Shown here: piece by piece, positions 1-64,000 of the stretch
Layout of the letters: each line of letters opens with the position of its first letter
How positions within the stretch are numbered: position 1 is the stretch's first letter
DNA from: Halorubrum laminariae
GTDB taxonomy: Archaea > Halobacteriota > Halobacteria > Halobacteriales > Haloferacaceae
Reading direction: 5' to 3'
Length of the DNA stretch: 64,000 nt
NCBI RefSeq assembly: GCF_024494655.1
Contig: NZ_JANHDL010000003.1
Coordinates: 1-64,000 of the forward strand
Notes under the pieces: model-generated
The model's database searches: none
The model's input: only the letters and a program-made list of their open reading frames with translations
Told to the model about the DNA's origin: nothing
Made by a program: the position numbers and the translations under genes

Positions 1-31
1 TGGTTTGTGCCGGAGTTGTCGGCTTCTGCGC

Positions 32-156
32 GCGGGCCGAGGCCCGCTCGCACGGCCCGAGGCGCGTAGCGCCTCGCTGTCCTCTCCGGCCTACTCGCGT
101 CGTCCTTCCGACCGGCGTCGGAAGTCCCCGCTCCTTGAGGCCGGAGGCTCCGCCTC
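32..156. repeat. Cluster of four short palindromes upstream of the response regulator
   Basis: Four hairpins lie close together. There is a 7-bp stem at 32-47, an 8-bp stem with a GTA loop at 58-76, an 8-bp stem with a CGGC loop at 105-124, and a bulged stem at about 137-156. No convincing gene covers positions 1-276, so this stretch is palindrome-rich intergenic DNA. Its architecture resembles the cluster at 27321-27415. Confidence 0.6.
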
Positions 157-244
157 GAAACTGCTGATCAGTTGTCTCGACTGTGGTCAGCGTGACCCTC
201 ACGTCGGAGATCTGTCCCCGGTTCGCCGGTGCGCGAATCCGCGC

Positions 245-250
245 GCTTTA
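245..250 (+). promoter_or_regulatory. TATA-like box for the CheY-like gene
   Basis: GCTTTA is centred about 29 nt upstream of the ATG at 277. This spacing is typical of leaderless haloarchaeal transcripts and favours that ATG over an upstream in-frame ATG at 229. Confidence 0.5.
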
Positions 251-276
251 TGCCACCCACGCGCTCATCCGCGGAC

Positions 277-636
277 ATGACCCAGCGGGTGCTCGTCGTC
301 GACGATTCGGCCTTCCAGCGGACCGTGGTTCGGGATGCGTTGGAGGATCCCTTCGAGGTCGTCGGCGAGGCGGAAAACGGTGCGGAGGCGGTGGAACTGT
401 TTGAGGCGTACGAGCCCGACGCGGTGTCGATGGACGTTGTCATGCCAGAGATGACCGGAATCGAGGCGACGGCAGCGATCAAGGACCGCTGGCCTGACGC
501 GGTGATCGTGATGTGCACGAGCGTCGATCAACAGGAGAAAATGATGGAGGCGGTCAAAGCCGGCGCTGACGGCTACGTGACGAAACCCGTCGACGCCGAC
601 GAGTTGGTCCCCGAGTTCGAGAGTCACTTCGGGTGA
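277..636 (+). CDS. CheY-like single-domain response regulator
   Basis: The 119-residue protein is a stand-alone receiver domain with no output domain. The acidic pair is D9/D10, the phospho-acceptor is D53 in the segment SMDVVMPEM, the switch residue is T81 or S82, and the conserved lysine is K103 in VTKP. It would be phosphorylated by a histidine kinase, either in chemotaxis or in another signalling path. No che genes lie beside it, so a dedicated chemotaxis role is not shown. The start is chosen from the TATA-like box 29 nt upstream. Confidence 0.93.
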   Translation: MTQRVLVVDDSAFQRTVVRDALEDPFEVVGEAENGAEAVELFEAYEPDAVSMDVVMPEMTGIEATAAIKDRWPDAVIVMCTSVDQQEKMMEAVKAGADGYVTKPVDADELVPEFESHFG

Positions 637-651
637 CAGGAATCGGGACTG

Positions 652-1032
652 TCAGACCGGGTCGAACGACCGCAGCACCGACGCCAGCGCGCTCGCGAGC
701 TCCTCGAAGCGGTCGATCTCCATCGAGTCGGTTGTCACCCACACGCCGTGATCTCCAGCGATCACCCGCGTGAGATAGCCGTTCTCGAACACGCGTACGG
801 TGAACAGGTAGTCTCCGAGTTGGGTGTTCGCGTACATGGACTGAGAGTGGAACCCCTGCCGCTCGTTCTCCGCGAAGCCGACGAGGTCGGCCGTCTGGCT
901 CAGGTCGCTGCGGAGGTACAGCTGTTCGATCTCGTCTTCGGTGAAGTACGTCAGGCTCCGGAGTTCGTCACCGATGGCCGTTCGCGCCGCGCTGAGCAAC
1001 TCGTCGACGTTGTCGTCTGCTGGGCGTGACAT
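652..1032 (-). CDS. Conserved haloarchaeal protein of unknown function
   Basis: This acidic 126-residue soluble protein starts MSRPADD. It shows alternating helix and strand character and no membrane segment. I see no catalytic motif. It converges with the response regulator, with 15 nt between stop codons. A nearby upstream ATG at 1059 would add nine residues, but MSRPADD is the more natural start. It resembles small uncharacterised haloarchaeal families; no function is assigned. Confidence 0.75.
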   Translation of the reverse strand: MSRPADDNVDELLSAARTAIGDELRSLTYFTEDEIEQLYLRSDLSQTADLVGFAENERQGFHSQSMYANTQLGDYLFTVRVFENGYLTRVIAGDHGVWVTTDSMEIDRFEELASALASVLRSFDPV

Positions 1033-1187
1033 AGATTGACATTCTGTCGTCGGATACATGAGCGTATGGGTGGCCGCAGAACCGACCGCACCCGGAACTC
1101 GGCCGTCTGTACGCCGACTCCGCCTGCACCCGCCCGGATTTGTCCGAGAATCCGTTCGAGTTCCCGATCGGCCGTCACGGAGGGACA

Positions 1188-1197
1188 GAGTTTAGCG
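1188..1197 (+). promoter_or_regulatory. TATA-like box for aglJ
   Basis: GAGTTTAGCG is centred about 28 nt upstream of the ATG at 1221. It supports that start over the TTG at 1140. Confidence 0.5.
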
Positions 1198-1220
1198 ACT
1201 CCCCCGACATCGACCCGCTA

Positions 1221-2285
1221 ATGAGCGACTTCGACGACGTCTGCGTCCTGTTGCCCACGATGGACGAGGTCGAGACCGTCGCGCGCGTCGTCGAGGACTT
1301 CCGCGAGGCCGGACTCGACGAGATTCTCGTGATCGACGGCGGGTCGACGGACGGGACGCGTGCGGCCGCCAGCGAGTCCGGCGCGCGCGTCGTCGAACAG
1401 TCCGGACGCGGCAAGGGTCAGGCCGTTCGCGAGGCTGTCCGCGACCACGTCGATGCCCCCTACGTCGTGATGGCTGACGCGGACGCAACCTACGACGCGG
1501 CCGATGTCGACGCGATGCTCGAACCCCTCCTCGCCGGCGAGGCCGACCACGTCATCGGGAACCGGTTCGCGGACATGCGACCGGGAGCGATGACGCGGCT
1601 GAACCGGATCGGGAACCGATTGATCAACGCCGCGTTCCGCGCCATCCACGGTGAGCGGTACCGCGATATCCTCTCCGGCTATCGCGCGTTCACGCGTGAA
1701 TCGTTCCTGCGGCTCCACCTCACTGCTGACGGGTTCGGCATCGAGACAGAGATGGCGGTCGAATGCGTGAAAAACCGGGATCGGGTGGCCGTCGTCCCGA
1801 TCACCTACCGCGAGCGCCCCGGCGGCTCCGCGACGAACCTCCACCCGATCCGCGACGGCGGCGTGATAATCATCGAGTTGTACCGGAAGGCCAAGACCAA
1901 CAACCCCCTGTTTTACTTCGGGAGCCTCGGTGCCGTTTCGACTGGTTTCGGTGCGATGCTGACCGCCTACGTGCTTTACCGCTGGTTCGTGCACGGCGAG
2001 GCCCATCAGATCGTCGCCATCGGCGCGGTCGGCGCGGCAATCTTGGGGATCCAACTGCTCGTGTTCGGCGTGCTCGCCGACATGATCCTGTCGCTACACC
2101 GCGAGCAGGTGACGCGCTACGAGCGGGCACTGGCCGAGCGGCCGGCGGCGCAGTCGTCGGATTCGCCGTCGACCGCCGACGCGGAGGAGACGCGTGGGGC
2201 GGTGGGCGACGGTGGGGCCGATGGAGATGACGAGAGGGGGAACGACCACAGCGCCGACACCGCCGACGACGCGTCGGGGAAGTGA
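1221..2285 (+). CDS. aglJ: Glycosyltransferase family 2, AglJ-type (S-layer N-glycosylation)
   Basis: The 354-residue protein is a membrane-anchored GT-A glycosyltransferase. The N-terminal catalytic domain carries VLLPTMDEVETV, the nucleotide-sugar region ILVIDGGSTDGT, and a DADA motif (metal/nucleotide-sugar binding). After it come two hydrophobic segments at roughly residues 230-310. The family includes AglJ, which adds the first hexose to dolichol phosphate in Haloferax S-layer glycosylation. The C-terminal 60 residues are a low-complexity Asp/Gly/Ala tail. No other agl genes are nearby, which is usual for aglJ. Assignment to AglJ rather than a dolichol-phosphate glucosyltransferase is by resemblance. 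Confidence 0.85.
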   Translation: MSDFDDVCVLLPTMDEVETVARVVEDFREAGLDEILVIDGGSTDGTRAAASESGARVVEQSGRGKGQAVREAVRDHVDAPYVVMADADATYDAADVDAMLEPLLAGEADHVIGNRFADMRPGAMTRLNRIGNRLINAAFRAIHGERYRDILSGYRAFTRESFLRLHLTADGFGIETEMAVECVKNRDRVAVVPITYRERPGGSATNLHPIRDGGVIIIELYRKAKTNNPLFYFGSLGAVSTGFGAMLTAYVLYRWFVHGEAHQIVAIGAVGAAILGIQLLVFGVLADMILSLHREQVTRYERALAERPAAQSSDSPSTADAEETRGAVGDGGADGDDERGNDHSADTADDASGK

Positions 2286-2350
2286 CGCGGCTCGCTGCTG
2301 GGGAGACTGACGCGGGCTCGCTGCTGATTCTGTATCGCCCGCGAGCCCCA

Positions 2351-2360
2351 TAGTTTATGT
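2351..2360 (+). promoter_or_regulatory. TATA-like box for the AI-2E family transporter gene
   Basis: TAGTTTATGT lies about 27 nt before the ATG at 2383 and supports that start. Confidence 0.5.
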
Positions 2361-2382
2361 CGACTCACGGAGACGAGCGGCC

Positions 2383-3501
2383 ATGGACGAAAAGCGGTTC
2401 GTCATCGCAATCTTCGGCCTCGTCATCGCCCTCCTCGTCGGATTCATCGGCTACCGGTTCGTCGCGCCGCTCACCGTCGCGGTGTTCCTGTACTACTCGA
2501 CCCGGCGGCTGTTCCGGAATCTCGCTCGCTTCAGACTGCCTGCACGCGCTCGGGCGGTCCTCTCGCTGTCGCTCATCGGTGTGCCGCTGATCGGGCTGTT
2601 GGGGTACACAGTGCTTCTCGTCTTACTCGAGGCTCGTCGATTCATCGAACGATACCCTGTCGCCGAGACGGTCGGACCGGAGAACTCGTGGGTCGCCGAC
2701 CTCGCCGCGCTCTCGAACCCGACGTTCGAGGGACTCGTCGCGGCGTACCGGTCGGGGCAGTTCGACCCGCTCATCGAGTTCGTCTCCGAGCAAGCGCCGC
2801 TGCTCGCGAGCACGCTCTCGGGGCTCGCGCTCAACCTCCTCATCACGATCGTCGTCACGTACTACCTGCTCCTCGACGGCTCGAAGTTCCACGAGTGGCT
2901 GCTCACGTTCGACGACGACGCGATCGTCCGCGAGTACCTCGAGGCCGCAGACGAGGAGCTTGAGGCGGTGTTGTACGGAAACCTGCTCAACGTCATCGCC
3001 ATCTCGATCATCGCAGTCGTGACCTACACCGGGTACAACGTGATCGCCCCGGCCGCAGTCGAGATCCCGTATCCGGCGCTCGCCGGTGCGCTCACGGGGG
3101 TCGCGAGCCTGATTCCGGTGATCGGGATGAAAATCGTGTACATCCCGCTGGCGGCGATAACCGCGATCCAGCCGATTCTCTCGGAAGAGCTTTCACTGCT
3201 CGCGTATGTCGCGGGCTTCCTCGTTGTCGCCGCGATCGTGGTCGACACCATCCCCGACATAGTCCTCCGCCCGTACTTCAGCGGGAAGACGACCCACGTC
3301 GGACTCCTCATGCTCGCGTACATCTTCGGTCCCGTCGTGTTCGGGTTCCACGGACTGTTCCTCGCGCCCATCATCCTCGTGTTGGCGCTCACGTTCGCCG
3401 ACACGGCGCTGATCCGTCTGCTCGGCGGAGAGCGAGACGACGGCGACGACGAACCGGGCCGGACTGTGTCCGCCGGGCAGCGTCGACTCAACGACTTCTG
3501 A
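2383..3501 (+). CDS. AI-2E family transporter (PF01594)
   Basis: The 372-residue integral membrane protein has about eight hydrophobic helices. Two lie at the N-terminus (residues 7-45), then there is a soluble loop of about 80 residues and a C-terminal block of five or six helices. This is the layout of the AI-2E/PerM family. Members have been linked to autoinducer export or Na+/H+ antiport; the substrate here is unknown. The C-terminus ends in a short polar tail (GGERDDGDDEPGR). It is probably transcribed alone. Confidence 0.88.
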   Translation: MDEKRFVIAIFGLVIALLVGFIGYRFVAPLTVAVFLYYSTRRLFRNLARFRLPARARAVLSLSLIGVPLIGLLGYTVLLVLLEARRFIERYPVAETVGPENSWVADLAALSNPTFEGLVAAYRSGQFDPLIEFVSEQAPLLASTLSGLALNLLITIVVTYYLLLDGSKFHEWLLTFDDDAIVREYLEAADEELEAVLYGNLLNVIAISIIAVVTYTGYNVIAPAAVEIPYPALAGALTGVASLIPVIGMKIVYIPLAAITAIQPILSEELSLLAYVAGFLVVAAIVVDTIPDIVLRPYFSGKTTHVGLLMLAYIFGPVVFGFHGLFLAPIILVLALTFADTALIRLLGGERDDGDDEPGRTVSAGQRRLNDF

Positions 3502-3560
3502 GTCGGATCGCGGTGCGAACGCGTCCCGTCGATCTCGACCGCGCTCCCGTCCGTGAAAAG

Positions 3561-3569
3561 AGATATACC
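3561..3569 (+). promoter_or_regulatory. TATA-like box for the tubulin-like gene
   Basis: AGATATACC is centred 29 nt before the ATG at 3594. A perfect palindrome, CCGGTC-AAC-GACCGG, follows directly at 3571-3585, near the expected transcription start. Confidence 0.6.
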
Positions 3570-3593
3570 GCCGGTCAACGACCGGTGTGACAT

Positions 3594-4739
3594 ATGCGTG
3601 TACACGCCATCGGCCTCGGCGGTGCCGGGGGCCGGATCGTCGATCGATTCGCGGCCGACCACGACGGGGAGCGGTTCCTCCACGGCGTCAGCGCGTTCGA
3701 CACCGACGCGGCCGCGCTCGGCGACCTGCAGTCGCTAGACGAGTCGCGGCGGTACTGCTTCGGTGACGCCGCGGGCGGAGACGGGCTCGACGGCGACCTC
3801 CACGCGGCGCGTCGCCTCGGCGACGCACACGCCAGCGAACTTGGCCGGGAGATGGACGACCAGCGCCCGTCGGTCGCGGATGCGTTCCTGATCGCCGTCG
3901 GCCTCGGCGGCGGCGCGGGTGCCGGCGTCGCCCCCGCTCTCGCCGAGGAACTGATGCGGCTCTACGACACGCCAGTGTACGCGCTCGGACTCCTCCCGAC
4001 GCCGGCGGAGTCGGAGCCGACCCCGATCGACCCGGCCACGGCCGGATCGGCGGCACCCGAGGAGCGACCGCCAGAGCGACCGCTGGCCGAGAAGAACGCG
4101 GCGCGAACGCTTGAAGCCCTCTCCGAGCGCTGTTCAGCGATGTTCCCGTTCGACAACGACGCGTGGCTCCGGCCCGGAGAAGATCTCACCGGGGTGCGAG
4201 ACCGCCTGAACGGCGTCGTCGCCGATCGGGTCGCGGCGCTGTTCGGCGCGGGCGAGTCGGACGACGCCGAATCGACGCCACAGCAGGTGCTCGACGCGAG
4301 CGACGTGGCGCGAGCGGTCGGCGGCGACGGCGAGATCGCATCGATCGGGTACGCGACGCAGACGGTCGATCCCCCCGAGACGGAATCCCGGTTCGGGCTC
4401 GGGCTGTTCGGGTCCGCGGAGCCGGCGAAGGTGGACACGAGCGCGGCGGTGTCGGCGATCGAGACGACGATCCGAAAAGCGGTCCGCGGGAAGGGCACCG
4501 TCGAGGTTCGGGAGGGGCGGGCCGACCGGACGCTGCTCGTGGTCGGCGGTCCGCCCCCATGGCTCAACCGCGAGGCGATCGCCGACGGCCGGCGGTGGCT
4601 CGCCGAAGAGACCGGCTCGGGCGCGATCTTGAGCGGCGACGCGCCCGTCCCGGATGGCGAGGAGGTGTTCTCGGTGGTGGTGCGGTCGGGGATCGACGAG
4701 CCCGAGCGGATCCGCGAGATCCGAGAGGCCATCCGGTGA
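3594..4739 (+). CDS. Divergent tubulin/FtsZ-like GTPase (non-canonical CetZ relative)
   Basis: The 381-residue protein opens with a nucleotide-binding loop, IGLGGAGGRIVDRF, and has GGGAGAG at residues 105-111, matching the GGGTGTG tubulin/FtsZ signature with both Thr replaced by Ala. A loop at about 140-160 is rich in Pro and Glu. Archaeal FtsZ1/2 act in division and CetZ in cell shape; this is neither in length nor in motif and fits the non-canonical FtsZ-like group seen in haloarchaea. It may bind GTP without normal polymerisation. The last 80 residues are mixed alpha/beta. It is monocistronic with its own promoter. Confidence 0.75.
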   Translation: MRVHAIGLGGAGGRIVDRFAADHDGERFLHGVSAFDTDAAALGDLQSLDESRRYCFGDAAGGDGLDGDLHAARRLGDAHASELGREMDDQRPSVADAFLIAVGLGGGAGAGVAPALAEELMRLYDTPVYALGLLPTPAESEPTPIDPATAGSAAPEERPPERPLAEKNAARTLEALSERCSAMFPFDNDAWLRPGEDLTGVRDRLNGVVADRVAALFGAGESDDAESTPQQVLDASDVARAVGGDGEIASIGYATQTVDPPETESRFGLGLFGSAEPAKVDTSAAVSAIETTIRKAVRGKGTVEVREGRADRTLLVVGGPPPWLNREAIADGRRWLAEETGSGAILSGDAPVPDGEEVFSVVVRSGIDEPERIREIREAIR

Positions 4740-4807
4740 GTAGCTGCCTGAGTAGCTGCGATCACCACCGCCCGAGTAGCCACGACTTTCCCTCCCGCAG
4801 ATCCGAC

Positions 4808-4817
4808 TTGATTAACC
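4808..4817 (+). promoter_or_regulatory. TATA-like box supporting the GTG start at 4840
   Basis: TTGATTAACC is centred about 28 nt upstream of the GTG. Confidence 0.45.
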
Positions 4818-4839
4818 CGATGCGGCGCACACAGACTGT

Positions 4840-5574
4840 GTGACCAGCCACGCCGATCTCGGCTTCGATATCGACATCCGCGACACGGACGCGGTCGCCG
4901 ACCGGCGCGACGAACTCGTCGCCGCCGTCCGTGACCACGCCGGACAGATCGCCTACCAACTCGCGCGGCTTCAGGGCGGTGACTACGGTCGACAGGCGTT
5001 GTCGACGCCCGGCGGCGAGTGGACGGTCAAACACGAGGCCGGCGAGCTCGAGTTCCTTCTGTTCTCGCCGACCTCTGGCTCCGACGTGTACGTGGTCTCG
5101 ACGAAGCAGCCGCCGGACCCCGGAGCCCTCGCGACCGCCCTCGCCGACTACCCGAACGTCGTCGCCGCGTGGAACGACCACGTCGCGTCGCTGTCCGGCG
5201 TGCTCGACGACGTGAGCGCCGACTTCCCCGAGCCCGACTCCACGGACGGCCTCGTCGCCGAGCGCGACCGCGTGCTCGACGCGATCCGCGACGCCTGCTC
5301 GGTGATGGCCGGCGAGATCTACCGGTACGAGGGCGACGAGTACGGAACGTTCACCTCCCGCGTCGACGGCGACCGATGGGAGTTGAAGTGGGACGAGGGG
5401 ACGGTGTCGTACCTCCGTGTCGGAGGCACCGGCGGCTGCTACCTCCTCTCGCAGTACGAGGCTCCGTCGGCGCTCGACGTCCGCGAGTACGCCGAGCCGT
5501 TCCGCGGGTTCGTCGACGCGTACAACGAGTTCGTCGCCGACGCCGAAAGCGACCTCGCCGCCGTCGACCTGTAG
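4840..5574 (+). CDS. Conserved haloarchaeal protein with two tandem copies of one domain
   Basis: The 244-residue soluble acidic protein is built from two related halves, about residues 22-118 and 141-238. Each begins with RD(E/R)(L/V) and an amphipathic helix. An aromatic-rich beta segment follows (GEWTVKHEAGELEF in the first, DRWELKWDEGTVSY in the second), and each half ends in a helix with an A(W/Y)N motif. No catalytic residues stand out. The GTG start is supported by a TATA-like box 28 nt upstream. Function unknown. Confidence 0.8.
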   Translation: MTSHADLGFDIDIRDTDAVADRRDELVAAVRDHAGQIAYQLARLQGGDYGRQALSTPGGEWTVKHEAGELEFLLFSPTSGSDVYVVSTKQPPDPGALATALADYPNVVAAWNDHVASLSGVLDDVSADFPEPDSTDGLVAERDRVLDAIRDACSVMAGEIYRYEGDEYGTFTSRVDGDRWELKWDEGTVSYLRVGGTGGCYLLSQYEAPSALDVREYAEPFRGFVDAYNEFVADAESDLAAVDL

Positions 5575-5598
5575 CGGGTCGCAGTCGCCTCGACAGGC

Positions 5599-5823
5599 TC
5601 ACCCGTCGGCCGACGGCCGAAACGCCCCGAACGCGTACTCCAGCCCGAACATGACGACCGCCATCGTCAGGGCGCGAACGAGGAGGAGTTCGCCGCTCGA
5701 CAGCAGACCGAAACCGAGAACGCCGACGGCCGCAGACGCGCCAAGCAGGGCCGCGTAGCGCCCGCGGGAGAGCCCTCGAACCCACTCGTCGCCCCGGTCG
5801 TAGAGCCGCTTCGCGGTGTTCAT
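5599..5823 (-). CDS. Small two-helix membrane protein
   Basis: The 74-residue protein has a basic N-terminus (MNTAKRLYDRGDEW) and two hydrophobic segments, about residues 23-41 and 46-66. Such small haloarchaeal membrane proteins are common and mostly uncharacterised. It converges with the upstream duplicated-domain gene and diverges from purK. The much longer reading frame that contains it is antisense to purK and is not believed. Confidence 0.65.
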   Translation of the reverse strand: MNTAKRLYDRGDEWVRGLSRGRYAALLGASAAVGVLGFGLLSSGELLLVRALTMAVVMFGLEYAFGAFRPSADG

Positions 5824-5883
5824 ACGTAGCGGAGACGCCCCCGAACTGATACCTGTTCCGGAGGCGCGGCAGCGCTTCGGTGT

Positions 5884-5966
5884 CGTGTCCGATGTCGCTT
5901 TCGCGTCCGATATCGCTCGCGTCCGGCCTTTCTCGCGTCCGATATCTCTCCCGTGTCCGGCCTCTC
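5884..5966. repeat. Imperfect tandem repeat of about 33 nt upstream of purK
   Basis: A core TCGCGTCCGATATC recurs. Copies of 32 and 34 nt lie at 5901-5932 and 5933-5966, and a partial copy at 5884-5900. It sits between the divergent small membrane gene and the purK promoter. Confidence 0.6.
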
Positions 5967-6012
5967 TCGCAGATCTATCCACGTTCGTGCATAGGACTTC
6001 ACCCAATGTGGG

Positions 6013-6021
6013 AATATTTAT
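6013..6021 (+). promoter_or_regulatory. TATA box for purK
   Basis: AATATTTAT is centred 32 nt before the ATG at 6049. Confidence 0.6.
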
Positions 6022-6048
6022 GCAGTGACGTTCGGTACGCGGCCGTGT

Positions 6049-7230
6049 ATGTCGATCACTCTGCCGGGACCGACGCTCGGCGTCGTCGGCGGCGGACAGC
6101 TGGGCCGGATGATGGGCGAGGCGGTCGCGCGCCTCGGCGTCGAGGTCGTCGTGTTGGACCCGACGCCCGACTGTCCGGCGAGCCCCGTCGTGAGCGATCA
6201 GATCGTCGCCGACTTCGACGACGCCGACGCGGTCCACGAGCTCGCGAGCCGCGTCGACGCGCTCACCTTCGAGATCGAACTGGCCGACCCCGACGTGCTG
6301 ACGGCTGCGAGCGAGGAACACGACGTGCCCGTTCAGCCCGACCCGGACACGCTCCGGACGATCCAGGACAAGCTGGTTCAAAAGGAGGCACTGCAAGACG
6401 CCGGAATTCCCGTTCCCGAGTTCGTTCCCGTCGCGACGGCCGAGGGGCTCGAACGCGTCGTCGAGGAGTTCGGCGGCGTGATGCTGAAGGCCCGCGAAGG
6501 CGGGTACGACGGGCGGGGGAACGTTCCGGTCGAATCGCCAGACGACGCGGCCGACGCGCTCGATTCGATCGGCGGCGACGCGATGGCCGAGGAGTTCCTC
6601 GACTTCGAGCGCGAGATTGCCGTGATGGGACTGAAGGGGGCCGACGGCGAGACGCGGACCTACCCCGTCACGGAGACGATCCACCGCGAGGAGATCCTCC
6701 GCGAGAGCGTCGTGCCGGCCCGTAGCGACGACCCGGTGATCGCCGAGGCGGAGGCGGTCGCGGACGACGTCCTGTCGCTGCTCGACGGGCGGGGAGTTTA
6801 CGGGATCGAACTGTTCGAGACCCGCGAGGAGGAGGTGTTGGTCAACGAGATCGCACCGCGTCCGCACAACTCCGGGCACTGGACGATCGAGGGAGCGGCG
6901 ACCTCCCAGTTCGAGAACCACGTCCGCGCCGTTCTCGGCTGGCCGCTCGGCCCGACCGACCTCGTCGCCCCCGCGGTCACGGCGAACGCCCTCGGCGACG
7001 TGGATGAGACCCAGCCGGCGACACTCCGCGGCGTCGAGAGTGTGATCGCCGCGCCCGACGCCGCCCTCCATTGGTACGGCAAAGAGGACGTGCGCCCGCT
7101 CCGGAAGATGGGACACCTGACGGTGACCGGGGAGGACGGCGAAAGCGAGGCTGACGGCGAAGCCGACCGCGACGCGCTGCTCTCGCGTGCGCGAGAACTA
7201 CGCGACGGATTGACCTTCCGCGACGCGTGA
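6049..7230 (+). CDS. purK: N5-carboxyaminoimidazole ribonucleotide synthase
   Basis: The 393-residue ATP-grasp enzyme converts aminoimidazole ribonucleotide, ATP and bicarbonate to N5-CAIR in purine synthesis. The N-terminal pre-ATP-grasp domain has the PurK start LGVVGGGQLGRMM. The ATP-grasp core includes DKLVQKE, GYDGRGN and the metal site NEIAPRPHNSGHWTIE. The last 25 residues are an acidic extension rich in E, G and D. The next gene is purE, the partner mutase, about 300 nt downstream with its own promoter. The start is set by the TATA box and the conserved N-terminus. Confidence 0.96.
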   Translation: MSITLPGPTLGVVGGGQLGRMMGEAVARLGVEVVVLDPTPDCPASPVVSDQIVADFDDADAVHELASRVDALTFEIELADPDVLTAASEEHDVPVQPDPDTLRTIQDKLVQKEALQDAGIPVPEFVPVATAEGLERVVEEFGGVMLKAREGGYDGRGNVPVESPDDAADALDSIGGDAMAEEFLDFEREIAVMGLKGADGETRTYPVTETIHREEILRESVVPARSDDPVIAEAEAVADDVLSLLDGRGVYGIELFETREEEVLVNEIAPRPHNSGHWTIEGAATSQFENHVRAVLGWPLGPTDLVAPAVTANALGDVDETQPATLRGVESVIAAPDAALHWYGKEDVRPLRKMGHLTVTGEDGESEADGEADRDALLSRARELRDGLTFRDA

Positions 7231-7265
7231 GGCCCGAGACGGATTGGTCCTCCGCGACGCGTGAG
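7202..7265. repeat. Tandem duplication of the 3' end of purK
   Basis: The last codons of purK (7202-7231) recur immediately downstream at 7236-7265, with 26 of 30 positions identical, including the TGA. The second copy is outside the gene. Confidence 0.7.
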
Positions 7266-7351
7266 TTTGTCCGGGCCACACTCGCGTTCGACGAGGGCGG
7301 TGGCGCGCCTGCGAGCGCCCGATAGGGCGCGAGGAGCCCGCGAGGGAGGGA

Positions 7352-7391
7352 AGGGGCGGCCGCGATGCGGTGCGGGTCCGCGGCCGCCCCT
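7352..7391. repeat. 13-bp perfect inverted repeat between purK and purE
   Basis: The arms at 7352-7364 and 7379-7391 are perfect complements and all G/C except the outer pair. The loop is 14 nt. It could form a strong hairpin in RNA or DNA, but no T-run follows. Confidence 0.7.
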
Positions 7392-7409
7392 GACCGAGGT
7401 TGGGGAGGA

Positions 7410-7460
7410 GTGAGGCGGTGCAGAGGTGTGAGGCGGTGCAGAGTGTGAGGCGGTGCGGCG
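7410..7460. repeat. Three tandem copies of a 16-18 nt repeat before purE
   Basis: GTGAGGCGGTGCAGAG occurs at 7410-7425 and 7428-7443. A diverged third copy is at 7445-7460. The array ends 40 nt before the purE TATA-like box. Confidence 0.75.
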
Positions 7461-7499
7461 ACGGATTTCGACGACGCAACGAGACGCATTCGGCACTTC

Positions 7500-7507
7500 C
7501 TTATCTC
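7500..7507 (+). promoter_or_regulatory. TATA-like box for purE
   Basis: CTTATCTC lies about 25 nt before the ATG at 7528. Confidence 0.45.
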
Positions 7508-7527
7508 CGACCGCCGAAACCGCGCAC

Positions 7528-8136
7528 ATGCCCAGCGTTCAGGACCTCATCGACCGACTCGAATCGGAGGCCGAATCGGACGCGGACCCGGAGACGACCC
7601 CGGACGTGGGAATCATCATGGGCTCTGACTCCGACCTCCCGACCATGGAAGGGGCGTACGACGCGCTCGACGAACTCGGGTTCGCAGAGCAGACGGACTT
7701 CACCGACGCGCCCGACTCGCGGTTCACCTACGAGAGCTACGTGGTCTCCGCGCACCGCACCCCCGAACTCATGTACGCCTACGGCGAGACGGCGGCCGCC
7801 CGCGGGCTCGACGTGATAATCGCCGGCGCGGGCGGGAAGTCGGCCGACCTCCCGAACATGACCGCCTCCATCGCGTACCCGATCCCCGTGATCGGCGTGC
7901 CCGTGCAGGAGAAATCGGTCGACTCTGTCATCGGGATGCCCACCGGCGCGCCGATCGTCGCCGTCGACGCCGGCAAGTCGTTCAACGCCGGGCTCTCGGC
8001 CGCGCAGGTGCTCGCACGCGAGCACGACGCGATCGAAGAGCGGTTGATAGCGTACCACGAGGACCTGAAGGGCGGCGTCGCCGACGTGTCTGCGGACCTC
8101 CACGACCTCGGCATCGACGGGTTCCGCGAGCGATAA
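7528..8136 (+). CDS. purE: 5-(carboxyamino)imidazole ribonucleotide mutase
   Basis: The 202-residue enzyme rearranges N5-CAIR to CAIR. The class I PurE signatures are visible: GIIMGSDSDLPTM, SAHRTPELM with the catalytic His, and GAGGKSADLPNMTA. An N-terminal leader of about 28 acidic residues precedes the catalytic domain, as in other haloarchaea. It pairs with purK upstream. The ATG is chosen because the TATA-like box lies 25 nt before it. Confidence 0.96.
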   Translation: MPSVQDLIDRLESEAESDADPETTPDVGIIMGSDSDLPTMEGAYDALDELGFAEQTDFTDAPDSRFTYESYVVSAHRTPELMYAYGETAAARGLDVIIAGAGGKSADLPNMTASIAYPIPVIGVPVQEKSVDSVIGMPTGAPIVAVDAGKSFNAGLSAAQVLAREHDAIEERLIAYHEDLKGGVADVSADLHDLGIDGFRER

Positions 8137-8185
8137 CGCGCGCGTCGCCCGGCATCTCTTCGGTCGCACCCGACGCAACTGCTCC

Positions 8186-9436
8186 ATGATCGACCGAGAC
8201 GCACCGCCCCCGGCGGTCGCGGTCGTCGGCGGCGGCGCGGTCGGCGTCACCGCCGCGGCCGACCTCGCCGCCCGCGGCGCGGACGTGACGCTCTACGAGC
8301 GCGACGACCTCGGGAGCGGGAGTTCCGGCCGCGCCGCCGGAGTGCTGTACGACGCCTACGCCGAGGATGTCGACGCCGCGATCGCCGCGCGGTCGATGGA
8401 GCGATTTCGAGCGTTCGACCGGTCGCTCCCCGGATTCGCGTTCACGCCGTGTCCGTACGTTCTCGCGGTCCGCGAGGGCGACGAGGACGCCGACGCCGTC
8501 CCCGCGATGATCGATCGGATGCGCACACACGGGCGGGCGGTGACGCTCGTCGACCCCGCGACGCTCGCCGACCGCTTCCCGATCGCCGCGGACGACCTCG
8601 CGGTCGCGGCAGTTGCTACGAACGCCGGCCGGTGTGACCCCGCGAGCTACGTCGCCGCCATGGCCGACCGGGCCCGCAGCGAGGGCGTCGCGATCGAGAC
8701 CGAGACTCCGGTGAGGCTGTCTCGCGACGATGATCAGCTGACGGTGTCTCGCGACGACGGTCGGCCGACGGTCCGGACGCGCTCCGCGGGCGACTCCGTG
8801 GACGCGTCGGATCGCGGCCGCAACGACTTCGATTCGGTCGTCGTCGCCGCCGGCGCGCACACCGCGGCCCTGTTCGACAGCGTCGGCGTCGACGTGCCGG
8901 TGATCCCCTACCGCGTGCAGGCGCTCGTGGCGGCCGTCTCCTACGACGGACCCATGGTCTACGACGCGACTGCCGGCGTCTACTTCCGTCCGCATCCGGC
9001 GGGACTCCTCGCCGGGGACGGCACCGAACCGCTCGCGGCCGACCCGGATGGCTACGATCGTGAGGCCGACGACTGGTTCGTCGAATCGGTCACGGCGACG
9101 CTTCGCGAACGGCTCGCCGACGCCGCGACCGATGAGGACGGGCCGCCGGTGAATCGCGCGTGGGCCGGACTCTGTACGGCGACGCCGGATGGCGATCCGC
9201 TCGTCGGTCCGATCGCCGACATCGACGGTGCGTTCGTCGCCGCCGGCTGGCAGGGACACGGGTTCATGCGCGCACCGGCCGTGGGTGAGCACGTCGCGGA
9301 GGGCGTGTTGGCGTCGCTCTCGGACGACGGACCGGACGAGCCGTGGATCGACGCTTTCGATCCCGATCGGTTCGAGGGCGACGAGACGTTCGACGTACGG
9401 GACGGAATCGCCGTGGAACGGCGAGACGAGGGATAG
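8186..9436 (+). CDS. FAD-dependent oxidoreductase of the D-amino-acid oxidase family
   Basis: The 416-residue flavoenzyme has an N-terminal Rossmann motif, VAVVGGGAVGVTAAADLA, an acidic residue ending the second strand, and a C-terminal block WAGLCTATPDGDPLVGP...GWQGHGFMRAP typical of the DAO/glycine-oxidase fold. A polar insertion near residues 180-220 (RDDDQ, RDDGR) looks like a loop expansion. The substrate is probably an amino acid or amine but cannot be read from sequence. No partner genes are adjacent. Confidence 0.85.
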   Translation: MIDRDAPPPAVAVVGGGAVGVTAAADLAARGADVTLYERDDLGSGSSGRAAGVLYDAYAEDVDAAIAARSMERFRAFDRSLPGFAFTPCPYVLAVREGDEDADAVPAMIDRMRTHGRAVTLVDPATLADRFPIAADDLAVAAVATNAGRCDPASYVAAMADRARSEGVAIETETPVRLSRDDDQLTVSRDDGRPTVRTRSAGDSVDASDRGRNDFDSVVVAAGAHTAALFDSVGVDVPVIPYRVQALVAAVSYDGPMVYDATAGVYFRPHPAGLLAGDGTEPLAADPDGYDREADDWFVESVTATLRERLADAATDEDGPPVNRAWAGLCTATPDGDPLVGPIADIDGAFVAAGWQGHGFMRAPAVGEHVAEGVLASLSDDGPDEPWIDAFDPDRFEGDETFDVRDGIAVERRDEG

Positions 9437-9465
9437 CTAGGGACGGGCAGTCGGGGACCGGTCAA

Positions 9466-9909
9466 CTAGGCGCTGTCCGTCGGCTCATCGTCGGTCGCGT
9501 CCTCCTCGACGACGGTCACGTCGCTCGCCGCGTCGGACTTCGGAATCTCGACGTGGAGCGTCCCGTTTCGCGCGAGCGTCGCGTTCGCTCCCTGCGGCGT
9601 CACGTTCGCGTCGGCGGGGAGCTCCACGCTTCCCGACAGCGAGACGCCGCGTCCGGGGAACACCAGTTCGTAACCGTCGTAGAAGTCGCGGAAGCGGTCG
9701 AGCGTGACCTCGACGGTGTGATCGAGGAAGGTGACGTTCAGGTCCTCTCCGCGCACGCCCGGCGCGTCGAAGACGACGAGGTAGGCGTCGTCGCTCTCGA
9801 GGAGGTCGTACGAGAGCGGACGGCGCTCCTGCATCTTGCTCCACCCCCGCCCGACGCGTTCGAGGACCTCGCGAAACGCGGACCGTCCGGCCTCGACGAG
9901 TCCGCTCAC
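9466..9909 (-). CDS. Hsp20/alpha-crystallin family small heat-shock protein
   Basis: The 147-residue protein has an alpha-crystallin-like beta-sandwich (about residues 38-125), with YLVVFDAPGV for the first strands and GTLHVEIPK for the last. A short acidic tail follows. Hsp20 proteins hold unfolded proteins without ATP. The GTG start lies 3 nt after the stop of a small zinc-ribbon gene, so the two are probably co-transcribed from the promoter at 10095-10102. Confidence 0.85.
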   Translation of the reverse strand: MSGLVEAGRSAFREVLERVGRGWSKMQERRPLSYDLLESDDAYLVVFDAPGVRGEDLNVTFLDHTVEVTLDRFRDFYDGYELVFPGRGVSLSGSVELPADANVTPQGANATLARNGTLHVEIPKSDAASDVTVVEEDATDDEPTDSA

Positions 9910-9912
9910 GGG

Positions 9913-10068
9913 TTACACCTCGATTTCCGCGAGGTCGCTCCCACCGCAGTACGGACACGAGAGATCCGTGACCGAGTGGTCGTCGGGAACGTCGTAGGTG
10001 TAGTGGTTCTCGAACATGTCGAGCTCGCAGTCGTCCGACTCACATTTGACCTCCATGGTCGATGGCAT
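9913..10068 (-). CDS. 51-residue zinc-ribbon protein
   Basis: This gene was found by reading the minus strand; it encodes MPSTMEVKCESDDC at the N-terminus and ends CPYCGGSDLAEIEV. Two Cys pairs, C9/C14 and C38/C41, make a likely zinc site. The residues between them (NHYTYDVPDDHS) are aromatic and acidic. Similar micro-proteins are widespread in haloarchaea and their roles are mostly unknown. A TATA-like box about 30 nt upstream supports the start at 10068, although an in-frame ATG at 10056 is possible. Confidence 0.8.
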   Translation of the reverse strand: MPSTMEVKCESDDCELDMFENHYTYDVPDDHSVTDLSCPYCGGSDLAEIEV

Positions 10069-10094
10069 ATACTCACCCGTTGGACCGGCGGCGG

Positions 10095-10102
10095 CTTAAA
10101 CG
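10095..10102 (-). promoter_or_regulatory. TATA-like box for the zinc-ribbon/hsp20 operon
   Basis: On the minus strand CGTTTAAG is centred about 30 nt upstream of the start at 10068. Confidence 0.5.
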
Positions 10103-10215
10103 ACGTGGCGACGGAAGTCGTCCCGTCCACGGAGCATCCGGCGGAACCGATCGTCGGGACCACGGCGATCTCGGAGCACGCGACCGTCGGAGCACACGCC
10201 CGCCGGGCCCGCGGT

Positions 10216-11784
10216 TCAGTCCCACTCGACGCCGGTCACCGCGATCCGAGCACCACCGTCCGTCCCCGCTGTGGCCTCGACGTTCCAGCCGTGCGCCTCG
10301 GCTATCTGCGCCACGATCGGGAGCCCGAACCCCGTGCCGTCCTCCTCCGTCGAGAACCCCATCTCGAACACATCCTCGCGGTGCTCCTCCGGAATTCCCG
10401 GCCCGTTGTCTTCGACGTAGAACCGCTTCTGGCTGTCGCCGCCCTCGGTGGGTCCGCGATCGCCACCGATCTCCCCGACGGTCACCGTCACGTCGTCGCC
10501 GGCGTGTTCGACGGCGTTGCGCGCGAGGTTCTCGACGAGCTGCGCCAGCCGGCTCGGGTCCGCCTCGACGGTCCGGTCGATCTCGACCGCAAGCGTCGCG
10601 TCGCCGGTGGCGACGTTTCGCCACGCTCGTCGCACGACGGCCGACAGCGACACGGGCTCCGTCTCCGTTATCCGCTCGCCGCTCCGTGCGAGCTCTAGGA
10701 GATCGTCGATGAGAGACTCCATATGCTCGTGGGCGGCGGCGGCGCGGTCGAGGTGATTGCTTTCGACCTCTTCGCGGGCGAGTTCGACGCGACCGGACGC
10801 CACGTTCAGCGGGTTTCGGAGGTCGTGAGAGACGATGCTGGTGAATCGTTCGAGCTCTCTGTTCCGCCGTTCCAGCTCCTCCTCGTAGCGCTTTCGCTCG
10901 GTGATGTCGAAGATGAACCCCTCGAGCACCGGCTCGTCGCCGTCTTCCGGCGTGACGAGCTGTCCTCGCTCCCACATCCACTTGATCGAACCGTCCTTCG
11001 TGTGAATCCGGTACGTGACTTCGAACTCGCTGTCCGAGTCCATCGCCTCCTGTACGACCTCCCATGTCCGCTCGGCGTCGTCGGGGAGGAGAACGTCGTC
11101 GCCCCAGACGACCTCGTCGCTCTCGAGTTCCGCCGTGGTGTAGCCGGTGACAGACTCGCTGTCGCCTTTCACGATCTCCATCGGCCACTCCGGCTCGTTC
11201 CGACAGCGGTAGACGAACCCCGGGAGGTTACTGACGAGCGTCTCCAGCCGCCGGGCGTGGTCGGCGTGGCGATTCGCCGTGTCCGCGGTCTCACCGTCTT
11301 GACCGGCTCGTTCGACCGCTGACCGAATCGCCGCCGCGAGCGCGTCGTCGCCGCTGTCGGTACCGTCTACGCCGTCGCCACCGTTGTCGTCTGTTCCATC
11401 ACCAACGTCATCGGCGTCAGCGTCGCTCTCATCGCTCTCACCGGGAGGATCCCGCGGCACGTAGTCGGTGACGCCGGCAGCGATCGCCTCGCTGGCGACC
11501 GCCTCGGATCCGTCGGCCGTGTAGAGCACGAACGGCACGTCCGAAACGATCTCGCGCACGCGCCGGAGGAACTCGATCCCGTCCCACTCGGGCGGGCGGT
11601 GGTCGGAGACGACACAGTCGACCGACGCCGAACGGATTCGTTTGAGCCCTGCTGAGGTCGTCGTCACGGTCTCGACGCGCACGTCGCAGCCTCGATCTTC
11701 GAGGGCGCTCACGCCGTGCTCGACGACCGCCGGGTCGCCGCCCGCTGCGAGGACGCCAAGTGCGTCGGCGACGGCGTCGGACAT
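10216..11784 (-). CDS. Hybrid receiver-PAS-histidine kinase
   Basis: The 522-residue cytosolic sensor starts with a receiver-like domain (residues 1-110, acceptor Asp in VVSDHRPPEWDG). An acidic linker of Asp and Gly follows (about 112-145), then a PAS/PAC domain ending in EGFIFDITERK. Next comes the HisKA box SHDLRNPL with the phosphorylated His, and an HATPase_c domain with N-box NLARNAVEHA and G-boxes DNGPGIP and GTGFGLPI. There are no membrane segments. This is a common haloarchaeal architecture and may sense redox or a small ligand through PAS. No cognate regulator is adjacent. Confidence 0.92.
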   Translation of the reverse strand: MSDAVADALGVLAAGGDPAVVEHGVSALEDRGCDVRVETVTTTSAGLKRIRSASVDCVVSDHRPPEWDGIEFLRRVREIVSDVPFVLYTADGSEAVASEAIAAGVTDYVPRDPPGESDESDADADDVGDGTDDNGGDGVDGTDSGDDALAAAIRSAVERAGQDGETADTANRHADHARRLETLVSNLPGFVYRCRNEPEWPMEIVKGDSESVTGYTTAELESDEVVWGDDVLLPDDAERTWEVVQEAMDSDSEFEVTYRIHTKDGSIKWMWERGQLVTPEDGDEPVLEGFIFDITERKRYEEELERRNRELERFTSIVSHDLRNPLNVASGRVELAREEVESNHLDRAAAAHEHMESLIDDLLELARSGERITETEPVSLSAVVRRAWRNVATGDATLAVEIDRTVEADPSRLAQLVENLARNAVEHAGDDVTVTVGEIGGDRGPTEGGDSQKRFYVEDNGPGIPEEHREDVFEMGFSTEEDGTGFGLPIVAQIAEAHGWNVEATAGTDGGARIAVTGVEWD

Positions 11785-11807
11785 AACCGACTATTCTCCA
11801 TAGGTGT

Positions 11808-11816
11808 GATAATAGT
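11808..11816 (-). promoter_or_regulatory. TATA-like box for the histidine kinase
   Basis: On the minus strand ACTATTATC is centred 28 nt upstream of the ATG at 11784. Confidence 0.5.
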
Positions 11817-12041
11817 TAGGGGTTCAGCACGCTTCACAGTCGAACCGGAACCGCGCGCTCCGCAAGCGCGACGAGGATGCCGTCACCGCCCGCGACGTAC
11901 GCATATGCCCCGACCGATCCAGTGTGAAATTGGCGTCCACACCGCTGACGGTCCCTCCACAACTCAGCAGCTCGATCGCTTCGCTCTCGGCGGTGTCTCG
12001 ATACCGTCTCTCAACAGCGGACGACATCGAGATGCCGAACC

Positions 12042-12051
12042 AATATTATAT
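12042..12051 (+). promoter_or_regulatory. TATA box for the TauE-type permease
   Basis: AATATTATAT is centred 26 nt before the ATG at 12072. The rest of 11785-12071 is relatively A/T-rich and holds no gene I can support; a 67-codon minus-strand frame at 11824-12027 is doubtful. Confidence 0.6.
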
Positions 12052-12071
12052 CTCCTCAAAAGTGGGAACGT

Positions 12072-12854
12072 ATGGGTGGTCTCGTGGGCGGATTCCCACT
12101 TCTCACACTTCTGGTAGGTATCGCATTTCTCTCCGGAGTCGGTATTACGACACTCGGGCCCGGTGGAATCTTTGTGACTATCGCGTTGTACTCGCTGACA
12201 TCGATCCCGTCAAGTACGGTCGCCGGAACGGCTCACGCGACGTTCATCGCGACCGGGGTCGTCGGAAGCGTTGCGTACGCTCACTCTGGAGAGATTCAGA
12301 CGGGTCAGGGTCGATTGATAGCGACGATACTTAGCCTCTCGAGTGCCATCGGGGCTCCGCTCGGGGCGTATCTCAACGCCTTTCTGCCAAGAACGACCTT
12401 CGGCGTTTTGCTGGGTGTCGTCGCGATGGCGACCGGTGGTACTATCATCTATCGTGAGCGGCGTCGACTCAGTCCGGTGTACCAACTGGACGCGGCAGAT
12501 CGCCGGGATCAGATCCTTCTCGGAGGGATCGGACTCGTTCTCGGAGCCGTCAGCGGGGCATTGGGTGTGGGTGGTCCTGTGCTCGCGGTTCCGGTGCTGA
12601 TTCTGATCGGCGTTCCCATGTTGCTGGCGATCGCTGTCGCCCAACTCCAGTCGATCTTCATCGCAGCGTTTGCAACGACGGGATACGTTCTCCAAGGCGA
12701 TGTCTCACTCCCACTTGCAGCGACAATCGGGATTCCACTACTCGCGGGCACCGTCGTCGGCTGGAAAGTCGCTCACGTGGTCAATCCGGACAACTTAACG
12801 ATCGCGTTGGGCGTCGTTCTCATTGCTGTCGGTCCGGCTCTCGCATTCCACTGA
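12072..12854 (+). CDS. Sulfite exporter TauE/SafE family permease
   Basis: The 260-residue protein has about eight membrane helices in two homologous halves. The first begins GVGITTLGPGG and the second GAVSGALGVGGPVLAVP, the paired glycine-rich motifs of the TauE/SafE (DUF81) family. Members move sulfite, sulfonates or other anions out of the cell. Third codon positions contain many more A and T than in the neighbouring genes, and the upstream region is also A/T-rich, suggesting recent transfer. It is monocistronic. Confidence 0.88.
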   Translation: MGGLVGGFPLLTLLVGIAFLSGVGITTLGPGGIFVTIALYSLTSIPSSTVAGTAHATFIATGVVGSVAYAHSGEIQTGQGRLIATILSLSSAIGAPLGAYLNAFLPRTTFGVLLGVVAMATGGTIIYRERRRLSPVYQLDAADRRDQILLGGIGLVLGAVSGALGVGGPVLAVPVLILIGVPMLLAIAVAQLQSIFIAAFATTGYVLQGDVSLPLAATIGIPLLAGTVVGWKVAHVVNPDNLTIALGVVLIAVGPALAFH

Positions 12855-12969
12855 CAGCTCGATGAACACGATCGCCCGTTCTCCCCGCTCGCCCTGACCG
12901 ATCGGGCCAGAGTTCGCGCGTTTCTCTTCCGCACGCTTTTCCCGTCTCGGCCGACTACGGTGGGGTAAC

Positions 12970-14862
12970 ATGACCGATCCGTCCGCGGCCGGCCGCGGCT
13001 CTCTCCCGCCCGCTCCGGCCGACCTCTCCGTCACCATCGTCGACGGCTACGTCGACGAGCCGGCGCACTTCGGGGTGCCGCCGTACATTTCGACGTACCC
13101 GCGGTACACGGCCGGCGCGCTCGTCGACGCCGGTGTCCCCGAGTCGCAGATCACCTATCACACCATCGACGAACTCCGCGACGACCGCGGCAAGCGCGCC
13201 GGCGTGGCCGACGCCGACCTCTTCGTCTATGTCGGCGGGATGACGGTGCCGGGCAACTACGTCGGCGGGACGCCCGCCGAACCCGACGAAGTGCGAGAGT
13301 TGGGGTGGACCGCCGACGGCGTCACGCTGCTCGGCGGGCCCGTGCGGTTCGGCGTCGGCGAGGAGAACGCGGGCGCGACCGAGACCGAGCGCGACGACCT
13401 CGACTACGACTTCGTCGCGATGGGCGACGTGGAGGCGGCCGCGTTCGACCTCGTCCGCGAGGGGTTAGAGGGGTACGGCAACCGGATGCGGAGCAACGAG
13501 GAGGTCGACCGCTGGGCCCGCAAGGGGGCGTTCGTCGTCGAGCAGCACCCGAACCACCCCGACTACCTCATCTGCGAGATGGAGACCTCCCGTGGCTGCG
13601 CGTACCGGTGTTCGTTCTGCACGGAGCCGCTGTACGGGAGTCCGGCGTTCCGCGAGGCGCGGTCGGTCGTCGCCGAGGTCGACGCGCTCTCCGACCGCGG
13701 CGTGCGCCACTTTAGGCTCGGTCGGCAGGCCGACATCCTCGCGTTCGGCGGCGACGGCGAGGCCCCGAACCCCGACGCGCTCCGCGAGCTGTACGGCGGG
13801 ATTCGTGAGGTCGCGCCCGATCTCCGGACGCTCCACCTCGACAACATGAACCCGGTGACGATCACGGAGTACCCCGAGGCGTCCCGCGAGGCGATCCGTG
13901 TCATCGCCCGTCACAACACGCCGGGCGACACGGCGGCGTTCGGGCTCGAATCCGCCGATCCTGTTGTCCAAGAGCAGAACAACCTGCTCGTCACCGCCGA
14001 CGAGTGTCTTGAGGCGGTCCGCGTCGTCAACGAGGAGGGCGGCTGGCGGCCGGGTGACCCGCCAGCCGGCGAGCCCGGGGGCGTCCCGGGACCGGACACC
14101 AACCGTCGGTACGGCCCCTCCACCGGGCCGGACGCGAGCCCTCGACTACCGAAGCTGCTCCCCGGGATCAACCTCGTCCACGGGCTCGCGGGCGAACGGC
14201 CCGAGACGTACGAGCACAACAAGCGGTTCCTCCAGCGCGTCTACGATGAGGGGCTGATGCTCCGGCGGATCAACGTCCGACAGGTGATGGCGTTCGCGGG
14301 CACCGAGATGGCCGAGACGGGAGCCGAGATTGCACAGGAACACAAAGACCAGTTCCAGTCGTACAAGCGGGAGGTCCGCGAGACGATCGACAACCCGATG
14401 CTCGACCGGGTCGTCCCGCCGGGAACGATCCTCCCCGACGTTCACTTGGAATACCATCAGGATGGGAAGACGTTCGGCCGCCAGATCGGCACGTACGCGC
14501 TGCTCGTCGCCGTCCCGGGCGAGCGCGATCTGGGAACCGCGATCGACGTGGCGATCACGGACCACGGCTACCGGTCAGTCACGGGCGTCCCGTACCCGAT
14601 CGATATCAACGCCGCGTCGATGGACGAACTGACCGCGATACCGGGTATAAATCGAAGCAAAGCGGGGGACATCGTCGTCGGCCGGCCGTACGCCTCGATC
14701 GACGAGGTCGACTCCGGGGTCGCGGATCTCTCGCAGTTCGCCGTCGTCGACGACGTCGACGTCCCGATCCCCGGTCGCGAGCGATCGGGGGTCGGTCCCG
14801 GTCCGGCTGCGCGGTCGCTGCTCGACCGGCGTGACTCATCGTCGGCCGGGCGCGGCGACTGA
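12970..14862 (+). CDS. Radical SAM protein with C-terminal helix-hairpin-helix
   Basis: The 630-residue protein has an N-terminal B12-binding-like Rossmann region (about 20-170). A radical SAM core follows, with the 4Fe-4S motif C-x3-C-x2-C in SRGCAYRCSFC. At the C-terminus a helix-hairpin-helix sits in the segment NAASMDELTAIPGINRSKAG, a DNA- or RNA-binding fold also found in ComEA. An insertion rich in Pro and Gly lies near residues 365-395. The family is archaeal and uncharacterised; a methylthiotransferase-like or nucleic-acid-modifying role is inference. It is followed after 4 nt by an MBL hydrolase gene, so they are probably one transcript. Confidence 0.85.
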   Translation: MTDPSAAGRGSLPPAPADLSVTIVDGYVDEPAHFGVPPYISTYPRYTAGALVDAGVPESQITYHTIDELRDDRGKRAGVADADLFVYVGGMTVPGNYVGGTPAEPDEVRELGWTADGVTLLGGPVRFGVGEENAGATETERDDLDYDFVAMGDVEAAAFDLVREGLEGYGNRMRSNEEVDRWARKGAFVVEQHPNHPDYLICEMETSRGCAYRCSFCTEPLYGSPAFREARSVVAEVDALSDRGVRHFRLGRQADILAFGGDGEAPNPDALRELYGGIREVAPDLRTLHLDNMNPVTITEYPEASREAIRVIARHNTPGDTAAFGLESADPVVQEQNNLLVTADECLEAVRVVNEEGGWRPGDPPAGEPGGVPGPDTNRRYGPSTGPDASPRLPKLLPGINLVHGLAGERPETYEHNKRFLQRVYDEGLMLRRINVRQVMAFAGTEMAETGAEIAQEHKDQFQSYKREVRETIDNPMLDRVVPPGTILPDVHLEYHQDGKTFGRQIGTYALLVAVPGERDLGTAIDVAITDHGYRSVTGVPYPIDINAASMDELTAIPGINRSKAGDIVVGRPYASIDEVDSGVADLSQFAVVDDVDVPIPGRERSGVGPGPAARSLLDRRDSSSAGRGD

Positions 14863-14866
14863 GACG

Positions 14867-15823
14867 ATGACGGAGCAGGCGTCGTCGCCCGCCGTCACTC
14901 GCGTCGAGATTCAGGTCGACACTCGCGCGCCCGGCGGGACCACGAACGCGTACCTCGTCGACGGCCTCCTCGTCGATCCCGCGGCCCGTACGGACGCGTT
15001 GGACGCGGCTGTCGGGATCGGCGACGCGGCCGACAAGAATGCAGCCGATAGCGACGCGGACGATCACGACGCAGCATCACCCCACTCGATCGAGACCATC
15101 GCAGTCACTCACGCCCACCCGGACCACGTCGGCGCAGTCTCCGAATACGCCGACCTGACGGACGCGACCGTCGTCGCACACGCGAATTTCTGCGACCGGT
15201 TCGCGGACGCCACGGAGATCGAGCCGGACGAGATCGTTTGTGACGGCGACCAGATCGGCGACAGCGCCGTCGTCGCGGTCGAGACCCCCGGGCACGCCGC
15301 CGACCATCTCGCGTTCGCGGTCGGCGGCGGAGGCGACGAATCCGGTGACCGGGGCGAGGGTAACGCTGACGGCAGAACCGCCGACAGCGCCGCTGACGGA
15401 ACCGCTGACGGAGCTACAGACGGTCACGAACTGATCTGCGGCGACCTCGCTGTCGCCGACGGGAGCGTCGTGGTGGGTGCGCCCGATGGAGACCTCGACG
15501 CCTACCTCGCGAGCCTACAACGCGTCCGCGACGCCGGGTACGAGCGGATCCACCCCGGTCACGGACCGCCGATCGACGATCCGGCGGCGACCTGCCAGCG
15601 CCTGATCGATCACCGGCTGGCCCGGGAACGGTCGGTTCTCGACGCGATCGAGCGGGGCGCGAGCGATGTCGACGCCGTCCTCGACGCAGCCTACGAGAAG
15701 GATCTCTCGGGCGTCGAGGACCTCGCCAGAGCGACCGTCGTCGCGCACCTCCGGAAGCTCCTCGCGGAGGGGCGGATCGGATCGGCGTGGACGGAGCGGC
15801 TCGACTGCGGGTGCGAGCACTGA
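14867..15823 (+). CDS. MBL-fold metallo-hydrolase, LACTB2-like
   Basis: The 318-residue protein carries the metallo-beta-lactamase motif HAHPDH (THAHPDHVGAV), a later His in ETPGHAADHLAF, and a third metal site in HPGHGPPIDDP. A C-terminal winged-helix-like region (residues about 250-310) matches the LACTB2-type nuclease/hydrolase subfamily. Two acidic low-complexity insertions (around residues 45-70 and 155-190) are haloarchaeal expansions. It starts 4 nt after the radical SAM gene, suggesting joint function. Confidence 0.88.
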   Translation: MTEQASSPAVTRVEIQVDTRAPGGTTNAYLVDGLLVDPAARTDALDAAVGIGDAADKNAADSDADDHDAASPHSIETIAVTHAHPDHVGAVSEYADLTDATVVAHANFCDRFADATEIEPDEIVCDGDQIGDSAVVAVETPGHAADHLAFAVGGGGDESGDRGEGNADGRTADSAADGTADGATDGHELICGDLAVADGSVVVGAPDGDLDAYLASLQRVRDAGYERIHPGHGPPIDDPAATCQRLIDHRLARERSVLDAIERGASDVDAVLDAAYEKDLSGVEDLARATVVAHLRKLLAEGRIGSAWTERLDCGCEH

Positions 15824-15854
15824 GACGTGAATCCGCCGGAGTCGGAGGCGCGGC

Positions 15855-16484
15855 CTACTGCTGGGCTTCGAGTTCGCTTGCGACCGCCGACAGCGGGGTC
15901 TCCGTCACGTCGACGAAGCGACCGCCGATGTCGACGATTCCTCCGTCGGTCTCGGAGGTGTCACCGACGTGGACCAACGTTTCGGGCGCGACGCCGAGCG
16001 CGTCGGCGGTGGCTTCGAACGCCTTCGGATGCGGTTTTCGCCACCCGCAGCCGGCGCTCGTCGTGACCGCGTCGAACTCACCGCGGAGCCCGGCGCGGAT
16101 CAGCGTCTTCGGGACTAACTCGGGGACGGCGCAGTTCGAGAGCAGGCCGACCGGGGCCTGGTCGCTCACGTCGCGGACCGCCGCCAGCGCGCCGTCGCGC
16201 CGTGTCACGTCCGGGTCGAACGCCGCGACCACGGCGTGCCTGACGACGTTCCCGGACGCGTCGACTCCGCGCGATTCGAGCGCGTGCGCGGCGTGCGCCG
16301 GCAGCGGGACCTCGGCACCGGCCGGTGCGTCCACATGCCGTTCGCCGTACGCGACGTGCCAGTCGTCGGGCACGTCCACGCCGCGGGACTCTAGCTCGCG
16401 CGCGACGACCTCTGCCGGGTCGGACGGGTACGCGACGTCGACAAGCGTCCCGAACAGATCGAAGGTGACTGCCACGATGCGCAC
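15855..16484 (-). CDS. HAD superfamily hydrolase, haloacid-dehalogenase-like
   Basis: The 209-residue protein has motif I VTFDLFGTLVD with the nucleophile Asp. The second Asp used as general acid in phosphatases is replaced by Phe, as in dehalogenase-type members. Motif II is LLSNC, motif III the Lys in GWRKPHPKAF, and motif IV VGDTSETD. A helical cap lies at about residues 20-85. It may be a phosphatase-like or a dehalogenase-like enzyme; the substrate is unknown. It starts at GTG 16484. Confidence 0.88.
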   Translation of the reverse strand: MRIVAVTFDLFGTLVDVAYPSDPAEVVARELESRGVDVPDDWHVAYGERHVDAPAGAEVPLPAHAAHALESRGVDASGNVVRHAVVAAFDPDVTRRDGALAAVRDVSDQAPVGLLSNCAVPELVPKTLIRAGLRGEFDAVTTSAGCGWRKPHPKAFEATADALGVAPETLVHVGDTSETDGGIVDIGGRFVDVTETPLSAVASELEAQQ

Positions 16485-16533
16485 TATAGGGCGAAACCAG
16501 GATTGAACCTATCGGTTGTTGCGACCCGCTCGC

Positions 16534-17022
16534 TTACCAGCCCATCGCCGTGGCGACGTGGATCGCATAGAACCGATACAGACCGGTGACCCACGCGCAG
16601 AGCCACAAGAGCATGAATCCGGCCACGCCGACGCGGAGCCGCGAGCGCCAGTGACCCATGTCTTCGTGGATCTCGTCGATGTCGCGGTCGGGATTCTCGT
16701 AGGCGTCGGCGTTCCGCTTCGCCTGGAGGATGCGGACGATTCCGGTGAGCGCGAACGCGAGCAGCGCGTACGCCTGCAGTCCGAGGAACGCGTGGATCAC
16801 GGCCAATCCCGTCAGCCGCCGGAAGAGCCGGGGGATCATCCATCCGACGACCGGGACGGTGGTCAGAGCCAGTCCGGCACCGATGTGCCACAGATGGTGC
16901 GTGAGGACGTTCCACGTCACGGTCTCGGCGTCGATCATGATCCACGCCCCGTAGAGGAGAAACGGGAGACTGGCCGTCACGGACAGCCCCGCAGCCGCCG
17001 CGACGACCGAAGAATCTACCAT
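16534..17022 (-). CDS. Membrane protein associated with the bc cluster
   Basis: The 162-residue protein has four hydrophobic helices, around residues 7-28, 40-62, 70-92 and 131-155. His residues in LTHHLWHIG and in VIHAF lie within or beside the second and third helices. It is divergent from the next gene and, as far as I recall, is one of the consecutive uncharacterised families (DUF7313-DUF7321) that flank haloarchaeal cytochrome bc genes. The His pairs could bind haem, but that is inference. Confidence 0.75.
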   Translation of the reverse strand: MVDSSVVAAAAGLSVTASLPFLLYGAWIMIDAETVTWNVLTHHLWHIGAGLALTTVPVVGWMIPRLFRRLTGLAVIHAFLGLQAYALLAFALTGIVRILQAKRNADAYENPDRDIDEIHEDMGHWRSRLRVGVAGFMLLWLCAWVTGLYRFYAIHVATAMGW

Positions 17023-17173
17023 CGGCGACCGGTACGGTCCCCGGCGCGTAAAACTCCTCGATCGGTCGGCGAACTCGGCGAACTCGGCGAGTTTGCCGCG
17101 ATCGGCCGCGACGTTCCCTAACGCTCGGTTGCAGACGAAAACAGTTAGCGTCCGGAGCCCGTACTCCGGGACG

Positions 17174-18025
17174 ATGGAGGACACCTCGACGGGATCTGAC
17201 GCCACGACTCGGTCTGATCCGGAGACCCAGTCGGGCCCGGAAGCTCAGTCGGATCCGGGGACGCAGTCGGATCGCGATCCCAAGCCGGCGAGTGACGACC
17301 GACCGGCGGGCGACCTCGACGAGCTCCGCGAGCGCGTCGAGTCTGAGTACGACTTCGACGACTTCGGCCCGTCGGACATGGCGAAGATGAGCGCCGAGGA
17401 GTGGGACGCCGCCTTCGACCCCGACACGTGGATCACCGGGGACCGACTCCTCGACCGCGCTGCAGACGAGTTGAAGTCCCGCATCGCTCGCCGGGACGTG
17501 TTCGGCGTGTTAGAACGGGTTCGAGCCGACGACGGCGAGCGGCTCCTCGTGTACTCGGACGAGGGGTACGCGATCATCCGGCCGACCGGCGAGGTGATCG
17601 GGCAGGGAACCGTCCACAGGGATGTCGAGCCGGTCGTCGCGCTCGCGGCGATGGAGTCGTACGAGGTGCCGCCGCCGCCGGACGACTGGTCGCTACCGCA
17701 CCCCGACAGCGTTCCGGAAGGAACCGGCGAGTTCGGGAACCTGCTGATACAGGTGATCGCGACCGTGCAGGTTCTCGCTGGCGCGGCACTGCTCGTCGCC
17801 ACCGTCGCGACCGACCTGAACACGATCGTCGCCCCGGCGATGGGAATTCTGTTCCTGCTCGTGGGCGTCTTCCTGTTCGTGATCGTGGCGAACGCTCGGC
17901 TCTCCGATCGCTTCCGGTCCGAGGAGTATCGAAACCGGTTACGGGCGCTCCGCGAGGCGAAGGAACGTCCCGAGTTCGTCCCGGTCGACGAGGGGGGCGT
18001 AATCGAGGACGAACTGGAGGAGTGA
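17174..18025 (+). CDS. bc-cluster membrane protein with acidic cytoplasmic domain
   Basis: The 283-residue protein has a low-complexity N-terminus rich in Ser, Asp and Gln with repeated DP(E/G)(T/A)QS units (residues 10-40). A soluble alpha/beta domain covers 50-190, and two close membrane helices lie at about 197-217 and 222-245. It sits just upstream of the halocyanin and is conserved in the haloarchaeal bc cluster. It may help assembly; no catalytic motif is visible. Confidence 0.8.
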   Translation: MEDTSTGSDATTRSDPETQSGPEAQSDPGTQSDRDPKPASDDRPAGDLDELRERVESEYDFDDFGPSDMAKMSAEEWDAAFDPDTWITGDRLLDRAADELKSRIARRDVFGVLERVRADDGERLLVYSDEGYAIIRPTGEVIGQGTVHRDVEPVVALAAMESYEVPPPPDDWSLPHPDSVPEGTGEFGNLLIQVIATVQVLAGAALLVATVATDLNTIVAPAMGILFLLVGVFLFVIVANARLSDRFRSEEYRNRLRALREAKERPEFVPVDEGGVIEDELEE

Positions 18026-18087
18026 ACCGGCGATATCGAGAGTTACAGACCGTGTAATCCCTTCCCCGTCTACGGGTTCAGTCGGTG

Positions 18088-18096
18088 GGTTTAAGC
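18088..18096 (+). promoter_or_regulatory. TATA-like box for the halocyanin-led bc operon
   Basis: GGTTTAAGC is centred about 28 nt before the ATG at 18121. Confidence 0.5.
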
Positions 18097-18120
18097 GCAC
18101 CCCGTCCTGAGTGAGCCTGT

Positions 18121-18768
18121 ATGAAAAGGCGGGAATTCGTGCGGACGGCCGGCGGTGCGACCGCCGCGGTCGCGGCCGGGGCTGGGGCGACCGGATCGGC
18201 CGCCGCACAGGAAGTGCAACCGGAGTGGCCAAGCGGGGTCACGAGTGGGAACCTCGGGTCGTACGTCGACGCCCGCGGCCAGAGCGAAGTGACCGTCCAA
18301 GTCGGAGCCGGCGACGGCGGTCTCGCGTTCGACCCGACGCAGCTGTGGGTCGACACAGGCACGACGATCACGTGGGAGTGGACGGGCAACGGGGGGTCAC
18401 ACAACGTCCAGACCGTCGAGGACGGCGGCCCGGCGAGTCTCGACAGCGGCGACCCGGTTAGCGAGGAGGGAACGACCTACGAGTACGAGGTCACTGAAGA
18501 GGACGCGGGCATCACTCACTACCACTGTGTCCCGCACACCTCGACAGGAATGCACGGCGGTATCGCCGTCGGCGAGGACGTTTCGACCGTCGAGGTCGGC
18601 GGTGGATCCACCGGCTGGCCCGAAGACATCGCGCACGTCGGTATCGTGCTCCACCCGCACTGGGTCGGCCTCGCCGCAATCTTCGGCGTCGGGCTCACGT
18701 TCGTGTTCACGTTCTACCAGCTAAAATACGGCGAGTCCGCACACACCGGACACGGGGGTGCGAGATGA
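18121..18768 (+). CDS. Halocyanin (Tat-exported membrane-bound blue copper protein)
   Basis: The 215-residue protein begins with a Tat signal, MKRREFVRTAGG, followed by an Ala-rich stretch ending AAAQ. The plastocyanin-like domain has the four copper ligands: His in GGSHNV, then Cys, His and Met in HCVPHTSTGMHG. A C-terminal helix (about residues 178-200) anchors it outside the membrane. It opens the bc operon, replaces cytochrome c1 by position, and probably takes electrons from the quinol oxidase. Its stop overlaps the next start (ATGA). Confidence 0.93.
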   Translation: MKRREFVRTAGGATAAVAAGAGATGSAAAQEVQPEWPSGVTSGNLGSYVDARGQSEVTVQVGAGDGGLAFDPTQLWVDTGTTITWEWTGNGGSHNVQTVEDGGPASLDSGDPVSEEGTTYEYEVTEEDAGITHYHCVPHTSTGMHGGIAVGEDVSTVEVGGGSTGWPEDIAHVGIVLHPHWVGLAAIFGVGLTFVFTFYQLKYGESAHTGHGGAR

Positions 18769-19154
18769 GTTCCGGCGAGTCCTCCTACGGCGACATCCAT
18801 CGGTACGAGCCCGCTAGAGAGAGCACCGCCGCCGCCATCGCTATCGTCCTCTTGACCATCATCGAGGTCGTGTTGGTCTCGCTTTTCGTCTACGGACTCA
18901 TGTCGGCGTGGGCCTCGACGGAGTTCGGCAACATGTTCGTCGGCGCGCTGATGGCGATGATCTTCATCGACCTCGCGTTCGTTCTCATGTTGTACCGCAA
19001 GGAGTTCCTCCCCGACGTGATGATAGTCAAGAAGCGCCGCCGCAAGTGGGAGGATCTGTATGTCCGCGAGGACGAGAAAGACGGCGTGACGGTGGACACC
19101 GGCAGCGCAGTCGAGACGCTCAAACGCGCCGTGTATCCCTACTACAAGAAGTGA
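18765..19154 (+). CDS. Small membrane subunit of the bc cluster
   Basis: The 129-residue protein has two membrane helices at about 22-45 and 58-80 and a basic, charged C-terminal half (KKRRRKWEDLYV). It overlaps the halocyanin gene by 4 nt and is followed 7 nt later by cytochrome b, so it is probably an accessory subunit of the complex. The family is conserved in haloarchaeal bc operons (recalled as DUF7318) with no known activity. Confidence 0.82.
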   Translation: MSSGESSYGDIHRYEPARESTAAAIAIVLLTIIEVVLVSLFVYGLMSAWASTEFGNMFVGALMAMIFIDLAFVLMLYRKEFLPDVMIVKKRRRKWEDLYVREDEKDGVTVDTGSAVETLKRAVYPYYKK

Positions 19155-19161
19155 TCCCCCA

Positions 19162-19971
19162 ATGAGTCTTAAAAAACAAGACGAGATGGACCACAACGCG
19201 TGGCTCAAAAAGCAGGACCTGACGGTCGTCGAGACCGCCTTTTTGACCACGCTCATCTGGTTGGACAAGCGGCTTCGCATCGTTGACTACCTCGAACTGC
19301 TGGAGACGATGTACTACCGCGCGAACCTCCAGATGCCGAAGAGCCACACCGAACAGTACGACCTCGACAACAAGTTCTGGTACTGGTACCCGCTCTACTC
19401 GCTCGGATCGCTCTCTATTATCGCGTACCTCGTCGCGGCGATCACCGGCGCGCTGTTGGGATTCTACTACTCGCCCTCGACCGCGGGCGCAGCCGCGCAG
19501 GGCGATCCGACGGCCGCGTACGACTCGCTCGTGTTGATCATGACCGATGTTCAGTTCGGATTCATGCTCCGGTCGATCCACAAGTGGGCCGCCCAGTTCA
19601 TGACGGCGGCGGTGTTCCTCCACATGCTCCGCGTGTACTTCACCGGGGCGTACAAGGAGCCGCGTGAGGTCAACTGGGTGCTCGGCGTCGTCCTCATCGC
19701 GCTGACGCTGTTCTTCGGGTTCTCCGGCTACGTCCTCCCGTGGAAGCAGCTGTCCTACTGGGCTGCACAGATCGGCGTCGAGATGGCACTCGCGACACCC
19801 ATCGTGGGCGAGTGGGCCGCACAGCTCGTCTTCGGCGGATTCACGCTCGGCCAAGCGACGCTCGTGAGAATGTACATCCTGCACGTCTTCGTGCTGCCGT
19901 TCGTGGTGACCGGCCTCATCGCGCTCCACGTCGGCATCGTGTGGGTGCAGGGTATCGCGGAGCCGCACTAA
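19162..19971 (+). CDS. petB: Cytochrome b N-terminal part (b6-like)
   Basis: The 269-residue protein carries the four-helix haem-binding domain of cytochrome b. Two bis-His pairs are visible: H-x13-H in the helix starting HKWAAQFMTAAVFLH and H-x14-H in HVFVLPFVVTGLIALH. It oxidises and reduces quinol in the membrane as the core of a bc-type complex. An N-terminal extension of about 70 charged residues precedes the first helix. The C-terminal part is encoded separately 4 nt downstream, as in b6f complexes. Confidence 0.93.
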   Translation: MSLKKQDEMDHNAWLKKQDLTVVETAFLTTLIWLDKRLRIVDYLELLETMYYRANLQMPKSHTEQYDLDNKFWYWYPLYSLGSLSIIAYLVAAITGALLGFYYSPSTAGAAAQGDPTAAYDSLVLIMTDVQFGFMLRSIHKWAAQFMTAAVFLHMLRVYFTGAYKEPREVNWVLGVVLIALTLFFGFSGYVLPWKQLSYWAAQIGVEMALATPIVGEWAAQLVFGGFTLGQATLVRMYILHVFVLPFVVTGLIALHVGIVWVQGIAEPH

Positions 19972-19975
19972 TCCA

Positions 19976-20764
19976 ATGACCGACGATCACACTCCCATGA
20001 CTGACGGAGGCACCGACGGCGAAGCGCGTACCGACGGCGGCCCGCCGGCGACGGTTCCGCCGGACGACGAGACGCCGACTTGGTCCGAGCGCAAGGAGCG
20101 CTCACAGGGGCTCGCACAGCTCACCTACCAGTACTTCGAGCGATCGCGCCGCGAAGACGAGGACCTCCGCGCCGAGTCGACCTACGTCGAGCGCGACGTG
20201 CTCGGGTTCCCGGCGTGGCCCCACGAGACGCTCCGAAACCTCGCCATCACGAGCTTCTTCATCGGAATCATCGTGCTCGTCGCGGCCGTGTTGCCGGTCC
20301 ACTTCGGATCGCCGGCGAATCCAGGCTCGACGCCTTCGGTCATCCTTCCCGACTGGTATCTCTACTGGTCGTTCGGACTGTTGAAGCTCAACCCGATAAA
20401 CCCCGGACTCGAAGTGCTTGGCGGGAACATCCTGCTCGGCAACGAGTTCCTCGGGATCATCGCGCACGGTATCATCTTCGCGGCTATCACTCTCGTGCCA
20501 TTCCTTAACAAGGGGAGCGCACGGCGACCTGTCGAACAGCCGTTCTGGAGCGCCGTCGGCGTCGCGGGTGTCATCCTCTCGTTCACGCTCGCCGCCCTCG
20601 CGATTCAGAACTTCTTCCCCATCGGGCTCGACCTCCTGTTCACGCTCACGTTCCTGCTGCCGCCAGTCGGCGGTATCATCACCTACGCGGTGTTGAAGAC
20701 GATGCGTGAAGGGTACATGTACGACCTGAACCGGCGGTACTACATGCTGCGGCCGCCGAAGTAA
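19976..20764 (+). CDS. petD: Cytochrome b C-terminal part (subunit IV-like)
   Basis: The 262-residue protein has an acidic N-terminal region and at least three membrane helices. The quinol-oxidation loop reads PDWY (in VILPDWYLYWSF), where most complexes have PEWY. With the preceding gene it forms the split cytochrome b. A later in-frame ATG at 19997 is an alternative start. Another haloarchaeal feature is the long polar N-terminus of about 75 residues. Confidence 0.92.
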   Translation: MTDDHTPMTDGGTDGEARTDGGPPATVPPDDETPTWSERKERSQGLAQLTYQYFERSRREDEDLRAESTYVERDVLGFPAWPHETLRNLAITSFFIGIIVLVAAVLPVHFGSPANPGSTPSVILPDWYLYWSFGLLKLNPINPGLEVLGGNILLGNEFLGIIAHGIIFAAITLVPFLNKGSARRPVEQPFWSAVGVAGVILSFTLAALAIQNFFPIGLDLLFTLTFLLPPVGGIITYAVLKTMREGYMYDLNRRYYMLRPPK

Positions 20765-20803
20765 CGGCACACCACACCCGTCGATTTTCCCATCACCGCT
20801 TTC

Positions 20804-21241
20804 ATGTCTCCACCTCCTTCAGCCGCCGATGACGACCCGCAGGCGTTCGACGAGACAGGTGATCCCGTCGCGGCGGACGACGGCGACGATCCGCGAAACG
20901 AGCCGACCGGTCCCCGAGAAGGCCCCGCTGGGCGCGAGGTCGTCGTCCCGTTTCGGCTCTACAAGGCCGTCACCGTGTTCTCGACGCTGGCGGCGGCGCT
21001 CGCGTACATCGTCGGATTCACGCTCATCGACGCGGCGACGCTCCAGTTGAGCGTCGTCCGAAACGTGATCATCTACCTCCTCGACAGCGTCGGTGTTCGC
21101 CTGCCGGACGACGTGCTCGTCGCGGCGCTCGCGATCGCCGGAATCGGTTTCATCGTGGCCGGAACGGCGGTGTACGTCCTAGGAACTCGCTTCCGTGGAC
21201 GCGGGATGGGAAAGTCTCAAGACGGCTCCGACGAATCGTGA
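20804..21241 (+). CDS. bc-cluster small membrane protein
   Basis: The 145-residue protein has an acidic N-terminal half, two membrane helices (about 55-75 and 105-128) and a short basic-to-acidic tail. It is co-directional with the cytochrome b genes and conserved next to them in haloarchaea (recalled as DUF7315). No motif suggests a catalytic role. Confidence 0.8.
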   Translation: MSPPPSAADDDPQAFDETGDPVAADDGDDPRNEPTGPREGPAGREVVVPFRLYKAVTVFSTLAAALAYIVGFTLIDAATLQLSVVRNVIIYLLDSVGVRLPDDVLVAALAIAGIGFIVAGTAVYVLGTRFRGRGMGKSQDGSDES

Positions 21242-21245
21242 GGTA

Positions 21246-21530
21246 ATGGCAGACGAGTTCATCAAAGGGTTCGCCCTGTTCGCGCTCGGGGCGCTCGCTT
21301 GGTTCACCTTCGGCGGGTGGTACCGGACACCGTCGTACTACGAGATCGTCCAGCTTGTCAACCCGGCAGAAGGGGTCAACACCGCCTACGGACAGGTCGC
21401 ACTCCTCGCCGGCGACGTGGCCTTCTGGCTCATGATCGTGGGTCCGGTCGTGTTCTGGGTGCTCATTCCCGCGAGCCGGGAACTCCGGAAGTCGCTGAAC
21501 GACGACGGCGACGCCGAAGCCGCGAACTGA
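21246..21530 (+). CDS. bc-cluster small membrane protein
   Basis: The 94-residue protein starts MADEFIKGFALF and has two hydrophobic helices at about 8-24 and 56-76. It begins 4 nt after the preceding stop and is probably the last gene of the bc operon. It belongs to an uncharacterised haloarchaeal family (recalled as DUF7314). Confidence 0.8.
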   Translation: MADEFIKGFALFALGALAWFTFGGWYRTPSYYEIVQLVNPAEGVNTAYGQVALLAGDVAFWLMIVGPVVFWVLIPASRELRKSLNDDGDAEAAN

Positions 21531-22014
21531 GACGAGTCCTCTCGGTCGACGTTCTTTTGATATCGATGCTCTCGGTGCGGTCGCGTAGCCTGCCGGGAGT
21601 ACCACGGTGGTGCCGCCCGCACGCTCGTCGCGCGAGCGGTTCGCCAGCACACTACTCCCGCTCCTCGAAACGACGAACGATGTGCGTAGCGCCCTGCCGA
21701 CACGACTGTCTCGTGAACTGCCTCGGAGTCAAGCCCCGAGGCACTCTGCCCCGAACTCTGTAGACGGCACGGCCCCTCGTGCGATCGAACCGGGTGGAGC
21801 CGCCTTCGAGGTCAGGCGTGAACACTCCTGTTCTCGATCGTTGCATCGGGAGTCGTTCCGGAATGAGACAGGCACGTCGGGCGAGACGGTTCGAATCCGC
21901 GACCGCGCGGCGGCGAGAAAGGATCCACACACTGCAGTCGGCTGGGCGACAGTCACGGCGGTCGGTTGCCGGAGAACGATGTGTCGGTAGTTCCGTCGAG
22001 GTGGATGGAACGCT
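21531..22014. other. Intergenic stretch with an IS-like hairpin and no supported gene
   Basis: This gap of 484 nt separates the bc operon from a convergent gene. No reading frame in it looks like a protein. It contains one clear palindrome at 21719-21743 (an 8-bp stem with a 9-nt loop, TGCCTCGG and CCGAGGCA). That hairpin resembles terminal hairpins of IS200/IS605-type elements. Confidence 0.5.
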
Positions 22015-22458
22015 CTATGCGACGATGAACTGGTTCCAGATCCCCTCGACGAGGAAGAACAGCGCGTAGTAGGATGCGTACACCAAAAGCAGGACGGAGG
22101 CGGCGATCGCGCTTTTGGGCGCTTCTATCGCCATGTCGTTTCGGGCTTCGACGTTGCGCGCCTCCAACTCGAACAGGTCGGCGAGTAGCATCGTGATGAC
22201 GATCACGGAGACGATAACGCCGCTGATTGGCGAGTCGATAGCGAACAGCACGCCCAACAGGAGGAGCCCGACGTTCGTGAACACGTGCGGCGTGTACGGC
22301 TCGACGCTGTCACCGTCCGTTCCCTGATCGACGTGCTGCCTGTGTGCGAGGTGGCGCGTCACGAGGTTCGCGACGGCCATCGTGAAGATCGCGTACGGCA
22401 GCACCGGTCCGACGGCGGCAAGCCAGCCGAGGGGAACGAGGAACTGCAGTGGGTCCAT
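22015..22458 (-). CDS. bc-cluster membrane protein
   Basis: The 147-residue protein has four hydrophobic helices (about 10-32, 59-75, 80-95 and 115-140) and starts MDPLQFLVPLGWL. It lies downstream of and convergent to the bc operon and is probably the remaining small membrane family of that region (recalled as DUF7313). Function unknown. Confidence 0.78.
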   Translation of the reverse strand: MDPLQFLVPLGWLAAVGPVLPYAIFTMAVANLVTRHLAHRQHVDQGTDGDSVEPYTPHVFTNVGLLLLGVLFAIDSPISGVIVSVIVITMLLADLFELEARNVEARNDMAIEAPKSAIAASVLLLVYASYYALFFLVEGIWNQFIVA

Positions 22459-22472
22459 ACCGACACATCCGG

Positions 22473-23348
22473 TTACGAGTTATTAGAGTGTTTCCGATCG
22501 TCGCGCTCGGCGCGGGGCGTCGACACCGCGAGATCGACCTGATCGACCGCCTCGATCGCGATCGGCCGGTTCGGGTCGACGAGTCCGAGCTTCACCCCGT
22601 CGACGATCAGCGCCACCGGTTCGCTCTCCCGTTCGACGGTCACCGTCAGTTCCGCGGCAGCGATCCATGAATCGGTCTGCGTTCTGAACGGCGCGATCGG
22701 TACGACAGCGAGGCCACCGCCCGGTTCGACGATCGGCGCACCAGCGGCGTTCGCGTATCCGTCGCTGCCGAGCGGTGTCGCGATTGCGACCCCGTCCGCA
22801 CGAAACATCGCGTCCGTCCCGCTGGCGAACCCGACCGCGAACTCCGAGATTCGCGCGGGCGCGTCGGTGACAAATGCGACATCAAGTGCGGCCCGCCGTG
22901 ACGACGACGCACCGTTCACCGCGAGGACGGGATGGGAGACGCAGCAGACGCCGTCGGTCGACGCGAACGCCGCGGCGAGATCATCGTCAGCATCTGGAGG
23001 TGGGGAGCCGGCATCGGAGGGCGCGGAGCTGTGTATCGCTGTGCCGTCGTCGTTCGCGTCGACCGCGCGACGAAGGAACTGCTTCGCGCGGTCGTCATCG
23101 AGCGCGAGCCGCCCTTCACCGACTGGGATCACCGTTCCGCTCGGCGCGGCGGCGACGACCCCTCGGAGTGCCTCTCGGCCGACGGCGACGACGAGCGCGG
23201 CGTCGTCCGATTCGCTCGGATCGACAGCGGTCGTCGCGGGCGGAGGAGCGTCGGCAGCCGTACCCGCGATACCGCCGATGACCCTCCGAAGCTCCGCCGT
23301 CCGATCGTCGTCACCGACGACCGTGACGCGGCGTTCCGACGCGTCCAT
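22473..23348 (-). CDS. NAD kinase-like protein
   Basis: The 291-residue protein has the C-terminal ATP-NAD kinase beta-sandwich. ATPLGSDGYANAAGAPIVEPG corresponds to the TPTGS-Y-AGGPI signature. The N-terminal domain is shortened: in place of the usual GGDG it has VVAVGREALRG. It may be a divergent NAD kinase or a paralogue that binds but does not phosphorylate NAD. Its stop lies 14 nt from the next gene's start on the same strand. Confidence 0.75.
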   Translation of the reverse strand: MDASERRVTVVGDDDRTAELRRVIGGIAGTAADAPPPATTAVDPSESDDAALVVAVGREALRGVVAAAPSGTVIPVGEGRLALDDDRAKQFLRRAVDANDDGTAIHSSAPSDAGSPPPDADDDLAAAFASTDGVCCVSHPVLAVNGASSSRRAALDVAFVTDAPARISEFAVGFASGTDAMFRADGVAIATPLGSDGYANAAGAPIVEPGGGLAVVPIAPFRTQTDSWIAAAELTVTVERESEPVALIVDGVKLGLVDPNRPIAIEAVDQVDLAVSTPRAERDDRKHSNNS

Positions 23349-23420
23349 GATCGGGGGTGTGACCGGGGCGCGTGAAAACCTCCCGGTTCGCGGCGGGGCT
23401 GTTCCTCGGTGGAATATCGG

Positions 23421-24773
23421 TCAAAAGGGCCAGTCGCCGGTGATCTTCATGCCGGTCGCCTTCCCTTCCGCCTCCAGCGTCGACGCGATCGCCTCGCGGT
23501 CGCGCCGCTCCGTCGTCACGGTCTCATCGGCGAGTTCGACGACCAGTTCGGTCAACAAGATCGCCTGTTCGCGGAGGTTCCGCGATTCGAGCTTGTCGAG
23601 CGTGTCCGCCCCGGTGTGGCCCCAGCCGCGGCCACGGCCCGCTGTTTCTCCGGACACCATGTATCCGGGGATTCCCCGCTCGACGAACGGCCAGTGGTCG
23701 CTGTGTGGGACGAGTTCGCCACCGAGCGACACCGGGTGGTCGAAGCGGTCTACCACGCGCTCTGCGGCCGCTTCGAGCGCGTCGAATCCGTGGTGATCGA
23801 ATCGCAGCGTGCGGCCGAACACGTTGCTGTCGACGTTGACGACGGCCTTGACGTGCTCGGGGTTGACGCCAGCCGCAAACCGCGAGGACCCGACCAGCCC
23901 GACCTCTTCGGACCCGAATCCGGCGAACCGGACGCGGGTGTCGAGGTCGTCCTCGCGGGCGGCGAGCGCGCAGGCGATCTCGACTAGCGTCGCCGTCCCA
24001 GCGCCGTTGTCCATTGCCCCCTCCGCGAGATCGTGGGCGTCGACGTGCGAGGAGACGATCAGGTACTCGTCGGTGTCGGGTCCGATATCGGCGACGACCG
24101 TGCCGCTTTCTGCCTCGGAGGTCGCACAGTCGACGGCGACGGCGAGTTCCTCGCCCTCGTATCGGCGCGCGAGGCGAGCCCCGGTCTCCTTGCTCACCCC
24201 GACCGCGGGAATCTCGCCGAGCGGCGCGTCCGCGGTCCCGACGCTCCCGGTTGGGGGCAGCGTCCCCTCGACGTGGTTCGCGAAGACGAACGCGGCCGCG
24301 CCGGCCTCGACGGCGCGGTAGTACTTCTCGCGTCGGTGGACGAACCGGTCGATCGAGTCGGGGCTGTCGGACGAGACCATCACAACTTCCCCGTCGAGGT
24401 CGGCGTCTGCGAAGTCCTCAGGGACGCCGTAGCCTAGATCGACGAACTCGCCGGACGCCTCCGCGGCCGGGCTTCGCGGAAGCGCGATACACTGGTTTGC
24501 GCCGCTCGCGACGGTGGCGGGCGTGCTCCCGACGGTGTTCCCCTCGTCGCTTGCGATCCGCCGGATCGCGCTGTCCCCGCGCGTCCAGCCCTGCACGTCG
24601 AACGGCTCGATGCGGGCGTCGCGCGCACCGGCGTCTGAGAGCGCGTCGCGCGTGCGCTCCAGCGCCTCGCGCTCGCCGTCGGATCCGGCCATGCGGGTCC
24701 CGATGTCGACGAGGGCTTCGAGGTGGGTCCAGCCGACATCGCTCGTGAAGGTGTCGCCGATCCAGTCGGTCAT
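23421..24773 (-). CDS. M28 family zinc aminopeptidase
   Basis: The 450-residue peptidase has two-zinc ligands typical of M28: His and Asp in SSHVDAHD and in EGAMDNGAG, the catalytic EE in GFGSEEVG, an Asp in NVDSN, and a final His in GWGHTGADT. A PA-like insert lies between residues 100 and 210. No signal peptide is present, so it is probably cytosolic. It cleaves N-terminal residues from peptides. The gene is monocistronic. Confidence 0.92.
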   Translation of the reverse strand: MTDWIGDTFTSDVGWTHLEALVDIGTRMAGSDGEREALERTRDALSDAGARDARIEPFDVQGWTRGDSAIRRIASDEGNTVGSTPATVASGANQCIALPRSPAAEASGEFVDLGYGVPEDFADADLDGEVVMVSSDSPDSIDRFVHRREKYYRAVEAGAAAFVFANHVEGTLPPTGSVGTADAPLGEIPAVGVSKETGARLARRYEGEELAVAVDCATSEAESGTVVADIGPDTDEYLIVSSHVDAHDLAEGAMDNGAGTATLVEIACALAAREDDLDTRVRFAGFGSEEVGLVGSSRFAAGVNPEHVKAVVNVDSNVFGRTLRFDHHGFDALEAAAERVVDRFDHPVSLGGELVPHSDHWPFVERGIPGYMVSGETAGRGRGWGHTGADTLDKLESRNLREQAILLTELVVELADETVTTERRDREAIASTLEAEGKATGMKITGDWPF

Positions 24774-24837
24774 GCGTGTGGGTGCGTCGGCGAACGCTCA
24801 AGCATTTCGGTGGCGGCGGTCGGTCCCCGCGTTCACG

Positions 24838-25473
24838 TTACACTCCCGGAACGACCGGTAGGAGCACCGCCGCGGTCTCGGCCGCCTCGAACGTCGAGTC
24901 GTACACGTGGTTCAAGAGGAGATACGTGACGACGCCGAGGACGAGCGAGGTCAGCCACGCGCTCGCCGCGATCCGGCCGACGCGGCGGTGGGGTGTCCGA
25001 TTCCGGAGTTCGTGCTCGCTGTGCGTGAGCCCGAGCACGAACGCGTAGAGGACGACGGGCACGGAGACCACGGAGAGCAGGATGTGGACCGCGAGCATGA
25101 CCAGGTACGCGTAGTACGCCGGATCGGGGCCGACGAAGTACTTCGTTCCGCCGCCCGCGACCTTGGGGAGGTACATCCCGAGAAACAGGAGGATGAGTCC
25201 GAACGAGGTCGTCATCGCCGCGGCGTGTTTTTTCACCTCGTCGTTGCGGATCCAGTACCAGCCAAGGGAGAGGGTAACCACGGTGATCGTGTTGACTGCG
25301 GCGATCGCGTGCGCGAGGAGATCGACGGTCCCCTCGGTCAGCGTGGGAAACAGCGCTTGGAACTCGGGGACCAGAAACACCCCGCCGACGGCCCCGTAGC
25401 CGACGACGGTGAGGAGCAGCGTGATCGCGCCGGCTCGGTTTTTCGCCCGATTGCGGAGGGTGGAAGTAGACAT
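24838..25473 (-). CDS. DUF420 membrane protein
   Basis: The 211-residue protein has five or six membrane helices and conserved His residues: H in LLAHAIAAVN, KKHAAAM, AVHILL and HSEHELR. DUF420 proteins occur with cytochrome c oxidase assembly genes and are thought to help haem-copper oxidase biogenesis (CtaM-like). No oxidase gene is adjacent here. A TATA-like GAATTAACC (25494-25502, minus strand) precedes the ATG. Confidence 0.88.
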   Translation of the reverse strand: MSTSTLRNRAKNRAGAITLLLTVVGYGAVGGVFLVPEFQALFPTLTEGTVDLLAHAIAAVNTITVVTLSLGWYWIRNDEVKKHAAAMTTSFGLILLFLGMYLPKVAGGGTKYFVGPDPAYYAYLVMLAVHILLSVVSVPVVLYAFVLGLTHSEHELRNRTPHRRVGRIAASAWLTSLVLGVVTYLLLNHVYDSTFEAAETAAVLLPVVPGV

Positions 25474-25560
25474 ATCTGCGGTAGTCGCGCGATGGTTAAT
25501 TCCCTTTCGAGGCCGGCCGCCACGTTCGCCACGCCCGCCGCGACGGACCGGAGAGACGCG

Positions 25561-26613
25561 TCACTCCTCGATGATGCCCGTCGCGGTCGCGACTTCGACC
25601 GCCGCCTCCTCGTTGATCCCGCCCTGTAAGATTGTGTACCGGTCGCGGATTTCGTGGGCACTAGTCAGGGCGGCGATCAGCTCCGCGTCGTCGACGCCGA
25701 GTTCGGCGGCGGTCGTCGGCGCATCCAGCTCGGCAAGCGCGTCGCGGATCGCCGCCCACTGGCCGTTTTCGCCGCTGTGGAGGTACTCGGTCAAGATCGA
25801 GGCGACGCCGACCTGATGGCCGTGGAGCGCCTTGTCGGGTGCGATCCGGTCTAGCTGGTGGGAGATGAGGTGTTCCGCGCCTGAGGCGGGCCGCGAGGAC
25901 CCCGCGATCGACATCGCGACGCCCGAGGAGACGAGCGCCTTCACGACGACCCACGCGGACTCTTCGAGGCCGGGCCGGATCATGTCCGCATTCTCGACGA
26001 GCAGTTCCGCGGTCATCTCCGAGAGCGCGCCCGCGTACTCGCTGTACTCGACGTTGCGCAGGCGACGCGCGAGCCGCCAGTCCTTCACCGCAGTGTAGTT
26101 GGAGATGATGTCCGCACACCCCGCGGTGGTGAGCCGCCACGGAGCCTCTGCGAGCAGCGTCGTGTCCGCGATGACTGCAAGCGGCGGGTCGGCGGCCACC
26201 GAGTGGCGCGTGTCGCCTTCGGGAATAGACGAACGTCCGGAGACGATTCCGTCGTGAGACGCCACCGTGGGGACGGAGACGAACCCAACGCCGAGGTGGT
26301 CGGCGGCCATCTTCGCGATGTCGATCGGCTTGCCGCCTCCCAAGGCGATCAGGTAGCCGGGATCGACCGCCTCCGCCGTTTCAGTGAGGTCTTCCACTGC
26401 CTCGAACGAGGCGTCCCTGACCACGGCCGTCGCGGGATCGTCGAACTGGGCGCGAACCCGGTCGCCGGCGATGTCGTTCGGCGTGGGGCTCGTCACGATC
26501 AGCGGTCGGCCCGTGAGGTACAGTTCCCCGACCGCCTCGCCGAGGTCGTCGAGGACGTCGTGGCCCACGAGCACGTTCCTCGGGAGCTTGATCCACGTGG
26601 TCTTCTCGAACAT
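25561..26613 (-). CDS. egsA: sn-glycerol-1-phosphate dehydrogenase
   Basis: The 350-residue enzyme reduces dihydroxyacetone phosphate to sn-glycerol-1-phosphate, fixing the stereochemistry of archaeal membrane lipids. The NAD(P)-binding region includes GGGKPIDIAKMAA. Zinc ligands are visible as Asp in TVASHDG, His in SGAEHLISHQLD and His in LHGHQVG. Length and order match archaeal EgsA. It is transcribed away from the DUF6276 gene. Confidence 0.96.
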   Translation of the reverse strand: MFEKTTWIKLPRNVLVGHDVLDDLGEAVGELYLTGRPLIVTSPTPNDIAGDRVRAQFDDPATAVVRDASFEAVEDLTETAEAVDPGYLIALGGGKPIDIAKMAADHLGVGFVSVPTVASHDGIVSGRSSIPEGDTRHSVAADPPLAVIADTTLLAEAPWRLTTAGCADIISNYTAVKDWRLARRLRNVEYSEYAGALSEMTAELLVENADMIRPGLEESAWVVVKALVSSGVAMSIAGSSRPASGAEHLISHQLDRIAPDKALHGHQVGVASILTEYLHSGENGQWAAIRDALAELDAPTTAAELGVDDAELIAALTSAHEIRDRYTILQGGINEEAAVEVATATGIIEE

Positions 26614-26657
26614 AGACCACGAATACGACTGGAGTGTCTAGAAGATGCGGATTCGCC

Positions 26658-26718
26658 GACGGTCATCGCACATCTCCGCGACGCCGATCGCGCATCCTCG
26701 CTGACGGCCATCGCGCAT
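26658..26718. repeat. Three copies of a 16-nt repeat at about 22-nt spacing
   Basis: GACGGCCATCGCGCAT and two variants occur at 26658-26673, 26680-26695 and 26703-26718. They lie between the divergent egsA and DUF6276 genes. Confidence 0.6.
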
Positions 26719-26811
26719 TTTCCGTCGCCGAGCGCGTCTGTCACGGGCCGCACGCGGTCGCGGGTCTCGTCGTGCGCCAGTCTCATCTATCGCCCCGTGC
26801 TACCGTCGGTC

Positions 26812-27210
26812 GTGTCCTGTCCTCACTGTGACGCCGCGGTCGTCGCGTTCGCGGTTCCCCCCGAGATCCGCGAGCACGCGCCGGCGGCCGAGACGGCGAT
26901 CTGCACGCACTGCCTGCGAACGATGCCGATCGCGGAGGCCGGCGTGTCCGACGGCGACGTGCCACCCACAGAGGCCGTCGACTTCGGCGCGGTCGATCCC
27001 GCGTTCCCGAGCGGCGAGGCGGGTGTCGCGCTCGCACTCGTCTGCGGCTACCTGGACTCGCTCGCGCTCAACCGCGACGCCGTCGAGACCCTGATCGAAC
27101 ACGCGGAGTGCGCGGGTGCGGACGTCTTCGCGTTCCTCGGTCGACTCGACGCGTCGGACGCCGCCTTCGACCTCGACCGCCGTCGCGCGGCGCTTCTCGA
27201 TCTGCTGTGA
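26812..27210 (+). CDS. DUF6276 family zinc-ribbon protein
   Basis: The 132-residue protein starts at a GTG with SCPHCDAAVVAF and has a second pair in CTHCLRTM, giving a two-CxxC zinc ribbon at the N-terminus. The rest is helical and acidic with a Cys in EHAECAGAD. A function is not known; small haloarchaeal zinc-ribbon proteins often bind nucleic acid or protein partners. Confidence 0.82.
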   Translation: MSCPHCDAAVVAFAVPPEIREHAPAAETAICTHCLRTMPIAEAGVSDGDVPPTEAVDFGAVDPAFPSGEAGVALALVCGYLDSLALNRDAVETLIEHAECAGADVFAFLGRLDASDAAFDLDRRRAALLDLL

Positions 27211-27320
27211 TCGTCGGTCGCTGCCCGGAGCGGCGGCTGTCGAACGGCCACTGAGATCGGCAAAATACGGTGCACGGTCGAATTACGGTGCGCGGTCGGA
27301 TCGGGAGCCTGACGGGCTAT

Positions 27321-27415
27321 GAAATTCTGTCTTCGACAGATTTCACGGGTCGCGGGTCGCAGACGCTCACGGGGCTACGCCCCGTTCGCTTCGAGGTTTT
27401 CTTCGGTCAACCTCG
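27321..27415. repeat. Three hairpins between DUF6276 and thermosome genes
   Basis: The convergent gap carries a 10-bp bulged stem with a TTC loop (27321-27344), a 7-bp stem with a TAC loop (27369-27385) and a 7-bp stem with a 10-nt loop (27392-27415). They could act as bidirectional terminators or be a dispersed repeat. Confidence 0.6.
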
Positions 27416-27456
27416 CTCTCCCCGCTCGCCGGTCCGAAGTTCCTACGGAACCTCGC

Positions 27457-29124
<1,668 letters not shown>

Positions 29125-29147
29125 ACAGCGTTTGATTGATTGTGATT

Positions 29148-29157
29148 CTATATAAAT
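29148..29157 (-). promoter_or_regulatory. TATA box of the thermosome gene
   Basis: On the minus strand ATTTATATAG is centred 28 nt upstream of the ATG at 29124. It is the strongest TATA match in the window. Confidence 0.75.
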
Positions 29158-29300
29158 GTGTCGTTGATTGGTGCCTCGCCGTCATCACGAGTTGAACACT
29201 GATTGAGAGGAAAAACGCAAGACTGTGTCGGTTCTACGCGTGTTATATGAGGGTAGTTAGCACGCCACTTTAACAGGATTGAACCACGCATCGTGTGCTG

Positions 29301-29310
29301 TTTATATACC
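29301..29310. promoter_or_regulatory. Orphan TATA-like element with no assigned gene
   Basis: TTTATATACC sits about 145 nt upstream of the thermosome promoter. On the plus strand it would start a transcript near 29333 that overlaps no supported gene until the convergent small gene at 29417-29584. It could drive a small RNA. Confidence 0.35.
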
Positions 29311-29416
29311 TCCTCTCTGCGACCGAACGCGATCCCGGAACGCGCCCGCGAAACGGGCCGCTCGCGACGTGGCAGTCGTCGAGGGGTGATAGAAGAGGGG
29401 ACGCGTGGCCGCGAGA

Positions 29417-29584
29417 TCACCGACCTCGTTCGGTGTCGGTCGCGAGGTACTCGGCGTCAGTTCCGAGGGTCGACGGCTCCGGTGGTTTGTCGTCGGCGTC
29501 GAGTTCGCGTCGATTGAGCCGACTCTCCAACTGCCGGCGCTTGTTCTTCCCTTTCTGCTCGCGGCCTGCTTTCGTGTCTGGCAT
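29417..29584 (-). CDS. Small conserved basic/acidic haloarchaeal protein
   Basis: The 55-residue protein starts MPDTKAGREQKGKNKRRQ, very basic at the N-terminus and acidic at the C-terminus. I recall similar short haloarchaeal proteins; none has a known function. The basic start could bind RNA. A longer frame upstream is a tRNA-fragment region and is not coding. Confidence 0.65.
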   Translation of the reverse strand: MPDTKAGREQKGKNKRRQLESRLNRRELDADDKPPEPSTLGTDAEYLATDTERGR

Positions 29585-29753
29585 CGTCACCCATGACAAC
29601 AACTCCCACGCATATGTATCTTGCGTCGGACACCATTCCGTCCCGACGCGACCAGATGCGAGACCGGTGCGGCGTCGGTGCCGCCGCTCGCGAAATCCGG
29701 CTGATCGACGGACTGCGCCGTCGGCGGCGTCGAAAAGCGGTCGCAGAAAACGC

Positions 29754-29777
29754 CAGGAGAGGGATTTGAACTCCAGT
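29754..29777 (-). pseudogene. Fragment of a tRNA-Ser 3' end
   Basis: Twenty-two nucleotides of the T-arm and acceptor stem of the tRNA-Ser at 29880-29961 are repeated here (from ACGCCAGGAGAGG through TTGAAC), then identity stops. No other tRNA domain is present. The repeat could be an attachment-site scar or a failed duplication. Confidence 0.7.
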
Positions 29778-29813
29778 CGTTCCGCTCGCTTCACTCCTTG
29801 GTTCAAATCTGGT

Positions 29814-29880
29814 GTCTTTCGCTGTCGCGGTACTCGCTCGTCGCTGGCGCTCCTCTCTCGTCATTGCGACAGCGAAAGAC
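29814..29880. repeat. 15-bp perfect inverted repeat abutting tRNA-Ser
   Basis: The arms at 29814-29828 and 29866-29880 are perfect complements (GTCTTTCGCTGTCGC). The right arm ends at the tRNA discriminator base. The spacer is 37 nt. Confidence 0.8.
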
Positions 29881-29961
29881 GCCAGGAGAGGGATTTGAAC
29901 CCCCGATCCCGGATGGGAACACGCTTTCCAGGCGTGCGCCTTACCACTCGGCCATCCTGGC
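29880..29961 (-). tRNA. tRNA-Ser (anticodon GGA)
   Basis: On the minus strand the gene has the 7-bp acceptor stem GCCAGGA/TCCTGGC and discriminator G. The anticodon loop is CTGGAAA, so the anticodon is GGA, reading UCC/UCU. The T-arm contains GGTTCAAATCC and there is a long serine variable arm. CCA is not encoded. A TATA-like CTTAACAG (29986-29993, minus strand) lies about 28 nt upstream. A partial copy of its 3' end sits 126 nt away. Confidence 0.95.
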
Positions 29962-29988
29962 CCGTTTCGAGGTAATCCGGAGAGACTG

Positions 29989-30222
29989 TTAAGTCCTTCT
30001 TTTCGCGTGGAGTCGGTGTTCGGTCAGGTACGCGATCCCGCCGGACGCGACGGCGATCCCCGCAGCGATGGCGACTAGTCCGACAAACGAGACTGGAAGG
30101 TCGCTTCCGGCGACGAGCCGGTATCCCTGCGCGAGCGCGAGGAACGCGAACCCGCCGACGAACCCCCATAGGACGGCCGATATCGCGCGATCGCCGCCGA
30201 CCGAATCTGCCCCGTTGGCCAT
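29989..30222 (-). CDS. Small two-helix membrane protein
   Basis: The 77-residue protein has two hydrophobic segments (about 15-35 and 43-64) and a basic C-terminus (HRLHAKRRT). It starts directly after the stop codon of the RidA gene, so it is probably co-transcribed with it. No motif is visible. Its 3' end overlaps the tRNA-Ser promoter. Confidence 0.7.
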   Translation of the reverse strand: MANGADSVGGDRAISAVLWGFVGGFAFLALAQGYRLVAGSDLPVSFVGLVAIAAGIAVASGGIAYLTEHRLHAKRRT

Positions 30223-30603
30223 CTACTCGACGAGCGCGACCGCCTCGATCTCGACGCCGACGCCCTTGGGGAGCGCGCCCGCCTGCACCGCCGACCGGGC
30301 CGGCGGCGACTCCTCGAAGTAGGTCGCGTACGTCTCGTTCATCGCCTCGAAGTCCTCGATGTCGGCGAGGAAGACCGTCGTCTTGAGCACGTCCTCCGGC
30401 GACGCGCCCGCCTCCGCCAACACGGCGACGAGGTTGTCAAGCGCCTGTTCGGTCTGCGCGGCGATCGGCGCGTCGTCGAGCAGGTCACCGTCAGGCGTGA
30501 GCGGAATCTGTCCGGCCGTGAACGCCAACTCGCCGGTCGTCGTCGCTTGGCTGTACGCGCCGACCGCCTCAGGAGCCTCGTCGGTGTGGACGATCTCTTT
30601 CAT
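30223..30603 (-). CDS. RidA family deaminase (YjgF/UK114)
   Basis: The 126-residue protein has the Rid signature with the substrate-binding Arg in PPARSAVQAGALPKG and EIEAVA at the C-terminus. RidA hydrolyses reactive 2-aminoacrylate and other enamine/imine intermediates from PLP enzymes. The N-terminus is EAVGAYSQATT, and the trimer-forming core is full length. It is followed directly by a small membrane gene. Confidence 0.93.
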   Translation of the reverse strand: MKEIVHTDEAPEAVGAYSQATTTGELAFTAGQIPLTPDGDLLDDAPIAAQTEQALDNLVAVLAEAGASPEDVLKTTVFLADIEDFEAMNETYATYFEESPPARSAVQAGALPKGVGVEIEAVALVE

Positions 30604-30689
30604 GCGGTTGGCGGTTCGACGCGAGCCACAAAGAGTACCGGGGACCGCGACCGACGCCCATTTACTGCTGGCGTGCTAACACTACCCAC

Positions 30690-31061
30690 ATGTCTGGGGA
30701 ACTCCTCGTGCCGATCGCCGCGGTGTTCGGGACGCTCGCGTTGACCCTCGCATCCGCGTGGCTCCTGTTCCGACGCGATACGGAGGCGGACACGCTGCTC
30801 GGGGGTGAGCGGATCGAATCGTCCGGCAACGCGCCCGACGCGTCCGCACGGTCCGTATCTGGCGACGGCTCGGTCGCGGGAGGCGTTCCGAGCGGCGATC
30901 CGCCGCTGCTCGACGCCGACGGCGAGACCGTGACCTGTCGGCACTGCGGCGCGGAGAATCGACCGACGTTCCGCTACTGCCGGTGGTGCGTCAACGACGG
31001 GTTCGCCGGCGGCGAATCGGACGCGGCAGCCGGACCGACGATGACCGAACGCTCGCTGTGA
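30690..31061 (+). CDS. Membrane-anchored zinc-ribbon protein
   Basis: The 123-residue protein starts with a membrane helix (residues 4-27, ending LLFRRDTE). A polar, low-complexity middle follows, then a C-terminal zinc ribbon with CRHCGAENRPTFRYCRWC, giving two CxxC pairs. It is an uncharacterised haloarchaeal family. A TATA-like CATTTACTG lies about 27 nt upstream of the ATG. Confidence 0.75.
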   Translation: MSGELLVPIAAVFGTLALTLASAWLLFRRDTEADTLLGGERIESSGNAPDASARSVSGDGSVAGGVPSGDPPLLDADGETVTCRHCGAENRPTFRYCRWCVNDGFAGGESDAAAGPTMTERSL

Positions 31062-31100
31062 CGCGGAGGTAGTCGCAGTCGCCGTGACGCGGAGCCCGCC

Positions 31101-31913
31101 TCAGTCGGCGTCGATCTGACAGCCGCCGGCGTAGTCGACTCCGGCTATCGTCTCGATACCGTCGTCACCGCACACCGGACAATTGGGGTTTCGCTGGTAC
31201 GACACCGTCTCGAAGGACATGTCCATCGCGTCGTAAAACAGGAGGCGGCCGGCGAGCGGCTCGCCGGCGTCCAAACAGAGCTTGACCGCCTCGGTCGCCT
31301 GGATGCACCCGAGGGTCCCGGGGAGGACGCCGAGCACGCCCGTCGCCGCGCAGTCCGGCACGGTCCCGGGCTCGGGTGGCTCGGGGAACAGACACCGATA
31401 ACAGGGGCCGTCGGGGACGAGCGTCGTCGCCTGCCCCTCGAACTTGTAGATCGCGCCGTGAGCCACCGGAACCTCCTCGATCCGGGCGGTATCGTTGACG
31501 ACGTACCGCGTGCGGAAGTTGTCGGCGCAGTCGACGACCACGTCGTACTCGCCGATCAGCTCGCGGGCGTTCGTCTCGTCGAGGCGCGTCTCGTGGGCTT
31601 CCACGTCGATGTCGGGGTTGAGCCGGTCGACGTACCGCGCGGCCGACTCGACTTTGGGCTCGCCGATGTCGCTCTCGCCGTGGATCACCTGTCGCTGGAG
31701 GTTCGAGCGCTCGACCACGTCGTCGTCGACGATTCCGAGCGTCCCGATCCCTGCGGCCGCAAGATACTGGATGACCGGCGCGCCGAGTCCGCCCGCGCCG
31801 AGCACGAGCACACGCGAATCGAGGAGCCGCTTTTGACCCTCGGGGCCGACCTCGTCCATGATGATGTGTCTGGAGTAACGGTCGAGCTGCGTCGCGTCGA
31901 GCGAGAGGCTCAT
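31101..31913 (-). CDS. ubaA: SAMP-activating enzyme E1 / ThiF-MoeB-like (UbaA)
   Basis: The 270-residue adenylyltransferase activates ubiquitin-like SAMPs by adenylation, for protein modification, tRNA thiolation and molybdopterin synthesis. It has the ATP site VLGAGGLGAPV, the substrate loop VDDDVVERSNLQRQV, the active-site Cys in PDCAATG, and the zinc pairs CYRC and CPVC. In Haloferax a single UbaA serves all these routes. A likely client, a SAMP2-like protein, is encoded at 54478-54696. The ATG at 31913 is chosen because a TATA-like element lies about 27 nt upstream. Confidence 0.93.
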   Translation of the reverse strand: MSLSLDATQLDRYSRHIIMDEVGPEGQKRLLDSRVLVLGAGGLGAPVIQYLAAAGIGTLGIVDDDVVERSNLQRQVIHGESDIGEPKVESAARYVDRLNPDIDVEAHETRLDETNARELIGEYDVVVDCADNFRTRYVVNDTARIEEVPVAHGAIYKFEGQATTLVPDGPCYRCLFPEPPEPGTVPDCAATGVLGVLPGTLGCIQATEAVKLCLDAGEPLAGRLLFYDAMDMSFETVSYQRNPNCPVCGDDGIETIAGVDYAGGCQIDAD

Positions 31914-31935
31914 GGGTCGACGTGGGTGACGGTGA

Positions 31936-31944
31936 GGTATAATC
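31936..31944 (-). promoter_or_regulatory. TATA-like box for ubaA
   Basis: On the minus strand GATTATACC is centred about 27 nt upstream of the ATG at 31913. Confidence 0.5.
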
Positions 31945-32075
31945 ATGTTCCCGCTGGGGGTGCGTCGGTCGTCGCGAACGGCAGTGCTCACATACACGCC
32001 GACAGCGGTGGGAACGGTCGTCAGCAGGTGCCGCTGTCGCCGCGATCATCTTCGTTCTCCCGCCGACTCCTGAGA

Positions 32076-32086
32076 GTATATATACC
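32076..32086 (+). promoter_or_regulatory. TATA box for the ornithine cyclodeaminase family gene
   Basis: GTATATATACC is centred 26 nt before the ATG at 32107. Confidence 0.7.
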
Positions 32087-32106
32087 GGACTGGCGAAGAT
32101 TTTGGT

Positions 32107-33171
32107 ATGCAGACCTTGCTGTTGAACGCCGCTGACGTGGACGAGAACGCTCGCATGGACCGGGTGATCGAGGCAGTCCGCGGCGCGTTTGCGGCCTACG
32201 AGCGCGGCGACGCGACGATGCCGGCGAAGTCGTACATCGATCTCCCGGAGTACAACGGCGACTTCCGGTCGATGCCCGCCTACCTCGACGTGCGTGAGGC
32301 GGACACCGACGAGGAGACGGCCGACGGTGAGGGGTGGGACGCCGCGGGGATCAAGTGGGTGAACGCCCACCCGGACAACCCCGCCGACCACGACCTCCCG
32401 ACCGTGATGGGGACGATGATCTACTCTGACCCCGAGACTGCGTTCCCGCTGGCAATCCTCGACGGCACGACGCTCACGATGAAGCGCACGGGCGCGGCCG
32501 CAGCGGTCGCCACCGACCACCTCGCGCCCTCCGACGCGACCAGTCTGGGGATCGTCGGCGCGGGCGTCCAGTCGTACACCCAGTTGGAGGCGATCGCCGA
32601 GGTGCGCGACATCAGGGAGGTCGTGGTGAGTGACCTCGACGCGGAGCGCGTCGCGGACTTCGTCGCCGCCTTCGAAGACCGGTTCGACGTGCGCGCCGGC
32701 TCCGTCTCGGAGGCCGGCCACTGCGACATCCTCTCGACCGTGACGCCCGTCGAGGATCCGATCGTCGGGCCCGACGACGTGGGCGAGCACACGCACATCA
32801 ACGCGATGGGTGCCGACGCCGCGGGCAAACACGAACTCGCGGATTCCCTCCTCGCCGTCGCCACAATCGTCATCGACGACCACGAGCAGTGCACCCACTC
32901 CGGCGAGATCAACGTTCCCTACGCCGCGGGCATCCTGACCGACGACGACATCTACGGCGAACTTGGCGAGATTGTCGTGGGACGGCGCGCCGGCCGGTCC
33001 GGGACCGGAAGCGCAACCGACGCCAACGCGGACGTCGGAGTCGAAGGCGTCACCGTCTTCGACTCGACTGGCCTCGCGATCCAAGACGTGGCGGCCGCCC
33101 GCGTCGTGCACGAGCTGGCCGACGACAACGACAACGGCTATCCGTTCGATCTGCTCGGACTCGCCGACTGA
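32107..33171 (+). CDS. Ornithine cyclodeaminase/alanine dehydrogenase family protein
   Basis: The 354-residue NAD(P)-dependent enzyme has an N-terminal substrate domain with AGIKWVNAHPDNP and TTLTMKRTGAAAAVAT, and a Rossmann domain starting LGIVGAGVQS. Archaeal homologues act as alanine dehydrogenase, so the in vivo reaction could be either ornithine to proline or pyruvate to alanine. An acidic loop (TDEETADGEG) and a Gly/Ser insert near residue 298 are haloarchaeal additions. It is followed by the DHFR gene on the same strand. Confidence 0.9.
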   Translation: MQTLLLNAADVDENARMDRVIEAVRGAFAAYERGDATMPAKSYIDLPEYNGDFRSMPAYLDVREADTDEETADGEGWDAAGIKWVNAHPDNPADHDLPTVMGTMIYSDPETAFPLAILDGTTLTMKRTGAAAAVATDHLAPSDATSLGIVGAGVQSYTQLEAIAEVRDIREVVVSDLDAERVADFVAAFEDRFDVRAGSVSEAGHCDILSTVTPVEDPIVGPDDVGEHTHINAMGADAAGKHELADSLLAVATIVIDDHEQCTHSGEINVPYAAGILTDDDIYGELGEIVVGRRAGRSGTGSATDANADVGVEGVTVFDSTGLAIQDVAAARVVHELADDNDNGYPFDLLGLAD

Positions 33172-33237
33172 GCGTCGCCGGCCGAGCAGACACGTCCGAC
33201 GCGCGGGTTTTTCACCGTCGATGTCCTTACTGATCCC

Positions 33238-33735
33238 GTGCAACTCGTCAGCGTCGCGGCGCTCGCGGAGAACCGAGCGATCGGGCGAGACGGGGAAGTC
33301 CCGTGGCCCCACATCGAGGCGGACGTGCGGCAGTACCGCGAGCGCGTCGCGAACGCGCCGGTCATTCTGGGTCGCCGCACGTTCGACTCGATGCGCGACG
33401 ATCTCCCCGGCAGCCGCCAGATCGTCGTGAGCCGCAGCGCCGACTCGACCGGCGTGCCGACCGCGGTCGTCGCGAACGGCGTGGAGGAGGCGATCGGTCG
33501 CGCCCGTGACTTCGCGAACGCGCTCGACGATCCCGTCTACGTCCTCGGCGGCGGGGCGATCTACAACCTGTTCCAGCCGCACGTCGACCGGATGGTCCTG
33601 AGCCACGTCACGGGCACCTACGACGGCGACACGTTCTTCCCCGAATGGAACACCGAGGAATGGAGCGTTGCGTCCGAGACCGACTACGATCGGTTCACGC
33701 TCCGCGAGTGGGTCCGTCGAGAGATCGCCTCCTGA
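33238..33735 (+). CDS. folA: Dihydrofolate reductase
   Basis: The 165-residue enzyme reduces dihydrofolate with NADPH. Motifs are [16 protein letters not shown], with substrate-contact residues [10 protein letters not shown], the NADPH loop [11 protein letters not shown], and [12 protein letters not shown]. It starts at GTG 33238. The codon-start position and length match haloarchaeal DHFR. No thymidylate synthase is adjacent. Confidence 0.95.
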
Positions 33736-33741
33736 CCGGCG

Positions 33742-33993
33742 TCACTCCGATTCGGATTCCGGAATCCGACGGAGCCGCCACCTGACGGCGAGGCCGACGA
33801 CGAGCACGGTCCCGAACGTGACGATCCCCGAGATCAGCGCGCCGCGGGCCGTGGTCGCGCCGGTCGCGATCGCGGTCGTCGACGCCCCACCGCCCGCGAG
33901 CGCCGCCGCGCCGGCGATACCGCCGAAGCCGAGACAACAGAGGCTCAACAGGCCGACGACCGACAGCGATCCGAATATCCCGTCGCTTCCCAT
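33742..33993 (-). CDS. Small membrane protein with a Cys pair
   Basis: The 83-residue protein has two or three hydrophobic stretches with LLSLCCLGFGG near the N-terminus. The adjacent Cys pair resembles that in MerT-type transporters, but there is no other match and mercury transport is not supported. It converges with folA, with 6 nt between stops. Function unknown. Confidence 0.65.
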   Translation of the reverse strand: MGSDGIFGSLSVVGLLSLCCLGFGGIAGAAALAGGGASTTAIATGATTARGALISGIVTFGTVLVVGLAVRWRLRRIPESESE

Positions 33994-34009
33994 GGGTCGC
34001 TACGCCCCG

Positions 34010-34858
34010 CTACTCCTCGCTGCGTCCTGCGTCATCCGTGCCGTCGCGGTCCGCGTCATCCGTGCCGTCACGCTCCTCGCCGGTCCCCTCGCGGACGCGC
34101 TCTGCGAACCCGAACCGCGGCTTGGCGTCGACGATCTCGACGGTCAGCGTCTCGCCGACGGCGGCGTCGGAGACGAACAGCGAGTACCCCTCAACGTAGG
34201 CAATTCCATCGCCCTCGTCGCCCAGTTCCTCGACGGTCACTTCCAGACGGTCCCCGGCCGCGACGGGGGCCGTGTTGAGCCCTTTGGCGACGAGGTACAC
34301 CTCCGACGACGAGTCCCGTGAGGCGGGCGGCGAGACGGTCCGGAGGTACTGGAACTCCGCGCGCACGTCCTCGCGGAACGCGTCGAGGTCGTCACCTTGG
34401 AACACCTTGACGACGAAGTCCCCGCCCGGCGCAAGCAGTTCCTCCGCCACGTCGAACGCCTGTCGCGCGAGGTGGACCGATCGAGCGTGGTCGAGCCCGT
34501 ACTCGCCGGTCATGTTCGGTGCCATGTCGCTCACGACGACGTCCGCGCCGCCCTCGCCGACCGCCTCGCGCAGGTAGTGGCGGGTGCGCTCCTCGGTCAT
34601 GTCGCCGCGGATCGTGTCCACGTCGTGGTCGCCGAGCTCGTCGATGCGCTGGAGGTCGACGCCGACGACGGTGCCCGACTCGCCGACTTCCTCGGCGGCG
34701 ACCTGCAGCCATCCGCCCGGCGCGGCACCGAGGTCGACGACGGTGTCGCCGCGCTCGAAGAGGTCGGATTCATCGTTGAGCTGCTTCAGCTTGTAGGAGG
34801 ACCGGCTCCGGTACCCCTGCTGTTTCGATCGGTTGTAGTAGTCGTCTTTGCCGCTCAT
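34010..34858 (-). CDS. rlmE: 23S rRNA (uridine-2'-O-)methyltransferase with TRAM domain
   Basis: The 282-residue protein has an RrmJ/FtsJ fold with the K-D-K-E catalytic residues: Lys in SSYKLKQ, the SAM site DLGAAPGGWLQVA, Asp in VVSDMAPNMTG and Lys in FVVKVFQGDD. It 2'-O-methylates a conserved 23S rRNA uridine. A C-terminal TRAM domain (about residues 195-255) binds RNA, an archaeal fusion. The tail repeats (R/D)DGTDDA. An alternative ATG two codons upstream at 34864 is possible. Confidence 0.93.
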   Translation of the reverse strand: MSGKDDYYNRSKQQGYRSRSSYKLKQLNDESDLFERGDTVVDLGAAPGGWLQVAAEEVGESGTVVGVDLQRIDELGDHDVDTIRGDMTEERTRHYLREAVGEGGADVVVSDMAPNMTGEYGLDHARSVHLARQAFDVAEELLAPGGDFVVKVFQGDDLDAFREDVRAEFQYLRTVSPPASRDSSSEVYLVAKGLNTAPVAAGDRLEVTVEELGDEGDGIAYVEGYSLFVSDAAVGETLTVEIVDAKPRFGFAERVREGTGEERDGTDDADRDGTDDAGRSEE

Positions 34859-35009
34859 GCGCACACCGCCTCTCCGGATTCCGTGAGTCGCCCCCCGACT
34901 GCCGGCGTATTCGCGTTCATACGCCGACGTACGTCACGGATCCGGAAAGGTACGTCGAACGGGCGGGACAGATTGGGGAGTGACTCGCCGACTCTTTTGC
35001 AGTCGGAAA

Positions 35010-35048
35010 GATTTACAAGCGCGCTTTCTCTCGTACAAATCAGATTGT
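35010..35048 (+). promoter_or_regulatory. Promoter and candidate operator of the cbtB-cbtA operon
   Basis: GATTTACAAG (35010-35019) is a TATA-like box about 35 nt before the ATG at 35051. ACAA-N6-TTGT (35035-35048) lies directly before the start codon and recurs before cbiT with the same spacing. Confidence 0.5.
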
Positions 35049-35050
35049 CA

Positions 35051-35233
35051 ATGACGGCGAACACGGTTCACGATCGGCTGGCGCTCGCGCGAACGACGCT
35101 CACGCCCACGCAGGTGATCTCGGTTCTCCTCGCGGTGGCCGCGCTCGGATTCACGCTCGTGTTGCTTCAGGATCCGACGGCACACGAGGCGATGCACAAC
35201 TTCCGGCACGCGGCGGGCGTCGTCTGTCACTGA
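35051..35233 (+). CDS. cbtB: CbtB, predicted cobalt transporter subunit
   Basis: The 60-residue protein has one membrane helix (residues 20-42) and a metal-binding C-terminus, HEAMHNFRHAAGVVCH, with His and Cys. CbtB and CbtA are predicted cobalt importers linked to cobalamin genes. The next gene, cbtA, starts immediately after its stop. The operator-like palindrome is just upstream. Confidence 0.92.
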   Translation: MTANTVHDRLALARTTLTPTQVISVLLAVAALGFTLVLLQDPTAHEAMHNFRHAAGVVCH

Positions 35234-36076
35234 ATGATCGCCGCCTACGTGGTGAACGGCGTCAAGGCCGGCCTCGTCGCCGGCGTCGTGTTCGGGCTCC
35301 TCGTGGCGCTCGTGGCGAACCCGCTCGTGGCGTTCGCGGAGGAGCGCGCCCAAGTCGAACACGAGGGTGCGACCGCGGACGGCCACGATCACGGTAGTGG
35401 CGACCTCGAGGGTCACGACCACGCTGGTGGTGACGCCGGCGGCCACGACCACGCGAGCGGCGGGCTGCCTGCCATCGTGTCAAACGGGGTGAGCGTGCTG
35501 TCCGGCGTGCTCTGGGGGGTCTTCCTCGGCGTCGCGGGGTTCGGCATCGCCTTCTACGTCCTCGAACCGATCGTCCCGGGATCTGGGTCGGTCCGGAGCT
35601 ACGTGTTCGGCGGCGCGGGATTTCTCACGGCGTCGGTTGCGCCGTGGTTCGTCTTCCCGCCCGCGCCGCCCGGCGTCGTGCGGTCGCTGGATCCGAATAC
35701 GGCGACGCTGCTCTACTGCGGGGCCGTCGCGGCGGGCGCGGTCGCCTCTGTCGCTGGAATGTACGCCCACGACCGGCTCCGAGACGCTCGGGGCCGACTG
35801 ACAGCTGGCGTCGGTGCGGTCCTGCCGTGGGCGCTGTTCGTCGCGGGCGCGGTCGCCGTCGCCGGCGTCCCGACCGTTCCCGTTCCGGGCGGCATGTCGG
35901 CGACGCTCGCGACCGGGCTAGCCGGGCTCGTCGTGTTCGGACAGGCGCTCACGTGGCTGGTGCTGGCCGGTGCGCACGCGCGGTTTCACGATTCTAGCGG
36001 CGCGAGCGCAGGACCGACCGACACCGGCACAGTCGCCGGTAGCACCGCGGACGACGTACCCGCGGGGAGCCCGTGA
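35234..36076 (+). CDS. cbtA: CbtA, predicted cobalt transporter
   Basis: The 280-residue protein has about six membrane helices. After the first helix there is a His-rich loop with three GHDH units spaced by acidic residues (about residues 49-76), a likely metal-collecting loop. The family is linked to B12 regulons in many prokaryotes. It begins directly after cbtB and overlaps the next gene by 4 nt. Confidence 0.92.
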   Translation: MIAAYVVNGVKAGLVAGVVFGLLVALVANPLVAFAEERAQVEHEGATADGHDHGSGDLEGHDHAGGDAGGHDHASGGLPAIVSNGVSVLSGVLWGVFLGVAGFGIAFYVLEPIVPGSGSVRSYVFGGAGFLTASVAPWFVFPPAPPGVVRSLDPNTATLLYCGAVAAGAVASVAGMYAHDRLRDARGRLTAGVGAVLPWALFVAGAVAVAGVPTVPVPGGMSATLATGLAGLVVFGQALTWLVLAGAHARFHDSSGASAGPTDTGTVAGSTADDVPAGSP

Positions 36077-36432
36077 ACGAGCAGACCGAGTCGGTTCGTG
36101 AAGCCGGCTTCACCGACCACGTCCTGGTCTGCACGAACGCCCGGGAGTCGGAGTACGCCGCCTGCGCGGAGGGCGACGCCGATGCGGTCGCCGACGCGGT
36201 GCGGTCGTGGCTCCGCGAGCGCGACGTGTTCTGGTCGCGCGTGTACGTCGCCGAGACGGGTTGTCTGGGGCTGTGTAGCGCCGAGGGGGCCGCGGTCGCC
36301 GTTCACCCGCGCGGCCGGTGGTTCACCGAGGTGACGCCCGCAGAGGTCCCGGATCTCATGGTGGACGTGTTCGGTCCCGACGCGACCGACCTCGGCCGCA
36401 CGGCGGACGAACTCCCGGCGCAGTCCGGCTGA
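36073..36432 (+). CDS. (2Fe-2S) thioredoxin-like ferredoxin of the cobalt operon
   Basis: The 119-residue protein has four Cys in a thioredoxin-like 2Fe-2S arrangement: VCTNARESEYAAC near the N-terminus and TGCLGLCSAEG in the middle. It starts at GTG and overlaps cbtA by 4 nt. The same domain is fused to the C-terminus of CbiX at 42956, so it probably serves cobalamin synthesis, either in electron transfer or in a metal-handling role. The exact reaction is unknown. Confidence 0.85.
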   Translation: MNEQTESVREAGFTDHVLVCTNARESEYAACAEGDADAVADAVRSWLRERDVFWSRVYVAETGCLGLCSAEGAAVAVHPRGRWFTEVTPAEVPDLMVDVFGPDATDLGRTADELPAQSG

Positions 36433-36540
36433 TCGTTCCGCAACGCGCCGCTCCGCACCGCTCCGCACCGTTCCGCTGAGCGAGGTCGACGACCGCAGCG
36501 CTCCTCGACCCGCCGCGTACCGCTCGGTCTGTGCGCCGTA

Positions 36541-36577
36541 ATTCAATATAACTTTTCTTAGAACAATCCAAATTGTT
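36541..36577 (+). promoter_or_regulatory. Promoter and candidate operator of the cbi operon
   Basis: TTCAATATAAC at 36542-36552 is a TATA-like box. A perfect palindrome, AACAAT-CCAA-ATTGTT, is at 36562-36577. Its inner ACAA-N6-TTGT matches the site before cbtB at 11 of 14 positions. Confidence 0.55.
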
Positions 36578-36605
36578 ATTACGCGGGCTTCCTCTCGTGG
36601 AACCG

Positions 36606-37223
36606 ATGCCTCGAACGCCGGCGACACGCCTCCCCCACGACGCGAAGGCGGGCCCCACGAAGCCCGAAATCCGAGCCGTGACCGTCTCGAAGCTGGGTCT
36701 CACTCCCGAGGACCACTTCGTCGAGGTCGGCTCGTGCACCGGCGCGGTGACGATCGAAGCGGCCCGACGGGCGGGCCGCGTCACCGCGCTCGAACGCAAG
36801 CCCGATCGGCTGGCGGTGACTCGCAAGAACCTCGCGGCGAACGCACCGCTCGACGCGGACGTGGAGCTCGTCGAGGCTGAGGCCCCGGCGGGCCTGCCCG
36901 ACGACGCGGACGCGTTGTTTCTCGGCGGGTCGCGCAACTTCGAGGCGGTGCTCGATCGCGCGGTCGAGACGGGCGTCGAGCGAGTCGTGATGAACGTCTC
37001 GCGGCTCGAAGTCGCCGGCCGCGCGGTCGAGGCGTTCCGCGACCGGGGCATCCTCGACGAGGTCGTCCAGTTCCAAGCGAGCCACGGCTACGAGCTCGCC
37101 GGCGCGACGAGCTTCGACTCGGACAACCCGGTGTACGTGATCACGGGCGGCGTCGGGGACGGATCGGGCGACGGTGAGGACGAAGCGGAGTCGGCTGTGA
37201 GTGCCGAGCGAGGTGACGCGTGA
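36606..37223 (+). CDS. cbiT: Cobalt-precorrin-6B C15-methyltransferase (decarboxylating)
   Basis: The 205-residue SAM-dependent enzyme methylates C15 and decarboxylates the ring C acetate. It starts TRLPHDAKAGPTKPEIRA (a CbiT hallmark). The SAM loop is VEVGSCTGAVTIEA and the second motif LFLGGSRNF. It is the first gene of the corrin operon. Its partner CbiE is encoded separately at 53173, although they are fused in many bacteria. The acidic tail overlaps the cbiL start. Confidence 0.94.
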   Translation: MPRTPATRLPHDAKAGPTKPEIRAVTVSKLGLTPEDHFVEVGSCTGAVTIEAARRAGRVTALERKPDRLAVTRKNLAANAPLDADVELVEAEAPAGLPDDADALFLGGSRNFEAVLDRAVETGVERVVMNVSRLEVAGRAVEAFRDRGILDEVVQFQASHGYELAGATSFDSDNPVYVITGGVGDGSGDGEDEAESAVSAERGDA

Positions 37224-37918
37224 CGCTGTACGGCGTCGGCCTCGGTCCCGGGGCCGCAGACCTGATCACGCTCCGCGGGAAGCGCGTTCTAGAGTCGGCC
37301 GAGACGGTTTACACGCCCGGGCGGCTCTCGCGCTCCGTCGCTGTCGAGCACGTCCCCGAGTCGCGGCTCGGCGACCTCGACTTCCCGATGACGCGCGACC
37401 CCGACGAACTCCGGCGGGCGTGGCGGGAGGCGGCCGACGCGGTCGCGCCCGTCGCCCGCGACGGCGACGCGGCGTTCGTCACCCTCGGCGACCCGAACGT
37501 GTACTCGACGTTCGGTCACCTTCGGCGGACGCTCGACGCGTTCCACCCGGACGTGGGCGTCGAAACGGTGCCCGGCGTTTCGGCGACGACCGCGTTCACG
37601 ACCGCGCTCGGTGTCGAGGTGGAGGCCGGCGCGGGGTTGGCGCTCCGCGAGGCCGACGCTGGGAAGTCCCCGACGGGGCCCGACCGGATGGTGCTGTTCA
37701 AGGTGACCGACGCGCCCGCTACCCACGAGGGGCTCGTCGCGGCCGGCTACGAGGTCACGTACGGCCGCCGGCTGTTCATGGAGCAGGGCGAGACGGTCGT
37801 GACCGATGACCCCGAAGCGATCGCCGACCGCGACTACTACACGCTGGCGTACGCTCGCCGCCCCGACGCCGGCGCGGAGCCGGCAACCGCGGCCTTCGCG
37901 GAGGTGGGAGACGCGTGA
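37220..37918 (+). CDS. cbiL: Cobalt-factor II C20-methyltransferase
   Basis: The 232-residue class III SAM methyltransferase adds the C20 methyl to cobalt-factor II. It has the SAM glycine motif GVGLGPGAADLITLRG and LGDPNVYSTFGH, then VPGVSATTAF. It starts at GTG with a 4-nt overlap at each end, part of a tightly coupled operon. Length matches the family. Confidence 0.94.
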   Translation: MTLYGVGLGPGAADLITLRGKRVLESAETVYTPGRLSRSVAVEHVPESRLGDLDFPMTRDPDELRRAWREAADAVAPVARDGDAAFVTLGDPNVYSTFGHLRRTLDAFHPDVGVETVPGVSATTAFTTALGVEVEAGAGLALREADAGKSPTGPDRMVLFKVTDAPATHEGLVAAGYEVTYGRRLFMEQGETVVTDDPEAIADRDYYTLAYARRPDAGAEPATAAFAEVGDA

Positions 37919-38841
37919 GCGACCCGCTCCCCGATCCTGCGACCGAAGTGCTGGACGACCGCGAGGGAATCCCGTTCGTTGGCGCGGGCCCCGGCGACCC
38001 CGGTCTGCTGACGGTTCGCGGGCGGGCACTCCTCGAAGACGCGGACCTCGTGGTCCACGCGGGGTCGCTCGTGAACAGCGAGCTACTGGACGCCTTCTGT
38101 GACCACGCCGAACAGGTGAACTCCGTCGGGAAGGATCTCGAAGAGCTGATCCCGCTGATGCGGGATGCCCACGAGGCCGGGCGGACCGTCGTCCGACTCC
38201 ACTCGGGCGACCCGTCGATTTACGGGGCCGCCTTAGAGCAGATGGACGCGCTGGAGTCGGAGGGTATCTCCACGTACTTCGTCTCGGGCGTCACCGCGGC
38301 GTTCGCCGCGAGCGCGACGCTCGACACCCAGTTGACGCTCAACGAGGTGTCGAACCACGTCGCGTTCACCCGGCCGCAGGGGAAGACCCTGAGTCCGGAG
38401 GAGGACCACATCTCGGAGTTCGTCCGGATGGGCGACGTGACGACCTGCATCTACCTCGGCACCCACGCGGTCCGCGAGACGATGGACCGACTGCTCGACG
38501 ACGGTGTTGACCCGGACACGCCCGTCGCGGTGGTGTACCACGCCTCGTGGCCCGATGAGGACGTGATTCGCGGGACCGTCGGCGACGTCGCCGACGCGGT
38601 CGAAGAGGCGGGCTACCGTGCCTCCGCGCTCGTGGTTATCGGCGAGGCGGTCACCGGCGGGGGGTACGAGCGCTCCTACCTCTACGGCGATTGGGCCAAC
38701 GGCGGGGGTGAGGTCGAGCAGGAGCGAGACCTCGATTCGAGCGGGGAGCGAAGCGACCCGCGAGACGAGAGTGGTGGAACCGACGAGAGTGAAATCGACG
38801 CGGACGACGCCGACGCGATCACGGAGGGATCTACGCAATGA
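37915..38841 (+). CDS. cbiF: Cobalt-precorrin-4 C11-methyltransferase
   Basis: The 308-residue enzyme methylates C11. Motifs are FVGAGPGDPGLLTVRG, LHSGDPSIYGA, VSGVTAAFAASA and VVYHASWPDE. The last 45 residues are an acidic, Ser-rich tail not needed for catalysis. It starts at GTG and overlaps cbiL and cbiG by 4 nt. Confidence 0.95.
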   Translation: MSDPLPDPATEVLDDREGIPFVGAGPGDPGLLTVRGRALLEDADLVVHAGSLVNSELLDAFCDHAEQVNSVGKDLEELIPLMRDAHEAGRTVVRLHSGDPSIYGAALEQMDALESEGISTYFVSGVTAAFAASATLDTQLTLNEVSNHVAFTRPQGKTLSPEEDHISEFVRMGDVTTCIYLGTHAVRETMDRLLDDGVDPDTPVAVVYHASWPDEDVIRGTVGDVADAVEEAGYRASALVVIGEAVTGGGYERSYLYGDWANGGGEVEQERDLDSSGERSDPRDESGGTDESEIDADDADAITEGSTQ

Positions 38842-39953
38842 GCACGGACGACGACACGACGGACGCATCGACAGAGGACACGGCGGGAACGACGCCCGAT
38901 TCGGATGCATCGACCGATTCGGACGCGTCAACCGATTCGGATGCATCGACCGATTCGGACGCGTCAACCGATTCGGACGCGGGCTCCGAATCCTCGGATT
39001 CGGGCGGCGGGCACTGTTCCACGGCGGACTCCGACGGCGAGGTGGCGGAGACGCTCGGGATCGTCACCTTCGAGCGCAAGCGCGACACCGCAGAAGAGAT
39101 CAAGGCGGGACTCGCCGACCGATACGAGCGTATCGACCTGCTGGAGTACCACGGTGACGTGTTCGCCGAGCACTGGGGCGAGTACGACGTGTTCTGCGGG
39201 CTGATGGCGAGCGGCATCGCGATGCGCAAGACTGCGCCGCTTCTCGACGACAAGTGGGACGACCCCGCGGTGGTCGTCGTCGACGAGGAACTGACGTGGG
39301 CGATCCCGCTCACGGGCGGCCACCACGGCGCGAATCAGGTCGCAGACGACCTCGCCTCGCTGGGTGCGGTGCCGGCGATGACGACGGCCAGCGAGGCCGC
39401 GGGCAAGCAGGGCGTCGAGGAGCGCGCGAAGGCACTCGACGCCCACGTGGTCAACGGCGACTCGACGGTCGCGACGAACCTCGCCGTCCTCGACGACGAC
39501 CTCGGTCCCGTCAAGCGGCTCGACGGCCCCCAAGCGGTGCTCGTCGGCGACGACGTGACGGTGCTCAAACGGAACAGCGACCCCGAGGCGGGCGTCGTCC
39601 TCGGCACGGGGAGCGTCTCGGGCGCGACGGCCGAACAGTTCGAGGCGGCGTGGGCGCGCGCGCTCGACGCGGCCGACGCCGACTGGGACGACGTGGAGTT
39701 CGTCGCCACGGGCACCCGAAAAGAAGAGGAACCGGGGCTGCTTGAGGCGGCCGAAGGACGCGGTCTCGGCGTCGTGAGCTTCGAGAAGTCGACGCTTGAG
39801 GAGCACGAGGGGCCGACCCCGTCGCGCTCGAAGGAGCTGATCGGCTGGCCCGGCATCTCGGAGGCGTCTGCCATCGCCGGCGGCCGCGACCACGAGCTCG
39901 TCGTCGAGAAGATCGGCTACGAGGACAGCGTCACGGTGGCGGTGGGGCGATGA
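38838..39953 (+). CDS. cbiG: Cobalt-precorrin-5A hydrolase
   Basis: The 371-residue enzyme opens the lactone of cobalt-precorrin-5A and releases acetaldehyde. The N-terminal domain is at about residues 70-200 (CGLMASGIAMRKTAP, ITGGHHGAN-type LTGGHHGANQVA) and the C-terminal CbiG_C domain carries FVATGTRKEEE. Before them is a 70-residue low-complexity leader made of DSDAST repeats, encoded by 18-bp tandem DNA repeats, with a single GGGHCS patch. Confidence 0.93.
   Translation: MSTDDDTTDASTEDTAGTTPDSDASTDSDASTDSDASTDSDASTDSDAGSESSDSGGGHCSTADSDGEVAETLGIVTFERKRDTAEEIKAGLADRYERIDLLEYHGDVFAEHWGEYDVFCGLMASGIAMRKTAPLLDDKWDDPAVVVVDEELTWAIPLTGGHHGANQVADDLASLGAVPAMTTASEAAGKQGVEERAKALDAHVVNGDSTVATNLAVLDDDLGPVKRLDGPQAVLVGDDVTVLKRNSDPEAGVVLGTGSVSGATAEQFEAAWARALDAADADWDDVEFVATGTRKEEEPGLLEAAEGRGLGVVSFEKSTLEEHEGPTPSRSKELIGWPGISEASAIAGGRDHELVVEKIGYEDSVTVAVGR
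38898..38969 (+). repeat. 18/36-bp tandem repeats inside cbiG
   Basis: Two exact 36-bp copies (38898-38933 and 38934-38969), each made of two 18-bp variants, encode DSDAST units. A further partial unit follows. It is a coding microsatellite likely to vary in length between strains. Confidence 0.9.
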
Positions 39954-40846
39954 GCGGCGACACGAAAACAGAAAAAACGGGAGCGCTCCCCGCCTCGCGC
40001 GCGGCCGCCGGCGGCGACCCCGACGGCGACGCGCCGGACGGGTACGGAACGCTGTACGTCGTCGGCATCGGCCCGGGGCTCCCCGAGGAGATGACCGACC
40101 GCGCCCGACGCGTGATCGAGACGGCCGACTGCGTGATCGCCTCGAACTTGTATCAGGCGTTCCTCCGCGACGACGGGACGCTCCCGCCGGAGGAGGCGCA
40201 AGCGGACAGTGAGCAGGAACTGGTCCGCTCATCGATGGGCAAACAGGTCGAACTCGCACGAGAGGCGTTTGAGCGCGTCCGCGACGGCCAGGACGTGGCG
40301 CACGTCTCCGGCGGCGACCCGAACGTGTACGGGAAATCTGATCTGCTGTTCACGATGGCCGAGGCGGAGGAAGCGACAGACGTGCCGATCGAGATCGTCC
40401 CGGGCGTCACCGCGGCGCTCGGCGGCGCGGCGACGCTCGGCGCGCCGCTGTCGAACGACTTCTGTACGATATCGCTGTCGGACAAGTGGCGCGGCTGGGC
40501 GGAGATCGAAGAGAAGCTGCGGGCGGCGGCCGTCGCCGAGTTCGTCGTCGTCCTGTACAACTGCTGGCGCGACTACGAGCGGGCTATCGCGGTGCTTCGC
40601 GAGGAGCGCCACGACGACGTGCCCGTCGCCATCGTCAACGACGCTGGCCGGGGCGACGCCGGCCGCAACGTCGACGGCGAGACGTACACCCTGACGACGC
40701 TCGGCGAGGCGACCGAACACGACGAGGAGGTCGGCGGCATGGGCACGTCGATCCTCGTCGGCACCCACGAGACCGAGGTCTGGGAGAACGACTACCGCGA
40801 CTACCTCGTCACGCCCCGCGGTGGGCGCGACGTGGACGACTTCTGA
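39950..40846 (+). CDS. cbiH: Cobalt-factor III C17-methyltransferase, first copy
   Basis: The 298-residue methyltransferase contracts the ring by methylating C17. It has YVVGIGPGLPEEMTDRA, HVSGGDPNVYGK, VPGVTAALGGAA and VVVLYNCWRDYERA. The second copy of this family follows at 40869. The first copy has a polar, Lys-containing leader and no Cys-rich extension. It overlaps cbiG by 4 nt. Confidence 0.93.
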   Translation: MSGDTKTEKTGALPASRAAAGGDPDGDAPDGYGTLYVVGIGPGLPEEMTDRARRVIETADCVIASNLYQAFLRDDGTLPPEEAQADSEQELVRSSMGKQVELAREAFERVRDGQDVAHVSGGDPNVYGKSDLLFTMAEAEEATDVPIEIVPGVTAALGGAATLGAPLSNDFCTISLSDKWRGWAEIEEKLRAAAVAEFVVVLYNCWRDYERAIAVLREERHDDVPVAIVNDAGRGDAGRNVDGETYTLTTLGEATEHDEEVGGMGTSILVGTHETEVWENDYRDYLVTPRGGRDVDDF

Positions 40847-40868
40847 AACCGATACCACAGCACAAACC

Positions 40869-41894
40869 ATGAGCGACGACACCACCTGCGGCGGTTCGAC
40901 GGCGACGGATAGCACGGACACCGAGACGAGCGCCTGCGGTGCGACGACCGACGGCGGGACGACAGCCGAGACGGCGGAGGCAGCGTCCGCTGCCGGTTCC
41001 TCGGCCTGCGGCGCGTCGTCTGACTCTCCGGACGACGACACGGACAGCGCGAGCGCCTGCGGCGGGTCGAAGAGCGCGACCGACGAGAAGGTCGAGGCCA
41101 CCGTCGACGACTTCGACGCCGACCCCGGTCGGCTCGTCGCCGTCGGGCTCGGCCCCGGACACGCCGAGGGCATGACCGCGCGGGCGAAGGCGGCGCTTTC
41201 GGACGCCGAACACATCGTCGGCTACACCACCTACATTGACCTCATCCCGGACGAGATCACGGAGGGGGCCGACGAGCTGTACGACACGCCGATGTGCGGT
41301 GAGGTTTCGCGGACTGAGGAGGCGATCGACCGCGCGCTCGCCGGCAACGACGTGGCGATCGTCGGCTCCGGCGACCCCAACGTGTACGCGCTGTCGGGGC
41401 TCGCGCTGGAGATACTGGAGTCGAAGGGCGCGACCGCCTCGATGGTCGACTTCGAGGTCGTCCCCGGCGTCCCCGCGGCGCAGTCCTGCGGGGCCCGGCT
41501 CGGCGCGCCCCTCGTCAACGACTCCGTGTCGGTGTCCCTGTCGGATCACCTCACGCCCATGGAGGAGATCGAGTCGCGCCTCCACGCCGTCGCCGGCGAG
41601 GGGTTCACGATCACCATCTACAACCCGTGGAGCCGCAAGCGCCGAGAGAACTGGGAGACGGCCTGTGCAATCTTGCGCGAGCACCGCGCGGACGACACGC
41701 CCGTCGGGATCGTCCACGGAGCCGGCCGCGACGACGAGGCGACGGAGATCACGACGCTCGGCGAGTTGGAGTCGTACGGCGAGACCGATCTCGTGGACAT
41801 GACGACGACCGTCGTCGTCGGTAACGAGGACACGTACGTGTGGGACGACCGGATGGTCACCCCCCGCGGCTACGAGAGCAAGTACGACTACTGA
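40869..41894 (+). CDS. cbiH: Cobalt-factor III C17-methyltransferase, second copy with Cys-rich leader
   Basis: The 341-residue protein has the same methyltransferase core (AVGLGPGHAEGMTARA, GSGDPNVYAL, VPGVPAAQSCGA, TIYNPWSRKR). It is preceded by about 85 residues of low complexity containing four Cys (C7, C23, C47, C64), each in a CG(G/A) context. The core has an extra Cys pair, CGAR. Bacterial CbiH60 carries an Fe-S cluster, so this leader may bind one. Two CbiH paralogues side by side are known in haloarchaea. Confidence 0.92.
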   Translation: MSDDTTCGGSTATDSTDTETSACGATTDGGTTAETAEAASAAGSSACGASSDSPDDDTDSASACGGSKSATDEKVEATVDDFDADPGRLVAVGLGPGHAEGMTARAKAALSDAEHIVGYTTYIDLIPDEITEGADELYDTPMCGEVSRTEEAIDRALAGNDVAIVGSGDPNVYALSGLALEILESKGATASMVDFEVVPGVPAAQSCGARLGAPLVNDSVSVSLSDHLTPMEEIESRLHAVAGEGFTITIYNPWSRKRRENWETACAILREHRADDTPVGIVHGAGRDDEATEITTLGELESYGETDLVDMTTTVVVGNEDTYVWDDRMVTPRGYESKYDY

Positions 41895-41895
41895 G

Positions 41896-42198
41896 ATGTG
41901 CGAGCCAGCCAGCTACACGGTGACGGTTGACCGCAACGCCTGCGACGGCGTGTTCGCGTGCCTCGTCCGAGATCCCCGGTTCGTGGAGGACGACGAGGGG
42001 CTCGCGAGCCTCGACGCCGACGCCGCCGAGACGCTGACGCGAACGGCCGCGGGCGTGACGGCGACGTTCGCCGACGACCGGATCGAAGAGGCGAAACAGG
42101 CGGCCGCGGCGTGTCCGCTCGACGCGATCGCTGTTGCGTCCGCGGAGGAGGTCGCGTCCGCGGAGGAGGTCGCGTCCGCGGAGGAGGGAGACGAATGA
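41896..42198 (+). CDS. Single-cluster ferredoxin of the cobalamin operon
   Basis: The 100-residue protein has Cys at 2, 16, 22 and 73, the last in AACPLDAI. The C-x5-C...CP spacing suggests a 3Fe-4S or single 4Fe-4S ferredoxin. It starts one nucleotide after the cbiH stop and ends in three VASAEE units encoded by an 18-bp tandem repeat (42133-42186). It probably gives electrons to a reductive step of corrin synthesis. Confidence 0.85.
   Translation: MCEPASYTVTVDRNACDGVFACLVRDPRFVEDDEGLASLDADAAETLTRTAAGVTATFADDRIEEAKQAAAACPLDAIAVASAEEVASAEEVASAEEGDE
42133..42186 (+). repeat. Three 18-bp tandem repeats at the 3' end of the ferredoxin gene
   Basis: GTCGCGTCCGCGGAGGAG occurs at 42151-42168 and 42169-42186. 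A copy with one substitution is at 42133-42150. They encode VASAEE. Confidence 0.9.
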
Positions 42199-42959
42199 GC
42201 GGGCGCGCGGACTGGACCGACGCCCCGTTGCCGACGGTCCCGGACGACCTCCTCGCCGCGACGCCGCAGGCGGCGTACCTCTGGGGTCGCGTGGCCGCAG
42301 ACGGCGCGGTCGACGGCGACGAGGTGCGGGTCCGGGTCGGCGGCGCGCCGGCGGCCGAGCGGGTCGCGGCGCTGTTCGGCGCGCGCGACGTTGACCGCGC
42401 TCGCGAGGTGACCGAGCGCGAGTACGCCCACGACACCGACGTGACCCGCACGAGCGACGAGTACGTCGTCGCGGTCGAGACGCCCGCGGCCCGCCGCGCA
42501 GCCGCCGCGTTCGGGCTTCCGACCGGCGGTGCCGCGTCCGAGGGAGTCGCCGGCGGCTATCGCTTTTCGGCGCTTGACGACCACCGCCGACAGCTCCTCC
42601 GCGGGCTCGTCGAGGGCTGCGGCACGGTGTGTTATAAGTCGGACCCGAACGCGGTGGGCATCTCGGTCGTCCACGACGACGAAGCGCTGCTCGCGACGGT
42701 TCGAGACCACCTCGACGCCACACCGGTCGACGCCCCCTACGGAGACCTGAACGAGTCGTCGTCGGGCGGATACTGGTTCGGTGTCGCAGACGATGCCGGG
42801 CCCGTCCTCGGCGAGTGGCTGTACGAGGGGAGCGCGGAGTCCGGCCTGTTCGCCCCCCAGCGACGCAGCAAGACCCGAAAGAGCATCGAGCGCGTCCGCG
42901 AGGCGGCGGGCGCAGACGACGAGGAAGGGAGTCAGACCGGCGAGGGGGAGCGCGCGTGA
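42195..42959 (+). CDS. Cobalamin-cluster protein with LAGLIDADG-like fold signature
   Basis: The 254-residue protein is annotated in relatives only as a cobalamin biosynthesis protein. I see two motifs resembling LAGLIDADG: LWGRVAADGA near residues 29-38 and LLRGLVEGCGTV near 134-145. The first keeps the acidic residue of the motif, D36; the second has Cys (C142) where the motif acid would be. Around each, the strand-helix pattern is compatible with an alpha-beta-beta unit, as in WhiA or homing endonucleases. This suggests a co-opted, probably non-cleaving nucleic-acid-binding protein. It overlaps both neighbours by 4 nt, so it is an integral operon member. Confidence 0.7.
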   Translation: MSGRADWTDAPLPTVPDDLLAATPQAAYLWGRVAADGAVDGDEVRVRVGGAPAAERVAALFGARDVDRAREVTEREYAHDTDVTRTSDEYVVAVETPAARRAAAAFGLPTGGAASEGVAGGYRFSALDDHRRQLLRGLVEGCGTVCYKSDPNAVGISVVHDDEALLATVRDHLDATPVDAPYGDLNESSSGGYWFGVADDAGPVLGEWLYEGSAESGLFAPQRRSKTRKSIERVREAAGADDEEGSQTGEGERA

Positions 42960-44185
42960 GCAGCGACGCCGCCCCGACGCCAGCCTCGCTTTCCGACGAG
43001 GCGGTGTTACTCGTCGGGCACGGCTCCCGCCGCGAGAAGTCGAACGAGCAGGTCCGGACGCTCGCGGCCGATCTCGAATCGCGGCTGGGGGTCCCGGTCG
43101 ACGCCGCGTTCCTCGAACTCGCGTCGCCGGCCATCGACGACGCGATCGCGGGCTTGGCGGGGACCGTCTCTCGCGTCTCGGTCGTCCATCTCTCGCTTTT
43201 CGCCGCGAGCCACGTCAAAAACGACGTGCCGCTCGCCGTGAAGCGCGCCCGGGCCGACCATCCCGACTTGGAGATCCGGAACGGCTCGCACCTCGGCGTG
43301 CATCCCGCGCTGCTCGACCTGCTCGACGACCGCGCCGCGGCCGTCGAGCGGGAGTTGGGCGTCGACCGCGCCGACGACGAGGTCGTCGTCGTGCTGTGTG
43401 CCCGCGGCTCGTCGGACCCCGACGCCAATGCCGACGTGCACAAGCTTGCACGGCTGCTGTACGAGGGCCGCGAGTTCGCCGACGCGCAGGCGACGTTCAT
43501 CGGCGTCACCGACCCGACGCTCGACGAGACGCTCCACCGCGTCGCGCGCGGCCGGCCTGACGCGGTCGTCGTGCTCCCATACATGCTCGGCGACGGCGTG
43601 CTTACCGGGCGGATCAAAGGGGGAGCCGAGGCGTTCGACGCGGAGTACCCCTACGTCGACGCGGCTCCCGGCGAGCCGCTCGGGACCGACCCGCGGTTGC
43701 TCGATGTCCTCTCGGACCGCTGGCAGGAGGCCCGGACGGGCAGCGTCGAGATGTCCTGTGACACCTGCAAGTACAAGGTCGAACTCGACGGCTACGAGGC
43801 CGACGAGGGCGGCGCGCGAGCCATGCTGCGGGCGCTGACCCACAGCGCGACCCACGCCGACCGCGAGTCGGTCGACGACGACCCGCACGCCCACGACGCG
43901 CCCGCTAACCACGTCGCGGTCTGCACGAACCAGACCTGTGCGGCCGCCGGATCGCCGGCGGTGCTGGAGCGACTTCGACAGGCCGTCCGGGACTCCGACG
44001 CCTGCGACGCGCGCGTCACGCGGACCTCCTGTCTCGACCAGTGCGGCGATGGCCCCATGGTGGCCGTCTACCCCGACGGTGTCTGGTACGGCGGCGTCGA
44101 TGAGGCTGACGCGGACCGCATCGTCTCCTCGCACCTCGACCGCGAGCGCATCGTCTCCGACCTCGTCCACGACACGTTACAATAG
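42956..44185 (+). CDS. cbiX: Sirohydrochlorin cobaltochelatase fused to a 2Fe-2S domain
   Basis: The 409-residue protein inserts Co2+ into sirohydrochlorin. The first CbiX half has VLLVGHGSR and LSLFAASHVKNDVP; the second starts VVVLCARGSSDPDANADV, without the His. After it come CDTCKYKVELD and a His-rich linker (DDDPHAHDAPANH). A thioredoxin-like 2Fe-2S domain closes the chain with CTNQTC and SCLDQCGDG. The fusion resembles the free ferredoxin at 36073. It starts at GTG, overlapping the previous gene by 4 nt. Confidence 0.93.
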   Translation: MSSDAAPTPASLSDEAVLLVGHGSRREKSNEQVRTLAADLESRLGVPVDAAFLELASPAIDDAIAGLAGTVSRVSVVHLSLFAASHVKNDVPLAVKRARADHPDLEIRNGSHLGVHPALLDLLDDRAAAVERELGVDRADDEVVVVLCARGSSDPDANADVHKLARLLYEGREFADAQATFIGVTDPTLDETLHRVARGRPDAVVVLPYMLGDGVLTGRIKGGAEAFDAEYPYVDAAPGEPLGTDPRLLDVLSDRWQEARTGSVEMSCDTCKYKVELDGYEADEGGARAMLRALTHSATHADRESVDDDPHAHDAPANHVAVCTNQTCAAAGSPAVLERLRQAVRDSDACDARVTRTSCLDQCGDGPMVAVYPDGVWYGGVDEADADRIVSSHLDRERIVSDLVHDTLQ

Positions 44186-44186
44186 C

Positions 44187-44558
44187 ATGAGCTGTCACGA
44201 ACTCGAAGCCCTACGACTCGGCCTGATGAACGTCCTCGGCACCGACGACCGCGCCGCGCGCGAACACGCCGAGAAGGAACTGGACGGCGAGTTGTCGGGT
44301 CCCATCGAGGGGCTCGCGACCGCCGAGACGCTCGACGAACTCCGTCGCCACCTCGACGCCGCGCTCGTCGACCTCGAGGAGGAGGTCGCGACGCTCGCCG
44401 CCGACGACCCCGAGGCTGACTACGTCCGCGGCCGGCTCGTCGCCGTCCGTGACGCCGAGCGGAGCCTCGCCCGCCTTGCGACCCACGGCGACGACTTCCT
44501 CGACGGGCTCGGTGAGACTCACCACGACCTCCACGATGCCTTCCCCGTCGAAGAGTGA
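44187..44558 (+). CDS. DUF3209 family protein
   Basis: The 123-residue helical acidic protein starts MSCHELEALRLGLMNVLG. DUF3209 is nearly always found in haloarchaeal cobalamin clusters next to cbiX; no activity is known. The ATG is one base after the cbiX stop codon. Conserved Cys3 and His4 and a C-terminal pair of His (ETHHDLHD) might bind metal. Confidence 0.88.
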   Translation: MSCHELEALRLGLMNVLGTDDRAAREHAEKELDGELSGPIEGLATAETLDELRRHLDAALVDLEEEVATLAADDPEADYVRGRLVAVRDAERSLARLATHGDDFLDGLGETHHDLHDAFPVEE

Positions 44559-45996
44559 GGAGTCCGGCGGCGACGCCGTGACGAACGCCTCACAGCCCGA
44601 CCACACGCTCGCCGGCCACGCCGCCGCGTCGCTGGGCGATATCGATCCCGGCGGATCGCGCCAGCGAGGACGCCGATCCGCGGCCGAGCTGATCGGTGAC
44701 GCGGTCGTCGTCGGCACCGCCGACGGCGATCTCCGTGCGTTCGACCGCCCCACCGGCGACGCCCCTCCGACCGACAGCACCGGCGACGCTCCTTGCGGTG
44801 ACGGACGCGAAGCCGAGCGCTGGCATCTTCCGGGCGACGAACCGGTGGTCGCGCTGACGCCGTTCGACGGCGGAGTCCTCGCCGGCACCCGCGGCGAGCG
44901 CGGTCTCGTGCGCCTCGTCGACGCCGACGGCTCCGAGCGATGGTGGCTGGCGACGGCAGACGACGTGGGACCGCCCGCAAAGGAGACTCGCTTCTGGTAC
45001 CCGTTCGTCGCCGCGATCGAAACGCACGGTGACCGAGCGTACGTGGCCGCCCGGCGGTACGAGCGGCGACGCGAGACGGACGCGCAAGCAACCGGCGACG
45101 ACGCCGGAACCGACGGTGACGCCGAATCCGGGACCGACACCGACGCGAGCGCCCGGCACTTCGAGAGCGTCGTGTACGCGCTCGATCCGGACGGCACCGT
45201 CGCGTGGCGGTACGCGGCCGCCGCCTCGCCAATCGCGGTGGCGGCCGGCGGCGACCGAGTCGCGATCGCGTATAATCGCTGTCCCGATCCCGACGCCCAC
45301 GACGACGGGCTGGTCGTGCTCGATCCCGACTCGGGAGCGGTCCGTCTCCGGTGGGACCCCCGTCACGCGCCGGACGCCGGGGGCGACGCCGCAGCGGCCC
45401 GTCCCGTCGGCGATGTCGCGCTCACTCCGGACGGCTACGCGGTCGCGAGCCACGCGGACTACCGGGGATACCTGCTCGATCGCGACGGTACAGTCCGGGC
45501 GTCGCTCGACCTCGGCACGCCCGTCGAGCGCTCGACCGACGCCGCTGAACCGGACCGTGTGTACGCCTATCCGAACCACGTTCACACCGGCGACGACGGA
45601 ATCGCGTTCGTCGTCGGCAACACCTTCCCCGAAGAGGGTCGGGAGACGACGGCACGCCATCCCGCCGAGCACACCGCCGTCGGCGTCGACCTTACCGGCA
45701 CGGAGCGGTGGCGCGCCGACGTGGGCGGGTTCGCCCACCACGTCGCGGGCACGGACACCGCGCTCGCGGTGCCGGCGGCACAGCACTTCCGCGACCGCGA
45801 TCCGGGGGTCCACGGGGTCCGCCTGTTCGACCTCCAGCGCGGGACCGTGGCGGCCGCGGACACCGATGGCGTTTCGACCGCGGTCGCGCTCGACGGCGAC
45901 GCGGTCGCCGCGGTCGAGGAGCCGGTCGCGTACCACGACGGCGACGCCGACGCGCGCGGGGCGTACCGGGTCCACCGCTGGCGACGTGATCCGTAG
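44536..45996 (+). CDS. PQQ-like beta-propeller protein of the cobalamin cluster
   Basis: The 486-residue protein has about seven repeats of the PQQ/WD-type blade, with units such as DGDLRAFDRPTGD and VVVLDPDSGAVRLRW. There is no signal peptide. It may scaffold the chelatase proteins; no enzyme residues are apparent. The start at 44536 overlaps DUF3209 by 23 nt; GTG at 44578 would give a non-overlapping start. The gene converges with chlID, 29 nt apart. Confidence 0.8.
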   Translation: MPSPSKSEESGGDAVTNASQPDHTLAGHAAASLGDIDPGGSRQRGRRSAAELIGDAVVVGTADGDLRAFDRPTGDAPPTDSTGDAPCGDGREAERWHLPGDEPVVALTPFDGGVLAGTRGERGLVRLVDADGSERWWLATADDVGPPAKETRFWYPFVAAIETHGDRAYVAARRYERRRETDAQATGDDAGTDGDAESGTDTDASARHFESVVYALDPDGTVAWRYAAAASPIAVAAGGDRVAIAYNRCPDPDAHDDGLVVLDPDSGAVRLRWDPRHAPDAGGDAAAARPVGDVALTPDGYAVASHADYRGYLLDRDGTVRASLDLGTPVERSTDAAEPDRVYAYPNHVHTGDDGIAFVVGNTFPEEGRETTARHPAEHTAVGVDLTGTERWRADVGGFAHHVAGTDTALAVPAAQHFRDRDPGVHGVRLFDLQRGTVAAADTDGVSTAVALDGDAVAAVEEPVAYHDGDADARGAYRVHRWRRDP

Positions 45997-46025
45997 AGGA
46001 TACTGTCCCGCCCGCTCCGCGACGA

Positions 46026-48293
46026 CTACCGGTTTCTGGTCTCTCTTTCCCCCGTCCCGCCGAGCTCCCGGTCGACCCGCTCGGCCGACAGCGCCGACAG
46101 CGGCACGCGCTCGCCGCCGGTCGAATCGAGCAGTGTCGGGACGACGCCCTCGGCGTCGCCCGCGTCGACGACGAGCGTCCGATCGGCGGCTTCGCGGAGG
46201 CGACCGCCGGCCTCTCGGACGGCCGCGGTGGGGCGCTCCGCCCCGTTCGCGCCGCCGTCGGTGACGACGACCGCGAGCGATGCGTCGGCATTGGCGCGCG
46301 CGATCGCGTCCGCCGCAGCGTCGACCCCGGCAGCGAGGGGCGTACGATCGCCCGTCGGTAGCTCCTTCAGGTGGCGTGCCGCCCGGCCCACGTCGTCCGT
46401 CGGCGGGAGCAGGACGCCGGCGTCATTGCCGGCGAACGCGACCAGTGCGACGGCGTCGCGGTGCTCGTAGGAGTCGCGCAGCAGGTCGATCGCCGCGCCC
46501 TTCGCCGCCCGCATCGGTCCGCTCATCGACGCGGAGGCGTCGACGGCGAAACACACCAGCGTCTCGGCGGAGCCCGCGCGAACTGATCGCCGGAGATCCC
46601 GCTCTTCGACTCTCTTGCCGCCGCGTTCCGCCGCCGCCCGGACCGACGCTCCGGCGTCGATCCGGTCCGCCGAGGTCGCGCGCTCGGTCCGGACCCGCGG
46701 ACCGGTTCCGCGCGGTGAAGGGTCCGCGTTCGACCGCCCGGTCTCGTCGCCCGCGACCGACGCTCCGGCCTCGGGTGCCTCCACCTCGGGGGCGACCGCG
46801 TCGCCGACGCCGACCCGGTCGGACCCCGGCACCAGCGGCGTCGCCTCCTCGGAGCCATCTTCGCTTTCGTCCGGGGAGTCACCGTCCTCGTCCGAGGAAT
46901 CGGCACTCTCGTCGTGCGGGTCCGAATGCCGGTCGTTTGCGGCGATCTCATCGGCCGACGCCTCAGGCTCACCGCGACTGTCGCCGTCGCGGCGGTCGGT
47001 CTCCCCATCGTCGTCGCTGGCAGCGTCTGCGTCGTCGCCTCGGTCATCTCTCTCGTCACCCTCATCGCGGCCGTCGTGCGCTCCGTCGCGCTCACCGGAG
47101 CCGTCACTCTCGTCACCGCTGTCAGTCTCGTCTCCGTCACTTCCATCAGCCTCGTCTTCGCGTTCGTCGGTCTCTCCGTCCGCCGTTCCGTCGGTGTCGT
47201 CGCCGGCGTCTCCCTCTCCGGATTCCGGGTCGTCGTCGCCGAGATGCTCGTCGATCAGGTCCTCGGCGTCGGCCGACTCCTCAAATGGATCGGTGCGGAG
47301 GCGGTGCGGCAGCGCGAACGACGCGGCCTCGCGCACGTCGCCCTCGATCACCCGGGTGCGGCCGTCCAGCGCGGCGAGGGTGCGGGCGCAGCGCGCGGCC
47401 GCGATGTCCGCGCGGTGGCCGTCGACGCCGGCGTCGCGACACAGTTCGACGAGGTCGCGAACGAACGAGTCCGGAAGCGTCACCGATCCGAGACGCTCGC
47501 GGGCGTCGGCGATCGCGGCGGCGGGATCGGCGAAGGCCGGATCGGTCGGCGTGTCACCGGGGGTATCGCTAGCGGCTTCGGCGGCACTGTCGCCCTCGGC
47601 GTCGCGGTCGAGCGCTCGGTCGACGACGGCCATTCGATCCTCGGTCGCGTCGAGACCGGTCACGTCGACGGCGAGGTCGAACCGGTCGCGGAGCTGCGGT
47701 CTGAGCGCGCCTTCCTCCGGGTTCATCGTCCCGATCAGCGTGAATTCGGCGGGGTGCGTCAGCGAGACGCCGTCGCGCTCGACGGTGTTCACGCCCGAGG
47801 CGGCCGCGTCGAGCACCACGTCGACGAGGTGGTCGTCGAGGAGGTTCACCTCGTCCACGTAGAGGACGCCGCGGTTCGCGCGCGCAAGCAGCCCCGGGTC
47901 GAACGCCGCGTCGCCGTCGAGCGCGTCGGCGACCGACAGCGACCCCACGACCGCCTCGCGGGTCGCCCCGAGCGGAAGCGTGACGAACGGTGCCGGCCGG
48001 ACCGCGACCGGGAGGCTCGCCCGCCGGCGACACGACGGGCACTGCCGGCTCGGGACGTCGGGCGGACAGCCGTACCGGCAGTCGGCGACGACGCGCTGTT
48101 CGGGGAGATACGAGGCGAGCGCACGGGCGAGCGTCGACTTGCCGGTTCCCTTCTCGCCGCGAACGAGCGCGCCGGCGAGGTCGCCGTTCGCGCCGACTGC
48201 CGAAAGCGCCCGCTTCAGTTCGGTCTGGCCGACCACGTCGTCGAACTCCGCGGCCGGCGTCGGTGGGTTTTTGTCGCTGCCTTCATCAAGCAC
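46026..48293 (-). CDS. chlID: Chelatase AAA ATPase fused to a VWA domain (ChlI/ChlD-like)
   Basis: The 755-residue protein has an AAA+ ATPase (residues 20-350) with Walker A GEKGTGKST and Walker B GVLYVDEVNLL, a 4-Cys insert (C72, C76, C85, C88), and a long acidic Asp/Glu/Ser linker (about 360-520). The C-terminal VWA domain has MIDAS DASASMSGP. It combines the I and D subunits of Mg- or Co-chelatase and would power CobN. It is on the minus strand with a GTG start, 34 nt from the divergent cobN start. Confidence 0.92.
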   Translation of the reverse strand: MLDEGSDKNPPTPAAEFDDVVGQTELKRALSAVGANGDLAGALVRGEKGTGKSTLARALASYLPEQRVVADCRYGCPPDVPSRQCPSCRRRASLPVAVRPAPFVTLPLGATREAVVGSLSVADALDGDAAFDPGLLARANRGVLYVDEVNLLDDHLVDVVLDAAASGVNTVERDGVSLTHPAEFTLIGTMNPEEGALRPQLRDRFDLAVDVTGLDATEDRMAVVDRALDRDAEGDSAAEAASDTPGDTPTDPAFADPAAAIADARERLGSVTLPDSFVRDLVELCRDAGVDGHRADIAAARCARTLAALDGRTRVIEGDVREAASFALPHRLRTDPFEESADAEDLIDEHLGDDDPESGEGDAGDDTDGTADGETDEREDEADGSDGDETDSGDESDGSGERDGAHDGRDEGDERDDRGDDADAASDDDGETDRRDGDSRGEPEASADEIAANDRHSDPHDESADSSDEDGDSPDESEDGSEEATPLVPGSDRVGVGDAVAPEVEAPEAGASVAGDETGRSNADPSPRGTGPRVRTERATSADRIDAGASVRAAAERGGKRVEERDLRRSVRAGSAETLVCFAVDASASMSGPMRAAKGAAIDLLRDSYEHRDAVALVAFAGNDAGVLLPPTDDVGRAARHLKELPTGDRTPLAAGVDAAADAIARANADASLAVVVTDGGANGAERPTAAVREAGGRLREAADRTLVVDAGDAEGVVPTLLDSTGGERVPLSALSAERVDRELGGTGERETRNR

Positions 48294-48298
48294 AGTTG

Positions 48299-48323
48299 AC
48301 TTACAGCAACGAGGATTTACAAA
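48299..48323. promoter_or_regulatory. Divergent chlID/cobN promoter region
   Basis: Only 34 nt separate the two start codons. ACTTAC (48299-48304) is about 27 nt before cobN. On the other strand GTTTGTAAATCC covers about 48313-48323 and serves chlID, so the two promoters overlap and could be mutually exclusive. Confidence 0.45.
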
Positions 48324-48327
48324 CCTT

Positions 48328-51300
48328 ATGACGACACTCGGACTCTACACGGCGACCGAAAACGAACTCGGGTCTGCGGCCGCCGCCGCGGACGAGACGA
48401 CAGTCGACCTCCTCGCGCGCTCGAAGGGTGACCTCGACGACCCGGCCGACGTGGACGCCTTCCTCTCGTCGCTCGTCGAGGCCGACGCTGCGGCGGTCGT
48501 GTTGTGGCTCCACGGAGGAACCGACAGCATGCCGGGCTACGAGCGGGCGACGGCCCGACTCCGCGAGGCGGGAATTCCGATCGTCGTGAAGGCGACCGGC
48601 GACGCGTTCGCCGCCGAGGACACGACGGCCGACGAGGCGGTCGCGGAGCGCGTTCGCAAGTACCTAGAGCGCGGCGGGACCGCGAACCTCGCGAACCTCC
48701 TGCGATACCTCGCCGACACCTACGGTGCGTCGACCGACGCGCCGGCCGACGGTTACGCGTACGACGACCCGGTCGCGCTGCCGTCCGAGGGGGTCTATCA
48801 CCCCGACCACCCGGGCGCGGACTACGAGGAACTGACCGCGACGTTCGACTCCGACACGCCGACGGTGGGCGTGTGGTTCTACGAGTCGCACTGGACCCAC
48901 GAGAACACGCGCTACGTCGACGCGCAGGTGCGGGCGCTCGAAGCGCGCGGCGTCGACGCGCTCCCGATCTTCTGTAACCCCGCCGGCGACGAGGACGGGT
49001 GGGACGCGGAGCGCGTCACCGACGAGTGGCTGCTCGACGACGGTGAGCCCGTCGTCGACGCGATGTGCTCGTCGTTCATGTTCGCGCTCTCGATGGACGA
49101 GCGCGGCCGCGACGCCGACGACGAGGGCGCGGACGCCGAGTCGGTGTTCCTCGATCGGCTCGGCGTGCCGGTGCTCCAGACGGTGACGACGATGCGGTCG
49201 CGCTCGCGCTACGAGGCCAGCGACACCGGCGTGATGGGGTTCGAACTGGCGCTGTCGGTGGCGCTCCCGGAGTTCGATGGCAACGTTATCACCCATCCCA
49301 TCTCGGGGAAAGAGCGCACGGACGACGCCGCCGGGATCGGCTCGGCCCCGAAACAGCACTACCCGATCGACGACCGGATCGACCACGTCGCGTCGCTCGC
49401 GGTTAACTGGGCGCGGCTGCGACACCGCCCGCCCGACGAGGCCCGCGTGGCGGTCGTGCTCCACAACTACCCGCCGAGCGACGACGGCATCGGCACGGCG
49501 TTCGGCCTCGATACCCCCGCGAGTACCGCGAATCTGCTCGCAGAACTCGACGACCGCGGGTACGACCTCGGCGCGGGAGACCATGGAGCGGGGAGAACCG
49601 ACGCGAGCGGGAGCGGAGACGACGTGGCCGGCCCGCCAGCCGACGGCGAGGCGCTCATCGACGCGCTCACCTCGCAACTCACGCTCGACGACCGCTGGGT
49701 CGCGCCCGAGGACGTTCGCGACCGCAGCGTCGACACGGTGTCGCCCGACACATATCGGACGTGGTTCGACGGCCTCGACGACGACTTCCGCGAGGCCGTC
49801 CTGACGGAGTGGGGCGACCCGCCCGATCGTCCCTTTGCCATTCCGGGCGTCGAGTTCGGCAACGTGCTCGTCACCGTTCAGCCGCCGCGCGGCTTCGGGA
49901 TGGATCCTTCGAAGGTGTACCACGACTCGGACCTCCAGCCCCCGCACGACTACGTCGCGTTCTACGGCTGGCTCCGGGAGTCGTTCGACGCCGACGCGGT
50001 CGTCCACATGGGCACGCACGGGTCGCTGGAGTGGCTCCCGGGCAAGACCGTCGGGCTGGACTCGTCGTCCGCGCCGGACCAGCTCATCGGCGACCTGCCG
50101 AACGTCTACCCCTACGTGATCAACAACCCCGGCGAGGGGACGCAGGCGAAGCGCCGGTCGTACGCCGCGGTCGTCGACCACCTGACGCCGCCGATGGCCA
50201 ACGCCGGGACCTACGACGACCTCGCCGAACTGGAGGAGCTGGCCGACCAGTACCGCGAGGCCGGGACGACCGACGCGCGCCCCGACGACGGCGAGCGGCT
50301 CGAAGACCGGATCCGCGAAGCGGTCGACGACCTCGACTTGGCGGTCGAACTCGGTGTCGCGGGAGAGATAGACGAGCAGGCCGACGTGCGCGGTCCTGAC
50401 GCGGCCGGATCGACGCTCGCAGAGGGGACGGTCGAAGGCGACACACTCGCCATCGACGACCTCGTCGAGCGAATCCACGCGTACCTGACCGACGTGAAGA
50501 CCACTCAGATCCGGATGGGGTTGCACACGCTCGGCGAGCCGCCCGCGGGCGACCGGCTCGTGGAGTATCTCGTCGCGCTCACCCGACTTGAGAACCCCGG
50601 CGCGCCGAGCCTCCGCGAGTCCGTTGCGGGTGTCCTCGGCGTCGACTATGACCGGATGCGCGCGGAGCCGGGCGCGTACGACGAGCAGTTGGGGATGACC
50701 TACTCGGAGGCGGCCGACCGCGTCCACGAGGTGAGCCGCGACCTCGTCGCGACGCTCGCCGAGCGCGGCTTCGACGTGCCCGAATCCGAACGAGAGGCCG
50801 GACCCGACGACGAGGTCAACATGAACCTGCTCGTCGTCGATGTCGACACGATCGGCGACGCTCGGGCGAAATCGGGCGCACACGACGACCTCCGTAAGGC
50901 GCTCGCGTACATCTGTGAGGAGGCCGCTCCCCGCGTCGGCGGCGCGCGAGCCGAGGTCGGCAACGTCGCGGACGCGCTCGCCGGCGAGTACGTCCCGCCG
51001 GGGGGAAGCGGCGCGCCCACGCGCGGCGGCGTCGATCTGCTCCCTTCGGGCCGGAACTTCTACACGCTCGACCCGCGGAAGGTGCCCGCGCGCGCGGCGT
51101 GGGACGTGGGACGGGAGGTCGCCGAGGGGGTCCTCGACCGCCATCTGGAGGAGAGCGCGGCGCAACGCGCCGCGGAGGAACCGAGCGGGGAGGGGACCGA
51201 CCCGCGAGTCGAGGGCGAGTATCCGGAGGAGGTCGGCGTCGTCGCCTGGGGGACGCCGACCGTCCGGACGCGCGGGGAGACGATCGCGCAGGTGCTCGCG

Positions 51301-52347
51301 CTTTTGGGCGTCGAGCCGGTGTGGTCAGACGCCGGTCGCGTCGAGGACGTGGACCCGATCCCGCTTTCGGACCTCGATCGCCCGCGGATCGACGTGACGA
51401 CGCGCGTCTCCGGGCTGTTCCGCGACGCCTTCCCCGCGGCGGCGGGCGTGATCCACGACGCCGTCGACGCGGTTGTCGACCTCGACGAACCCCACGAGAT
51501 GAACTACGTGAAAAAACACGTCGAGGAGGAGACCGAGGAGCTCGCCGCCGCGGGCGTCGACGACCCCGAGTCGGCCGCGACACATCGGGTGTTCACGACG
51601 ACGCCCGGCGGCTACGGCGCGGGGACGAACAAGGCGGTCGACGAGGGCGAGTGGGAGGACCGCTCCGACCTCGCGGACGTGTACACGCAGTGGGGCGGCT
51701 ACGCCCTCGGCAAGCGCGGCCGCGTGAGCGAGGCACACGACGCCTTCGAGCGGCGGCTCTCCGGCGTCGAGGCGACCGTGAAGATCGAAGATACCGACGA
51801 GCAAGACGAGTTCGACTCCTCCGACTGGTACGCGTTCCACGGCGGGTTCATCACCGCGGTCACGGAGCACGCGGGTGAAGAGCCCGCCTCCTACGTCGGC
51901 GACTCCTCGGACCCGGACGACGTGCGCGTCTACACCAACGAGGAGAAGGTCCGGAAGGCGCTGCGCTCGCGCGTGTTGAACCCGCGCTGGCTCGACTCGA
52001 TGGAGGAGCACGGCTACAAGGGTGCCGGCGACCTCTCGACGACTGTCGACGTCGTGCTGGGCTGGGACGCCACCACCGGCGTCGTGAGCGACACCCTCTG
52101 GGAGGCGGTCGCCGACGCGTACGCCTTCGACGAGGACCGCCGCGAGTGGCTCGCTGACGTGAACCCGTGGGCACTCGATTCGATCACCGACACGCTGACG
52201 GAGGCGATCGACCGCGGGCTGTGGGACGCCGACGCGGAGACGGAAGAGCGCCTGCGCGACCTGAACCTCCACGCCGAGGGCGCGATCGAGGAACGCGAGT
52301 CGCGCGGCGACGCGGACGCTCTCGCGGGGCGCGCGGACGACGATTGA
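48328..52347 (+). CDS. cobN: Cobaltochelatase large subunit
   Basis: The 1339-residue protein is the ring-binding subunit of the ATP-dependent cobaltochelatase. It has the family signature MGTHGSLEWLPGKTVGLD and the segment VINNPGEGTQAKRRSYA. Length is typical for CobN. Acidic insertions occur near residues 375-395 and 580-600. It acts with the ChlID protein encoded on the opposite strand. The cluster also has CbiX, so the two cobalt-insertion systems coexist. Confidence 0.96.
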   Translation: MTTLGLYTATENELGSAAAAADETTVDLLARSKGDLDDPADVDAFLSSLVEADAAAVVLWLHGGTDSMPGYERATARLREAGIPIVVKATGDAFAAEDTTADEAVAERVRKYLERGGTANLANLLRYLADTYGASTDAPADGYAYDDPVALPSEGVYHPDHPGADYEELTATFDSDTPTVGVWFYESHWTHENTRYVDAQVRALEARGVDALPIFCNPAGDEDGWDAERVTDEWLLDDGEPVVDAMCSSFMFALSMDERGRDADDEGADAESVFLDRLGVPVLQTVTTMRSRSRYEASDTGVMGFELALSVALPEFDGNVITHPISGKERTDDAAGIGSAPKQHYPIDDRIDHVASLAVNWARLRHRPPDEARVAVVLHNYPPSDDGIGTAFGLDTPASTANLLAELDDRGYDLGAGDHGAGRTDASGSGDDVAGPPADGEALIDALTSQLTLDDRWVAPEDVRDRSVDTVSPDTYRTWFDGLDDDFREAVLTEWGDPPDRPFAIPGVEFGNVLVTVQPPRGFGMDPSKVYHDSDLQPPHDYVAFYGWLRESFDADAVVHMGTHGSLEWLPGKTVGLDSSSAPDQLIGDLPNVYPYVINNPGEGTQAKRRSYAAVVDHLTPPMANAGTYDDLAELEELADQYREAGTTDARPDDGERLEDRIREAVDDLDLAVELGVAGEIDEQADVRGPDAAGSTLAEGTVEGDTLAIDDLVERIHAYLTDVKTTQIRMGLHTLGEPPAGDRLVEYLVALTRLENPGAPSLRESVAGVLGVDYDRMRAEPGAYDEQLGMTYSEAADRVHEVSRDLVATLAERGFDVPESEREAGPDDEVNMNLLVVDVDTIGDARAKSGAHDDLRKALAYICEEAAPRVGGARAEVGNVADALAGEYVPPGGSGAPTRGGVDLLPSGRNFYTLDPRKVPARAAWDVGREVAEGVLDRHLEESAAQRAAEEPSGEGTDPRVEGEYPEEVGVVAWGTPTVRTRGETIAQVLALLGVEPVWSDAGRVEDVDPIPLSDLDRPRIDVTTRVSGLFRDAFPAAAGVIHDAVDAVVDLDEPHEMNYVKKHVEEETEELAAAGVDDPESAATHRVFTTTPGGYGAGTNKAVDEGEWEDRSDLADVYTQWGGYALGKRGRVSEAHDAFERRLSGVEATVKIEDTDEQDEFDSSDWYAFHGGFITAVTEHAGEEPASYVGDSSDPDDVRVYTNEEKVRKALRSRVLNPRWLDSMEEHGYKGAGDLSTTVDVVLGWDATTGVVSDTLWEAVADAYAFDEDRREWLADVNPWALDSITDTLTEAIDRGLWDADAETEERLRDLNLHAEGAIEERESRGDADALAGRADDD

Positions 52348-52375
52348 CGATCCGACTGAGACCCATACCACCACA

Positions 52376-53176
52376 ATGAGCGACACACCGGAGACATCCG
52401 ACGCGACAGCGACGACGAGCGAGACCGGCGAGGAATCGAACGAGCGGGAGGCGTACGCCGACCTCGGAGCGACGACCGAGGCGGCGATGGACATCGCCGA
52501 GACGAGCATGGACCGCGTCCACGAGCTGGTGCCACAGGAGACGCTCGCGGATCGTCTCCGCGCGAAGTCGGTCCACGCGACCGGCGATCCGGAGTTCCAG
52601 CATCTCGTCCGCTTCACCGGCGCAGACAAGGATGAGCCGGTCCGCGCCGGCGCGCGAGCAGTGCTCGACGAGCGCCCGATCGTGACGGACATCACGATGG
52701 TGAAAGCCGGGATCACCGGCCGCGGCCACGACTGCCCGGTGCGGAAGGCGATCGGCAACGGTGCCGAGCTGGCCGCCGAGACCGGGATGACGCGCACCGC
52801 GGCGGCCGTGCTCGAACTCGACCGCGAGAGCGTCTACGACGGGGCGATCGCCGTCGTCGGGAACGCGCCGACCGCGGCGCTCGCGCTCGCGGACTGCATC
52901 GAAGACGGCACGCGGCCGGCCGTCGTCGTCGCGACGCCAGTCGGCTTCGTGAAGGCCGCGGACTCGCGCGAGCGGCTCCGAGAGGTCTGTGCCGCCAACG
53001 GCGTGCCCGCGGTGACGAACGTGGGCCGCCGCGGCGGGAGCGGTCTCGCGGCCGGCCTGACGAACGAACTCGTCCACGTCGCAAGCGACGTTCGGGACGG
53101 GGAGGTCTCGCTAGAGACCTCCAATAGGTCGAGCGGCGAGGATCGCGAGCCGCGAGACGGGGAAGTCGAACTGTGA
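52376..53176 (+). CDS. cbiC: Cobalt-precorrin-8 methylmutase
   Basis: The 266-residue enzyme moves the methyl from C11 to C12. It has the catalytic His in VHATGDPEF and the conserved ITDITMVKAGIT-type block VTDITMVKAGITG, then ATPVGFVKAADSRE. About 30 acidic residues precede the domain. It starts 28 nt after cobN and overlaps cbiE by 4 nt. Confidence 0.95.
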   Translation: MSDTPETSDATATTSETGEESNEREAYADLGATTEAAMDIAETSMDRVHELVPQETLADRLRAKSVHATGDPEFQHLVRFTGADKDEPVRAGARAVLDERPIVTDITMVKAGITGRGHDCPVRKAIGNGAELAAETGMTRTAAAVLELDRESVYDGAIAVVGNAPTAALALADCIEDGTRPAVVVATPVGFVKAADSRERLREVCAANGVPAVTNVGRRGGSGLAAGLTNELVHVASDVRDGEVSLETSNRSSGEDREPRDGEVEL

Positions 53177-53952
53177 ACGGCGACGACTCGCCCGTTCCCG
53201 ACCTCCCCGACCTCCCAGACAAGCCGGCCGAGGCAGCGAGCGCGGTTCCCGAGCGATCACGAACCGACTCCGAGGACAGCCCGGTCCACGCGGTCGGGAT
53301 CGGTCCCGGCAACACCGAGTTCCTGACGCGGCGCGCGGGGCGACTGCTTCGGGAGGCGGACGTCGTCGTCGGCTTCGAGACGGTCGTCGAGTTCGTCGCC
53401 GACGAGACCGAGGCAGATCTCATCACCTGCGGCTACCGCGACGAGCCCGAAGCGCTCGGCCGGTTCGCCGCCCGCGTCGCCGACGGTGCACGCGGCGTCG
53501 CCGTGCTCATGGGCGACCCCAACCACTCCGGCTACCAGTTCCTCGGCAAAGTCGAAGCCGCGGTCGACGCGCCGGTCACCGTCGTTCCCGGCATCTCTTC
53601 CGTGCAGATGGCGGCGAGTCGCGCACGCACACCCCTTGAGGAGTCCGTCTTCGAGACGCTTCACGTCAGGGGCGACCTCTCGCCCGCGCTCGCCCGCCTC
53701 CGCCGGGCCGTCGGCGACCGCCACCTGATCGTGATCCCCCGGCCGTACGACTGGATGCCCGAAGACATCGCGGCTGACCTCGTCGACGGCGGAGCCGACC
53801 GCGACCGCGCTTCCCTCGTCTGCGAGCGGCTGACCCATCCCGACGAGCAGATCACCCGAACTGACCTCGAAACGCTCGCCGACGGGGCGGGCGGCGACGG
53901 CCCCGAAGATAGTGACTTCTCGGATCTGTCCGTGCTTGTCGTTCGCGCGTGA
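53173..53952 (+). CDS. cbiE: Cobalt-precorrin-7 C5-methyltransferase
   Basis: The 259-residue enzyme methylates C5 of cobalt-precorrin-7. It has the SAM motif VGIGPGNTEFLTRRA, VLMGDPNHSGY and VPGISSVQMAAS. It starts at GTG. It is the last gene of the cluster and lies about 16 kb from its usual partner cbiT. Confidence 0.93.
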   Translation: MNGDDSPVPDLPDLPDKPAEAASAVPERSRTDSEDSPVHAVGIGPGNTEFLTRRAGRLLREADVVVGFETVVEFVADETEADLITCGYRDEPEALGRFAARVADGARGVAVLMGDPNHSGYQFLGKVEAAVDAPVTVVPGISSVQMAASRARTPLEESVFETLHVRGDLSPALARLRRAVGDRHLIVIPRPYDWMPEDIAADLVDGGADRDRASLVCERLTHPDEQITRTDLETLADGAGGDGPEDSDFSDLSVLVVRA

Positions 53953-53977
53953 GTCGAGGGAGCGTCGATCAGTCGGC

Positions 53978-54481
53978 CTATTCGACGGAGTCGTCTCGAA
54001 CGCGCTGGCGACCCCAAAACCGCCCGTCACTACCGTCGTCGTCTGCCACCGAAGCGACGTCGAACCCGAGATTCCGATAAAATCCCGTCAGTTCGGCGTC
54101 GAACTCAGCGGTGACGGCCCGCGTTTCGGGATCGCGCTCACCGCGCCGAACCTCCCCCGCGACGAGCGCGGAGCCGATTCCCCGGCCGCGACGCGGCCGG
54201 CGGACGGCGACGGCGTCAACGTGGAGCCGTCCGGGCTTCGGCCGCGTGGCGACCAGCGCGCCGACGACCGCGCCCGTTCGATCGAAGCGTGCGACGACCG
54301 CGTCGCCGTCGCCGATCGCCGCGCCGACGAGTTCGGCGTCCGTCTCCAGCATCGCGGCGTCGAGCACGCGGAGTATGTCGAGTCGGTCGTCTGGAACAGC
54401 GGGCTCGATAACGACGCCGTCGGGCGGCGAGGCTGCCGGACCGCCGGGCGCTTCGCCGGACGGATCGCGTTCTCCGCTCAC
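53978..54481 (-). CDS. GNAT family N-acetyltransferase
   Basis: The 167-residue protein has the acetyl-CoA loop RRGRGIGSALVAGEV and a C-terminal FYRNLGFDV strand-helix, both typical of GNAT enzymes. Its GTG start overlaps the stop of the SAMP2-like gene, so they are probably co-transcribed. The substrate is unknown; the N-terminus is Pro/Gly rich. Confidence 0.88.
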   Translation of the reverse strand: MSGERDPSGEAPGGPAASPPDGVVIEPAVPDDRLDILRVLDAAMLETDAELVGAAIGDGDAVVARFDRTGAVVGALVATRPKPGRLHVDAVAVRRPRRGRGIGSALVAGEVRRGERDPETRAVTAEFDAELTGFYRNLGFDVASVADDDGSDGRFWGRQRVRDDSVE

Positions 54482-54696
54482 GCGTCCGTCGGCGTCGCCC
54501 CGCCCTTGATGAGCCTGAGCAGTCGGACCTCGTCGGCGTCGACGACGCGGTCGCCGGGGACGGGCGAGCCGTCGACGAGAGCCGACGCCTCCTGCGGGTG
54601 ATAGCCCGCGGCGCGGATCAAGTCGTCGTAAGTCGCGTCGGCGTCGAGTTCCATCTGCTCTGTCTCCCCGCCGACGACCTCGACGGTGACGTTCAT
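54478..54696 (-). CDS. samp2: SAMP2-like ubiquitin-fold modifier with C-terminal extension
   Basis: The 72-residue beta-grasp protein closely resembles Haloferax SAMP2, from MNVTVEVVGGET to RLLRLIKGG. SAMP2 is activated by UbaA, attached through its terminal GlyGly to protein lysines and used in tRNA thiolation. Here six residues, ATPTDA, follow the GG, so it would need trimming to be active. Position 58, Lys in the Haloferax protein as I recall it, is Arg. It lies between gatB and a GNAT gene. Confidence 0.85.
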   Translation of the reverse strand: MNVTVEVVGGETEQMELDADATYDDLIRAAGYHPQEASALVDGSPVPGDRVVDADEVRLLRLIKGGATPTDA

Positions 54697-54727
54697 CGGC
54701 GGCGCGCCTCGGTGCGTTTGTCCACGA

Positions 54728-56215
54728 CTACCCGTCCAGCTCCTCGCGGAGCAGCCCGTTCACGTCGCCCGGGTCGGCGCTGCCGCCGGTCGCCTGCATC
54801 ACCTGTCCGACGAGGAAGTTGATCGCGCCCTCGTCCCCGTCGTGGTAGTCGGCGACCGCGTCGGGGTTCTCGTCGATCGCATCCGTGACCGCGGCCGCGA
54901 CCTCGTCGCTTTCGGCCACGCCGAGTCCCTCTCGCTCGATGACCGTCTCCGGATCGTCGCCCTCGTCGAGCATCTCGCGGAGGACGACCTCCTCGGCGTT
55001 TTTCACCGTCAGCTCCTCGTTCGCGACGAGTTCGACCAAGCGCGTGAACTCGTCGAGTCGACCCTCAACGTCCGTAATCTGCATCTCGCGGTAGTTGAGT
55101 TCGCCGAGCAGGTTGTCGGCGACCCACGTCGCCGCCAGTTCCGGGTCGAACTCGCTCGCCACGTCCTCGAAGAAGTCCGCGACCGCCTTCGTGGAGGTGA
55201 GCTTCGAGGCCGCCTCGCGGTCGAGCCCGTACTCCTCGCGGAAGCGCTCGCGACGGGCGTCTGGCAGCTCTGGGATCGGAATCTGCTCCTTCCAGTCCGA
55301 CACTTCAAGTGCCGGCAGGTCCGCCTCGCGGAAGTAGCGGTAGTCCTTTTCGGCCTCCTTCGAGCGCATCGAGACGGTGACGCCCCGCGCCTCGTCCCAG
55401 TGGCGGGTCTCCTGTTCAATCTCGCGGCCGCGCCGGAGCACGTTCTCTTGGCGGGTGATCTCGTACGCAAGCGCCTGTTCTGCGCCCTTGTGACTGGAGA
55501 TGTTCTTCACCTCGGCGCGGTTCACGTCCTCCAAGGCGTCGTCGGTGATGGTCCCGTCGTCTGCGACGTCCTCCTCGGGGACCAGCGAGACGTTGGCGTC
55601 GACGCGGAGGCTCCCGTCGCGGGTGGGGTCGAAGACGCCGAGATACTCCAAGACCTCCTCCAGTTTGGCGAGGAACGCCCGCGTTTCGGCCGGCGAGCGG
55701 AAGTCCGGCTCGGTGACGATCTCCATGAGCGGCGTGCCCGCGCGGTTGTAGTTCACCAAGGTGTGCGTGGCGCTCTCGATGGAGCCGCCCGCGTGCTGGA
55801 TGCTACCGGGGTCCTCTTCGAGGTGCGCGCGGGTGATCCCGATGGTCCGGGTTTCGTCGTCGACGCGGACCTCAAGTTCTCCCGATTGGCAGATCGGCGC
55901 GTCGTACTGGGTGAGCTGGAAGTTCTTCGGCAGATCAGGGTAGTAGTAATTCTTCCGGTGGAACGTCGTCGTCTCGGGGATGTCGGCGTCGATCGCCTTC
56001 CCGATCTTCACCGCGGCCTCGACGGCCCCCTCGTTGAGGACCGGCAGCGCGCCCGGCAGCCCCAGACAGGTCGGACAGGTGCGCGTGTTCGGGTCCTCGT
56101 CGTCTCCGGGCTCAGTCGAGCAGCCGCAGAAGATCTTCGTGTCGGTCTCGAGCTGGACGTGAACCTCCAGCCCGATCACGACCGTCCGCTCCGCCGTCGC
56201 GGCCTGCGTACTCAT
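54728..56215 (-). CDS. gatB: Asp-tRNA(Asn)/Glu-tRNA(Gln) amidotransferase subunit B
   Basis: The 495-residue subunit binds Asp-tRNA(Asn) or Glu-tRNA(Gln) and activates the acyl group for transamidation with GatA/GatC. It has VVIGLEVHVQL, the zinc-like Cys sites CGCS and CPTCLGLPG, and PEPDF-type VTEPDFRS. The C-terminal YqeY-like tail starts around residue 340. gatA and gatC are not in the window. A TATA-like GATTTAG (56241-56247, minus) is about 29 nt upstream. Confidence 0.96.
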   Translation of the reverse strand: MSTQAATAERTVVIGLEVHVQLETDTKIFCGCSTEPGDDEDPNTRTCPTCLGLPGALPVLNEGAVEAAVKIGKAIDADIPETTTFHRKNYYYPDLPKNFQLTQYDAPICQSGELEVRVDDETRTIGITRAHLEEDPGSIQHAGGSIESATHTLVNYNRAGTPLMEIVTEPDFRSPAETRAFLAKLEEVLEYLGVFDPTRDGSLRVDANVSLVPEEDVADDGTITDDALEDVNRAEVKNISSHKGAEQALAYEITRQENVLRRGREIEQETRHWDEARGVTVSMRSKEAEKDYRYFREADLPALEVSDWKEQIPIPELPDARRERFREEYGLDREAASKLTSTKAVADFFEDVASEFDPELAATWVADNLLGELNYREMQITDVEGRLDEFTRLVELVANEELTVKNAEEVVLREMLDEGDDPETVIEREGLGVAESDEVAAAVTDAIDENPDAVADYHDGDEGAINFLVGQVMQATGGSADPGDVNGLLREELDG

Positions 56216-56278
56216 TACCGACCCGTTGTGAGCGGGCCACCTAAATCGTGTCGGGAGCGCTCTGGGGACGTTGCTAAA

Positions 56279-56288
56279 CCCTTATCAG
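56279..56288 (+). promoter_or_regulatory. TATA-like box for the phosphoribosyltransferase gene
   Basis: CCCTTATCAG is centred about 29 nt before the ATG at 56313. Confidence 0.4.
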
Positions 56289-56312
56289 CGCGCGGGTGGG
56301 ACGAACGGCCGT

Positions 56313-57008
56313 ATGAGCGACCTCCCGGACGACTTCGACTGCACCCTCACCAACTGGGAGTACATCTACGGGCTCTGCCGCAACGTCTCGAACGCGGTGA
56401 AGCGCGCGGACTTCGAACCCGATGTTGTCGTCGCGCTGGCGCGTGGCGGCTGGTTCGCGGGGCGGTGTATCTGTGACTTCCTCGGGCTCGACGACCTGAC
56501 GAGCCTCAAGATGGAACACTACGTCGGGGCCGCAGAGAAGACCGACGAGCCGCAGATCCGCTACCCGATGCCGGAAGGTAGCGTGAAGGGCAAGAACGTC
56601 CTGATCATCGACGATATCGCGGACACGGGCGGGTCGATCCGCCGGGCCGAAGAGTACGTCGAAGACAGGGACGCGGGCGACGTGCGAACCGCCACGCTCC
56701 AGCTTCTGGGCACCTCCGAGTTCCAGCCCGACTTCGTCGGCGAGCAACTCGAACAGTGGACGTGGGTGGTCTACCCGTGGAACTTCCTCGAAGACATGAT
56801 CGACCTCACCGAGGGGGCGATGGAACGCGCCGACCAGACCGTCTTCGATCGGGAGGACATCCGTCACTACCTAGAGGAGTATCACGGCATCGGCCGCATC
56901 GAGATGGAGGTGGCTCAGCCCGACCGGCTCGGCGAGGTGCTAGATGAGATGGTCCGTCGAGACGTGGCTGCCCGGACCGGCGAGAACTCGCTGACGCTCG
57001 TCCAGTAG
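56313..57008 (+). CDS. Purine phosphoribosyltransferase family protein
   Basis: The 231-residue enzyme has the type I PRTase fold with the PRPP loop VLIIDDIADTGGSI and ALARGGWFAGR. It probably salvages hypoxanthine, xanthine or guanine. The C-terminal 75 residues form a helical extension beyond the fold. The next gene, an HD hydrolase that may act on nucleotides, starts 15 nt downstream, so nucleotide metabolism is a shared theme. Confidence 0.85.
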   Translation: MSDLPDDFDCTLTNWEYIYGLCRNVSNAVKRADFEPDVVVALARGGWFAGRCICDFLGLDDLTSLKMEHYVGAAEKTDEPQIRYPMPEGSVKGKNVLIIDDIADTGGSIRRAEEYVEDRDAGDVRTATLQLLGTSEFQPDFVGEQLEQWTWVVYPWNFLEDMIDLTEGAMERADQTVFDREDIRHYLEEYHGIGRIEMEVAQPDRLGEVLDEMVRRDVAARTGENSLTLVQ

Positions 57009-57023
57009 CTCGACGCATGCGCG

Positions 57024-57689
57024 ATGTCTGACGACTCCGACGACGATCTTGTTCCGAACGACGGACCTGAGCCCACGCTCGACGCTGTCCTCGACGCCTA
57101 CGCCCTCAAAGACGAGCGGCGCACGGGGTGGCAGCTCCGCGGCGTCGACGACCCCGAGTCCGTCGCCGCCCACACCTGGGGCGTCGCGTACCTCGTGTTG
57201 GCGCTCGGCGACCGCTTTCGCGAGGATCTTCCCGGTGTCGACCTCGACCGCGCGCTCCGGCTCGCGGTGGTCCACGACGTGGCCGAAGCGGAGACGGGCG
57301 ACATCGCGACGCGCGCCGACTCGACGGCCGAACCACCGGACCCGGCCGCCAAGGAAACGGCCGAACGAGAGGTGATGGCCGACCTCGCCGCCCCGCTTCC
57401 CGACCGCGTCCGCGACGCGTGGGAGACCTACGAGGACCGCCAGTCGCCGGAGGCCGTCCTCGTCAAGGAGTGCGACCTGCTCGATGTCTGCCTACAGGCC
57501 GTGATCTACGAGCGCGGCGACCGGTACGATCCCGCCGCCGGCGACCCGGGAGCCTTCCGCGAGTACGACGACCTCGACGAGTTCTTCGCGACGACTGAGC
57601 CCCGGCTGCGGACCGAGACAGGCCGTGACCTATTCGAGCGGCTCCGCGAGCGGTATCGGAGCGTTCGAGACACACCGGACCGCTCGTGA
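57024..57689 (+). CDS. HD domain hydrolase, 5'-nucleotidase YfbR/HDDC2-like
   Basis: The 221-residue protein has metal-binding HD motifs: His in SVAAHTWGVA, the HD pair in LAVVHDVAEAETGDI and a later Asp in KECDLLDVCLQAV. Such proteins dephosphorylate deoxyribonucleoside 5'-monophosphates. It starts at the ATG at 57024, 15 nt after the preceding gene, and they are probably co-transcribed. The C-terminal part is charged. Confidence 0.88.
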   Translation: MSDDSDDDLVPNDGPEPTLDAVLDAYALKDERRTGWQLRGVDDPESVAAHTWGVAYLVLALGDRFREDLPGVDLDRALRLAVVHDVAEAETGDIATRADSTAEPPDPAAKETAEREVMADLAAPLPDRVRDAWETYEDRQSPEAVLVKECDLLDVCLQAVIYERGDRYDPAAGDPGAFREYDDLDEFFATTEPRLRTETGRDLFERLRERYRSVRDTPDRS

Positions 57690-57761
57690 CCCGGAGCACT
57701 TGTGACACGTCAGGCCCTCCTGAATCGGATCGCTGGTGACGCGTGGGCCACCCACCCCAAC

Positions 57762-57779
57762 TTTTTTCGACGATCGTCG
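57762..57779. terminator. T-tract and perfect palindrome after the HD gene
   Basis: TTTTTT at 57762-57767 is followed by a perfect 12-bp palindrome, CGACGATCGTCG (57768-57779). The T-tract is 72 nt past the stop codon and could end the transcript; the palindrome could be an operator for the next gene. Confidence 0.4.
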
Positions 57780-57886
57780 TACACTCTAAACGACGTTTGT
57801 AGGGCTTCTACGGGGGGATTCCGCGCAGAGATGGCAAAATGGTTAACCGGGGAGTTCGTCTCGGGACGTGAGAGCTTTCACCACGC

Positions 57887-59308
57887 ATGTCCGAACACAC
57901 AGATCTGATCATCGTCGGCGGGGGGATTAGCGGGGCGTCGCTTCTCTACACGGTGGCGAAGTTCACCGACGTGGACGACGTGACGCTGATCGAGAAGGAA
58001 CGGGAGATTGCGGCGGTCAACTCCCATCGGACGAACAACTCCCAGACGCTACACTTCGGCGACATCGAGACGAACTACACCCTCGAAAAGGCCGAGGAGG
58101 TCAAAGAGGGCGCAGAGCTGCTCGCGGGCTACCTCGAAGGGACCGACCCCGACCGCGAGATGCACAGCAAGCGGAGCAAGATGGTGCTCGGCGTCGGCGA
58201 CGACGAAGTCGCGGCGTTAGAAGAGCGCTACCACGAGGAGGGGTTCGGTGACCTGTTCCCGAAGCTCCGCGAGATCGGCCGCGACGAGATCGAAGAGCTG
58301 GAGCCGAAAGTCGTCGAGGGGCGCGACCCCGGAACGGAACTCAAGGCGCTCCAGACGCCCGACGGCTACGTCGTCGACTACGGCGCGGTCGCGCAGTCGT
58401 TCGTCGATGCCGTCCGCGGGCAAGAGGGCGTTTCCGTCCATCTCGGCACCGAGGTAACAAACGTCGACGAGGGTGACGAGGGGTTCACGGTCGAGACCGA
58501 CGACGGTGACTTCGCGGCCGATTCGGCGGTCGTCACCGCCGGCTCCCACAGCCTCCAGTTCGCGAAGGAGATGGGCTACGGCGAGGACATGTCGCTTCTG
58601 CCCGTCGCTGGCAGTTTCTTCCTCGCCGACGACCTGCTGAACGGGAAGGTGTACACGCTGCAGATGAAGAGTCTCCCGTTTGCCGCGGTCCACGGCGACG
58701 CCGACGTTCACGACGACGGTGTCACCCGGTTCGGGCCGACCGCGAAGCTCGTGCCCGCACTCGAACGCGGCGAGATATCCACTGTCAGTGACTTTGTGGA
58801 CGTGTTCGAGCTTAACGCCTCGTCGATCCTGAGCTACGCCAACATCCTCGCTGACCCCATCCTCTTCCCCTACGTCACGAAGAACCTCGTGTACGACGTT
58901 CCCGCGCTCGGCAAGCGCGCGTTCCTCCCGCACGTCCAGAAGGTCGTCCCGACCGTCGGGGCCGACGACATCCAGCGCGCGAAGGGATACGGCGGCGTGC
59001 GCCCGCAGATCGTCGACACCGACAACAAGACGCTCGACATGGGCGAAGCGAAGATCACCGGCGACGGCATCCTGTTCAACATCACGCCCTCGCCGGGCGC
59101 GTCGACGGCGCTGAAGACCGCGATGATCGATGTCCAGACCGTGCTCGACTTCTTCGACGGCGAGTACGAGTTCGACGAGACAGCCTTCCGCGACGCGACC
59201 ATCGAGAACTTCCCCCGACCCGACGATATTGAGGATAATTCTGCCGCTTCTGAGGTCGACGAATCCCCCGGTGACGACGACCCCGTCGCCGCCGAAGCCG
59301 ACGACTGA
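57887..59308 (+). CDS. mqo: FAD-dependent malate:quinone oxidoreductase-like protein
   Basis: The 473-residue flavoprotein starts with the dinucleotide loop LIIVGGGISGASLLYTVAKF and an acidic ELEPKVVEGR segment. The C-terminal block GILFNITPSPGASTALKTA resembles malate:quinone oxidoreductase. It would oxidise malate and pass electrons to the quinone pool used by the bc complex in this window. A last 35-residue acidic tail follows. Other FAD-linked dehydrogenases remain possible. It is transcribed alone. Confidence 0.75.
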   Translation: MSEHTDLIIVGGGISGASLLYTVAKFTDVDDVTLIEKEREIAAVNSHRTNNSQTLHFGDIETNYTLEKAEEVKEGAELLAGYLEGTDPDREMHSKRSKMVLGVGDDEVAALEERYHEEGFGDLFPKLREIGRDEIEELEPKVVEGRDPGTELKALQTPDGYVVDYGAVAQSFVDAVRGQEGVSVHLGTEVTNVDEGDEGFTVETDDGDFAADSAVVTAGSHSLQFAKEMGYGEDMSLLPVAGSFFLADDLLNGKVYTLQMKSLPFAAVHGDADVHDDGVTRFGPTAKLVPALERGEISTVSDFVDVFELNASSILSYANILADPILFPYVTKNLVYDVPALGKRAFLPHVQKVVPTVGADDIQRAKGYGGVRPQIVDTDNKTLDMGEAKITGDGILFNITPSPGASTALKTAMIDVQTVLDFFDGEYEFDETAFRDATIENFPRPDDIEDNSAASEVDESPGDDDPVAAEADD

Positions 59309-59394
59309 GTTCGATCGCGTTCGGTTTCTCTGTTTGCCCTCCGAGTTGTGCCGCGAGCGATATCGGTAAGTAGTGCCGTGATGACGGACACGTA

Positions 59395-59550
59395 ATGACA
59401 TCGGACGCCGGACCGTCCGCTACCGATCGACCCGCGTCACCGCTCGTCGACCGCTGGACCGCACTCGATCGGGGCTGGCAGGCGCTCGTGCTCGGGCTGG
59501 GTATCGTCGCCGTTCACCTCGCGATCCAACTCGCGGTCGGCTCGCCGTGA
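59395..59550 (+). CDS. 51-residue single-helix membrane protein
   Basis: This short gene has a polar N-terminus and one hydrophobic helix at residues 30-49. It ends in VGSP and its stop overlaps the ATG of the following YeiH-type permease by one base (TGATG). The tight overlap suggests a co-expressed partner subunit. Confidence 0.65.
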   Translation: MTSDAGPSATDRPASPLVDRWTALDRGWQALVLGLGIVAVHLAIQLAVGSP

Positions 59551-60560
59551 TGCGGCACGCCGTGACTCGCTCCGCCGCCGCCGTTTGGACGTACGTCCCC
59601 GGCTTCGCGCTGCTCGTCGTCGGCGCGCTGCTGGCGAACGGCGTGGCCGGCGCGGTCGACGGCCTGCAGCCGCTCGTCGTCGCCGTCGGGCTCGGCGCGC
59701 TCGTCGGGAACACGGTCGGCACGCCGGCGGTCGCCGAGCCGGGCGTCGGCGTCGACAAGCTCTTCTTGGAGACGGGGATCGTCCTGCTCGGCGCGGCGGT
59801 CGTGATCGAGGAGTTCGTCGCGGCCGGACCGACCGTCCTCGGCCTCGTCGTTCTCGCGGTCGGTGGCGGGCTCCTGCTCGCGGAGGCGATCGCTCGGCTG
59901 CTGTTCCGGTTGCGCGGGGCGACGCCCTCGCTTCTGGCCGCGGGCGCGAGCATCTGCGGCGTCTCCGCGGTCGTCGCGATCGGTCGCGTGCTCGACGCGC
60001 GCGGCTCGTCGATCACCTTTGCGGCCGCCACCGTCCTGCTGTTCGACGCCGTCACGCTTGTCGCGTTCCCGCTGGCCGGTGAGTGGCTCGGCCTGACGAG
60101 CCGCCAGTTTGGTGTCTGGGCGGGCGTGAGCATGTTCTCGACGGGGCCCGTTGCGGCCGCCGGCTTCGCGCACTCGCCGGAGGCGGGCCAGTGGGCGACC
60201 GTGACGAAGCTCGCGCGCAACTCCCTGCTGGGCGGCGTCGCGGTCGCGTACTCGCTGGTGTACACGGCGCGCTCGGCGACCGACCCGGGCGTGCGTCGGC
60301 TGTGGTCCGAGTTCCCGAAGTTCCTGCTCGGGTTCGTCCTCGTCGCCGCGATCGCCAACAGCGGCGTGCTCTCGCCGGCCGCGCTCGACTCCATCGGCCG
60401 CGTCTCGGACGCGCTGTTCACGCTGGCGTTCGTCGGGCTCGGCCTCTCGATCCGGCTGCGGGAGATGCGCGAGGTCGGTGGTGCGGCAGTCGGGGCCGTG
60501 CTCGTCCACCTGCTCGTCGTGAGCGCGCTCATGCTGGCGGCGGTCCGCTGGCTGCTCTGA
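59550..60560 (+). CDS. Putative sulfate exporter family permease (YeiH type)
   Basis: The 336-residue membrane protein has about ten helices. It carries TGIVLLGAAVVI-like segments and GASICGVSAVVAIGRVL, which matches GASICG-SA in the YeiH/PF03601 family. Members are thought to export sulfate or a related anion. A GTG one codon earlier (59547) is also possible. The gene overlaps the small membrane gene before it. Confidence 0.85.
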   Translation: MRHAVTRSAAAVWTYVPGFALLVVGALLANGVAGAVDGLQPLVVAVGLGALVGNTVGTPAVAEPGVGVDKLFLETGIVLLGAAVVIEEFVAAGPTVLGLVVLAVGGGLLLAEAIARLLFRLRGATPSLLAAGASICGVSAVVAIGRVLDARGSSITFAAATVLLFDAVTLVAFPLAGEWLGLTSRQFGVWAGVSMFSTGPVAAAGFAHSPEAGQWATVTKLARNSLLGGVAVAYSLVYTARSATDPGVRRLWSEFPKFLLGFVLVAAIANSGVLSPAALDSIGRVSDALFTLAFVGLGLSIRLREMREVGGAAVGAVLVHLLVVSALMLAAVRWLL

Positions 60561-60570
60561 TCGACTCCCG

Positions 60571-60580
60571 CAGTTAAGTG
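60571..60580 (+). promoter_or_regulatory. Retained promoter of the disrupted mtnP gene
   Basis: CAGTTAAGTG is centred about 27 nt upstream of the ATG at 60602, so transcription of the truncated gene may persist. Confidence 0.5.
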
Positions 60581-60601
60581 GCGAGCGCGCGCACCACCGC
60601 C

Positions 60602-60682
60602 ATGAGCACCATCGGCTTCATCGGCGGCAGCGGCATCTACAGAGAACAGAGGAGAGAGCCCACGGCTTCAGCCGTGGGGTGA
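60602..60682 (+). pseudogene. mtnP: mtnP (S-methyl-5'-thioadenosine phosphorylase), disrupted after 13 codons
   Basis: Only MSTIGFIGGSGIY remains, the highly conserved start of methylthioadenosine phosphorylase. After 60640 the frame runs through transposon sequence and stops at 60680-60682. The expected Glu-Ala-Leu continuation is not found anywhere downstream up to 61480. The enzyme recycles methylthioadenosine from polyamine synthesis and SAM chemistry; this copy is non-functional. The promoter region looks intact. Confidence 0.85.
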
Positions 60683-60729
60683 ATCCGACAACTGGGAAAG
60701 AAACCACGCATCAAGATCCTCCCGGATAT

Positions 60730-60807
60730 TCACTCTGTTAGCTCGTCCAATCCTGCCTCTAACACCTCTATATATGCTTCCGAAAGATCCAAATCGATCG
60801 CTTCTGC

Positions 60808-60831
<24 letters not shown>
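60730..60831 (-). pseudogene. Short frame inside the IS remnant, likely 3' end of a small protein gene
   Basis: The minus strand encodes 33 residues, [33 protein letters not shown] in total, the last about 25 looking like a real acidic helical C-terminus. The possible GTG start overlaps the tnpB fragment and a stop lies two codons upstream. It may be the remains of a small regulator or accessory gene of the element. Low certainty. Confidence 0.35.
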
Positions 60832-61242
<411 letters not shown>

Positions 61243-61445
61243 CCACTATCCCACCAGAGGAATCCCACGACTTCAGTCGTGGGAGGATGTCAATACGTTC
61301 CGTATCGAACCGTCTCGGAGTATCAGTGAGTGCTCGCCTGGAAGTCGAAACGTCTGATTAGCTCTCCGGAGCTCTATCTCTCGGCCATGCACGGACGATC
61401 ACGCCAGTCCAGTCTATCTGCCACGACGGATTCCGCGAACACTAG

Positions 61446-61454
61446 CGTTATTCC
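61446..61454 (+). promoter_or_regulatory. TATA-like box for the acetamidase gene
   Basis: CGTTATTCC is centred 30 nt before the ATG at 61480. The rest of the 180-nt gap from 61295 shows no gene. Confidence 0.4.
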
Positions 61455-61479
61455 GCTGTGCACCGTACAGTCCTGTGGT

Positions 61480-62787
61480 ATGTCACAGCAAGGCGTTCAA
61501 GAGGAGCTGTACGTCGACCAGTACACGCTCGGGCTGGTCGGGCCCGACCAGGAGTGGGCCGGGACGGTCGCGGACGGCGGGACGGTCACCACGTACACGC
61601 CGCCGGGGTGTTGGGGGCCGATGGTCACGCCGTCGTTCCGGGGCGGCCACGAGGTGACGCGGCCGATCCGCGTCGAGGGCGCGTCGGTCGGCGACGCCGT
61701 CGCCATCCACATCCGCGACGTGGAGGTGACGAGCATGGCGACGAGCACGGGCTCGATGGCCGAACGCGAGGGGGCGTTCACGGACGACCCGTTCGTCGAC
61801 CACCGCTGTCCCGAGTGCGGGACGACGTGGCCCGACTCCGTCGTCGAGGGCACCGGCGAGGACGCGATCCGCTGTGCGGAGTGCGGCGCGAACGCCTCTT
61901 CGTTCGGCTTCGAGTACGGCTACACGGTCGCGTTCGACCACGAGAACGCCGTCGGGATCACGCTCGACAAGGAGGGCGCACACGAGCTGGCGCTCGACGC
62001 CGAGCGCGTGATGGACATCCCCGAGAACTCCCGGCAGCACCCAATCTTGCTGTACGAGCCCGACGGGATGCCCGGCACGCTCGGTCGCCTCCGGCCCTTC
62101 ATCGGGAACATCGGCACGACGCCGTCGGTGACGATGCCGGACTCGCACAACGCGGGCGACTTCGGACAGAATCTGATCGGCGCGGACCACGACTACGGCG
62201 TCGAAACCGAGGAAGACTTAGAAAAGCGGACGGACGGGCACATGGACATCCCCGAAGTCCGCGCGGGCTCAACCCTGATCTGTCCGATCGACGTCGACGG
62301 CGGCGGAGTGTACGTCGGCGACCTCCACGCGAATCAGGGCGACGGCGAACTCTCGTTGCACACCACCGACGTGAGCGGTACCGTCACCTTCGATGTCGAG
62401 GTGATCGAGGGGCTCCAACTCGACGGGCCCGTCCTGCTTCCGAACGAAGAGGATCTCCCCTTCATCAGCAAGCCCTACAGCGACGACGAGGTGGCGGCCG
62501 GGCACGACCTCGGTGCCGAGCATGGCGTCGACGTGGACTCCGAGATGGCCCCGATTCAGGTGGTCGGCTCCGGCGCGACGGTCAACGACGCGACGCAGAA
62601 CGCCTTCGATCGCGCCGGACAGCTCCTCGATATGAGCGAAGGCGAGATCCGAGCCCGGTGCACCTTCACCGGCGGCGTCCAGATCGGTCGATTGCCGGGC
62701 GTCGTCCAACTCGACATGCTCGCGCCGCTGGACCTGCTCGAAGACCGCGGGCTCGACGGCGTGGTGCGCGAGCAATACAGGCTTTGA
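61480..62787 (+). CDS. Acetamidase/formamidase family protein with zinc-ribbon insert
   Basis: The 435-residue amidase hydrolyses short amides to ammonium and the acid. The core has VGDAVAIHIRDVEVTSMA and TFTGGVQIGRLPG. Between residues 110 and 135 a zinc ribbon (CPEC and CAEC) is inserted, which I do not see in typical acetamidases. It is transcribed from its own promoter. A GC-rich palindrome, CGGTGC-AAAAC-GCACCG (62811-62827), follows and may terminate transcription. Confidence 0.88.
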   Translation: MSQQGVQEELYVDQYTLGLVGPDQEWAGTVADGGTVTTYTPPGCWGPMVTPSFRGGHEVTRPIRVEGASVGDAVAIHIRDVEVTSMATSTGSMAEREGAFTDDPFVDHRCPECGTTWPDSVVEGTGEDAIRCAECGANASSFGFEYGYTVAFDHENAVGITLDKEGAHELALDAERVMDIPENSRQHPILLYEPDGMPGTLGRLRPFIGNIGTTPSVTMPDSHNAGDFGQNLIGADHDYGVETEEDLEKRTDGHMDIPEVRAGSTLICPIDVDGGGVYVGDLHANQGDGELSLHTTDVSGTVTFDVEVIEGLQLDGPVLLPNEEDLPFISKPYSDDEVAAGHDLGAEHGVDVDSEMAPIQVVGSGATVNDATQNAFDRAGQLLDMSEGEIRARCTFTGGVQIGRLPGVVQLDMLAPLDLLEDRGLDGVVREQYRL

Positions 62788-62810
62788 CGGTTCGAAACCC
62801 ACCTGTCCTT

Positions 62811-62827
62811 CCGGTGCAAAACGCACC
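62811..62827. terminator. Palindrome after the acetamidase gene
   Basis: CGGTGC-AAAAC-GCACCG is a perfect 6-bp stem 24 nt past the stop codon. There is no T-run, so terminator use is tentative. Confidence 0.35.
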
Positions 62828-62872
62828 GACACTTGGTTGAACAGGTAGGCTGCTGCCCGTGCCAAACGACCG

Positions 62873-63013
62873 TTACTCGGTTTCGAGGGCGTCGTAGATG
62901 TCTCGGTTCGTGTCTCGATCGCCCGCCGCGACTCGGCGAACGAGTTCCCGCCGGATGTCTTCCATCACTTCATCGAGTGGGGAGCCGGATTCCACTCTGT
63001 CCTCAGTCGCCAT
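62873..63013 (-). CDS. Small acidic protein next to a solo transposon end
   Basis: The 46-residue protein starts MATEDRVESGSPLDEV and ends DIYDALETE; an in-frame ATG at 63046 would add 11 residues (MINGARDEREDM). Its composition and helix pattern look like a real small haloarchaeal protein, perhaps a regulator, but I do not recognise it. It lies between the acetamidase gene and the solo IS end at 63097-63127 and may belong to that element. Confidence 0.5.
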   Translation of the reverse strand: MATEDRVESGSPLDEVMEDIRRELVRRVAAGDRDTNRDIYDALETE

Positions 63014-63093
63014 ATCTTCTCTCTCGTCCCGAGCGCCGTTAATCATTCGGGTGTAAACCACAATATCCCAACCCAGCGGCGCGGTGCCGTGGG

Positions 63094-63127
63094 AATCCTC
63101 GCGCTTCAGCGCGGGGAGGATGTCAAT
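63094..63127. mobile_element. Solo right end of an IS200/IS605-type element
   Basis: GAATCC, an 8-bp stem with TTCA loop (CCTCGCGC and GCGCGGGG, one T-G pair, 63097-63116) and AGGATGTCAAT match the right end at 61261-61294. The stem sequence differs but pairs. No transposase is attached, so it is a solo end or the edge of a non-autonomous element. Confidence 0.75.
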
Positions 63128-64000
63128 CGCCGAGCGGAATCGTGAGCTGTCCGTCCTCCCGTCGAACCGGCGTACCGTACGGCTGCGAGCGTTCGGCGAC
63201 GGTGTCACGGACCCACGTCGCGACCTCGCCCTCGGCCAGCGTCGCCGCCTCGTCGACGATGTGGACGGGCACGACTTCGAGCTCGACGAGGTCGCCGTCG
63301 CGCACGATCAGCTCGAAGAGCGCGCTGCGCTTGTTGTGGACGCCCTCCCGATCGATGTAGTCGACGTAGTCATCGACGAAGTCGCCGGCGTCGTAGATGA
63401 TCGGCGAGCCGTCGTACACCTCGACGCCCTGTAGCACGTGCGCGCTGTGGCCGTGGACGATGTCGACGCCGCGGTCGATCAGCCACCGACCGAACCGCTC
63501 GTGGACGGCTCGTGGTTCGGTTTCCCAGTTCGGTCCCCAGTGTAGCGAGGCGACGACGAGGTCCGGATCCAGTTCGTCGGCGCGATCAAGTACGTCGTCG
63601 ACGAGCGCTCGCGTCCCCGGCCGCCCGGGATCGAGTGTCGCGTACGCGGTGCCAGGCTCGTCGTCGGTCGCCGCGAACGCCGTCGACTGATCCGTGAGTC
63701 CGAATACTGCGACACGGATGTCGCCCGCCTCGAACACCGCGGGTTCGAGCGCAGTCTCCCGATTTGTGCCCGCACCCGCGTGGGCGATGTCAGCGTCCGC
63801 GAGGTGCGTTCGCGTGTCCCGTAACCCCTGCTCGCGGTAGTCGAGGATGTGGTTGTTCGCGAGCGAGACGAACGACGCGCCGGCGGCCTCCAGTGCGGGT
63901 ATCGCGAAGGTGGGCGGCGACCGGAAGTAGTACGTTTTGTCCGGCCACTGCTCGCCGCGATCCGATATACAACACTCTAGGTTGGCGACGAGTCCGTCGA
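63123..64000 (-). CDS. CapA-family metallophosphatase-like protein, partial
   Basis: The gene runs off the window at its 5' end. Visible motifs are NLECCISDRG, VSLANNHILDYREQG, SLHWGPNWE and VHGHSAHVLQGVE, typical of the PGA_cap/CapA (poly-gamma-glutamate capsule) family with a calcineurin-like fold. The last residues read QLTIPLGD. The stop codon TGA lies inside the transposon end, so the C-terminus may be truncated or altered. Confidence 0.88.
   Translation of the reverse strand, partial: DGLVANLECCISDRGEQWPDKTYYFRSPPTFAIPALEAAGASFVSLANNHILDYREQGLRDTRTHLADADIAHAGAGTNRETALEPAVFEAGDIRVAVFGLTDQSTAFAATDDEPGTAYATLDPGRPGTRALVDDVLDRADELDPDLVVASLHWGPNWETEPRAVHERFGRWLIDRGVDIVHGHSAHVLQGVEVYDGSPIIYDAGDFVDDYVDYIDREGVHNKRSALFELIVRDGDLVELEVVPVHIVDEAATLAEGEVATWVRDTVAERSQPYGTPVRREDGQLTIPLGD

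Follow-up and report, generated by a model that had tools for sequence, protein, structure and literature searches.

In the middle of the cobalamin (cbi) operon of Halorubrum laminariae lies a gene whose 254-residue product is predicted to adopt a LAGLIDADG fold, has lost the acid pair of a homing endonuclease, and travels with the operon across haloarchaea. The window, i.e., the whole stretch of DNA analysed here, is 64,000 nucleotides long. We tentatively read this protein as a non-cutting accessory of a cobalt-insertion module, a reading that we put at somewhat less than an even chance and that we prefer over a regulator or a gap-filling enzyme. The operon and its relevant features are as follows:

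36544..36579, + strand, conserved two-box element before cbiT, belonging to the operon (upstream-sequence comparison)
36606..37223, + strand, cbiT, which opens the operon (tblastn against annotated cbiT loci)
37220..40846, + strand, cbiL, cbiF, cbiG and cbiH1 (order as in annotated clusters; CbiG by Pfam)
40869..41894, + strand, cbiH2/cobJ, start codon uncertain (annotated-cluster comparison)
41896..42198, + strand, Fer4_15 single-cluster 4Fe-4S ferredoxin, directly upstream of the LAGLIDADG gene with a 4-nt overlap (Pfam)
42195..42959, + strand, nuclease-dead LAGLIDADG-fold protein, 254 aa (translation, predicted fold, family alignment)
42279..42308, + strand, first LAGLIDADG-type motif LWGRVAADGA, residues 29-38, with Asp36 variable across the family
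42594..42623, + strand, second LAGLIDADG-type motif LLRGLVEGCG, residues 134-143, with Asp replaced by Cys142 (Ala/Ser elsewhere), followed by the invariant Cys146
42956..44185, + strand, CbiX cobaltochelatase with a C-terminal thioredoxin-like 2Fe-2S domain, directly downstream with a 4-nt overlap (Pfam)
44187..44558, + strand, DUF3209 helical protein with invariant Cys/His/Glu (Pfam)

The resulting gene order, cbiT-L-F-G-H1-H2-ferredoxin-LAGLIDADG gene-cbiX-DUF3209, is the same in annotated haloarchaeal clusters, including those of Halorubrum lacusprofundi pHLAC01 and Halobaculum magnesiiphilum, in which the LAGLIDADG gene is labelled either 'hypothetical protein' or 'cobalamin biosynthesis protein'. 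An earlier, sequence-only reading of this DNA had placed the gene at 42195-42959, and translation confirmed its coordinates, start and stop as well as both motifs. The 4-nt overlaps that it had described with both neighbours were likewise borne out, the gene sharing ATGA with the ferredoxin gene upstream and GTGA with cbiX downstream. The order CbiH2-ferredoxin-LAGLIDADG-CbiX-DUF3209, together with these ATGA and GTGA overlaps, is kept in nearly all loci. In Haloferax volcanii the same slot, between the ferredoxin HVO_B0056 and CbiX1 (HVO_B0054), is occupied by HVO_B0055 (PMC8305020), which the window gene matches by gene order. HVO_B0055 was one of four genes in the cobalamin cluster without an assigned function in 2021 (PMC8305020). 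A literature search of limited coverage returned no link of LAGLIDADG to the haloarchaeal cobalamin cluster and no report of the fold of HVO_B0055, and the fold of the HVO_B0055-type protein is an addition made here.

An AlphaFold2 model built from the family alignment of 39 sequences (mean pLDDT 87, pTM 0.86) has the two-repeat alpha-beta-beta-alpha-beta-beta-alpha topology of the LAGLIDADG superfamily, in which the motif helices lie between the two repeats. The fold spans residues 12-245 of 254. Foldseek returned 31 matches at E <= 0.001, each of them to a LAGLIDADG-fold protein. The best match in the structural aligner was I-Tsp061I (Z 15.1, rmsd 3.6, 191 aligned), and I-DmoI (Z 14.4, rmsd 3.1, 168 aligned) and two WhiA structures, 8dy7 (Z 13.7, rmsd 3.8, 190 aligned) and 3hyi (Z 12.6, rmsd 3.2, 171 aligned), were also matched; for comparison, Z 7-8 is typical of models that lack a clear match. 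The predicted structure is unambiguously a full two-repeat LAGLIDADG fold. Structure prediction was the check that the sequence-only reading had proposed for its LAGLIDADG assignment, and a model devoid of such topology, the outcome that it had named against itself, did not appear. No named family reached significance in sequence searches alone (Pfam, NCBIfam, and the PDB with both phmmer and a profile). The Pfam family matched by most members is LAGLIDADG_3, which 31 of the 39 hit at E <= 1 (the best at 1.8e-4), and the window protein scores 13.3 bits against its gathering cut-off of 22.5 (PF14528), so that the evidence for the fold is structural. PDB matches to Tektin-3 and to a portal protein were at chance level and were discarded.

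Residues were counted in 39 representatives of the family, each below 80% identity. The acidic pair of an active homing endonuclease, one acid ending each motif helix, is present in none of them. The sequence-only reading was correct that the window protein retains the Asp of motif 1, but this is no feature of the family: 25 representatives have D at the position, seven have S, four have G and three have A. The Cys that it had noticed in place of the Asp of motif 2 proved to be general, being C in 37 representatives, A in one and S in one, and acidic in none. Eleven polar residues are invariant in all 39 (H79, R136, E140, C146, S157, S189, S190, D199, Y210, R223 and K226). R136, E140 and the glycines are residues of the kind expected of the motif helices; more distinctive of this family, it seems, are H79, C146, S157 and S189-S190. 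Secondary structure would place the conserved residues on the concave sheet, or saddle. The dN/dS against close relatives is 0.13-0.29, which indicates that the protein is maintained by purifying selection.

Of 392 Halobacteriales genomes, 193 gave homologues in a single-sequence search. When 246 genomes spanning the phylum were searched with a profile, nothing convincing was returned outside Halobacteriales; one match (G540, E 0.03) was rejected, the protein being unrelated and its cysteines ferredoxin-thioredoxin-reductase-like. Searches of viral contigs and phages gave no relatives, and among the plasmids searched the carriers were haloarchaeal megaplasmids only. In a sample of 80 genomes, the LAGLIDADG protein and CbiG are each present in 35, of which they have 34 in common (34/36; Fisher p 2.7e-20, a statistic that ignores relatedness). 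The two genomes that break the pattern are G271 and G111, in the latter of which the gene is at the end of a contig. DUF3209 exceeds its cut-off in the identical 35 of the 80 genomes as the LAGLIDADG protein. The protein is thus inherited near-strictly with the cbi cluster, and the view of the sequence-only reading that it belongs to the pathway was upheld: it is a true part of the cobalamin gene set.

Two genomes of one genus, G271 (L086) and G319 (L096), carry a compact cluster, cbiT-L-F-G-H1-H2-X, from which the ferredoxin, LAGLIDADG and DUF3209 genes are all absent. Their CbiX matches also end short of the 2Fe-2S domain, and the CbiX of G271 has a long His-rich tail at its end. That these four features are missing jointly suggests that they form one functional module. 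The two clusters constitute a second type of haloarchaeal cbi cluster.

A detached copy, 29% identical, is found in G011 away from the cbi cluster (L087 5466-7454), where it is flanked by two cation-efflux (CDF) transporter genes and adjoined by a rhodanese gene; the CbiX-DUF3209 pair of this genome is on a different contig. The contig of the detached copy also encodes a 693-residue dCTP-deaminase-like frame (L087 9362-11443) that appears to hold an intein, with the LAGLIDADG-type motifs GFYIAEGY and LLEGLIDGDG. DUF3209 neighbours CbiX in the loci seen, including those of Thermus and Leptospira, which have no LAGLIDADG gene there. From Thermus to haloarchaea its Cys3, Glu5, His27, Glu31, Glu64, Glu91, His112 and His116 are invariant, and it looks like a metal-binding bundle; its solved relative 2EHW aligns at Z 12.3 (rmsd 2.9, 114 aligned).

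The fold, the lost acid pair, the selection, the co-inheritance and the gene coupling are computed results. Beyond them, we infer a role for the protein in a cobalt-insertion module formed by CbiX (including its 2Fe-2S domain), the Fer4_15 ferredoxin and DUF3209. A LAGLIDADG protein of the homing-endonuclease type would have been domesticated in haloarchaea, would have lost cutting, and would have become a fixed accessory of the cobalamin pathway that acts by binding instead of catalysis, possibly by serving as a scaffold or in delivery. On its concave sheet and at the former metal site it may bind a partner protein, a corrinoid intermediate or a metal, with the invariant Cys146, the near-invariant Cys142 and the invariant His79, Ser157 and Ser189-Ser190 as candidate site residues. 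A partner of this kind is favoured because the gene lies mid-operon and is lost together with the Fe-S and DUF3209 genes, and because a Cys is invariant and the pI is low (family median 4.5, as acidic as the neighbouring enzymes). The co-occurrence of the LAGLIDADG protein, CbiG and DUF3209 and the conserved coupling to ferredoxin and CbiX speak for the accessory role, as do the joint absence of module parts in G271 and G319 and the placement of the G011 copy beside cation-efflux genes. Against it stand the CbiX-DUF3209 pair of Thermus and Leptospira, which does without a LAGLIDADG gene, the G011 copy, which does not adjoin CbiX-DUF3209, and the absence of Cys142 from 2 of the 39 representatives. 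Every structurally characterised LAGLIDADG relative known to us binds nucleic acid, so any other kind of role would be unprecedented for the fold.

The strongest alternative, though on balance an unlikely one, is a WhiA-like non-cutting regulator that would bind cbi DNA or RNA through its saddle-shaped sheet, perhaps together with the neighbouring 4Fe-4S protein. Known members of the fold bind nucleic acid, WhiA is structurally close, and the predicted hairpins carry conserved basic residues (R75, R85 and K/R148). WhiA acts with the Fe-S protein WhiB, which offers a possible parallel to the ferredoxin next to the window gene. Rfam detected no cobalamin riboswitch in the region and nothing near its gathering score. 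Work on Halobacterium has inferred that the cob/cbi genes are under a second regulator, which it did not identify (PMC3794607). However, the protein lacks an HTH domain, the acidity of the family equals that of the neighbouring enzymes, and a gene that sits mid-operon and is lost alongside Fe-S and DUF3209 genes would be an odd pattern for a regulator.

The sequence-only reading had suggested 36541-36605 as a target for DNA binding. A real conserved element is located there, but it also occurs in clusters that lack the LAGLIDADG protein (L086, L096). Some 30 nt before the cbiT ATG, its box 2 forms a perfect inverted repeat (AACAAT-CCAA-ATTGTT, 36562-36577), and a CAA-N6-TTGT box is found in 43 of 43 distinct haloarchaeal cbiT upstream sequences. 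Across 34 protein-bearing clusters the two boxes read CAA-N6-RNTTK and CAANCMNAATTGTTWT, lie 20 bp apart and ~30 nt before the cbiT ATG, and together have 14 exceptionless positions. The element overlaps the promoter position, and we know of no earlier description of it. In G091, where an insertion splits the operon, a second copy then precedes cbiH1. The G271 and G319 clusters still carry the element, less exactly; its presence does not track that of the LAGLIDADG protein, and binding of the element by this protein is not supported.

A search for the element elsewhere covered 18 genomes, and loci encoding a wHTH-DUF7839 protein, which has a MarR-like HTH (Pfam), were examined at L164-L171 (G076, G151, G361, G004 and others). 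In G076, G151, G361 and G004 the wHTH-DUF7839 gene is divergent from cbiT across the conserved element. A cbiT-type site also precedes this gene in Halorubrum genomes that have neither CbiG nor the LAGLIDADG protein, and in the window's own genome the gene is found at G000:C12:608530-609333 with a cbiT-type site in front. Since the element outlasts the LAGLIDADG protein and precedes the wHTH-DUF7839 gene, the wHTH protein is the better candidate binder. In G091, G051, G211, G126 and G271 the only DUF7839 copy is more distant and has no such site, so that the wHTH protein is a candidate and not a proven regulator of cbi genes. It could be the second cob/cbi regulator inferred in Halobacterium (PMC3794607). 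The persistence of the element in clusters without the LAGLIDADG protein, and its recurrence at the wHTH-DUF7839 gene even in genomes without that protein, weaken the reading of the LAGLIDADG protein as a regulator.

A more specific proposal, to which we give a low probability, is that the former Mg2+ site has been rebuilt (Asp to Cys142, together with the invariant Cys146), so that the protein would sense or deliver cobalt or a corrin intermediate to CbiX, or would bind nucleic acid in a cobalt- or corrin-gated way, as the partner of an Fe-S protein. The two representatives in which Cys142 is missing speak against an essential two-Cys metal site. If true, sensing or delivery of cobalt or a corrin intermediate by a rebuilt site would be a use of LAGLIDADG outside nucleic-acid biology.

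It is improbable that the protein replaces the missing CbiD (C1-methyltransferase) or CbiJ (precorrin-6A reductase). Both enzymes are absent from all 80 sampled genomes, with matches obtained in control genomes, while CbiG is present in 35; PF01888 and PF02571 (CbiD, CbiJ) had no match in the LAGLIDADG protein or anywhere in the genome. The CbiD and CbiJ steps are the two published gaps in the haloarchaeal pathway (PMC8305020; also PMC3403918, PMC6719526), the four unassigned cluster genes have been proposed as candidates to fill them (PMC8305020, PMC3403918), and the near-strict co-occurrence of the LAGLIDADG protein with the pathway is consistent with such a role. However, G271 lacks CbiD, CbiJ and the LAGLIDADG protein and keeps the rest of the cluster, and clusters such as those of G271 and G319 indicate that the protein is no obligatory replacement for either enzyme, if these strains make B12. 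No SAM- or nucleotide-binding family was matched in the protein, and the only enzymatic precedent that we know of for the fold is that of nucleases. CbiH1 (HVO_B0058) is also the better published candidate for the methylation step (PMC8305020).

That the gene is a selfish homing endonuclease, still active or recently inactivated and in the operon by chance, would fit its fold and the motif 1 Asp kept in the window copy, but is disfavoured to the point of being scarcely credible, as the second catalytic position is acidic in none of the 39 representatives, the gene is coupled to identical neighbours in nearly all loci, purifying selection acts on it, and phage and viral searches gave no match.

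A confident predicted fold for one of the four unassigned cluster genes opens its product to specific tests. It also brings to light a LAGLIDADG family that is nuclease-dead and linked to a metabolic pathway. G271 and G319 are natural knock-outs and G011 holds a detached copy, which provides ready comparisons. Separately, cbi regulation gains a directly testable explanation in the cbiT element and the linked wHTH-DUF7839 protein.

Amongst known systems, the window protein shares the two-repeat LAGLIDADG fold over nearly its whole chain with I-Tsp061I and I-DmoI, which are archaeal monomeric LAGLIDADG homing endonucleases. Unlike these, it has no catalytic acid pair, does not lie in an intron or intein, and is fixed in a biosynthetic operon. 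The domesticated LAGLIDADG cases known to us are WhiA and HO. The N-terminal LAGLIDADG domain of WhiA (DUF199) is matched by the window protein, and in both the fold is kept without nuclease use. The sequence-only reading had compared the protein with WhiA as a nuclease fold turned to binding; this holds for a LAGLIDADG fold without cutting residues, but the likeness is limited to the fold because the C-terminal HTH domain of WhiA is absent (no Pfam or NCBIfam HTH match). WhiA is a protein of Gram-positive bacteria with a transcriptional role, whereas the window protein is haloarchaeal and any role of it in transcription is putative.
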